Assembly (NCBI GenBank): GCA_937919685.1
Contig: CALFOM010000045.1
Span: 1 to 38,451 of the forward strand
DNA from: an uncultured Phycisphaera sp.
Lineage (GTDB): Bacteria > Planctomycetota > Phycisphaerae > Phycisphaerales > SM1A02
Direction of reading: 5' to 3'
DNA: 38,451 nt
Part shown: positions 1 to 38,451 of the stretch, piece by piece
Numbering within the stretch: the first letter of the stretch is position 1
Layout of the letters: each line of letters begins with the position of its first letter
The notes under the pieces: model-generated
What the model saw: only the letters and a program-made list of their open reading frames with translations
Database searches by the model: none
Told to the model about the DNA's origin: nothing
Made by a program: the position numbers and the translations under genes

Positions 1-3000
1 CGTCCAGCGACGTTCCGTCGCCTGGCGATGAATGCCGTCCGCATCGGGTCCCGCGAAGGTCTGTTCCTCTTCGTCGCCGAGGGAAAAGCGAAAGAGCATC
101 CCCTCGTCGACCGCGGCCTCGGTCATGCTGAACGGGTGCGCTTCGATACCGTCGTCTGCCACCCGATAGCCCGCAAGGGCGCTATCAACTCCTGCGAGCA
201 AATCATCGAGATCTCCGATCACGCCTCGTCCGCTGGCGGTGATTTCGAGCGTCACCTCCTCGCCTGCGTTTCGAGCATCAACGATTTGCTCAATCGCGAG
301 GTCGCGAATCGGACGGCCTTGGCTCGAAGTCGCCGCGTCGACCGGAGGCGAATTCGATTCGATGGCGAGGATGACCGGCCCGGTTTGATCGATGAAGTCG
401 AGGTCCATGCGCACCGGCGGAATTCGTTCGATGCTGGGATCGGTGGCTCGAAGTACGACGTACGCCAGTGGCTTCTCCTGCCAGCCAGATTCTTCTGATT
501 CTCGAACCTCCACGGACGGGTGCATCGAATCAAAGAAACCGATGCCATCGATCTCAAACCCCTTGGACAACGAGTTTCGGATGGATTGCTCAAGTCGATC
601 CCGGTAGTTGACCGACGTCCCCCGGTTTCCCAGATTCACGTACACCCCATTTTGCAGGTACTTGGCGAATCCATCGGTTTCACGGTCGACGGCGTTGGTG
701 TAACGAAGCGAGACCACCACCGCGAATGGCTCTTCGGTGCCGACCCGATCGGGTCCGTCGAGGGCGAGTCGTAGATGGATCTCATTGTCGATGAGATCCT
801 CGTAAAGGGCGTTGATCCGGCGCAGTGGCGCCGCCGAGGGATGATCGCCCACGATCCGAAGCGCATGCCGTACCACTCGTGGTTTCACTTCTGGATTCAG
901 CGAGTCGATCGCGGCCACGAGTTTCGAGGCGAGCAGACCAAGATGTTCCTCGGCAAGCGCCGGTTCCATCGCCAGAATGGTCGCCCGGATCCGCTCGATC
1001 TGTTCATCTCGCTCCGAACCTTCGAAAAGGATGTTGTCGCGCGTCACCTCGGAAAGATTGGTCGCACCGATGGCGGTGTTGAACCAAGCTTCGAACACGA
1101 AGGTCGATGGCTTCTCTTCGCCTCGACCAGCCGCCGCGGCGTACGCCTGTGCCGCCTGTTCGAAGGAATCGAAGCTCTCATCGCGAAGTCGATCGTAGTC
1201 GGCCAGATCACGGTCATTCGTCGATCGCCGATGCTCCAGCCGCTCGTAGGCGAGGGCCGCACGACGGACCGCATGCTGCCATGAATCTGGTTCTTCTTCG
1301 AGCGCTCGTTCAATGAGACGCATGGCCAGTGCATACCCATCCTCCACCACCTGCGCGATCTCCGCACCGTTCCGCCGCATTCCAAATCGTTGCTGAACCT
1401 CACGCGATCGCCAGTCCCCGCTGAGCCCTCCTTGCATCGCCGCCGCCAGCCGAGCCGCGGTGGCCGGGGGAAGCTCGTCGAGTGGACCGAGGATCCGAAC
1501 GATGTCTGCTTCGGTATAGGCCTCAGACTGGCTGTGACACGCCTGAAAGGCCTCGACGACGCCGGGGAGAGCCTTGGGATCGACGCCACGCTGGCCGACC
1601 AGATCTAGAACTCGCAGAAGTCGGTCGAGATTCCTCGCCTGTCGCCCTCGCGTGAGTGGTGCCGCGGCCATGCCGACGCGGCCTCCGTAGGCGAAGATCG
1701 CCGCCTGAATCGCCGCGTTCTGACTGCTCCCTGCGTTGGGCCGAAGTCGATTCACCCAGAGACCGAGGAACTCCTCGCCCATCTCCTCTGCTTCGTCGGG
1801 ATACTTGGAGATTCCCGTCTCCAGAATGTCCAACGCCACGTCGATCTCATCCGCCCGCGTCGCCACCCCAGTGAACGCACGATACGCCCGAACCGCCAAA
1901 CTCGGTTCGATCGAATCGAGCCAGTTCTCTTCCGGCATTGCCCGCATCAGCATCGCCACCCCCGGTGGCGGTCCGCCCCGAACCGCGTTGGCATTGGTGG
2001 CCGCCTCGGCTTCCGCGACTAATCCGATTGTCAACATGCGGAGCGGTACTCGAATCACTCGGGAGTCCACTCGTCCGGAGTCAAGCAGGGTCTCCACCGC
2101 TGACTTCATCACGAGAATCGATCTGGCCCGCTCGGTCTCGCTCAACGAACTCTCGCCCAGAAGCATCGCATCGAGTGCGATCACTTCGAGCGCCGCAGGG
2201 GCGAGCCGTTCGCTCGCAAACACTGCTTCGAGCCACGCCGTCGCCTGTGCTTCCGGGACTTCGGGAAGCCGCTTGACCGCTGCCCGGAGCGCTTCTTGCC
2301 GCAACTTGAAATCCGCATCCTCGATCAGTGCGAGCTCGCCGAACAGCTCCCATGCCCGCAAGGTCTCATCTCGATCGGCGTGGTAAAGACCGTGGATCAG
2401 AAGGCCCCGTGCATCCTGCTGCTCACGGACTCGATCGATCGGGGGAAGGTAGAGATACGCTTCGTCAGGCATCCCCGCCCGAGCCAGCAACGCCGCGGTC
2501 CGCGGGTGATTGGACTCGTCGGCACCGCCGAAGAGCCGCGTTCCAGACCGGATCTCTCCCAGCATCGGCCCGGTCGAAGATCGTGTGGAGGCCTGCTTGA
2601 GCAACTGCCCCAGCACGTCGATCTGCCAATCGGTTGGTTCGCCAGACGCGGCATTGGCCAGCGCAAGCACTTCTTCGGGCAGCAGCATCGGATCGCCTTG
2701 ATTCGTCGACTGGATCACATGTGAGTAGATGCCGGGCGCTTCATCCCCGGCTCGCTCCGCGAGAAACCACTCGAGTACCTGCCACTCCCCTGCCATCACG
2801 TTCATGTGCAGCCACTCCGCGACCTCCGCCGGTGTGGCGGCGTCTTCGGGGCGGTCCTGCTGGACAAGGCCAAGCCGAGTCCGTGCCGCGAGCACCGTCT
2901 GCGGTGTCCGGGCGAAATTCTTCCCAGTGACCAGCGGCAGCAGCGGCTGCGGACGTCCCGCGACGGAAGGTTCGGTCATGAAGAGCGCCAGGAGATCGAT

Positions 3001-3384
3001 CTCCATCGACTCATAGAAATTCCGCATGGCTGCCTGCTCGTCGGGAGGCAGTGCGTCGTAAATCTGCTTGAGCCGAGCCGCTTCGTCAGCGCCAATTCGA
3101 GGTTCGTCATCGATGCGGATGGCGGATGGCGCGGATGGCGCGGCCGCCTCCCCGCGGCCATCCTGCATCAATGGCGAGGCGGTGGCCGGTTGGGCCGGGA
3201 CCATCCGCAGGGGACGAACCACGGTGGCCGGCCGGGCTTGGGTTTGGCCAGCCACTGACCACGTCTCAAGGCCCATGGTCGCGAACACCAGAAGGAGGAC
3301 CGTCAGTTGACGGAAAGGCCGACGAAGCACGCCAAGGGTGTGTCCGGTGATTTCAATATTCTTCATGCTGAACCTGCCGTTCAT
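1..3384 (-). CDS. Giant exported helical-repeat protein, last gene of the Bat operon (partial, 3' end beyond left edge)
   Basis: The minus frame is open from about 3384 to base 1 with no stop, so at least 1,122 residues are present and the C terminus is missing. The N terminus has a basic stretch and a hydrophobic core (LTVLLLVFATMGL) ending near SVAGQ, which looks like a signal peptide, so export is inferred. Residues about 80-800 are alternating amphipathic helices of TPR-like character (alpha-solenoid, no perfect TPR). The last 320 visible residues are richer in beta strands. I recognise no catalytic motif and no named family. It follows the helical BatC-position gene by 33-75 bases. In-frame starts are ATG 3408, 3384 and 3366; 3384 and 3366 each have a weak purine-rich site upstream, and I chose 3384 tentatively. 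Inference: a periplasmic scaffold of the Bat complex. Confidence 0.8.
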   Translation of the reverse strand, partial: MNGRFSMKNIEITGHTLGVLRRPFRQLTVLLLVFATMGLETWSVAGQTQARPATVVRPLRMVPAQPATASPLMQDGRGEAAAPSAPSAIRIDDEPRIGADEAARLKQIYDALPPDEQAAMRNFYESMEIDLLALFMTEPSVAGRPQPLLPLVTGKNFARTPQTVLAARTRLGLVQQDRPEDAATPAEVAEWLHMNVMAGEWQVLEWFLAERAGDEAPGIYSHVIQSTNQGDPMLLPEEVLALANAASGEPTDWQIDVLGQLLKQASTRSSTGPMLGEIRSGTRLFGGADESNHPRTAALLARAGMPDEAYLYLPPIDRVREQQDARGLLIHGLYHADRDETLRAWELFGELALIEDADFKLRQEALRAAVKRLPEVPEAQATAWLEAVFASERLAPAALEVIALDAMLLGESSLSETERARSILVMKSAVETLLDSGRVDSRVIRVPLRMLTIGLVAEAEAATNANAVRGGPPPGVAMLMRAMPEENWLDSIEPSLAVRAYRAFTGVATRADEIDVALDILETGISKYPDEAEEMGEEFLGLWVNRLRPNAGSSQNAAIQAAIFAYGGRVGMAAAPLTRGRQARNLDRLLRVLDLVGQRGVDPKALPGVVEAFQACHSQSEAYTEADIVRILGPLDELPPATAARLAAAMQGGLSGDWRSREVQQRFGMRRNGAEIAQVVEDGYALAMRLIERALEEEPDSWQHAVRRAALAYERLEHRRSTNDRDLADYDRLRDESFDSFEQAAQAYAAAAGRGEEKPSTFVFEAWFNTAIGATNLSEVTRDNILFEGSERDEQIERIRATILAMEPALAEEHLGLLASKLVAAIDSLNPEVKPRVVRHALRIVGDHPSAAPLRRINALYEDLIDNEIHLRLALDGPDRVGTEEPFAVVVSLRYTNAVDRETDGFAKYLQNGVYVNLGNRGTSVNYRDRLEQSIRNSLSKGFEIDGIGFFDSMHPSVEVRESEESGWQEKPLAYVVLRATDPSIERIPPVRMDLDFIDQTGPVILAIESNSPPVDAATSSQGRPIRDLAIEQIVDARNAGEEVTLEITASGRGVIGDLDDLLAGVDSALAGYRVADDGIEAHPFSMTEAAVDEGMLFRFSLGDEEEQTFAGPDADGIHRQATERRWT

Positions 3385-3441
3385 GTGAATGTTCCAACTT
3401 TCAATCATCAACTGATCCAATTCATCGATCGACTTCACCGA

Positions 3442-4347
3442 CTACCAACCCGGCCCGATCGGACCGGCCCCGCCTGCACCTCGGCCATCCCGCTGCGTGG
3501 GTGGTCGAGGAGAGACCCCCGGGCGGCCTTGGCCCGGTCGCCGACCACGCATCGCGCCCGGACTTTCCCGTGGCAATGGGCGGCCCTCGAGCTCGGACTT
3601 GTCCATCTGTTCGAGATCAATCGTCCGTTCCACATTGTCTTCGAGACCTTGCACCTGTGCCTTATCGACATCTCCGGCACGTGCGGTCTCGGCGAGGTAG
3701 CGGAAGTGTTGTCTCGCCTTGATCACCTCGGCCCGCCATTTCACGGCAGGTTCACCGGCGAGCCGAAGCAGACGAGCCCCGAAGTAATGCGCTGTCGCCA
3801 ACTCTTCTCGAGCGGCTCGAGCGAGTTCCACATCGCGGGCCTGATCGGACCGAGGCTCGATCAACAACTCAAGATCCGTCGCCCCGTCCCAGATGGCGCC
3901 GGACCTGACTAGGGCTCGTCCCTTCGACCAACGAACTCGATCCAACGTCCGCGGATCGCCGTCTTTCAGTCGTTCTTCGACCTGCGCATACGCATCAGCA
4001 GTCTCAACCCAACGGGCGGCGGCCTCTTCATAGGCGAGTCGCTCCAATTCCATCGCGGCCAGGAGTGCCGCATCATCCGCCCCTCCGTCGATCTCATCCG
4101 GATGATCGAAATGATCCAGAAACGTCGCTCGCCGTTGGTTGATGACGATCAGATGCGCGTCATACGCACGCCCCTGAGCTTCGATCGCGGCGCGTTCGAG
4201 AACGCTGGCTTCCCGAAATCGGGTCGCCGCAATCTCGCGTGCGGCCAACGAGCGGCCCGGCCCGAAGTGGAAGGCGAGTACCGCGACAGGGATCAGCGCC
4301 CAGAACGTCCATCCCATTCGGCGAATCATGCCTTGAGTTCTGCTCAT
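3442..4347 (-). CDS. Membrane-anchored helical protein in the BatC position of the Bat operon
   Basis: A 301-residue protein with one N-terminal transmembrane segment (about residues 13-28). A long charged helical region follows that could form TPR-like or coiled-coil repeats (about 35-260). The tail is rich in Gly, Pro and Arg. ATG 4347 overlaps the batB stop as ATGA and is preceded by a strong GAGGGAGGGGG ribosome site, so it is preferred to the longer upstream reading. In Bat operons this slot usually holds the TPR protein BatC; the position and helical character fit, but I cannot show homology. The single stop is TAG (3444-3442), and the next gene continues in the same reading frame. Confidence 0.8.
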   Translation of the reverse strand: MSRTQGMIRRMGWTFWALIPVAVLAFHFGPGRSLAAREIAATRFREASVLERAAIEAQGRAYDAHLIVINQRRATFLDHFDHPDEIDGGADDAALLAAMELERLAYEEAAARWVETADAYAQVEERLKDGDPRTLDRVRWSKGRALVRSGAIWDGATDLELLIEPRSDQARDVELARAAREELATAHYFGARLLRLAGEPAVKWRAEVIKARQHFRYLAETARAGDVDKAQVQGLEDNVERTIDLEQMDKSELEGRPLPRESPGAMRGRRPGQGRPGVSPRPPTQRDGRGAGGAGPIGPGW

Positions 4348-5357
4348 GCGACCCCCTCCCTCGTCACGTTGGAATCCGCTCCCGACCTCCAACCACGACT
4401 CCAGGATCGAGGCCGACCTGCCAGGGCGAGCGCCGGTCCGATCAAGGCCAGCAGCCCGGCACCGGTCACCGCAGAGAAGATTGCCAACTCCCGAAGGCCC
4501 GCTGCATCACCAAGGCGTGGTTCGATCATTGTGAGATCTTCGAGCAGGTCACTACTCGGATGTTTTCGGTTTCCTTCATGGAACGTCCCGCCCAACCGAG
4601 CGGCGAGTTGTTTCAGCGAGACGGTGTCCTGCCGTGATGCGTGGCCCCCAACCTGGAGGGTTCGTTGCGGATCACCCACGCCGATCACAATGGTGTCGGC
4701 GATGGAGGCGGGCAACCGAGGCAGACCGCTCGCTGCCAGTTCATCGCCATCACTGACCACCAGCAAGGTCGCGGTGCCTGGCATCCAGGGTTTCGCGACC
4801 TCCAGCGCCTTTGCGACTCCCTCGGAAATCTTCGTCGGGCCGGACTCGAACGCGGTCGACATCGGAAGACCGTCCAACGCGTTTCGGACGACCTCTTTGT
4901 CGAATGTTTCGGTGAGCACTGGAAGGGCATCGGTGTAGAAAGCCACGAGTGAAATTCTGGTCGTCGAAGCGTCGATCCGGTCGAGCACTCCCTGAACCAG
5001 CTTCCCCGCCCAGGCCGCCCGCGAGATCTTCTCGACCTCAGGGCCGGCATCGACCAGTTGCATCGAGGGTGAGACATCGAGCGCGATGAGCAGATGTTTC
5101 GAAGCCTCTCGCTCGGGCGTCTCGTCTCTGATCTTTGGGTCGAGCGATGCGAGCACGAGGAGACCCCAGGTCGCGGCCGCGGCGCCGAAGATTCGAAGTG
5201 GTGACGCGATCGCCGTCCACCGCGCCGAACGCCCGGAAGGTCCAAAGGCGAGATAGGCGATCCGTCGGATTCGACGATGGTGGATCGACTCTGCCGTCGC
5301 GACCACAATCGCCACCAATCCTGCGATGAGGAGTGCGATCAAAGGAGTGATCACCAT
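4344..5357 (-). CDS. batB: BatB-like von Willebrand A domain membrane protein
   Basis: A 337-residue membrane protein with transmembrane segments near residues 4-22 and 55-71 and another near 293-312. Between them lies a von Willebrand factor A domain. The metal-ion site is visible as DVSPS (D94, S96, S98), with a later TLLVVSDGDE strand giving the second acidic loop. This is the layout of BatA/BatB proteins encoded with MoxR ATPases, which are thought to act in envelope stress or aerotolerance; the biochemical role is not established. Its ATG lies inside the end of batA (ATGGTGA), and its own stop overlaps the next start (ATGA), so translation is probably coupled through the operon. Confidence 0.9.
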   Translation of the reverse strand: MVITPLIALLIAGLVAIVVATAESIHHRRIRRIAYLAFGPSGRSARWTAIASPLRIFGAAAATWGLLVLASLDPKIRDETPEREASKHLLIALDVSPSMQLVDAGPEVEKISRAAWAGKLVQGVLDRIDASTTRISLVAFYTDALPVLTETFDKEVVRNALDGLPMSTAFESGPTKISEGVAKALEVAKPWMPGTATLLVVSDGDELAASGLPRLPASIADTIVIGVGDPQRTLQVGGHASRQDTVSLKQLAARLGGTFHEGNRKHPSSDLLEDLTMIEPRLGDAAGLRELAIFSAVTGAGLLALIGPALALAGRPRSWSRGWRSGADSNVTREGVA

Positions 5358-6259
5358 GGGGTGTACCTCCCCCAGCAGAGTCCGACCAGATGACCAAAGA
5401 GCCCTACCAGCCCGAGGATGGCAAAGGGAAGGAAAAAGTCCATCGGAACCGTACCGCCAAGCTCGAAGCGATCGGGTCGGAGCCTTCCGATCTGATCAAA
5501 CACACGCTGAAGCCCTTTCCGGTCGGTCGCCACGAACGCCTCCCCGCCCGTCTCCCGGGCAAGATCCTGTACCACTGCCGGAACGGCGCCATCACCAACA
5601 TGAACATGGTGCACCGTGATGTTCGAGGCCTTCAGTTCATCCGCGAGTTGGAGTGCTGCGTTGGAATCACTGAGATCACTGCTGACCCCGTCCGAGACCA
5701 GAATGATCATCCGATCGCCGTTCTCCGCCTCCGTCACCATGTTGCCGAGGCAGAAACGCAACGCCAAGCCGATTCGCGTGCCACCCATGTGCATCGGCTG
5801 CCGTTGGGGATCAGCGAAGGGGAGCGCGTTCCGGATCGCATCGAGATCCTGAGTGAGTGGGACCCATCGAATGGGATAGGAGCCAAAGATCGTGAGCCCA
5901 AAGGCGTCTCCTTCGCGTGAGTCGACAAACTCTCCGACTGCGTCCCGAGCCATCTCGTAGCGCCTGCCCATCGACATGCTGCCGGAGACATCGACGCAGA
6001 ACTGGATATTGGTCAGCACCCGCTGATCCGTCGGCTTCCGGAGTACCTGCGGTCCCGCAAGGATGAAAATTACGCCGATCAACGCAACGGCCGGAAGACA
6101 GTCGAATGCCGAGAGCATCCATGGCGTCCAACGTGCCGGCACATGATCCTGATGATCGAAGGGCATCGCGACGCCCCAACCTCGTCGCTGCCAGGACCAG
6201 ACCAGAAGCACCACCGGCACCGCCAACAGAAGCAGGATGATTGGATCGGTGAAACTCAT
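5351..6259 (-). CDS. batA: BatA-like von Willebrand A domain membrane protein
   Basis: A 302-residue protein. Two N-terminal membrane segments (about 5-22 and 56-72) lead into a von Willebrand A domain with a complete metal-ion site: DVSGS (D90, S92, S94), the MGGT threonine (T161) and ILVSDG (D190). A C-terminal membrane segment covers about 276-294. All of this matches BatA of the MoxR-linked Bat operons. Its start overlaps the preceding gene's stop as ATGA (6259-6256), and its stop overlaps the batB start. Together with BatB it probably forms the membrane-attached VWA pair on which the MoxR ATPase acts. Confidence 0.92.
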   Translation of the reverse strand: MSFTDPIILLLLAVPVVLLVWSWQRRGWGVAMPFDHQDHVPARWTPWMLSAFDCLPAVALIGVIFILAGPQVLRKPTDQRVLTNIQFCVDVSGSMSMGRRYEMARDAVGEFVDSREGDAFGLTIFGSYPIRWVPLTQDLDAIRNALPFADPQRQPMHMGGTRIGLALRFCLGNMVTEAENGDRMIILVSDGVSSDLSDSNAALQLADELKASNITVHHVHVGDGAVPAVVQDLARETGGEAFVATDRKGLQRVFDQIGRLRPDRFELGGTVPMDFFLPFAILGLVGLFGHLVGLCWGRYTPW

Positions 6260-7170
6260 GCGTTCCGCTCCGGTTCCGGCGTGAGATAGGGCGCCAGCAG
6301 ATCCGAGATCTCACGCTTCGTCGGAGGGTTCTGATGCGGCGCATGAAGCCATGCTTCGATGGACCGGAGAAGTCGCCCCGCTACCAGGTGCCCGCGGAGT
6401 TCGGCTACCGCACGGACGCGATCCGGCCCGAGCCCGAGGCGTTCCTGCCAATAGGCGTAGAGCAGCAACTCGAGGCGACCCTGCTCTGCCACCGTCAGAT
6501 CCCTTGTCGCCGCGATTTCGACCAGAGGCGCGATCTTCTCGGCGATGGTGGGTGGCGGGACCACTTCGACTTGCGGCGGGGGACGCCGCAGGAGTCTTCG
6601 AGTCACCACGATCACGGGTACGAGCAACCAGGCGATTCCGATTGCTCCCAGAATCGTTCGATAGCCACCACCGATGGTGACCGACGGCGCCTCGGCGAGG
6701 AAGACGTCGCTGGGCGCGTTCGCAGAGAGATTTGAAACCACTTCGATCATCTGCGGACCGATGCGATCGATCGGGCCTCCATCTTCGAAGACCAGCACTT
6801 CCCGGAGATCGAACTCACCAACGTCGGTACCGATGAACTCCAGTTCGGAGACGTGTCTCCGGTCGGGACCGATTCGGACGCCTGCGACCCGGACAAGAAG
6901 GGGCGAGGCAAGATTCAGATCCGGCCGGCCTCGAACGAATCCATGCTCGCTTTCGACCACAAGACGGCCGGTGATGCCACGGGTCACCGTGACCATGTCC
7001 TGAGCCACGAACATCGACGCGGCCGGAGCCAGACGGGTTGGCAGGATCAACACCAACCACGCGGTGAATGCGATGGATCCGATGGATCCGATGGATCCGA
7101 TGGATCCGTTCGTCTTCGTGAATCGCATGAATCGCATGAATCGCATGAATCGCGTGGCGAGTCCATTCAT
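6256..7170 (-). CDS. Bat-operon membrane protein, BatD/DUF4381-like by position and topology
   Basis: A 304-residue protein. The N terminus carries two runs of tandem tripeptides, RFM (residues 8-16) and GSI (22-33), then a hydrophobic stretch (about 34-46) that could be a signal sequence or anchor. A beta-rich outer domain spans about 52-165, a single membrane helix about 174-192, and a cytoplasmic helical tail of about 110 residues follows. It lies between the DUF58 gene and batA, where DUF4381 or BatD-type proteins are common. I see no decisive family motif, so the name rests on topology and context. ATG 7170 overlaps the DUF58 stop (ATGA) and follows a GGGGGGC ribosome site, which rules out the longer alternative from 7257. 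Confidence 0.78.
   Translation of the reverse strand: MNGLATRFMRFMRFMRFTKTNGSIGSIGSIGSIAFTAWLVLILPTRLAPAASMFVAQDMVTVTRGITGRLVVESEHGFVRGRPDLNLASPLLVRVAGVRIGPDRRHVSELEFIGTDVGEFDLREVLVFEDGGPIDRIGPQMIEVVSNLSANAPSDVFLAEAPSVTIGGGYRTILGAIGIAWLLVPVIVVTRRLLRRPPPQVEVVPPPTIAEKIAPLVEIAATRDLTVAEQGRLELLLYAYWQERLGLGPDRVRAVAELRGHLVAGRLLRSIEAWLHAPHQNPPTKREISDLLAPYLTPEPERNA
7071..7106 (+). repeat. Tandem 9-bp repeat, four copies of CGATGGATC, inside a coding N terminus
   Basis: Four exact consecutive copies. On the minus strand they encode the GSI tripeptide repeated in the N-terminal region of the Bat membrane protein at 6256-7170. The unit is a multiple of three, so a copy-number change would keep the frame. 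Confidence 0.97.
7120..7155 (+). repeat. Tandem 9-bp repeat, three exact and one near-exact copy of GAATCGCAT
   Basis: A second, unrelated 9-bp array 13 bases from the first. On the minus strand it encodes RFM repeats that make up the basic start of the Bat membrane protein just after its ATG at 7170. Confidence 0.97.
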
Positions 7171-8066
7171 GATCGCCCCCCGCCCGTGCCCGCACGCTCG
7201 GCGAGAAAGTGACGCAACGGCGGCAGGAATGGCCGATCCGTCTCCAATTGAAGACAACTGGCGCCGGCCCGCGCCAGGCGGCGGGCCACGTCATCTTCAC
7301 CCTTCGCCTCCGCAAGGCCCCGCCACTGCGAGCGTCCACCGCCGATGAAATCACGACCGGTCTCCGCCTCTCGTCCCCGGAAGAATCCGGCCCGAAGCCG
7401 ACCCCGTTCCGCCGGGTCGCGGAGCTTGATCACGATCACATCGTGTTTCTGCGCCGCATGCTTGATCGAGGCAATCGCGTCCGGGTCGTGAAGGTCGCTC
7501 AGAATCACCATTACGCTGGCCCGGCGGGCGCGGACCACCAGTTCCCGAAGCCGTTCTCCAAGCCGGGTGGCTTCGTTGACGCCACCCATGCGAAGCGGTT
7601 CCAACGCCTGATAGAGATCAGACCGTAGAAGACTCGGCTCGACGCGAGTCCGGCGTTCGCCGGCTCCGATCACCGCGCAGGGGCTCAGTCGCCGTTGCGC
7701 GAGGACGCCAATGGCGGCCGCAATCCACACCGCCAAATCGTGCTTGGTGAGCGGGATCGACGAGACCGTCATGGACGCCGAGGTATCCACCACGAGATTG
7801 ACCGACGTCCGCTTGAGCGCTTCGTATTCCTTGACGTAGGTCCGCGTGGTCCGCGCGGTCATTCGCCAATCAATCTGCTTGATGGGATCGCCGGGCTCAT
7901 AGGGCCGAGACTGCGCGTACTCGATGCCGCTTCCTGTAAAGAGCGAAGCATCCGTACCAAAGGCCAGATCGTCGGCGAGTCGACGAACCACCATCTCGAA
8001 GTCGCCGTGCGACAACTCCTCAGGAGGACCGAGTCGACTTCCGGGTTCGTGGGCCATGCCGGTCAT
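7167..8066 (-). CDS. DUF58 family protein of the Bat operon
   Basis: A 299-residue protein with the DUF58 signature RPYEPGDPIKQIDWRMTAR (residues 54-72). A VWA-like fold follows with DTSASM at 94-99 and VMVILSDL further on. There is no membrane segment, so it is probably cytoplasmic. DUF58 proteins nearly always accompany MoxR ATPases. Their molecular activity is unknown; a role as adaptor between the ATPase and the membrane VWA proteins is inference. ATG 8066 overlaps the moxR stop as TGATG, which supports this start over the much longer upstream reading. A second ATG three codons later is also possible. Confidence 0.92.
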   Translation of the reverse strand: MTGMAHEPGSRLGPPEELSHGDFEMVVRRLADDLAFGTDASLFTGSGIEYAQSRPYEPGDPIKQIDWRMTARTTRTYVKEYEALKRTSVNLVVDTSASMTVSSIPLTKHDLAVWIAAAIGVLAQRRLSPCAVIGAGERRTRVEPSLLRSDLYQALEPLRMGGVNEATRLGERLRELVVRARRASVMVILSDLHDPDAIASIKHAAQKHDVIVIKLRDPAERGRLRAGFFRGREAETGRDFIGGGRSQWRGLAEAKGEDDVARRLARAGASCLQLETDRPFLPPLRHFLAERAGTGGGRS

Positions 8067-9070
8067 CAGGCGAGATTCGCCAAGATCTCGCGGAGTACGT
8101 CCTCGCCGCGCCGACCATCGGCCAATGCTTCGTAGGTGAGTCGGATCCGATGAAGGACGACGTCCTCCGCGAGGGCCAGAAAGTCTTCGGGAACCGCGAA
8201 GTCGCGTCCCTGGATGAACGCCCGAGCTCGCGATGCGTTCACCAGGGCGATCGCCGCCCGAGGTGAGCAGCCCAGTTCGAGGTCCGGATGGTTCCGGGTC
8301 ATCGTCACCAGTTCCACGCAATCTCTCACGAACACGTCGCTGACATGAACCTGCAGCACGCCCTCCATCGCCGAGGTGAGATCCTTGATGTGGTACGGGC
8401 TCGACTCCTCGATCGCATCGAACGCGGACATCGGCACGGCGCCATCGCCTTGTCGCTTCAACTTCAACTGAAGACCTCGACGGACGACTTCGGTCTCTTG
8501 ATCAAACGTCGGGTAACTCAGTCGATGACGGAGCATGAATCGGTCGAGTTGGGCCTCGGGAAGTTCAAACGTTCCTGCCTGTTCGACCGGATTCTGCGTA
8601 GCGATCACTAAGAAAGGTGCCGGCAGATCATGCGTCGTATCACCGATCGAGACGCGTCGTTCCTGCATCGCTTCAAGCAATGCGGACTGGACTTTGGGAG
8701 ACGCCCGATTGATCTCGTCGGCGAGCAGAAGATTGGTAAAGGCCGGTCCCTTGTGGATTCGAAACTGACCGGTCTCCGGATCGAGGATCTCCGAACCGAC
8801 GATGTCGGAAGGAAGGAGATCGATGGTGAACTGGATCCGCTTGAAGTCGAGATCAATCGCTCGGCCCACCGCTTGTACCAGCAAGGTCTTCGCGATCCCC
8901 GGAACGCCTTCGAGCAAGAGATGGCCGCCCGTGAGGAGCGCGATCAGCACCCGTTCAACAACGACCTCCTGACCGACCACGGTCTTCGCGACGCTGGCCG
9001 CAACGGTCTCCGAGAAATTCGAGCCGAGGCCGAGGGTCGAGGCGTCGGCGGTTTGATTGCGATCGGTCAT
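8066..9070 (-). CDS. moxR: MoxR-family AAA+ ATPase
   Basis: A 334-residue AAA+ ATPase of the MoxR group. Visible are Walker A GVPGIAKT (residues 55-62), Walker B LLLADEINRA (114-123), the sensor-1 strand ATQNP (157-161) and the PEAQLDRFML arginine-finger region (171-180). The helical C-terminal lid is present and the length is normal. It is the first gene of the Bat set and would act as the chaperone-like motor for the VWA proteins downstream. I chose ATG 9070; the open frame extends to a TTG at 9145, but those extra residues look unconserved. A GAGGG lies 13 bases upstream, rather far for a ribosome site. Confidence 0.93.
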   Translation of the reverse strand: MTDRNQTADASTLGLGSNFSETVAASVAKTVVGQEVVVERVLIALLTGGHLLLEGVPGIAKTLLVQAVGRAIDLDFKRIQFTIDLLPSDIVGSEILDPETGQFRIHKGPAFTNLLLADEINRASPKVQSALLEAMQERRVSIGDTTHDLPAPFLVIATQNPVEQAGTFELPEAQLDRFMLRHRLSYPTFDQETEVVRRGLQLKLKRQGDGAVPMSAFDAIEESSPYHIKDLTSAMEGVLQVHVSDVFVRDCVELVTMTRNHPDLELGCSPRAAIALVNASRARAFIQGRDFAVPEDFLALAEDVVLHRIRLTYEALADGRRGEDVLREILANLA

Positions 9071-9169
9071 GGTCTGGTCGAATCCCTCATGGGTATTGAA
9101 TCGCGGTCGATCGGCATGATGACCGCTGAGAAGCCGCCCGTACAAAGGCCAGGGAAGGTTGTGCGACGG

Positions 9170-10264
9170 TCATTTATCGGAGGAAGGCGCGGCCATCGGT
9201 TCGGCCATGAGCCGACCCACCACTTCTGCGATGCGAGTCTCCTCGATTCCGGCGGCCCGCACGCGGCCCGCCCGATCGATCACCACGTTGGTCGGCCACA
9301 TTCGGACGCCATACTCCACGGCCATGTCGCCCAGTGGCAGCCGTCCTTCCGACGGCGGTCGGTCCCGGGCGATGGGAAACGGCGGATCCTGGTCGCCCAT
9401 CAGCGACTGCATCCGCTGCCAGTCTGCAAGGTGATCGCAGACCCCCAAGAAGACCACGCCTTGTGGACCGAGTTCGGCGGACATGTCTCGCCACTTCGAC
9501 ATTGATTCACGGGTGGTGCGACTCAACGGTGAAACGAAGCGAAGGACCGTCACGCGTCCCGATCGGGCTTCGGCGTCGAGCGGCGCCCCGATCCACTCTT
9601 CGGATTGAATCGCCGGTGCGGGCTGGCCTTCGAGCTTCGCCATCGCAGGCAACCGTCGTTCTCCGCCCACGAACCAATCCACGGGGAACTCGGAATTCCC
9701 GCCGGAACCGCGGCTCGGCCCGCCGGGTTCGGCCAGCAGTTTTTCGACCACGGTTCCGACCTTGTCGGGAAGCAGCCCCGCAGCCCGGACCACGCCTTTG
9801 CGATCGATCACCACGTAGGTCGGCCAGAAGGAAAGGTTGTAGGCCTTGACACTGGCGCCTCCGGCATCACGGGCGACCGGATAGTTGATCTTCTTCTCGT
9901 TGACCACCGTATCTGCAGTATCCCACCCGGAATTCGAATCATGGACGCCAATAAAGGCAAGCCCCTCGGATCCGAGTTTCTCCACCAGGGCGACGTTTTT
10001 GGGAATCGCGGCCATGCACGGCCCGCACCAGGTCGCCCAAAAGTCCACGACGACCACTTTGCCTCGCAGATCCTCCAGCGACGTCTCGTCGCCGATCCAC
10101 GCGTCGAGCGTGAGTTTGGGCGCGGGCTTCCCTTCGAGCGATTTCAATCCCGCGGGACGATCAGCCCCCGAGAAGAAGTGGTCGTCAGGAAAATCCTGCC
10201 CCGTCACCGTCGACTCGAGCAAGAAGGCAGTCAGCATCACAAGTCCGAGGAATCGCAGATTCAA
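9170..10264 (-). CDS. Secreted protein with two TlpA/thioredoxin-like domains, second one lacking cysteines
   Basis: A 364-residue protein with a signal peptide (hydrophobic core about 4-16, likely end near TVTGQ at 19-23). Domain 1 (about 46-178) is a TlpA/ResA-like thioredoxin fold with WCGPC at 79-83 and the cis-proline site WPT at 147-149. Domain 2 (about 210-353) repeats the pattern, including GQPAP, a GVVFLGV strand and WPT (323-325), but has SPLSRT where WCGPC should be. One half is therefore a thiol-disulphide oxidoreductase candidate and the other a non-redox copy, probably from internal duplication. The start is TTG 10264 with GGAG seven bases upstream. moxR begins 99 bases downstream on the same strand. 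Confidence 0.88.
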   Translation of the reverse strand: MNLRFLGLVMLTAFLLESTVTGQDFPDDHFFSGADRPAGLKSLEGKPAPKLTLDAWIGDETSLEDLRGKVVVVDFWATWCGPCMAAIPKNVALVEKLGSEGLAFIGVHDSNSGWDTADTVVNEKKINYPVARDAGGASVKAYNLSFWPTYVVIDRKGVVRAAGLLPDKVGTVVEKLLAEPGGPSRGSGGNSEFPVDWFVGGERRLPAMAKLEGQPAPAIQSEEWIGAPLDAEARSGRVTVLRFVSPLSRTTRESMSKWRDMSAELGPQGVVFLGVCDHLADWQRMQSLMGDQDPPFPIARDRPPSEGRLPLGDMAVEYGVRMWPTNVVIDRAGRVRAAGIEETRIAEVVGRLMAEPMAAPSSDK

Positions 10265-10294
10265 GGTTGTTCTCCGTGGCGAAGGGGCCGTCTG

Positions 10295-10300
10295 AGTATA
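10295..10300 (-). promoter_or_regulatory. Candidate -10 element TATACT upstream of the TlpA-like gene
   Basis: Reads TATACT on the minus strand, about 30 bases before the TTG start at 10264 and its GGAG ribosome site. No convincing -35 hexamer was found. It would drive the TlpA-like gene and possibly the Bat operon behind it. Confidence 0.3.
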
Positions 10301-10420
10301 GGGCCGAGCGGGATCTTGGTTTCCGCTGGTCGGACCAAAGCACCGACAACCATTTTTGAATCGGTACCGATTCCTACCGTGGGACCCTGAATCGTCGGCC
10401 GTCAGATCGAGCTTCGATCA

Positions 10421-10510
10421 CATGGCATCTCATGGCATCTCATGGCATCTCATGACACCACATGACACCACATGGCACCTCATGACACCTCATGACACCT
10501 CATGGCCTTC
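10421..10510 (+). repeat. Strict 10-bp tandem array with CATG at the head of every unit
   Basis: Eight full units and a ninth degenerate one, with no insertion or deletion. In order: three CATGGCATCT, two CATGACACCA, one CATGGCACCT, two CATGACACCT, then CATGGCCTTC. CATG recurs exactly every 10 bases, about one helical turn. The array fills the 295-base gap between the 3' end of modC (10560) and the TlpA-like gene (10264), upstream of that gene's candidate promoter. No other gene is seen in this gap. Confidence 0.97.
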
Positions 10511-10559
10511 CCCTTGATCCGGCACCTTGACCATTCATTGGAGCGTCTGAATGGAAGCA

Positions 10560-11639
10560 CTACGAGATTCGGATCGCCTGACGCTTGAGCAGGCAGACGA
10601 TCCGGCTTCCTTCCCCGATCTCCAGCGCGTCGAGGCTCTCGGGTCCGATCTCTGCCACCAACGACGGCCCTAGAACGCCCAATCGAACCTCCACGAAGAC
10701 GCCGGCACCATCGTCGGTCCAGCGGACCACCGTGCCCTCAATTTGGTTGCAGATACTGGTTCCGACCACCCGGTCCCGCGCGAGGGCGACATCTGCTGGA
10801 TCAAATTCGATCATGATCTCCAACGCTTCGCCGGGCGCCTTCACTGGTGTCACGAGCTGCATCGCGGTGCCGGCCACGTCGACCGTCGTCGCACCCTGCC
10901 GCGACCGACCGCGTAACCGATTGACGATGCCACGACCCCGAAGCGTGGGAAGCGTTTTGGAATCTTGGAGCAGATCGCGGTAGCGGCCATGCCCGACCAC
11001 CCGCCCTTGGTCGATCACCAGCAATTCTTCCGCGAGTTCCAGCAGGTCGCCGACTCGGTGGCTGACCTGAATCATCGGTCGGCCGGTGGCTCGATGAATT
11101 CGGCCGAGATACTCAAGGATTTCAGCCCGGAGCCGGCCGTCCAACGAACCAGTCGGTTCGTCAAGCAGCACGATGTCAGGACGAATAAAAAGGGCTCGAC
11201 CGATCGCGACCCGTTGCTGCTCGCCACCGGAGAGATCGGCCACGGTTCGCTGGAGCAACGGCCCCAGTTGGAGAATCTCGATCAGGTCTTCTTGGTCGTC
11301 GCGACGGGCGTTTGGGCCGTACCGAAGATTCCCCGACACGGTGAGGTGTGGAAAGAGCCGGAGATCTTGGAAGACCATCCCGACTCGACGTTGGTGCATC
11401 GGCACGTCAATCTTGCGATCTGAGTCGAAGAGCGTTCTTCCCCCGATCCGCACCACCCCACGGTCTGGCCGGACCAGTCCGGCCATGATCGCAAGGATGG
11501 TCGACTTCCCCGCGCCCGAGGGCCCGAAGATGCCGAGGGTTGACTCATCAGTACGAAACGCGACCTTGAGTGAGAACCCGGGACGATCGAGGGCGACATC
11601 CACCTCGATGATGCCCGTCATGTCTGTCATGTCTGTCAT
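10560..11639 (-). CDS. modC: Molybdate ABC transporter ATP-binding protein
   Basis: A 359-residue ABC ATPase with Walker A GPSGAGKS (39-46), Q-loop Q91, signature LSGGEQQRVAIGRAL (136-150) and Walker B IVLLDEPTGSLD (156-167). The length and the C-terminal regulatory region (about 235-359), which resembles the molybdate-binding TOBE domain, fit ModC rather than a generic ATPase. It would energise uptake of molybdate through ModB. The start ATG overlaps the modB stop as ATGA and follows GGAGG by six bases. The first codons lie in a 9-bp tandem repeat, so the protein begins MTDMTDMTG with three in-frame ATGs. Confidence 0.93.
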   Translation of the reverse strand: MTDMTDMTGIIEVDVALDRPGFSLKVAFRTDESTLGIFGPSGAGKSTILAIMAGLVRPDRGVVRIGGRTLFDSDRKIDVPMHQRRVGMVFQDLRLFPHLTVSGNLRYGPNARRDDQEDLIEILQLGPLLQRTVADLSGGEQQRVAIGRALFIRPDIVLLDEPTGSLDGRLRAEILEYLGRIHRATGRPMIQVSHRVGDLLELAEELLVIDQGRVVGHGRYRDLLQDSKTLPTLRGRGIVNRLRGRSRQGATTVDVAGTAMQLVTPVKAPGEALEIMIEFDPADVALARDRVVGTSICNQIEGTVVRWTDDGAGVFVEVRLGVLGPSLVAEIGPESLDALEIGEGSRIVCLLKRQAIRIS

Positions 11640-11643
11640 GTCG
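11617..11643 (-). repeat. Tandem 9-bp repeat over the modB stop and modC start (three copies, one mismatch)
   Basis: On the coding strand the unit is AGACATGAC, with CGACATGAC in the first copy. Each copy supplies an ATG in the modC frame and a TGA in the modB frame, so the stop-start overlap itself is repeated. Copy-number change would keep both frames. Confidence 0.95.
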
Positions 11644-12331
11644 AGCCTCCAGCGGTCCGTGAGAATCTCCTTGCGAGAAACTCCGAGGCCAGCAACGCCA
11701 CAAAGGAAACCACGATCGCAATGGCCGCGAGTCGCAACGCACCGGCATCGCCACCCGGGGTTTGAACCTCGCTATAAATCGCCAGCGGTATTGTCCTGGT
11801 CACGCCCTCGATGTTGCCCGCGACCATGATGGTCGCGCCAAACTCACCAAGACTCCGAGCGAATGCCATCACCATGCCGGCCAGCACGCCAGGAAAGGCC
11901 ATCGGAAGCGTCAGGGTGAAAAAGACGCGAATCGGTCGAGCTCCAAGGGTCAAAGCCGCGTCTTCAAGTCGTGGGTCGACCGCCTCAATCGCCAGCCGGA
12001 CCGCCCGAACCAACAGGGGAAATCCCATGACCGTGGAGGCGATGGCCGCCGCCTTCCATGTGAATGCGAGGTCGACTCCGAAGTGGTCGTAGAGCCAACC
12101 GCCCATCCAGCCTCGGCGACCGATCGACAGCAGGAGCAGATATCCAACCACCACCGGCGGTAACACCAGCGGCAGATGGACGGCGGCGTCGACGATCGCT
12201 CGTCCTGGAAATCGGCGCCGCGCCAAGAGCCAGCCACAAGCGACGCCCGGTACCAGCATCACCCCAACGGCGACGACGCCGACACGGAGTGAGAGAAGGA
12301 TCGCCGACCATTCTTCCGTCGAGAGACTCAT
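11636..12331 (-). CDS. modB: Molybdate ABC transporter permease
   Basis: A 231-residue permease with about five or six membrane helices. The cytoplasmic EAA-type loop that contacts the ATPase is visible as EDAALTLGARP, followed by FFTLTLPMAFPGVLAG. The downstream RSLGEFGATIMVAGNI stretch is characteristic of ModB. Length is typical. Its start overlaps the modA stop (ATGA at 12331-12328) and its stop overlaps the modC start, so the three subunits are probably translated together. Confidence 0.93.
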   Translation of the reverse strand: MSLSTEEWSAILLSLRVGVVAVGVMLVPGVACGWLLARRRFPGRAIVDAAVHLPLVLPPVVVGYLLLLSIGRRGWMGGWLYDHFGVDLAFTWKAAAIASTVMGFPLLVRAVRLAIEAVDPRLEDAALTLGARPIRVFFTLTLPMAFPGVLAGMVMAFARSLGEFGATIMVAGNIEGVTRTIPLAIYSEVQTPGGDAGALRLAAIAIVVSFVALLASEFLARRFSRTAGGST

Positions 12332-13155
12332 GAACCCTCCCGTTCCGCCGCCATGATGTTCGTAAAACCTCTTTGCACCAGCGCGGCTCGAGTCTCCGAA
12401 CTTCCCAGAGACTCGATGAACGCCCTCACCGCGGGACGATCTTCGAGCATGACGATCGGATAAATGATCGGCTCGTGCAAACTGGATGGAAGCACCGCGA
12501 GGATTCTGACTGACGTCGTCGCAAACACGTCGCTTTGATAGACCACACCCGCATCTGCTTCGCCCATTTCAACCAGTCGAAGCGCCGCCCGGACGTCGCC
12601 GGTCGGAACCAGGCGTGATCTCAGTGGCCCCCACCATCCCATCGACTCCAAGGCCGATCGCGCGTATCGCCCGGCGGGAACGTGTTCGGGATCGGCGACC
12701 GCCACCTTGGACCAGTCGGTCGGAGGCGTCTTAGAGGTGAGGTCGATCGATTCACCCGCATCAAGATCACCCACCACCACGAGGCGGTTCCTCGCGATTT
12801 CTCCAGCCGGAATGGCGGATGGGAATGCCTCCAGGACCAATCCGGCCCACGCCAGATCCGCGGGAATGAAAACGTCACCGATCGAGCCCGAGAGAAGTTG
12901 ACTTCCGATCGTTGATGAACCGGCAACATGAACCAGAACTTCGATTCCCGATCTTGCTTCGAACCGTTTCGCGGCCTGCTCAACGATCTCGCCGAGACTG
13001 GAAGCGACCAAGACCAGGATACGTGGCTCATCGTCGATGGCCGATGGGTTCACCGGCTGACAGGCCGATGCCACCAATAACGGCAGTGCGAGCATCCGGC
13101 GCAAGACCGAAGCTCTCGGGAGAAACCGATTGTTTGATTCAGACTTCACCTTCAC
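12328..13155 (-). CDS. modA: Molybdate ABC transporter substrate-binding lipoprotein
   Basis: A 275-residue periplasmic binding protein. A hydrophobic signal (MLALPLLVASAC, residues 21-32) ends in a probable lipidated Cys32. Family features include an early ASSLGE strand with a conserved serine, AGSSTIGSQLLSGSIGDVFI, and AVADPEHVPAGRYARSALES in the hinge region, close to the ModA consensus. It would capture molybdate or tungstate for ModBC. The start shown is GTG 13155; GTG 13149 and ATG 13095 (right before the hydrophobic segment) are alternatives. It is the first gene of modABC; no molybdenum-cofactor or modE gene is nearby. Confidence 0.9.
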   Translation of the reverse strand: MKVKSESNNRFLPRASVLRRMLALPLLVASACQPVNPSAIDDEPRILVLVASSLGEIVEQAAKRFEARSGIEVLVHVAGSSTIGSQLLSGSIGDVFIPADLAWAGLVLEAFPSAIPAGEIARNRLVVVGDLDAGESIDLTSKTPPTDWSKVAVADPEHVPAGRYARSALESMGWWGPLRSRLVPTGDVRAALRLVEMGEADAGVVYQSDVFATTSVRILAVLPSSLHEPIIYPIVMLEDRPAVRAFIESLGSSETRAALVQRGFTNIMAAEREGS

Positions 13156-13278
13156 GGCGCCATGATCCCCGATCCTCGTGACGTTCGCACCGCCAGGCGG
13201 CTTGGGGCTGAAAAACGCTCCTCGCGCCGACCTTTTTTTGAAGAACCGTCAATCTCCTCTTCGCCATCGATCTCAAAG

Positions 13279-13284
13279 TAGGCT
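13279..13284 (+). promoter_or_regulatory. TANNNT element (TAGGCT) seven bases before a methyltransferase ATG
   Basis: TAGGCT followed by seven bases and ATG 13292, with no Shine-Dalgarno sequence between. Fits a -10 box for a leaderless transcript. No clear -35. Confidence 0.3.
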
Positions 13285-13291
13285 TTGCTCC

Positions 13292-14128
13292 ATGATGGAC
13301 AAAAAACACCTTGACGCCAATCGTTCCATGTGGGACGACCGTGTCGACATTCACGTCACCAGCGACCTCTACAACGTCGCCGGCTTCTTGGACGGCCAGT
13401 GCCGACTCCGCGAATTTGAACCGGACGAAATCGGCTCGGTCGACGGTCAAACCCTCCTTCATCTCCAATGCCACTTCGGACTCGACACCCTTTCGTGGGC
13501 CCGACGGGGCGCCGTCGTCACTGGTATCGATTTCAGTGAACCGGCCATTCGCGCCGCCCGAGAAATTTCGCAAAGAGCGGACATCGCTGCGACGTTTGAA
13601 GTCTGCAATGTCTATGAGACGGCCGCATTCCTTGAGCGCCGCTTCGACATTGTCTACACCGGCCTCGGCGCTATTTGTTGGCTTCCCGATCTCGATGCAT
13701 GGGCCCGCGAGATCGTCAAACTCTTAAAACCCGGCGGGACCTTCTATATGTCCGAGTTTCATCCGGTGACCGACATTTTCGGCGAACACGACCTCGCCGT
13801 GGCCGAATCCTATTTCGATGAAGGGCGGCCGTACCGCGATGAAACCGGCGGGACCTACACCGATCGCGATGCCGCGACTTCGAGGAATCTCAACTACAGC
13901 TGGACCCATCCACTGAGCCACGTCATCACGGCGCTTCTCAAGGTTGGCTTGACCCTCGAATCTCTCGTAGAACATGACTACACGGTGTTCCCACGTTTTA
14001 GCGCCTTGTCTGCAGCTCCTGGAACCGACGTCTTCCGATTTCCGGAAGGCCACCCCCGACTCCCGATGATGTACTCCATTCGGATGCGATTTGATGGCGG
14101 AGGCCCCGAGCCATCCTCGAGCGGTTGA
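13292..14128 (+). CDS. Class I SAM-dependent methyltransferase
   Basis: A 278-residue protein with a Rossmann-type methyltransferase core. The SAM-binding motif I is LHLQCHFGLDT (about 56-66), and the acidic end of the next strand is VVTGIDFS (75-82). Downstream, DIVYTGLGAICWLPDL and LLKPGGTFYMSEFHPV correspond to motifs IV and VI. Substrate cannot be read from sequence; small-molecule methylation is likely but unproven. The open frame extends upstream to 13178, but the natural start is ATG 13292 (or 13295), because the upstream residues are basic and unconserved. It is divergent from modA and stands alone. A weak 8-bp inverted repeat (14123-14130 with 14154-14161) overlaps its stop. Confidence 0.87.
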   Translation: MMDKKHLDANRSMWDDRVDIHVTSDLYNVAGFLDGQCRLREFEPDEIGSVDGQTLLHLQCHFGLDTLSWARRGAVVTGIDFSEPAIRAAREISQRADIAATFEVCNVYETAAFLERRFDIVYTGLGAICWLPDLDAWAREIVKLLKPGGTFYMSEFHPVTDIFGEHDLAVAESYFDEGRPYRDETGGTYTDRDAATSRNLNYSWTHPLSHVITALLKVGLTLESLVEHDYTVFPRFSALSAAPGTDVFRFPEGHPRLPMMYSIRMRFDGGGPEPSSSG

Positions 14129-14404
14129 AACGCGACCCGGGCTCCGGCGGGCCTTTCAACCTACAGCGAGGGCGAACGAACCACCACCGCGAAAACCTCA
14201 CCGAAGTCCGCCGAGGCGGGGGGCGTTCCTGAGGCATGACATCAAGGCTTCAATTCTCGTGAGCACGCCACTTCAGCCAGCCTTTCCGAGGTGAGGATGG
14301 GTTATCAAATCGGCTCTTGGATTGATGTCACCACCGCGGGCAACTCGAACAACTATCCTGAAACCCTCCCGCGACCCCGTCTCAAGAAGAACCACGAGCC
14401 CACC

Positions 14405-16222
14405 ATGCGAACGACCATTCTGAGAATCCACCGCAAATCCAGCCTAATCACGATCGCCCTGCTCGCCTCATGCAGCATCGCCGCGTTGGTACTCGCGGCA
14501 CCACAGGATCGCGGTGGACCACGATTTCAAGATGTGCTTCTGCATGAACAGTTCGACGCGGATGAGAATGGGCAACTGGATCGAGCCGAACGAGACCTCG
14601 CACGAAAAGAAATCGCCAGTCGACCCGCGCGTGGTCGTCGAGGCGGACCTCCCGGGATGCGCGGAGGCCAAGACGAACAAACTCGTCCGGAAGCCGACCC
14701 AAAGTCGCTCCGGATCGACCGAACAGATCTCAAGGAAGTGCCGAGACTGACCGGGACCGGCTTGTATGACCCCGACGTCTTGCACACGATCTTCCTGGAC
14801 TTTGCAGCCCCCGACTGGCATGACGAAATGGTCGCCTTCCATGGAACCGACATCGAGGTCCCGGCAATCATCTCCCTCGACGGCGAGCAACTCGGCGAGG
14901 TCGGCGTCTCGTACCGAGGCAACACATCCTTCGACATGTCCGTCAAGAAGTCGTTCGGTATCTCGATCGATGCATTCGACAACGATCTTCGGATCGACGG
15001 TTTTCGAACCCTCAATCTGCTCAATGCCAACGGCGACGACTCTGTCATGCGGGAGGTTCTGTTTTCGAACATCGCATCGGAGTACATGCCAGCACCCAAG
15101 GCCAACTTCGTCCGAGTGGTGGTGAACGGCGTCTCCCTCGGCATTTACGCCAACGTCCAGCAGATCAACAAGGACTTCACGAGGGAACACTACGGATCGA
15201 AGAAAGGGGTTCGTTGGAAGGTTCCCCCGGATTTCTCGGGTGGCGCCGCCCTCACGTACCACGGCGACAACATCGATGACTACCGGGATCGATACGAACT
15301 CAAGACCAATTCCGCGACCGACGAGGACTGGGCGGATCTGGTCGAACTCTGCAAGGTGCTTCGTGAGACGCCGGATGACGAACTCGAAGAAACACTCCCC
15401 CGCTACCTCGACATCCACGAGACGATCCGCTTCCTCGCCATCGACAATGCGTTCCTCGATTCAGACGGGTACTACAGCCGCGGGAGCGACTATTACATCT
15501 ACAAGGCGCCGGACGGCGCCTTCCATCTCCTGCACTACGACAACAACGAAACTTTCGGCGGCGGCCACGGCGCTGGTCCCGGCGGTCGCGGCGGACCCGG
15601 CGGTCGCGGCGGTCCTGGTGGCGGTCGCGGTGGCGGCCCCCCTGGCTTCGGCCCCGACGGCGAACCCGGCGGTCCTGGTGGCGGACCTCCCGATTTCGGT
15701 CCCGGCGGTCCAGGTGGTCGTCCGAACGTCGACGAGGACTCCCCGCAGACACCCCGGGCACAGCAAGGGCAGCGACAAACTCAAGACGGTCGCCGAGGCA
15801 ATCGACGGCGACCGGGCGGACCGGGCGGACCGGGCGGACCCGGCGGTGGCGGGCAGGGCGGTGGGATGACCCAATCTCCGCTCGCCTTCGAGAAGGACAT
15901 CGACACTCGCCCTCTGATCACGAGGATTCTTGCGGTCGAGGCGTGGAGAGAGGAATATCTGGACGTCCTCCGCGACCTTGCGATCGTCGAACTCGACTGG
16001 GCGATCCTCGGCGCCAGAGTCGATCAGTATCGAAAACTGATCGAACGGGATGTCGTGCGAGACCCGTTCCTCGGAGACCGGGAGCGCTTCCTCAAGAGCC
16101 TCTACGGGAACGAGGCCTCGCTGAAGTCGATCGCGGCCGAACGGCGGAAGTTCCTCTTGAATCACGAAGCACTGAAGCAACCGGAACCTGAACGCCGATC
16201 TGAGTCCGGGGCGTCGAAGTAA
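14405..16222 (+). CDS. Secreted CotH-like kinase with an EF-hand and a collagen-like Gly-rich insertion
   Basis: A 605-residue protein. A signal peptide (core about 13-31, ending LAAPQ) precedes an EF-hand loop, DADENGQLDRAE (51-62). The CotH kinase region follows: SYRGNTS (169-175), KKSFGIS (181-187), NLLNANGDDSVMREVL (204-219), VNGVSLGIYANVQQIN (240-255) and the likely metal/catalytic DN in LLHYDNNETF (375-384). A Gly/Pro/Arg low-complexity segment (about 385-487) is inserted after this, and a helical tail of about 115 residues closes the domain. Characterised CotH proteins are atypical kinases that phosphorylate spore-coat protein; this target is unknown. ATG 14405 was chosen because the signal peptide follows it directly; the frame opens at GTG 14291. 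A DUF4956 gene follows 125 bases downstream. Confidence 0.88.
   Translation: MRTTILRIHRKSSLITIALLASCSIAALVLAAPQDRGGPRFQDVLLHEQFDADENGQLDRAERDLARKEIASRPARGRRGGPPGMRGGQDEQTRPEADPKSLRIDRTDLKEVPRLTGTGLYDPDVLHTIFLDFAAPDWHDEMVAFHGTDIEVPAIISLDGEQLGEVGVSYRGNTSFDMSVKKSFGISIDAFDNDLRIDGFRTLNLLNANGDDSVMREVLFSNIASEYMPAPKANFVRVVVNGVSLGIYANVQQINKDFTREHYGSKKGVRWKVPPDFSGGAALTYHGDNIDDYRDRYELKTNSATDEDWADLVELCKVLRETPDDELEETLPRYLDIHETIRFLAIDNAFLDSDGYYSRGSDYYIYKAPDGAFHLLHYDNNETFGGGHGAGPGGRGGPGGRGGPGGGRGGGPPGFGPDGEPGGPGGGPPDFGPGGPGGRPNVDEDSPQTPRAQQGQRQTQDGRRGNRRRPGGPGGPGGPGGGGQGGGMTQSPLAFEKDIDTRPLITRILAVEAWREEYLDVLRDLAIVELDWAILGARVDQYRKLIERDVVRDPFLGDRERFLKSLYGNEASLKSIAAERRKFLLNHEALKQPEPERRSESGASK
15584..15862 (+). 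repeat. Imperfect Gly/Pro/Arg-coding low-complexity repeat within the CotH-like gene
   Basis: Iterated GGCGGTCCTGGT- and GGCGGACCG-type units code for GGP, GRG and GPGG runs. It includes three exact GGGCGGACC copies near 15817-15843 and is interrupted by a charged, Gln-rich linker. Confidence 0.85.
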
Positions 16223-16274
16223 GACAAGCCCGCAGATGGCCCGAACGGGTGATGAAAATCCTACGCTTCCATAT

Positions 16275-16295
16275 GAATCACGAATCACGAATCAC
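16275..16295 (+). repeat. Three tandem copies of the 7-mer GAATCAC in the CotH-DUF4956 gap
   Basis: Exact triple repeat in the non-coding 125 bases between the two genes, about 50 bases before the DUF4956 ATG. Confidence 0.95.
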
Positions 16296-16347
16296 CACCC
16301 GCGCCGACCCATGAGATGACGGTCCGACGTCCGGTTTGAGAATCCAC

Positions 16348-17028
16348 ATGCAAGATCTGGTTGAATTGACCGCCATTCCGTCACCTTCGGAAGTCGAAGC
16401 GATCGTCCTGAGCCCGTTCGTCACGCTGTGCCTGGCGACGGTCTTCGGCCTCGTCGTCTCCATTCTTCATCTTCTGGCACACCGCGAACGGCCCATCTAC
16501 AGTCTCTGGCGCCCCCTCTTGTTAATCGCGCCATTGATCGCCATGTCCACCATGGCGGTCGGTTCCAACCTCGCCGCGGCGTTCACACTCTTCGGCACTC
16601 TCGCGATCGTCCGATTCCGAACGCCGATCAAGGATCCGCTTGATGCCGTCTTCGTGATCTTCTCGGTGATCATCGGGCTCGCGCTGGGTAATCAAAGCCT
16701 GGACGTCGCGATCGTCGGAACGTCAGTGATCGCTGTCCTCCTCATCGCACTGCTCGCGGTCAACCGATTGGTGCCAAGCGAGAACCACTCCACCCTCAGG
16801 CTCTCGATTCGAGGACTGGAGACACCCGACACCATCTGGCGATCCGTGCTTGAGCGCGAAGGCCTCAAGTTCCGGATTGAATCCTGTTCACACGATCGAA
16901 CCAAGGGCGAACAAACGCTCAAACTCGGCCTCAGCGGGATCTCCGGTGACCGATGGCCCGGCCTCCTCTCAAGCCTGCTGGCGATCCCGGAAGTCGAGCA
17001 GGCGTCCGGTCGCACCGACGACGATTGA
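16348..17028 (+). CDS. DUF4956 family membrane protein
   Basis: A 226-residue protein with about four membrane helices in its first 140 residues (near 22-44, 55-72, 100-115 and 118-138) and a soluble C-terminal domain of about 85 residues with ferredoxin-like alternation. The hallmark of DUF4956 is visible as TLAIVRFRTPIKDPLDA (84-100). Members are often encoded beside CotH-like kinases and VTC-type polyphosphate polymerases, but their function is not known. Here it follows the CotH-like gene on the same strand. ATG 16348 is preferred; a TTG four codons earlier is possible. Its TGA directly abuts the stop of the convergent esterase gene. Confidence 0.88.
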   Translation: MQDLVELTAIPSPSEVEAIVLSPFVTLCLATVFGLVVSILHLLAHRERPIYSLWRPLLLIAPLIAMSTMAVGSNLAAAFTLFGTLAIVRFRTPIKDPLDAVFVIFSVIIGLALGNQSLDVAIVGTSVIAVLLIALLAVNRLVPSENHSTLRLSIRGLETPDTIWRSVLEREGLKFRIESCSHDRTKGEQTLKLGLSGISGDRWPGLLSSLLAIPEVEQASGRTDDD

Positions 17029-18135
17029 TCACTCTCGCGTCCCGACCAACATGCTCTCCGGCGCCTCACCGTCACCATGCAGGTGATGAATCAGAAAGCG
17101 CCACACGGCCTCGTCGACGCGAGGATCACCGAAACCGCCGTGCCCCCCACCCACAACCTGGATAAAGGCGTGCTCAACGCCTGCCTGTTCGAGGTCCGCG
17201 GCCAAGTCCACTGATTGCGCAAATGGGATCAGTCGATCGCGATCTCCGTGGATCAAAAGCATCGGCGGATCGGATGCATCAACGAAGAATCGCGGGCTCG
17301 CCGACCGGGCCTGATCGGGCTTCGACTGGAGCGGTCCGCGCAGCAGTTTGGACTCGGGCGAATCCGGAGCGTCGTGCTGAATCACACCGTCTGAAGACAT
17401 CTGCGACTGCATCGAAAGCAGATCGGAAGGACCGAAGAAGTTGATCGCGACCGCGACACGGCTGGAGATACCCGCATGCGGCCCAACGTCGCCTTCGAGT
17501 CCGTTCTCCGCGGCCCCGGCAAGCCCGAGCATTGCCGAGAGATGGCCTCCGGCGGAATGACCCATGACGGCGATCCTCTCGGGATCGACCCCGAGGCTGA
17601 CCGCGTTGGCACGAATCCAGCGAATCGCCGCCTTGCAGTCATGGATCTGCGCCGGCCAGCCGCGTTCTCCGGTCAAACGATATCCAATGCTCGCGCCGGC
17701 GAACCGTCCGGTTGCCATCAGCGATCGAATCGCCGCCACCCCACCGCGGTGGTCGCCTTCCATCCAAGCTCCACCGTGGATGTACACGATGATCGGGAGC
17801 AGACCTTCCACCGCTGGTTCAAGCGGCAACACCAGCGTCAGCCGGTGTCGCGGATTGCCATCGCCCGCGTAGTCAATGTCGGGAACCGCCCGGACTTGGA
17901 CCGGACCCGGACGGTCTCCAGGTCGACCGATCGCGAGAAGATGTTCTTCAAGATCGATGAATCCATCGTGGTCGAGATCAAACCGATCGAAGTTGGCCCG
18001 AAGTCCCTCCGGAATCTCTTGACGAACGAGTCGACCGTCATGGTTCTGGTCCCAACGGTCGAAACGTTCATCGCCGGAAAAGGCCGATACCGCAGATACC
18101 GCGGCGAGGATCGTGGCGATGCAATGTTTGATCAT
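17029..18135 (-). CDS. Secreted alpha/beta-hydrolase (esterase/lipase) with two EF-hands
   Basis: A 368-residue protein. A signal peptide (about 1-20) is followed by two EF-hand loops, DQNHDGRLVRQE (29-40) and DLDHDGFIDLEE (53-64), so calcium binding is likely. The catalytic domain starts near 85. It has the oxyanion motif HGGAW (120-124), the nucleophile elbow GHSAGG with Ser194, a late acid in LLIHGDRDRLIPF and the histidine in GGGHGG. This is the hormone-sensitive lipase/BD-FAE type of esterase, commonly acting on acetylated or feruloylated sugars; the true substrate is unknown. ATG 18135 follows CTCCTGGAG, a good ribosome site. Divergent from zwf. Confidence 0.88.
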   Translation of the reverse strand: MIKHCIATILAAVSAVSAFSGDERFDRWDQNHDGRLVRQEIPEGLRANFDRFDLDHDGFIDLEEHLLAIGRPGDRPGPVQVRAVPDIDYAGDGNPRHRLTLVLPLEPAVEGLLPIIVYIHGGAWMEGDHRGGVAAIRSLMATGRFAGASIGYRLTGERGWPAQIHDCKAAIRWIRANAVSLGVDPERIAVMGHSAGGHLSAMLGLAGAAENGLEGDVGPHAGISSRVAVAINFFGPSDLLSMQSQMSSDGVIQHDAPDSPESKLLRGPLQSKPDQARSASPRFFVDASDPPMLLIHGDRDRLIPFAQSVDLAADLEQAGVEHAFIQVVGGGHGGFGDPRVDEAVWRFLIHHLHGDGEAPESMLVGTRE

Positions 18136-18382
18136 CAGGCGTTCTCCAGGAGGTTGTTCATCCACAGCAGCATCCTGACGCGACGAAGGACTCGACGGAG
18201 GCGATCGCTGAAAGGACCGCATGGACGTGATTCACCGATTCCTCCATCCGACGCACTCGACGACCTCAAGTCTAACTCGTTGCTTTCGAACGACCATGCC
18301 TCCTTCCGGGGCGAATCCGGGTAATCTTCGACACCCCCGGGTCTCCGCGTGACCCGATCCGCAGACGTCCCAGGAAAATCCG

Positions 18383-19816
18383 ATGTCCGACTTACGATCC
18401 GATGCCATCGTCCTCTTTGGCGCCTCCGGCGACCTTGCAAAAAAGATGACCTTCGTCTCCCTCTACCGCCTGGCGGTCAGAGGCCTTCTGGACATGCCCA
18501 TCGTGGGCGTGGCCTTCAGCGATTGGACGGACGAGACATTTCGGAAAAATGCCCGAGCCGACATCGAGGCGACCGGTCAGACCGTTGACGATGCCGTCTG
18601 GGCAAAGATGGCACCCCGAATGTCATTCATCCAGGGCGACTACGCCAAGCCCGAGACCTACGCCGCGGTCAAGGCCGCTCTTGCCGATGCCAACGCGAAA
18701 CGCCCGCTCTTCTATCTTGAAATTCCCCCCAGCCTCTTCGAGGTCACTGTCAAGGGTCTCCACGACGCGGGCCTGGTCGCAGATCCCGGCGTTCGAGTGA
18801 TCGTCGAGAAGCCCTTCGGCCACGACTACGATTCGGCAGTGGCGTTGTACAAGTCGCTCGCATCGATGCTGAGCGATGAACAGCTCTATCGCATCGATCA
18901 CTATCTTGGGAAGAACGCCGTCCAGAACATCATGGTCTGGCGATTCGCCAACCGGCTCTTCGAACCGATCTGGAACCGCGAGCACATCGAGTGCGTCCAG
19001 ATCACCATGGCGGAGTCGTTTGACGTCGCAGATCGAGGCTCGTTCTACGATCGCGTCGGCGCCCTCAAAGATGTCATCCAGAATCACATCATGCAGGTGG
19101 TTGGGCTGCTGGCGATGGAACCACCAAGTTCGACCGACCCGGCGCACATCCACAGCGCCCAACTCGACGTCTTCGATGCCATGGAACCGATCGATCCCAA
19201 GGACTATGTTCGCGGACAGTACGAAGGCTATAAAAAAGTCGACGGCGTGGCCGCAGGCTCCACCACCGAGACCTTCGTCGCGCTGCGCGTCCATATCGAT
19301 TCGTGGCGATGGGCCGGCGTCCCCTTCCTCATCCGCGCCGGCAAGGCTCTTGCCGTCACCGGAACCGAAGCCGTCGTGGTGCTGAAACAGCCACCGCTCG
19401 ACCTCTTCGGCAAGGACCGACACGGTGGGGCCGCGCCAGAATCCAACTGGATCCGCATCCGACTCGGACACAACGACGGCGTTCAGACCCGTGTCCAGGC
19501 GCTCGATCCCTCCAACTCCGAACAGATGGACTCCACCGACGTCGTGATGAACGTGGATTTCACGAACGCCTTGAGCGTTGAAAAGCTTCCCTACGAGCAA
19601 CTTCTCGGCGACGCCCTCGACGGTAACTCCACCCGTTTCGCGACCCAACCAATCATCGAAGGCACCTGGAGGGCGCTCGCTCCGATCCTCGACAAACCCG
19701 GCCCCGCCCATTCGTATGCGATTGGGACGATGGGTCCGAAGGAAGCGGATCGTCTCATCGAGGGGATTCACCCGTGGATCCAACCGGTATCGCCCGCGAG
19801 CGATCAGCCCGCCTGA
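18383..19816 (+). CDS. zwf: Glucose-6-phosphate 1-dehydrogenase
   Basis: A 477-residue enzyme that oxidises glucose-6-phosphate to 6-phosphogluconolactone with NADP+, the entry step of the oxidative pentose phosphate pathway. The nucleotide-binding motif GASGDLAKK is at 13-21, EKPFG at 152-156, and the active-site signature RIDHYLGK at 170-177. Length and the C-terminal beta-sheet region are normal for the family. AGGA lies seven bases before ATG 18383. No pgl or gnd gene is next to it; it sits alone between a divergent esterase and a degraded fragment. Confidence 0.96.
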   Translation: MSDLRSDAIVLFGASGDLAKKMTFVSLYRLAVRGLLDMPIVGVAFSDWTDETFRKNARADIEATGQTVDDAVWAKMAPRMSFIQGDYAKPETYAAVKAALADANAKRPLFYLEIPPSLFEVTVKGLHDAGLVADPGVRVIVEKPFGHDYDSAVALYKSLASMLSDEQLYRIDHYLGKNAVQNIMVWRFANRLFEPIWNREHIECVQITMAESFDVADRGSFYDRVGALKDVIQNHIMQVVGLLAMEPPSSTDPAHIHSAQLDVFDAMEPIDPKDYVRGQYEGYKKVDGVAAGSTTETFVALRVHIDSWRWAGVPFLIRAGKALAVTGTEAVVVLKQPPLDLFGKDRHGGAAPESNWIRIRLGHNDGVQTRVQALDPSNSEQMDSTDVVMNVDFTNALSVEKLPYEQLLGDALDGNSTRFATQPIIEGTWRALAPILDKPGPAHSYAIGTMGPKEADRLIEGIHPWIQPVSPASDQPA

Positions 19817-19846
19817 TCCTGCCTGGCCCTTATAGACGCCGTGGCG

Positions 19847-20251
19847 TCATGTCGGCCCACGCGTCGGCAGAGGGTTCGCGGTAGGACCTTCGTGACTCGA
19901 ATCGTACGAGCCGAGAATCGTGTTTTCGAGACCGGCGAATCCCGGATCACTGGAGTCGCCTCCCGAGGGAAGCGTGGCAAGATTGGTCCAGCTCCCGTCT
20001 TGATCGAGCCGACCGCGAATCGTCGACTGAACACCGGAACCGGAGCGCCGGCCGCCGACCAACCAGTTGCCGCTGCCAATGCTGATGACGTCGGGCGCCA
20101 TGAACATCTTTAGCTCGCGGAGATCGACCCCGACCTCCTTCAGCATCGCCACGGATCGCGACGCAGGTCGTCTCTCGATCAGTTCGACGACGAACGGGAG
20201 GTCGGGCTGACGCAGCGGGACCGCCAGCAGGGCGAAGGCGAAAGGTGTCAT
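19847..20251 (-). pseudogene. Remnant of a BNR/sialidase-like protein (C-terminal part only)
   Basis: A 134-codon minus-strand frame between zwf and ppc. Its second half resembles the end of exo-alpha-sialidase-like proteins: APDVISIGSGNWLVGGRR, a SWTNLATLPSGGDSSDPGF stretch and YDSSHEG, recalling the usual LPSGGDTSYPG...YYSSHEGK pattern. A whole enzyme of this type is about 350-450 residues, so only the last blade region survives. The first residues (MTPFAFALLAV) resemble a signal peptide but may be fortuitous. The match is from memory of the family and cannot be scored here. The rest of 19817-20307 holds no other gene I can support. Confidence 0.45.
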
Positions 20252-20307
20252 GCACTCCGGGTGGTTCGGAGATTCTCGCTCGTCACGCTCGCCTGGTCAT
20301 CGATCCC

Positions 20308-23034
20308 TCAACCCGTGCTCTGCATGGCCGCCGCCAAGGCGTTCAGCCCGAGCATGATGGCGTCTTTCATCGCGACTTCGTCGTCGACCTGACCATCCCG
20401 GACTCTTCGCAGCAACTCGACCTGGATCGCGTTGATCAAGTCCGTGTCGGGATTCCGCTCCTTGATCGACTGCTGAATCACCGGATTGTTGTCGAGCAGC
20501 GCCGACTGACCGGTGATCTCGAGAATCGCGCGTTCAGCGCGGCGGAATTCGGCCACCAGGTTCTCGTGCAGGCCGGACGCATCCTCGAGATACCAACGAC
20601 CAACCGAGAGCCTCGCTCGCGCCATCTCCTGCTGAGCATTATCGACGAACGCGCGAAAACAGCCTCCAGAATCGTAGGCGACGCGACAGGCGTCGAGTCG
20701 ATCCGGCCGACTCAGCACCACTTCCTCAAATGCGGTACCGATCCCGTACCAGCCCGGCGCGTTGCATCGCATCTGCGTCCACGCAAAGACCCAAGGGATC
20801 GCACGCAGATTGTCAAACGTGATATCTCCGCCGGATCTCGATACGGGGCGTGACGCAATCGGCAACTCACCGATAAACCTGACCGGCGATCGATCGACGA
20901 AGGTCGACCAGAACGTTGGGGCGTCGATCAATTTTCGATACGCCTTGCGGGAAGACGTCGCGAGTTCATCCATGAAGACCGCCGCAGCATCGACGACGCC
21001 GGCATCGTCGGAATCCACGATGTCGTTTTCTCGAGAAGCGAGCATCATCGCGTTGGCGATCTGTTCGAGATGGCGATTCGCCAGCGCGGGCATCGCGTAG
21101 CGAAAGGAAATGACCTCGCCCTGCTCGGTGAATCGGATGCGGCCGTTCCGACTGGCCCGCGGACTCGACATGATCGCCCGGTGGGCTCGACCGCCGCCAC
21201 GGGCGACCGTCCCCCCTCGCCCGTGGAAGAAGCGAAAACCGATCCCCGCATCGATGCAGGTGCGGGCCAGTTCATCCTGTGCCACCTGCAGCCGCCAGTT
21301 GGCAGCCCAGTACCCACCGTCCTTGTTGCTGTCCGAGTAGCCCAGCATGATCTCCTGAAAACGTCCCCTCGACTCCAGATGTCGGGCGTACACCGGATCA
21401 GCGAACAATTCCGCGAGGACTTCCCGAGCATGCTCGAGATCGTCGACCGTCTCAAAGAGGGGCGAGACGTCGATCGGACATTCGACCCGTCCATCGACGA
21501 TCCTCCAGAGCCCCACCTCGCGGAGGAGCATGAGTACCTCGAGCAGGTCGCTCGCGACATGCGTCATGCTCACGATGTAGGCGCCGATCGACTCGGGTTC
21601 GCGTTCGATCGCATCCTTCACGACCCGGAGTGTGCCGAGAAGTTCCTCCGTCGCAGGCGACGACTCGGCGCCGGGACCGAGAAGTGGGCGACTCGTCTCG
21701 AGCTCCGCCCGGAGCATCCTCGACTTGGCCATCTCATCAAGGGCGGCGTAGTCGTCGGACACCCCGGCCCGACGCAAGAGGTCGGCCACCGCCGCCTCAT
21801 GCACCCGGCTGTGCTGCCGGAGATCGAGGCCCGCGAGGTGGAAGCCGAAGGTACGCACCTGGATCATCGCTTTGGCGAGCGGTCCGGTATCGGCGACCTC
21901 CCCGAGCCCCGCGTCATGCAGCGAGGCATGGAGAAGTCGAAGGTCCTCCAGAAGATCGGATGATCGGTAGGCTGCCGTCTTCGCCTCCATGGCATCCTGA
22001 AGCCGCCGCTCGATCTGTCGAAGACGGCGCCGGAACGGCTCGTTGGCGAGATACGCCGCGTCGTCGTCGGTCTCCCCGTACCGACCAGCGTCGCGATCGA
22101 TCGCTTCCCGGAGATCGACGGGGATATCCACCCGTTGGTCGGAAATGCTCAGATCTCGATGAAGTGATTCGATTGCCGAAAGATGACGTTCGATCGCCGC
22201 GAGCCGCATCGACTCAATCGTTTTCTCAGTGACCTTCGCGGTCACGTAGGGATTTCCGTCGCGATCACCGCCGATCCACGAGCGGTACCGGAGAAACGCC
22301 GGAAGTTCGACCGGACGCTCTCCATAGTGCAGTTCGATGGCGTCGAGCAGATCGCGATGAAGAACCGGGACCGCATCCCAGATCACCCCGGCCAGGTGAT
22401 GAATCCCGTTGCGAACTTCATCGATCACCTTTGGCCGGCTGGCTCGGATCTCATCGGTCGCGAGGGTCAACGCCAGCGCTTGTCGTACCTCGCTCGCGGC
22501 TCGTTCTCGTTCGATCTCCCCCACCTCATCCGAGTCGATCATCGTCAGGAGTTCACCGATTCGAGCTTGTTTCTGGATGATGGTCCGTCGCCGTGACTCC
22601 GTGGGATGCGCGGTCAGGGTGGGTTGGATGTCGAGTCGATCGATGGTCGAGAGCACCTCAGAGAGATCCGCCCCCCGGAGGTGGAGGATTCCAACCGCCT
22701 CCGCGAGTGAATCAGGCCGAGGATTCTCCCGCGTTGCCGCCTGCTCCCGAGTCCGGTTCACTCGAACGATATGAACCTGCTCGGCCTTGTTTCGGAGATG
22801 AAACCCGGTGCCCAGCCGCTTCAGCATGGCCCGAAATCGGACGAGGTCAAACTCCGCAAGCGCCGGATCGAGACATCCCTCCCGGCCCATCCGTTCCACG
22901 ATCATCCGGAGTCGCTCGAGGTCCTCGAGGGTTTGGCCGTCCCCGCGTTCGTCGAGTCGCTCCCGAAGCCAGATGATGTCTCTCTGGAGCGGCGAAGATT
23001 CGATCTTCAAGACTTTTGTTCCGGGAATGGTCAT
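20308..23034 (-). CDS. ppc: Phosphoenolpyruvate carboxylase
   Basis: A 908-residue enzyme that carboxylates phosphoenolpyruvate with bicarbonate to oxaloacetate, replenishing the TCA cycle. The catalytic His motif LTAHPTES is at 140-147 (H143). The second signature, GYSDSNKDGG (565-574), and the glycine-rich loop FHGRGGTVARGGG (603-615) are intact, followed by FTEQGEVISFRY. The C terminus ends AAMQSTG, close to the usual NTG end. Length is typical of bacterial PEPC. ATG 23034 has no Shine-Dalgarno but sits six bases behind a TAAAAT element. Divergent from the preA-like gene across a 231-base gap. Confidence 0.96.
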   Translation of the reverse strand: MTIPGTKVLKIESSPLQRDIIWLRERLDERGDGQTLEDLERLRMIVERMGREGCLDPALAEFDLVRFRAMLKRLGTGFHLRNKAEQVHIVRVNRTREQAATRENPRPDSLAEAVGILHLRGADLSEVLSTIDRLDIQPTLTAHPTESRRRTIIQKQARIGELLTMIDSDEVGEIERERAASEVRQALALTLATDEIRASRPKVIDEVRNGIHHLAGVIWDAVPVLHRDLLDAIELHYGERPVELPAFLRYRSWIGGDRDGNPYVTAKVTEKTIESMRLAAIERHLSAIESLHRDLSISDQRVDIPVDLREAIDRDAGRYGETDDDAAYLANEPFRRRLRQIERRLQDAMEAKTAAYRSSDLLEDLRLLHASLHDAGLGEVADTGPLAKAMIQVRTFGFHLAGLDLRQHSRVHEAAVADLLRRAGVSDDYAALDEMAKSRMLRAELETSRPLLGPGAESSPATEELLGTLRVVKDAIEREPESIGAYIVSMTHVASDLLEVLMLLREVGLWRIVDGRVECPIDVSPLFETVDDLEHAREVLAELFADPVYARHLESRGRFQEIMLGYSDSNKDGGYWAANWRLQVAQDELARTCIDAGIGFRFFHGRGGTVARGGGRAHRAIMSSPRASRNGRIRFTEQGEVISFRYAMPALANRHLEQIANAMMLASRENDIVDSDDAGVVDAAAVFMDELATSSRKAYRKLIDAPTFWSTFVDRSPVRFIGELPIASRPVSRSGGDITFDNLRAIPWVFAWTQMRCNAPGWYGIGTAFEEVVLSRPDRLDACRVAYDSGGCFRAFVDNAQQEMARARLSVGRWYLEDASGLHENLVAEFRRAERAILEITGQSALLDNNPVIQQSIKERNPDTDLINAIQVELLRRVRDGQVDDEVAMKDAIMLGLNALAAAMQSTG

Positions 23035-23040
23035 GAGGGC

Positions 23041-23046
23041 ATTTTA
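23041..23046 (-). promoter_or_regulatory. TAAAAT -10-like element six bases before the ppc ATG
   Basis: On the minus strand the sequence is TAAAAT, then six bases, then ATG 23034. There is no ribosome site between them, so transcription from here would give an essentially leaderless ppc message. No matching -35 was recognised. Confidence 0.45.
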
Positions 23047-23204
23047 CGCAGGTCCGAACAAGACCGCGTTGACGCCGATGATCGGCGAAATCGTCCGCAG
23101 AAACACGAGGCGAAGAATGCTCTTCCAGATGATCTCAAGCACTGCTGATTCTCGCTTCCGCCGACGCGACGAGAAGGCCCCAGCCGGAATATCCCGGGGT
23201 TCAT

Positions 23205-23250
23205 GGGGACGCTTTAGGGCTTTCTGAGGGGCGGCTCTTCGAGCGTCCCC
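23205..23250. promoter_or_regulatory. Perfect 9-bp inverted repeat abutting the preA -10-like element (candidate operator)
   Basis: GGGGACGCT at 23205-23213 and its exact complement AGCGTCCCC at 23242-23250, separated by 28 bases. The right arm ends three bases before TAAGAT (23254-23259), where a -35/spacer region would be. No T-run follows, so it does not look like a terminator. An operator for a repressor is possible. Confidence 0.4.
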
Positions 23251-23253
23251 TGC

Positions 23254-23259
23254 TAAGAT
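23254..23259 (+). promoter_or_regulatory. TAAGAT -10-like element six bases before the preA ATG
   Basis: TAAGAT, six bases, then ATG 23266, with no Shine-Dalgarno. Suggests a leaderless transcript. No clear -35. Confidence 0.42.
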
Positions 23260-23265
23260 CTCGCC

Positions 23266-24531
23266 ATGGCCGATCTCCGCGTCAACGTCAATGGGCTCAG
23301 TCTTCCAAACCCCTTCGTGATCGGATCCGGACCTCCGGGAACCAACGCGAACGTCATCCGAAAGGCCTTCGACGAAGGTTGGGGTGCGGTGATCGCGAAG
23401 ACCGTTTCACTTGACGCCTCAAAGGTCACCAACGTCGCGCCGCGCTACGCCCGCATGCGGGCGTCGAACTCCCGCGAAGTGATCGGCTGGCAGAACATCG
23501 AACTCATCTCCGACCGCGGATTCGATATCTGGATCGACGAATTCAAGGAGGTCAAGGACGCCCATCCCGAGGGTGTCCTCATCGCCTCGATCATGGAGGA
23601 GTACCGCAAGGACGCCTGGCAGGAGATCGTCGAGCGCTGTCAGGACGCGGGCGTCGATGCCTTCGAGTTGAACTTCTCCTGTCCGCACGGACTCCCCGAG
23701 CGACGCATGGGTGCAGCCATGGGCCAAGACCCCGACCTGCTGGAAGAGGTGTGTGGCTGGGTCAATGAAGTCGCCACGATTCCGGTGTGGGCGAAGATGA
23801 CTCCGAACATCACCCACATCGAAGCACCCGCGGAAGCGGCACTTCGAGCTGGCTGCGAGGGCGTGGCGGCGATCAACACCATCCTCAGTGTGATGGGCGT
23901 CGATCTCGACACGCTTCGCCCGGAGCCCTCGGTGGAAGGCTGGACGGTCCCAGGCGGGTACAGCTGCAAGGCAGTCCGACCCATCGCCCTTCGAATGGTC
24001 ATGGAACTCGCCACCATGATGTACGGCGGCAACTCCGGCAGCAAGATCCCCGCCGAACTGGAGTCCCTTCCCACCCCGAACCCCAAGAAGCCGAAGGACA
24101 TCAAGGCCGGTGACATCAAGACCATGCCCGTCTCTTCATTCGCCCAGCCGGGGCGATATGCCGATCGTTCGATCAGCGCCATCGGCGGGGTGGAGACCGG
24201 AGGCGACGCGGCCCAGTTCATCCTGCTCGGCGCCCAGACGGTCCAAGTCTGCACCGGCGTGATGATCCATGGCTACGGTCTCGCGAAAACCCTCTGCGAG
24301 GAGCTGGCCACCTTCATGGACCGACATGGCTTCGAGCGCATCGAGGAATTCCGCGGACACAGCCTGAATTTCTTCACCACCCACGCCGAACTCGTGCGTA
24401 GACAGGGCGAGATCAAGGCCGCGGAGAAGAACGCCCGCGAGGGCATGGTCACGCAGGACACCAACTGGGATGGTGACCAGTTCGTCGAGCAATCCAACAA
24501 ACTGGTGGCCAACGAGAACGACGAAGACTGA
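23266..24531 (+). CDS. preA: Dihydropyrimidine dehydrogenase-like (PreA-type) FMN protein lacking the ferredoxin domain
   Basis: A 421-residue TIM-barrel flavoprotein of the dihydroorotate/dihydropyrimidine dehydrogenase family, expected to interconvert uracil or thymine and their 5,6-dihydro forms. Residues matching the pyrimidine pocket of mammalian DPD are kept: QNIEL (76-80; DPD N609, E611), NFSCPHG (136-142, with the catalytic Cys139) and INT (203-205; DPD N736, T737). Two things are odd. A lysine/proline-rich insertion of about 47 residues (251-297) interrupts the barrel before AIGGVETGGDA. And after about residue 370 the protein ends in a charged helical tail with no CxxCxxC motif, whereas PreA and DPD carry a two-cluster 4Fe-4S domain. 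No preT gene is nearby. It converges on the catabolic operon. Confidence 0.85.
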   Translation: MADLRVNVNGLSLPNPFVIGSGPPGTNANVIRKAFDEGWGAVIAKTVSLDASKVTNVAPRYARMRASNSREVIGWQNIELISDRGFDIWIDEFKEVKDAHPEGVLIASIMEEYRKDAWQEIVERCQDAGVDAFELNFSCPHGLPERRMGAAMGQDPDLLEEVCGWVNEVATIPVWAKMTPNITHIEAPAEAALRAGCEGVAAINTILSVMGVDLDTLRPEPSVEGWTVPGGYSCKAVRPIALRMVMELATMMYGGNSGSKIPAELESLPTPNPKKPKDIKAGDIKTMPVSSFAQPGRYADRSISAIGGVETGGDAAQFILLGAQTVQVCTGVMIHGYGLAKTLCEELATFMDRHGFERIEEFRGHSLNFFTTHAELVRRQGEIKAAEKNAREGMVTQDTNWDGDQFVEQSNKLVANENDED

Positions 24532-24587
24532 GTCGCCGTTCGGCCGGACATCGCCTGAGGTGACGGTCGAGCCGCCGCACGGAGGCG

Positions 24588-25979
24588 TCAGTGGCTCGGG
24601 GTTCGTCCGAGATACCGCCCGCCGCCGGCTTCACCGACGAACCGGCCATTTCGGGCGACGGTGCGTCCGCGGAGAACGACCACTTCGGCCCGCCCCTTCC
24701 GTCGCATGCCCTGATATCCGGAGTAATCCGTCTTCGAGAGACTGTCCGCGACGTCGAAGATCCCTTCGAAGGACGGATCGTAGATCACCAGATCCGCATC
24801 GGAACCGACGGCAATCACACCCTTGCGGGGAAACAACCCAAAGATCTTCGCGGCCTGTGTGCTGCACGCATCCACCATGGTCTCCAAGTCGATTCGGCCC
24901 GCATCCACGCCATAGGTATGGACGAGATCGACTCGTTCCTGAACCGAGGGGATACCGTTGGGAATCGCGGTGAACGCCTCCCGGCCCATTGACTTCTGGT
25001 CCCCGAAATTGAACGGCGCGTGATCGGTACCGATGGTGGAGATCGACCGATCGGCGATCCCCTTCCAGAGTGGATCGTGCTCCTCGGCATCTCGAAGTGG
25101 AGGACTCATCACGAATTTCGCACCTTCGAAACCGGGACGTTCGGCATACGAGTGATCGAGAACGAGGTGCGGTGCGACGGACTCCACCCAGACGTTCACA
25201 CCTCGTCCTCGGGCCGCGATCGCTTCATCGAGCGCCGCCTTGCACGAGGTGTGCACGATGTAGACGTGTGCGCCGGTCAACTCGGCGAAGGTGCAGAGAT
25301 GATTGACTCCGGAAGCCTCGACCGAGCGAGGCCGGGAGGGCTCGTGCCACTCCGGCCCGGTTTTCCCATCGGCGAGCAGCCGTCGCTGCATGGCGTCGAT
25401 CGCCTCGGCGTTCTCGCAGTGGGCGGTCACGATGACTCCGAGATCCCGCGCGAGTTCGAGCAACGGGATCAGATTCGAGTCCGAGATGTCCAGCGCGCCC
25501 TTGTAGGCCAGAAAGATCTTGAAGGAGGCCACCCCATGATCCGCCACCAGCTCACGGATTTGCTGGTCCGCGAGGGCATCGAAACGGACCACCGAAAGAT
25601 GAAAGGAGTAGTCGCAGTTGGCCCCGTCCTCTGCGAGCCCCATCCAGGTTTCGAACGCCGCTCGCGGCTCGTCGTCGGGACCGGGGCAGATCATCTCGAT
25701 GATCGTGGTCGTCCCGCCGACCAGCGCGGCTTGCGTCGCGGAGTCGTGGTCGTCGATCGCGTTGGTTCCCATGAACGGCAGGTTGATGTGCACATGGGGA
25801 TCAATGAAGCCTGGAAAGACCAGTCGATCCGTGGCATCGACCATGTTCGTCCCGGCGGGTAGTTCGGCAAGATCGATCGACGGCTCGATCCGTGAGATGG
25901 TCTCGTCTTCGACGTAAACGTCAGCGCGAATCTGCGAGTCGGCATTGACGACAAGCCCGTTCTTGATGAGCAGTGGCAT
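24588..25979 (-). CDS. hydA: Dihydropyrimidinase / D-hydantoinase
   Basis: A 463-residue cyclic amidohydrolase that opens dihydrouracil or dihydrothymine to the N-carbamoyl-beta-amino acid. Metal ligands are visible: HVH in PGFIDPHVHINLPF (62-64), the probable carbamylated lysine in FKIFLAYKG (K160), H187 in TAHCEN, the His of VHTSC and the Asp of GTDHAPF. Length is typical. The context separates it from allantoinase and dihydroorotase: aminotransferase, permease and beta-ureidopropionase genes lie directly upstream. ATG 25979 lies four bases after the aminotransferase stop; the open frame beyond it runs into that gene and was discounted. It is the last gene of the minus-strand operon. Confidence 0.93.
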   Translation of the reverse strand: MPLLIKNGLVVNADSQIRADVYVEDETISRIEPSIDLAELPAGTNMVDATDRLVFPGFIDPHVHINLPFMGTNAIDDHDSATQAALVGGTTTIIEMICPGPDDEPRAAFETWMGLAEDGANCDYSFHLSVVRFDALADQQIRELVADHGVASFKIFLAYKGALDISDSNLIPLLELARDLGVIVTAHCENAEAIDAMQRRLLADGKTGPEWHEPSRPRSVEASGVNHLCTFAELTGAHVYIVHTSCKAALDEAIAARGRGVNVWVESVAPHLVLDHSYAERPGFEGAKFVMSPPLRDAEEHDPLWKGIADRSISTIGTDHAPFNFGDQKSMGREAFTAIPNGIPSVQERVDLVHTYGVDAGRIDLETMVDACSTQAAKIFGLFPRKGVIAVGSDADLVIYDPSFEGIFDVADSLSKTDYSGYQGMRRKGRAEVVVLRGRTVARNGRFVGEAGGGRYLGRTPSH

Positions 25980-25983
25980 TGGT

Positions 25984-27334
25984 TCAGGAAACCTCGTGGA
26001 GACATCGATCAAGCACGTCGATCGCAAAATCGCAGTCCTCGCGGGTAATGCACATCGGTGGCTTGATGCGAAGCACGTTGCCCTTGAGCCCACCCTTGCC
26101 AAGCAACAGTCCCATCTCCTTAGCCCGATCATGAACCTGCGCCGCGGCGGGGCCGTTGGGAGCCAATGACTTCGAATCCATCACCAGTTCGAGACCGAGC
26201 ATGAGTCCTTGACCTCGGGCGTCACCCACGATGTCGTGGTTCGACTGCAGATTCTTGAGTCCTTCGAGCAAATGACCACCGATGTCGCGGCAACGGCTCT
26301 GAAGGTCGTCCTCAAGCATCACGTTCAGCGTGGCGAGCCCCGCAGCCATCGAGACCGGATTGCCGCCGTAGGTATTGAAGTGCAGACGATTCGCCATACT
26401 TCCGGCGACTTCCGCCCGAGCCACGCACGCACCGAGGGGCGCGCCGTTACCGATGCCCTTGGCCATGGTCACGATGTCTGGCGTGACGCCGTGATTTTCA
26501 AACCCCCAGAATTTCGTCCCGGTCCGACCGAAACCCGTCTGGACTTCGTCGGAGATACAAACCCCGCCCGCGGCGCGGACCGCTTCGTAGACCTTTGGGA
26601 GATATCCGAGCGGGATCTCGACGGTTCCGCCGACGCCCTGAATCGGCTCTGCGATAAAACCAGCGATCTGCCCCGACGTTCCATACTGAATCAAGTCGAT
26701 CACTTCGTCGGCGTACTTTGATCCCGCGTCGGGATCGTCATACCCGTAGGGACCGCGAAGTCGATCGGGAAGGCGAGCGTGATGAACCCCGATGCCGTGC
26801 AGAAGCGGCTGCTTCCAAGTGTGCAGACCGGTCAGGCCCATCGCCTGATTGGTCATCCCGTGATACCCGTTTCGCAACGCGATGAGATCGAAGTTTCCGG
26901 TGTACAACCGAGACATCAACATGGCGAGTTCGTTGGCCTCACTCCCCGAGCTGGTGAAGTAGCACACCTCTAGGCCGGAGTTCGCCGGCATGGTGGATGC
27001 GAGCTTTCGACCAAATTCCGCGATCGTCGGATGAAGATAGATCGTGGTGGTGTGCTGAAGTCGTTCGACCTGCTCCCGGACCTTCTCGACGACGCGGGGA
27101 TGACAATGACCGACCGATACCGTCACGATGCCTCCGAAGAAGTCGAGGTAACGGCGACCTGTCTCGTCAAAGAGCCACTGCATCGATCCCTCGACGATCA
27201 TCAAGGGGTCGCGGTAGTAAGTCAGCAGCGACGGAGCGAGAAACTCGCGTCGCGTGGCAAGGACCTCTTCACGAGTCGGACCGTCATATGGCTTCGGCGA
27301 ATGCGTCGTCGCCGGCATCACTGGATCTGCATGC

Positions 27335-27345
<11 letters not shown>
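25984..27345 (-). CDS. Class III aminotransferase, probably beta-alanine / 3-aminoisobutyrate:2-oxoacid (AGXT2-like)
   Basis: A 453-residue PLP enzyme of fold type I. SSGSEAN (132-138) binds the cofactor phosphate, ISDEVQTGFGRTG (264-276) carries the PLP-binding Asp266, and MAKGIGNG holds the Schiff-base Lys296. The overall sequence resembles AGXT2 and omega-aminotransferases. In this locus the expected job is to transaminate beta-alanine or 3-aminoisobutyrate, made by beta-ureidopropionase, to the semialdehyde. The start is TTG 27345, preceded by AAGGGA at good spacing and overlapping the permease stop by 11 bases. The next in-frame ATG (27318) has no ribosome site at a useful distance. Confidence 0.9.
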
Positions 27346-28801
<1,456 letters not shown>

Positions 28802-28897
28802 CTGAAATTGCTCCCGAGAGTACGAGTAGATTGGCCGTCACTCAATATCCCAGCAAATCAAGACCGCAGGATCGTCCCACGCGGTCGTCCAACCCGG

Positions 28898-29767
28898 TCA
28901 CCAGGCGGCGATCCCCTCGTAGGATTCCGGTCGACGGTCACGGTAGAACTGCCAGGTATCGCGCACCGTCTGAATCAGATCAAGGTCAAGATCCGCGATG
29001 ATCACTTCATCCTGATCGCGAGATCCTTCGATCATGATCTGTCCTCGCGGGTCGCAGAAATAACTCTGGCCGTAGAACTCGCCGATGTTCCACGGTGCTT
29101 CGGTGCCGACCCGGTTGATCGCACCGACGAAATACTGGTTGGCAACCGCATGGGCGGGCTGCTCCAGCTTCCAGAGGTACTCGCTCAAACCCGCCACCGT
29201 CGCGGATGGATTGAACACGATCTCCGCACCGTTTAAACCGAGTTCACGAGCGCCCTCCGGGAAGTGCCGGTCGTAGCAAATATAGACCCCGATCTTCCCG
29301 TATCTGGTCTCGAAGACTGGATAGCCGAGATCGCCCGGAGTGAAGTAGAACTTCTCCCAGAATCCCGGCTGGCAATGAGGGATGTGATGCTTGCGGTACT
29401 TCCCGAGGTACTCGCCGGTCTCGTCGATCACTGCGGCGGTGTTGTAATAGACGCCGGTCATCGCCTCTTCATAGACGGGCACGATCATCACCATTCCATG
29501 CTTTTTGGCGAGTTCCTGCATCAGCCGGACCGTGGGGCCTTCGGGAACCTGCTCGGCAGTGCGATACCATCGCGGATCCTGCTCGGCACAGAAATAAGGG
29601 CCGTAGAAGATCTCCTGAAGACAGCAGACGTTGGCTCCTCGTTCCGCCGCCTCGGCGATCAGCCCGACGTGCTTTTCGATCATCGCGGCCTTGATCGCCT
29701 CGAGGTCGGTTGACTCCGGAAGAGCGTTGGACGCCTGAATGAGCGCTGCTCGGGTGATTCTGGGCAT
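28898..29767 (-). CDS. Beta-ureidopropionase / N-carbamoyl amidohydrolase (nitrilase superfamily)
   Basis: A 289-residue nitrilase-superfamily amidase. The Glu-Lys-Cys triad is clear: E52 in CLQEIFYGPYF, K126 in KYRKHHIP and C164 in VYICYDRHFPE. The sequence is close to the N-carbamylputrescine/UPB1-type group. In this operon it should hydrolyse N-carbamoyl-beta-alanine (or the isobutyrate analogue) to the beta-amino acid, CO2 and ammonia. ATG 29767 starts the conserved MPRITRAALIQ strand, 14 bases after the dehydrogenase stop, with GAGGAAAC as ribosome site; a longer frame to 30148 lies inside the dehydrogenase gene and was rejected. Confidence 0.92.
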   Translation of the reverse strand: MPRITRAALIQASNALPESTDLEAIKAAMIEKHVGLIAEAAERGANVCCLQEIFYGPYFCAEQDPRWYRTAEQVPEGPTVRLMQELAKKHGMVMIVPVYEEAMTGVYYNTAAVIDETGEYLGKYRKHHIPHCQPGFWEKFYFTPGDLGYPVFETRYGKIGVYICYDRHFPEGARELGLNGAEIVFNPSATVAGLSEYLWKLEQPAHAVANQYFVGAINRVGTEAPWNIGEFYGQSYFCDPRGQIMIEGSRDQDEVIIADLDLDLIQTVRDTWQFYRDRRPESYEGIAAW

Positions 29768-29781
29768 TAGGTGGAGTTTCC

Positions 29782-31269
29782 TCAGATCCAGCGACGGACC
29801 GTGACTCGTGACTTCGTGAAGAACCGGGCGCCATCCTCGCCGTTCACATGGAGATCGCCGTAAAAGGACTTCTTCCATCCGCTGAAGGGGAAGGCTGCCA
29901 TGGGCGCCGGTACACCGACGTTCACGCCCAGCATGCCGGCCTGGACGGTGCGTTCGAACTTTCGGACCGCGTGCCCCGAGTCGGTGAAGATGACCGACAT
30001 GTTGCCGTACTCGGATTGATTCACAAATCCCACGGCCTCTTCGAGCGATCCTGCCCGCATCACCGAGAGCACCGGGCCGAAGATCTCTTCGGTGCCGACC
30101 CGCATGTCTGGCGTCACGTGGTCGAGGATGGTCGGCCCGACGAAGCAACCGGCCGTCGGGACCTCTGCAGTGCGACCGTCAATCAACACCGATGCCCCTT
30201 CCGATTCGCCGATTCCGATGTACTCGAGTACCCGATCCCGCGATTCGAAATCCTGCATCGGGCCCATCGAGGTGCCGGCCTCATCGCCAGCACCGATCTT
30301 GATGCCCTTGGTCCTCTCCACCAGTGCCGGGACGAACCACTCCGCCGAATCACCGACACAGATCACCACGCTCCCCGCCAGGCATCGCTGCCCAGTGTTG
30401 CCGAAGGCGGATCCGAAGATGCCCTCGACTGCGGCGCCTCGATTGGCGTCCGGCATGATGATCGAATAGTTCTTGGCGCCACACATGCACTGGACACGTT
30501 TTCCGTGGGCGGCACCCTTCGCGTAGATCGACGCGCCGGCCCGGGTCGAGCCGACGAAGGAAACCGCCGCGACGTCCTCGTGGGCGAGCAGTCGATCGAC
30601 CACCACGGGCCCGCCATGAACGAGATTGAGCACCCCTTCGGGGAAACCAGCCTCGTGCGCCAACTCGGTCGTCCGGACCGCGGAGACGGGATCCTTCTCC
30701 GAGGGTTTCAGCACGAAGGTATTTCCGCAGGCGACCGCCATCGGCCACATCCACATCGGCACCATGATCGGAAAATTGAACGGCGTGATGCCGACGCAGA
30801 CGCCGAGTGGCATCCGGTCCATGGAAGAGTCGAGGCCGACGCCACCTTCGTCCTCGGTGCGACAGAACGACGAAGAGACCGCGATCTGAGGCAGCGTGCG
30901 TCCCATCATCAGGACCGGCGCCGCACATGCGTGCTCGATGCAGTCGATGCCCCGACGAACGGAGCCGACCGACTCCCCCATCGTCTTGCCGTGTTCGCGA
31001 ACCAGAATGGACGCGAGTTCCTCGATGTGATCCTCGAGAATCGTCTTGTAGCGGAAGAGGGGCTGGATCCGATCACCCACCGGGATCTGTGACCAAGATT
31101 CGAAGGCCGAGGCCGCCGCAGCCACCGCGCGATCTGCCGCATCTACCGCATCCAGCGGCGTCACCGAGACCGTCTCACCTGTGGCAGGGTCGATGTTGAT
31201 CCGCTGCGTTGTGCCGGCATCCTCGTGAGGCGCCCCGCCGATCAGATGAGGAAGAGACTGGATCGACAT
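29782..31269 (-). CDS. mmsA: CoA-acylating methylmalonate-/malonate-semialdehyde dehydrogenase
   Basis: A 495-residue aldehyde dehydrogenase. NFPIMVPMWMWP (165-176) and LKPSEKDP (187-194) are hallmarks of the CoA-dependent methylmalonate-semialdehyde dehydrogenases (MmsA/IolA), and the catalytic cysteine is C296 in FGNTGQRCLAG. It oxidises malonate semialdehyde to acetyl-CoA, or methylmalonate semialdehyde to propionyl-CoA, with NAD+ and CoA. That is the final step for uracil- or thymine-derived carbon, which fits its place in this operon. ATG 31269 has GGAG seven bases upstream, so the longer frame to 31368 is rejected. Confidence 0.94.
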   Translation of the reverse strand: MSIQSLPHLIGGAPHEDAGTTQRINIDPATGETVSVTPLDAVDAADRAVAAAASAFESWSQIPVGDRIQPLFRYKTILEDHIEELASILVREHGKTMGESVGSVRRGIDCIEHACAAPVLMMGRTLPQIAVSSSFCRTEDEGGVGLDSSMDRMPLGVCVGITPFNFPIMVPMWMWPMAVACGNTFVLKPSEKDPVSAVRTTELAHEAGFPEGVLNLVHGGPVVVDRLLAHEDVAAVSFVGSTRAGASIYAKGAAHGKRVQCMCGAKNYSIIMPDANRGAAVEGIFGSAFGNTGQRCLAGSVVICVGDSAEWFVPALVERTKGIKIGAGDEAGTSMGPMQDFESRDRVLEYIGIGESEGASVLIDGRTAEVPTAGCFVGPTILDHVTPDMRVGTEEIFGPVLSVMRAGSLEEAVGFVNQSEYGNMSVIFTDSGHAVRKFERTVQAGMLGVNVGVPAPMAAFPFSGWKKSFYGDLHVNGEDGARFFTKSRVTVRRWI

Positions 31270-31324
31270 AATAGAACTCCATTTGGACTCGATGGTCGGA
31301 TCGGCTGAAATTGCCCCGGCGCGG

Positions 31325-31552
31325 TCAACCTCCTTGAGGCCGATGCATCGCCGGAGTGCTCCCACCACCCTGACGGGGATTCGTCTTCATCTCGCTACCC
31401 GGGGTCTTCCGATCGAAGGCCTGCTGCTCACGGCGCTCGACCTTCTCCTCGGGGGTCTCTTCTCGGGCCTTGGCCTCCTTGGCCAGGGTCATCTTCTTCT
31501 TTTTGAGGGCTCTGGACTTCTTCTGTTTATCCATTTGCTTGCGGGTCGCCAT
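31325..31552 (-). CDS. Small lysine-rich protein of unknown function
   Basis: A 75-residue, very hydrophilic protein. The first 35 residues are dominated by Lys and Arg (for example KKSRALKKKK), followed by a Glu-rich helix and a Gly/Pro-rich end. No signal peptide and no known domain. ATG 31552 has GGAG eight bases upstream, a good ribosome site, which argues that it is a real gene. It lies 55 bases before mmsA on the same strand and could be the first gene of the pyrimidine operon or independent of it. A nucleic-acid-binding role is conceivable from charge alone. Confidence 0.6.
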   Translation of the reverse strand: MATRKQMDKQKKSRALKKKKMTLAKEAKAREETPEEKVERREQQAFDRKTPGSEMKTNPRQGGGSTPAMHRPQGG

Positions 31553-31662
31553 CGGGTTCACTCCATTCAGGAAACATCAGTTCGAGGATTCGATCGACCC
31601 AATGGCCGTTTCAACGCCAATGATACGGGAAGGTCATCCTCGGACGAGCCAGCCGCTGCATC

Positions 31663-32802
31663 TCAATCGAAAATGAGGACGATGTAGGCGACGAAGAGTA
31701 GTAAATGAACCGCTCCCTGCATGATGTTGGTCCGTCCTCCGCCAAAATTGACCATGCTCACCGCGAGCGTCACCACCAGGAGGACGAGTTCCACATTCTC
31801 CAGACCGAGCTCCACGGTCTTGCCGGTGAACATCCCGATCACCAGAACCGCTGGAATGGTCAGTCCGATGGTGGCCAGCGCGGAGCCGAGCGCGATGTTC
31901 ATGGTGCGCTGGAGCTGGTTCGCCAGCGCCGCCTTCACCGCCGCCATGGCCTCCGGAGAGAGAACAAGGACGGCCACGAGGAACCCGCTCACCGCCGTCG
32001 GTGCACCGAGCGCAGCGCTCCCATGATCGACCACCTTGGCCATGTTCTTCGAGAGCAGCACGATCGGGAGCATTGTGAGCACGAGCATCACTGCGTGATA
32101 ACCGACCCCAAAGACTTCAAGACCACCGTGTTCATCGTGAACGGCTACGTCTTCGCCGTCGTCCCGTGCCGGCTGCTTGAAGTATGTGCTGTGCCGGGCG
32201 GATTGGAGCGTGAGAAAGATTCCGTAGAGTCCGACCGACATCACGATCAGAAACACGGAAAGCAACGGCGATGCGGAGGAATCCGGAGTCGAAGTCGTGA
32301 ATCTCGGCATCACGATGCACATGGCGGCGAGCGGAATAATGACCCCGAGGTAGGCCGAGGCGCCGCGCAGGTTGTACTCCTGCTCGTGGTGCTTGAGACC
32401 GCCGAGCAAAAGGGTGATTCCCAGTATCCCGTTCAGCACGATCATCAGCACCGCGAACATCGTGTCGCGGGCCAACGCCGGATTCTCCGCCCCAGTCAAC
32501 ATGACCGCGGAAATCATCACCACTTCGATGCTGATCACCGCCAGAGTCAGAATCAGCGTCCCAAACGGCTCTCCCAGCCGGACCGCGAGCCCGTCGGCAT
32601 GGCGGACCACGGCGAACGACGACCACAGCATGACCGCGAAGAGCCACGCGAACATGAAACTCGCCCACCCTGGGTTCGACAGATCACCAAGCCAGGACCC
32701 GCCAAAGGTGAAAAATAGCCCCGCCGTCGCGATGCCGACGAGCAACGCTCGTTCTCGTCGAAGGAACGCCAGCGGGCGAAGAGGATTGGGGGTGAAAGTC
32801 AT
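31663..32802 (-). CDS. chaA: ChaA-type Ca2+/Na+(K+)-H+ antiporter
   Basis: A 379-residue membrane protein with about ten or eleven helices in two halves. The two alpha-repeat motifs of the calcium/cation antiporter superfamily are visible. The first is LGEPFGTLILTLAVISIEV, with an essential Glu at the end; the second is VLSPEAMAAVKAALANQLQ, followed by NIALGSALATIGLTIPAV. A His/Asp/Glu-rich cytoplasmic loop (around DDGEDVAVHDEHGG) separates the halves. It would export Ca2+ or Na+/K+ in exchange for protons. ATG 32802 was chosen over the longer frame to 32838. It is divergent from ade. Confidence 0.9.
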   Translation of the reverse strand: MTFTPNPLRPLAFLRRERALLVGIATAGLFFTFGGSWLGDLSNPGWASFMFAWLFAVMLWSSFAVVRHADGLAVRLGEPFGTLILTLAVISIEVVMISAVMLTGAENPALARDTMFAVLMIVLNGILGITLLLGGLKHHEQEYNLRGASAYLGVIIPLAAMCIVMPRFTTSTPDSSASPLLSVFLIVMSVGLYGIFLTLQSARHSTYFKQPARDDGEDVAVHDEHGGLEVFGVGYHAVMLVLTMLPIVLLSKNMAKVVDHGSAALGAPTAVSGFLVAVLVLSPEAMAAVKAALANQLQRTMNIALGSALATIGLTIPAVLVIGMFTGKTVELGLENVELVLLVVTLAVSMVNFGGGRTNIMQGAVHLLLFVAYIVLIFD

Positions 32803-32928
32803 CGAGGTAGTTTCCCATCTAGCAAGAACCGTGATCATGCCTGGCGTCGCTCTTTCGTGCCGGACAGCGTATCCACCCGGAATGCCTCTGACCGCCCACC
32901 GGGAGCTGGGACGCCGGATTTCGAGCGT

Positions 32929-32956
32929 GGCTCTCGGGCGGTTCCAGCGGAGAGCC
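32929..32956. promoter_or_regulatory. Inverted repeat upstream of ade (7-bp arms)
   Basis: GGCTCTC (32929-32935) and GAGAGCC (32950-32956) form a perfect 7-bp dyad with a 14-base loop, 24 bases before the ade -10-like element. Could be an operator or chance; no T-run follows. Confidence 0.25.
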
Positions 32957-32979
32957 CGCGACGAAACCCTTGTTTGCGG

Positions 32980-32985
32980 TAGTCT
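32980..32985 (+). promoter_or_regulatory. TAGTCT -10-like element six bases before the ade ATG
   Basis: TAGTCT, six bases, then ATG 32992. No Shine-Dalgarno is present, which fits a leaderless transcript. No clear -35. Confidence 0.35.
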
Positions 32986-32991
32986 CTATTC

Positions 32992-34638
32992 ATGCCCATT
33001 CTGCGTCATCAGATCGTCGATATTCATGACAGACAGGTCTTTCCAGCGGAGGTCGAGGTTGAGGATGGGTTGATCAAGTCGATCCGCCCCCTCGGCAACG
33101 ACGAGCCGATCGACCCTGGCCACCTGCTCCCGGGTTTCGTCGATGCCCATGTCCACGTCGAGAGCAGCATGCTTCCCCCTACGGAATTTGCTCGCGTCGC
33201 GGTGCGGCACGGCACCGTGGCAACGGTCAGCGATCCCCACGAGATCGCCAACGTGCTTGGTGAAGAAGGCCTTGAGTTCATGCTCGAAGAAGCGGCTCGT
33301 TCCTGCATCCCGATCCATTTCGGGGTCCCGAGTTGCGTTCCCGCGACAGAATTCGAGACCTCCGGTGCCCGGCTTGATGCCGCGGCCGTCGGAAGACTCC
33401 TTGCGGACGATCGCTTTCGATATCTCTCGGAGGTCATGAACTGGCCGGGTGTTCTTCAAGACGATCCCGAAGTCATGGCCAAGATCGCCGCCGCGAAACG
33501 CCTCGGCAAACCGATCGACGGACATGCCCCGGGCCTCCGCGGCGAAGATGCGAAGCGGTACGCCGCCGCCGGGATCACCACCGATCACGAGTGCGTCACC
33601 ATCGAGGAAGCCCGCGACAAGGCCGAAGCGGGCATGAACATTCTGATCCGGGAGGGTAGCGCGGCAAGGAATCTCGAAGCGATCTGGCCGATCCTGCTCG
33701 AGTTTCCACATCTCGCGATGTTCTCGACCGACGACGCACATCCGGAGGACCTTCTTCGCGGGCACATCGACCGTTCCGTGGCAAGGTGCGTCGCGCACGG
33801 TGTCGAGGTCTTCGATGTTCTGCGGGCGGCATGCATCAACCCCGTGGAGCACTACGGCCTTCCCACTGGATTGCTCCGGGTCGGCGATCGAGCCGATTTC
33901 ATCGTGGTCGATGATCTCGTCGACTTCCGGGTCCGTCAGACCTGGATTGGTGGCACGCTCATCGCTCGGGACGGCGAGTGCCTGGTCCCTGCGGATCGCT
34001 CGGCCACGCCCAATCGCTTCCGAAAGGCACGTTTCGCTCCAGCTGATTTCACCATCGCGGCGGGCGGCGGTACCGATCCGGTCGAAGTCCTGACGATTCT
34101 TGCCAACGACGGCGATTTGATCACCGGTGAGACCACGACGTTCCTGAAGCCGCAGAGCGATATGCTCGAACCCAACGTCGAGGAGGACACCCTGTTACTT
34201 GCGGTCTGCAACCGCTATCAACCCGCTCCTCCGGCGCTCGCGTTCATTCGCGGATTCAAGCTCCGCAACGGCGCCATCGCCACCAGCATCGCGCATGATT
34301 CCCATCAGGTCATCGCGGTCGGCACGACCCGAGGCGCCGTCTGCGCCGCCGTGAATACGGTCTTCGAGTTACAAGGCGGCCTTGCCGTGGTCGGTGAGGG
34401 ACGAACCGACACCCTCGCCCTACCCATCGCTGGCCTCATGAGTGATCAGCCGGCCGAAGAGGTCGCGGCCGCCTACGAACGACTGACCACCACCGCCAAG
34501 TATCTCGGCTCGGATCTCCGCGCCCCCTTCATGACACTCTCGTTCATGGCACTCCTGGTGATCCCCTCGCTCAAGCTGAGCGACCTCGGACTCTTTGACG
34601 CCCGGCTGTTCCAGTTCGCCGCGATTCGAACGACCTGA
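32992..34638 (+). CDS. ade: Adenine deaminase
   Basis: A 548-residue amidohydrolase that converts adenine to hypoxanthine and ammonia in purine salvage. Metal-binding motifs of the Ade family are intact: GFVDAHVHVESSM (48-60), SDPHEIANVLG, GHAPGLRG and FSTDDAHPEDL. The C-terminal domain, with FLKPQSDMLEPN and the final IPSLKLSDLGLFD stretch, is typical of prokaryotic Ade, and the length is normal. It stands between the antiporter and the methyltransferase, not inside a purine operon. The following gene starts 23 bases downstream. Confidence 0.95.
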   Translation: MPILRHQIVDIHDRQVFPAEVEVEDGLIKSIRPLGNDEPIDPGHLLPGFVDAHVHVESSMLPPTEFARVAVRHGTVATVSDPHEIANVLGEEGLEFMLEEAARSCIPIHFGVPSCVPATEFETSGARLDAAAVGRLLADDRFRYLSEVMNWPGVLQDDPEVMAKIAAAKRLGKPIDGHAPGLRGEDAKRYAAAGITTDHECVTIEEARDKAEAGMNILIREGSAARNLEAIWPILLEFPHLAMFSTDDAHPEDLLRGHIDRSVARCVAHGVEVFDVLRAACINPVEHYGLPTGLLRVGDRADFIVVDDLVDFRVRQTWIGGTLIARDGECLVPADRSATPNRFRKARFAPADFTIAAGGGTDPVEVLTILANDGDLITGETTTFLKPQSDMLEPNVEEDTLLLAVCNRYQPAPPALAFIRGFKLRNGAIATSIAHDSHQVIAVGTTRGAVCAAVNTVFELQGGLAVVGEGRTDTLALPIAGLMSDQPAEEVAAAYERLTTTAKYLGSDLRAPFMTLSFMALLVIPSLKLSDLGLFDARLFQFAAIRTT

Positions 34639-34647
34639 GGAACCTGC

Positions 34648-34653
34648 TACCGT
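34648..34653 (+). promoter_or_regulatory. TACCGT, TANNNT element eight bases before the RlmK-like ATG
   Basis: Lies in the 23-base gap after ade. The only purine-rich GAGGAA stretch is about 20 bases from ATG 34662, too far for a normal ribosome site. Weakest example of the pattern. Confidence 0.22.
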
Positions 34654-34661
34654 TTCTCACC

Positions 34662-35660
34662 ATGCTCGGAGAACGACTCGCCAACCGAATGAAGCACCTC
34701 GCGAAGTGGGGTCGAAAACAAGGCATTTCCTGTTTCCGACTCTACGAACGCGACGTGCCCGACTACCCCGCGATCATCGACTGGTACGGCGATCCGGACG
34801 CGACGGATCCGACGCGGGAGGGGGACGCCGTGGCATGGCTTCATTCTCGAAAGAAGGATGACACGCTTGAGAAGGAGATCGAACACCGTCGTGACGCGGA
34901 GGCCGAGATCCTTGCAGGTCTGAACATCCCACCGGAACGGATGCATGTGAAGCATCGAGGCCGGCAGAGAACCGGAGATGGCGATCGCGACCAGTACGAG
35001 CGGGTCGACACCCGAGCCGCGACGAAGATCGTCGAGGAGCATGGGCTTCGCTTTGAGGTGAATCTCTCCGATTACGTCGACGTCGGACTCTTCCTCGATC
35101 ACCGACCGACCAGAAAGTCGGTTGGTGAGCGGGCGTCAGGCAAGCGGGTCCTCAATCTCTTCGCCTACACCGGCGCGTTCAGTGTTCATGCCAGGGCGGG
35201 CGGCGCCGCCGCGACCACCACCGTCGACATGTCCCGCACCTACCTCGACTGGTACGAACGCAACCTCGCACTGAACGGACTGGCCACCGATCCCGATCAT
35301 CGCGCCATTCAGGCCGACTGCCTTCAATGGCTCGAAGCAGGCCCGTCGTCCGAGCAAGAGCGATACGACATCGTGGTCTGCGATCCCCCCACCTTCTCGA
35401 ACTCGAAACGGATGAAGGCCGGGTCGTTCGCGATCGATCGAGACCACCCGGATTTGCTTCGTTGGATCGCCCGCTTTGTGGCCCCAAAAGGCGAGGTATT
35501 CTTCTCGACCAATTCGCGTAGCTTCGAACTCGACGACGCCGCGGTCCCCGACGGCTTCGGAAGTCGCGAAATCAGCAATCGATCCGTGCCCGAGGACTTT
35601 CGCAACAAACGGATTCACCGATGTTGGCGGCTCGCCGAAGGGTGGGAGCGGCGTCGATGA
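34662..35660 (+). CDS. RlmK-like class I SAM-dependent rRNA methyltransferase
   Basis: A 332-residue protein matching the C-terminal RlmK half of the fused E. coli RlmKL. The visible run is VGLFLDHRPTRK (141-152), SAM motif I NLFAYTGAFSVHA (165-177), the acidic VDMSRTYLDW (188-197) and catalytic-loop CDPPTFSNSK (240-249). RlmK makes 7-methylguanosine in 23S rRNA; the stand-alone form suggests the same class of activity, but the exact base is not certain. The N-terminal 130 residues hold a basic segment that may bind RNA. ATG 34662 follows ade by 23 bases, so co-transcription is possible. Confidence 0.88.
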   Translation: MLGERLANRMKHLAKWGRKQGISCFRLYERDVPDYPAIIDWYGDPDATDPTREGDAVAWLHSRKKDDTLEKEIEHRRDAEAEILAGLNIPPERMHVKHRGRQRTGDGDRDQYERVDTRAATKIVEEHGLRFEVNLSDYVDVGLFLDHRPTRKSVGERASGKRVLNLFAYTGAFSVHARAGGAAATTTVDMSRTYLDWYERNLALNGLATDPDHRAIQADCLQWLEAGPSSEQERYDIVVCDPPTFSNSKRMKAGSFAIDRDHPDLLRWIARFVAPKGEVFFSTNSRSFELDDAAVPDGFGSREISNRSVPEDFRNKRIHRCWRLAEGWERRR

Positions 35661-35842
35661 GTGACTTCACCCCGGCTCTTTCTCCGGCCGGCGACCAACA
35701 TCCCCCACGATCCGGCTCCCGCCACTGACGACCCCGTACATCGGCGAACACTGACAAACGGGAGTTCCCGGAGTCACCGGTACACTCGTATCGGCCATCA
35801 GAGCGCCCGCCGTCCGAACTTGCTCAACGGAGCCTTGTTTCT

Positions 35843-36601
35843 TTGTCGACCCCAGACCTCCCCAGCATCCCAGCCTCCTCCGGGCCGCTTCTCCGAGGCC
35901 GCTGCTGCATCGGCTGCGCCCATGAGTTGCAAGGGCTCACCACCGACGCCTGCCCCGAATGCGGTCGCCCCTTCAATCCGAACGACCCTCGGACCACCGC
36001 GAACATCGCGGCGAACCGATATCGCCGATGGCTGATCGGGACCTGCCGGCTCTTGTACTACGCAAGCTGGTTGGCGCTGCTCTTGATCTTCGTCTATTCG
36101 GCGATCGGGGGGTACTGGCTCCTCCTCTTCATGCTGGCCATTGCCGCTGTGCCGTTGATCCTGCTTCAGTTCATCTTGCTTGCACTGCCCCTTCAACCGA
36201 TCTCTTGGCAAAGACGACTCGCGGGCTATCTCGTTCCGCTCGTCTTTCTCAGCATCGGCGTCACCGACTGGCCGGTCGTGCTTTCCTTCAAACTGCATCA
36301 AACGGCCATGACGAAAATCGCCGACCGAGTGGCGGGCGGCGAAGTCATCTCCGGCCCAACCAACGTCGGCATTTTTCGATTCCGACAGATCCGCATGTCG
36401 CAAGGCGGAGACGCCGTCGGCTTTCAGTTGAATGGCGGAGCGGGTGGAGGAATGTTCGTGGTCCGCAAGCCGCCGGAGTTCGTCCCCGAACTAATCAGCC
36501 GGCAGCTCCCATTCGGGCCGCCGCATTTCCGAAACATTTGGGACAACACCAACTGGACCCAAGATCTTGGAGACGGTTGGTACTTGGTCGAGCAGGACTA
36601 G
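35843..36601 (+). CDS. Zinc-ribbon membrane protein of unknown function
   Basis: A 252-residue protein. An N-terminal zinc ribbon (CIGC at 22-25 and CPEC at 37-40) is followed by a long hydrophobic region with two or three helices (about 65-117), another segment near 127-148, and a soluble C-terminal domain of about 100 residues. Such zinc-ribbon/membrane proteins are frequent in planctomycetes; none has a clear function that I know. The start appears to be TTG 35843, because GGAG lies ten bases upstream and no ATG precedes the cysteines. The 182 bases before it, after the methyltransferase stop, hold no other recognisable feature. Confidence 0.72.
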   Translation: MSTPDLPSIPASSGPLLRGRCCIGCAHELQGLTTDACPECGRPFNPNDPRTTANIAANRYRRWLIGTCRLLYYASWLALLLIFVYSAIGGYWLLLFMLAIAAVPLILLQFILLALPLQPISWQRRLAGYLVPLVFLSIGVTDWPVVLSFKLHQTAMTKIADRVAGGEVISGPTNVGIFRFRQIRMSQGGDAVGFQLNGGAGGGMFVVRKPPEFVPELISRQLPFGPPHFRNIWDNTNWTQDLGDGWYLVEQD

Positions 36602-36630
36602 GGCTGGACCGGGCTGGACCGGGCTGGACC
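36601..36630 (+). repeat. Three tandem copies of the 10-mer GGGCTGGACC at the end of a coding region
   Basis: Exact 10-bp repeats starting on the last base of the zinc-ribbon gene's TAG stop, in the gap between two convergent genes. The preceding ten bases (AGCAGGACTA) look like a decayed copy. Confidence 0.96.
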
Positions 36631-36725
36631 GCGAGGAAAGAGGCCGGGGGCTGACGCTCGAATCCTGCGCCAAGCTCGATGCCCACTTCTCGGCAAGCGG
36701 GTCCGATCCTCTGGAATACTCGGTC

Positions 36726-38451
36726 TCAGCGACCGATTGATCTCGCGAGGCGTTCGAATCCCGACTCATCTTCAGGGGGTGCGAGCGGTGCCGAATCCGG
36801 GCAGGCGCCCCAATCCGCGATCAGAATTCCGATGTCACCACCATTGACTGGTGCGTTGCCATCGAGTTGATCACGGGACTGGCTCGAACCCCAGTTCGCA
36901 ATGAGAATTCCAAGGTCCGCGGAATCGACCACCCGGTCGTGGTTGAGGTCCGCCGAACAAGAGTTGTTCGCATTGTTCAACATGAACGAGAAGATCTGGT
37001 ATTGCGGATCGGGGAAATTCACCCCTTCGTAAAGCACCGTCGGCGCCCCAAGCGGCTTCGCCACCGAATGACAATCCGTGCAGTTCATGCTCATCGGCGA
37101 GATGTCGGTGCCGTCACATTTCGGAAGCGAAATGAACTGGTAGTACTGCGTGTACGTCTCCATCGTCACGTTGGTGAGATAGGCCGTATTGACGGTGTTG
37201 GATTCGTTGGGCGGAATACAGCTCGGACCCGCGGGGTCGGGCTGAATGGTGTTCAACAGCCGGTAGTACTTCCAAGGAGCGGGGAGTTGAGCCCGATACT
37301 CGTCGTTCACTGATTCGACGTCGTCCGGCGTCACCATCTCGGGAATTCGAGAGACGTTGACTGCTCGGGAGGGATCGGCATCGCAGACACTGGGAAGCTC
37401 CCCGGATTCCGGTGCATACGGCGGACAATCCGCCGTGCCGCCCGGATCAGACGGCGTACATTCCTCGCCGTTGCAGGAATACCCGTTCGCGTACGGAGGC
37501 GGGCAGTCGACGTCGGGGTCGGACCCCGGATTAAATGACGGGGCGCCGTTCGGGTTCCCGGGAAGAACATCCACGTTGTCGACCTGTTCAAACGTGGCCC
37601 AGAACCAGGTCGCGCCGGTGCTCGGAGTCAGTTGCAGGACATGGAGTCCCACCAACCCCACCGTGACCGGGCCGCACGGCGACTCCGATCGCGAAAGATT
37701 GCTGGCGTAGTAGACGTCCTGCATGAAGAATCGACCGCTGGCGATCTCCGCCTCGTCGAGCTGCTTCCAAGAAGCCTTGAGTTCGATGGCCCCCTGCTGC
37801 GCCCACTCCGGAAGATCGATCGGCGGATCGAAGTCTGCCGGCTGACCAGTCGCGGGGAATCCGACGAATTCGCCTCCGGGTTGGAACGCGGCATATTGAT
37901 TCGCCGCGTCGTAATAGCCGTTCTGCGAGATGTATTCGAATTCTGATCGATTCAGGAAGATCTGAAAGAGTACGTACCGACCATTCTGATCGAGAAGCGG
38001 GCGATGACTAAAGGCCTCGTCAAACTCGTCGACCAGATCCGGGTCAGTGGTCATGGACAGCGCGCCGAGGAGCGGGAGCGTGGGTCCGCCGTCGTCCGGG
38101 GTAAACATCGGCGTCGAGAACGTCGGGTTGTCCCAAGTACCCGGCGACGCGCCGTCGGGAAGAAGCAACTGCTCCTTCTGCATCCACTGGAGAAAGGCGG
38201 GCCGCCCATTCGGTTCGTCGCAGATGGTGACGCTGGTGTCCGGTTCGCCGGGCGCACCCCCTTCGAGTTGTGGCCAGTTGAGCGCCACGAAGCCATCCCA
38301 CGCGAATCGGGCCCAACTCACTGGGTCAGCGGTGTCCACCGCCTCCGCCGGATAGATCCAGGGTTCGCTCGACGGGTCGCAGGGACCAGCGTCCTTCGAG
38401 TCACCCGCGAATCCGGAGGTGGCGAGCGACACGACTGCCACCGCCAACAGC
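36726..38451 (-). CDS. Secreted protein with one CxxCH heme site and dockerin-like C-terminal repeats (partial, 5' end beyond right edge)
   Basis: At least 574 residues; the frame is open to the right edge. The first visible residues (LLAVAVVSLATSGFAG) are the core of a signal peptide whose start lies outside the window; the TTG at 38447 is probably not the true start. The mature part opens with an SWARFAWDGFVALNWPQ segment, seen in a poorly characterised family of large secreted proteins. A CTDCH motif (37082-37068) could bind one heme c. The C terminus has two calcium-loop repeats of dockerin type I style: DLNHDRVVDSADLGILIANW and, more degenerate, VNGGDIGILIADWG. These are common in Phycisphaerae exported proteins. 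Role unknown; a periplasmic or surface cytochrome is an inference. Confidence 0.8.
   Translation of the reverse strand, partial: LLAVAVVSLATSGFAGDSKDAGPCDPSSEPWIYPAEAVDTADPVSWARFAWDGFVALNWPQLEGGAPGEPDTSVTICDEPNGRPAFLQWMQKEQLLLPDGASPGTWDNPTFSTPMFTPDDGGPTLPLLGALSMTTDPDLVDEFDEAFSHRPLLDQNGRYVLFQIFLNRSEFEYISQNGYYDAANQYAAFQPGGEFVGFPATGQPADFDPPIDLPEWAQQGAIELKASWKQLDEAEIASGRFFMQDVYYASNLSRSESPCGPVTVGLVGLHVLQLTPSTGATWFWATFEQVDNVDVLPGNPNGAPSFNPGSDPDVDCPPPYANGYSCNGEECTPSDPGGTADCPPYAPESGELPSVCDADPSRAVNVSRIPEMVTPDDVESVNDEYRAQLPAPWKYYRLLNTIQPDPAGPSCIPPNESNTVNTAYLTNVTMETYTQYYQFISLPKCDGTDISPMSMNCTDCHSVAKPLGAPTVLYEGVNFPDPQYQIFSFMLNNANNSCSADLNHDRVVDSADLGILIANWGSSQSRDQLDGNAPVNGGDIGILIADWGACPDSAPLAPPEDESGFERLARSIGR

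Follow-up and report, generated by a model that had tools for sequence, protein, structure and literature searches.

How a dihydropyrimidine dehydrogenase (DPD) that lacks its iron-sulphur domain obtains electrons for its FMN is the question raised by the open reading frame at window:23266-24531, of 421 codons plus stop, where the window is the whole 38,451-nucleotide stretch of DNA analysed here from an uncultured Phycisphaera sp. (Planctomycetota).

Identity of the short-type dihydropyrimidine dehydrogenase

The predicted protein matches Pfam DHO_dh (4.9e-35) and the NCBIfam PreA model NF006183 (379 bits, cut-off 335), and its best relative in the PDB is pig DPD (2.3e-63), with the best class 1B dihydroorotate dehydrogenase behind (1.2e-23). 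Pig DPD K574, N609, E611, I613, N668, S670, C671, K709, N736 and T737, which we take from the DPD literature to be pyrimidine, FMN and catalytic residues, are all identical in the window protein, and these ten positions are invariant in the 95 short-type relatives tested (365 to 421 aa). At E111, S138, A202 and S233 the window protein has residues other than those conserved across 11 PreA proteins. No CxxCxxC motif was seen by eye in the window protein, and the 95 relatives all lack it as well. Fe-S motifs are visible in the aligned PreA sequences. The original prediction of a DPD core that conserves its pyrimidine residues and Cys139 and has no ferredoxin domain is thus upheld, and the sequence comparisons confirm the predicted product as the FMN core of DPD/PreA without the iron-sulphur domain (Table 1).

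Table 1. Features of the short-type gene, its predicted protein and the adjoining genes, in window coordinates
Feature	Position	Strand	Evidence or remark
FMN-only dihydropyrimidine dehydrogenase gene (short-type PreA, plant-PYD1-like)	23266..24531	+	421 aa; Pfam/NCBIfam/PDB matches, tree, residues
NIELI, residues 77-81, pyrimidine-site strand (pig N609-I613)	23494..23508	+	identical in 95/95 short-type relatives
Catalytic Cys139 (pig Cys671) in FSCPHG	23680..23682	+	identical in 95/95
INT, residues 203-205 (pig T735/N736/T737), pyrimidine site	23872..23880	+	identical in 95/95
Variable Lys/Pro-rich loop insertion, about residues 254-299	24025..24162	+	at least 30 residues there in 17/80 relatives; dN/dS 0.108
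FMN-phosphate region, residues 307-331 (GG...QVCTG)	24184..24258	+	G307, G308, Q327, C329, T330 identical in 95/95; role by analogy
Conserved C-terminal tail, residues 366-421, replacing the two-[4Fe-4S] domain	24361..24528	+	no CxxCxxC in 95 relatives; dN/dS 0.033
Dihydropyrimidinase (hydA/pydB)	24588..25979	-	TIGR02033 489 bits, cut-off 393; start taken as ATG 25979
Class-III aminotransferase, probable beta-alanine/beta-aminoisobutyrate transaminase	25984..27318	-	PF00202 4.9e-85; start taken as ATG 27318; substrate inferred from cluster
NCS1-family nucleobase permease	27335..28801	-	TIGR00800 391 bits, cut-off 353
Carbon-nitrogen hydrolase, probable beta-ureidopropionase	28898..29767	-	PF00795 2.4e-65; start taken as ATG 29767; substrate inferred from cluster
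CoA-acylating malonate/methylmalonate-semialdehyde dehydrogenase	29782..31269	-	TIGR01722 553 bits, cut-off 448.5; start taken as ATG 31269

AlphaFold models (mean pLDDT 78.8 and 80.2) consist of a barrel and two low-confidence tail helices, and the model is closest to the FMN domain of pig DPD (Foldseek 2.6e-28; Z 35.5, rmsd 3.5 over 311 residues); class 1A/1B dihydroorotate dehydrogenases have the fold in common with it (Z 29-32). In the model of mean pLDDT 78.8, active-site loops fall below 50 at residues 58-65, 71-77, 204-208 and 224-237. The tail is poorly modelled, with block pLDDT of 35-73 in that model and 46-69 in the other.

Phylogeny and distribution

In our reconstruction (63 rows, LG+C20 PMSF, with a long-branch warning from the tool), the 45 short-type rows formed one side of a branch with support 95/100. 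The eleven PreA rows were nearest to them, although this join was weak (85/77), and the pig DPD domain and three divergent PreA rows were placed outside the short-type/PreA grouping. The catalytic chains of class 1 dihydroorotate dehydrogenases, including class 1A, also lack iron-sulphur clusters. A placement among ordinary dihydroorotate dehydrogenases, which would have overturned the original prediction, was checked: the three planctomycete ones included split off by 100/100 branches, leaving the short type on the PreA side, subject to the same long-branch warning. The window protein carries the DPD pyrimidine residues instead, and its genome has no match to the PyrK domain. When the tree was restricted to core columns, short-type and PreA rows remained separate (support 0.978, in a tree that includes an approximate plant PYD1 sequence).

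The short type was found in several planctomycete families and also in Verrucomicrobiota (L076, L078 and L081, and, by score, 8 of 240 genomes of the phylum sample around G380). Judged from these sequences, it appears as a large planctomycete/verrucomicrobial clade apart from both PreA and dihydroorotate dehydrogenases. The original prediction mentioned neither this clade nor the matching domain make-up described for plant PYD1. A plasmid-borne short type was considered and rejected: all 156 matched plasmid records were below 60% identity, and the 30 listed were 37.5-40% identical and annotated as PreA/dihydropyrimidine dehydrogenase or unannotated. Among the papers listed by our searches of open-licence full text, none appeared to describe a bacterial short form.

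The Lys/Pro-rich insertion and the C-terminal tail

The Lys/Pro-rich insertion pointed out in the original prediction is genuine, the window protein having 421 aa versus 375 aa in its relative L049, but it is not a defining feature. Sequence comparison indicates a variable loop; its interpretation as a functional domain was rejected because its length varies and it is mostly short or absent among relatives. From five sequences (the window's and four near relatives, L003-L006), dN/dS was lowest in residues 1-252 (0.028) and in the tail, residues 366-421 (0.033), intermediate in residues 301-365 (0.059) and highest in the insertion, residues 253-300 (0.108), so that the tail appears to be constrained about as tightly as the catalytic core. 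Furthermore, tail residues H373, L376, W401 and L413 are invariant in the 95 relatives, and D398 is kept in 94, the remaining one being unread. The Lys/Glu-rich tail takes the place of the ferredoxin domain, as first described, but it is not filler, and our guess is that it would help to form a docking site for the electron donor or a dimer.

Genomic context

The five pathway genes are located on the strand opposite to the short-type gene and converge with it (Table 1). By inference from their families, the cluster would constitute a complete route from uracil or thymine to an acyl-CoA, and, since the gene adjoins this full uracil-degradation set, the short-type enzyme likely catalyses the ordinary reduction of uracil to dihydrouracil. 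About 1.7 kb past the cluster, an adenine deaminase gene was also observed (window:32992-34638, +; TIGR01178 554 bits), with a ChaA-like cation antiporter between.

This context is recurrent. In 96 loci of relatives (80 + 16 stretches), tblastn recovered HydA near the short-type gene in 77, the aminotransferase in 65, the ureidopropionase in 59, the semialdehyde dehydrogenase (MMSDH) in 52 and the NCS1 permease in 45, and these counts are lower bounds because many loci are cut by contig ends. Outside the pathway, no other neighbour family (at least 60 aa) occurred in more than 9 of the 96 loci. The sole redox-like family recognised was a flavoprotein, identified from its N-terminal sequence in 7 of 96 loci, which lies at least 5 kb off where coordinates were seen, in loci that have several other neighbours in common.

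PreT-like tblastn matches were obtained in only two of the 96 loci (L053 and L062), 4-10 kb away. The corresponding proteins are 43-45% identical to Deinococcus PreT, and PreT proteins beside PreA in controls are 36-45% identical, so a PreT-like role is possible in these two genomes, though not general. Of the two L053 flavoproteins, one scores above the NF009410 cut-off (748 versus 516) and the other below. By eye, L053:722-9146 and L062:1-3277 each resemble an operon for a 2-oxoacid:ferredoxin oxidoreductase that also encodes GltD/PreT-like flavoproteins and lies a few kb upstream of the uracil reductase gene. Two frames of more than 800 aa (L097 and L100) were considered as gene fusions that might reveal the partner and were rejected: the short-type gene there encodes 366-368 aa, and the frame runs on through the adjoining aminotransferase gene.

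Distribution of PreT and PyrK domains

The window's genome is 97.26% complete in 254 contigs. The PreT/GltD domain PF14691 had no match in it (9 of 14 control genomes were positive) and no PreT gene was found among those adjoining the short-type gene, so the predicted lack of a nearby PreT stands, and the search for an unlinked preT homologue that could have overturned the prediction came back empty genome-wide. Likewise, the PyrK domain PF10418 had no match in this genome, with 6 of 14 control genomes positive. The likely biosynthetic dihydroorotate dehydrogenase of this genome (L002:518-1537, -, contig C223) belongs to the class 1 family (NF005574 304 bits, cut-off 269); since no PyrK domain was found, it would be a second enzyme of the superfamily without its usual electron partner.

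Given that neither a PreT/Fer4_20 protein in the genome nor an iron-sulphur domain in the protein was found, the window protein, as predicted from its sequence, cannot use the PreT to Fe-S to FMN route, and therefore its electron source must differ. This is the part of the original proposal (a different electron partner, an oxidative direction or a new substrate) that is sustained; the two other options are less supported, as discussed below.

The association was examined in 201 genomes of the order, of which 58 had the short type, 26 the PreA type and none both. Classes were set by score and match end: short-type matches had E-values of 4.1e-130 or better, with 57 of 58 reaching the tail end of the model, and PreA-type matches ranged from 5.1e-102 to 1.9e-69, the Fe-S motif itself having been located in one of the 26 (L109, G171). 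In each of the 26 PreA-type genomes, PF14691 was found next to preA, at a distance of 0.9-1.2 kb. In contrast, it was adjacent to the short-type gene in 0 of 58 genomes and wholly absent from 43 of them, each short-type genome being listed as at least 90% complete; in the other 15, it was on other contigs (12) or on the same contig at least 56 kb away (3). The presence of PF14691 differed between the two types with Fisher p 2e-11, a value that ignores the relatedness of the genomes, and PF14691 was found in 34 of 117 order genomes with neither gene type. Because both types occur in the window's family, one type seems to have replaced the other there.

In the phylum sample, the short type was present in 18 of 195 genomes, 12 of which lacked PF14691 (five short-type genomes are counted in both samples). 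Among 25 short-type carriers reached via their loci, with no completeness filter and at least one (G382, seemingly G275) already counted, PF14691 was present in 9 and absent in 16. The PreA-PreT pairing is looser across the phylum, with PreT in the 1.5-kb flank of 7 of the 12 PreA-type loci fetched. Of the loci without it, L106 ends at a contig end, L112 holds a broken gene with the nearest PF14691 more than 6 kb off, and L108, L110 and L111 (G073, G046 and G010) are divergent. The PreA proteins of the latter three are 393-398 aa long and unusual in the arrangement of their C-terminal Fe-S motifs, and their genes have no PreT in the 1.5-kb flank; a dihydropyrimidinase adjoins those of L108 and L111, and PF14691 proteins occur elsewhere in the three genomes. 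These divergent PreA proteins are possibly PydAc-like and ferredoxin-dependent.

Comparison with plant PYD1 and other uracil reductases

An approximate reconstruction of the PYD1 sequence shows 58% identity with the window protein, 67-68% with L055 and L062 and at most 45% with PreA, has a similar tail, and falls inside the bacterial short-type clade. Compared with seven published residue positions, this reconstruction has none of the seven as published, five with an offset of +3, and the two others one residue off. Its likeness to the bacterial short type is a lead only, and a search of open-licence full text did not find the plant tail peptide in print.

According to PMC9930899 and PMC2713857, plant PYD1, or rice DHPD (OsDHPD), retains FMN and uracil sites, lacks the Fe-S, FAD and NADPH parts and has about 400 residues, as does the window protein. 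The active site of PYD1 is said to include an Asn/Thr pair, and its role is in the first step of uracil catabolism (PMC2713857), the role inferred for the short type as well. In contrast to PYD1, the window enzyme is bacterial, has no transit peptide, is encoded in a pathway gene cluster and carries the variable loop insertion. PMC9930899 further describes the last 40 residues of rice DHPD as poorly alignable with mammalian DPD and reports that no homologue of the N-terminal half of DPD was found in plants. Recombinant rice DHPD showed no activity with either NADPH or NADH, for which its authors consider truncation or the tag a possible cause, and the rice homologue was also inactive in a dihydroorotate/fumarate assay (PMC9930899). 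Heterologous Arabidopsis PYD1 had no measurable activity, according to a personal communication cited in PMC2713857, which also states that uracil catabolism decreased by only 40% in pyd1 mutants, so that plants may have another such activity. The partner that PYD1 requires was described as unidentified in 2009 (PMC2713857) and again in 2023 (PMC9930899), and the same papers postulate an additional chloroplast protein in that role.

Among bacterial enzymes, PreTA (PydA1-A2) shares the pathway, and the FMN core of PreA is 33-41% identical to the window protein; however, PreA ends in an Fe-S domain and, in genomes of the order, has a PreT domain encoded beside it, and the short type has neither. 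Clostridial PydAc, as described in PMC7332683, resembles the short type in reducing uracil within a Pyd cluster without an FAD/NADPH part, but it retains its two ferredoxin domains, encoded in one ORF or split over two, of which the short type has none. PydAc draws its electrons from ferredoxin via internal Fe-S clusters, and its activity was abolished without cluster reconstitution (PMC7332683).

The electron source

We propose that the short-type DPD is fed by a general ferredoxin/NADPH:ferredoxin-reductase chain, a reading to which we assign about an even chance (roughly 0.5). Its catalytic steps would follow those of DPD, in which uracil lies on FMN, a cysteine protonates C5 and FMN provides the hydride: uracil would stack on FMN, Cys139 would protonate C5 and reduced FMN would donate a hydride. 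Unlike PreTA, mammalian DPD and clostridial PydAc, the short type would have neither internal Fe-S wiring nor an NAD(P)H:FAD subunit, and its FMN would be reduced from outside by a general carrier, namely ferredoxin, recharged by an NADPH:ferredoxin reductase. The ferredoxin might dock where the Fe-S domain would otherwise be, with the conserved tail helping to build that site or the dimer.

That non-pathway neighbour families recur in 9 of the 96 loci at most suggests a housekeeping donor, for which ferredoxin is our guess. The window's genome encodes an FdxA-like ferredoxin (90.8, below the NCBIfam cut-off of 125), a [2Fe-2S] ferredoxin, which we take to be adrenodoxin-like, and a single FNR-type reductase. 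The latter is the only PF00175 match (L142:991-1983, +, contig C115); its best PDB matches are chloroplast FNRs (6.5e-44), with cyanobacterial ferredoxin-NADP reductases too, and it scores under every listed NCBIfam cut-off (183.5 versus 600 for PetH). It overlaps the end of a gene that by eye looks like a fumarase gene. A dedicated ferredoxin subunit was considered and rejected: none of the 2 PF00111 and 4 PF00037 ferredoxin-domain matches of the genome is on the contig of the window. If a protein donor is needed, the inactivity of purified rice DHPD with NADPH or NADH (PMC9930899) is to be expected.

The main rival, which we consider unlikely, is a direct hydride transfer from NAD(P)H to FMN without a partner protein, as in dihydrouridine synthases. 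These are FMN enzymes without Fe-S clusters, the window protein has a weak match to their family (PF01207, Dus; 19.9 bits, below the cut-off of 20.4), and a partner gene is not generally conserved nearby. Dihydrouridine synthases depend on NADPH to reduce the uracil ring (PMC9176250), which is consistent with such a transfer; the inactivity of rice DHPD with either nucleotide and the lack of measurable activity of heterologous PYD1 (PMC9930899 and PMC2713857) argue against it.

More doubtful is a reductase that serves this enzyme specifically, belongs to an unrecognised family and has its gene elsewhere in the genome. It would correspond to the additional chloroplast protein that plant workers postulate for PYD1 (PMC9930899 and PMC2713857), and the invariant tail could serve as its docking site. 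Nevertheless, pathway genes cluster with the short-type enzyme in 45 to 77 of the 96 loci and redox genes in at most 7, and the PreA type, by contrast, has the PreT domain beside it in all 26 genomes.

An oxidative direction or another substrate, i.e., a dihydropyrimidine oxidase or a fumarate-linked enzyme like class 1A dihydroorotate dehydrogenase, seems very improbable because of the conserved DPD residues and the adjoining reductive pathway genes. The clade is also separate from the three dihydroorotate dehydrogenases tested. Class 1A enzymes are likewise without Fe-S clusters. Dihydrouracil oxidases are found among the fungal proteins that resemble class-I dihydroorotate dehydrogenase (PMC9585004), in keeping with this alternative; the negative dihydroorotate/fumarate assay of the rice homologue (PMC9930899) weighs against it.

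Finally, we give hardly any credence to a PreT or GltD missing from the assembly (97% complete, 254 contigs) or replaced by an unlinked GltD-like protein, as might be imagined from the 15 short-type order genomes with PF14691 somewhere and from the PreT-like genes of L053 and L062, given that PF14691 is absent from 43 of the 58 order genomes with the short type and from 12 of 18 in the phylum sample.

An evolutionary extension of the ferredoxin reading is tentative, and on balance we would not expect it to hold: the planctomycete/verrucomicrobial clade may have dropped its Fe-S wiring together with PreT, being fed from NADPH through a chloroplast-type FNR and ferredoxin to FMN, and plant PYD1 may branch from within this clade, with the same arrangement kept in the plastid. 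If true, this would answer the long-open question of the PYD1 partner.

Implications

A bacterial FMN-only DPD clade is therefore real and conserved, in most genomes without PreT, and the plant enzyme is its nearest counterpart. Database annotation may hide this clade, since the NCBIfam equivalog NF006183, named as NAD-dependent PreA, accepts proteins without Fe-S domains: the three short-type proteins tried all passed (379, 376.6 and 405.7 bits versus 335), although the NAD-linked subunit is absent. As described in PMC2713857 and PMC9930899, plant PYD1 lacks the parts through which FMN receives its electrons in the animal and bacterial enzymes, and the recombinant plant enzyme was inactive. 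The bacterial clade, having the same make-up as PYD1, often compact uracil-degradation clusters and genomes mostly without a PreT-type domain, would be a tractable system for finding the donor, and the planctomycete short type thus offers a route to learn where such enzymes, the plant one included, obtain their electrons.
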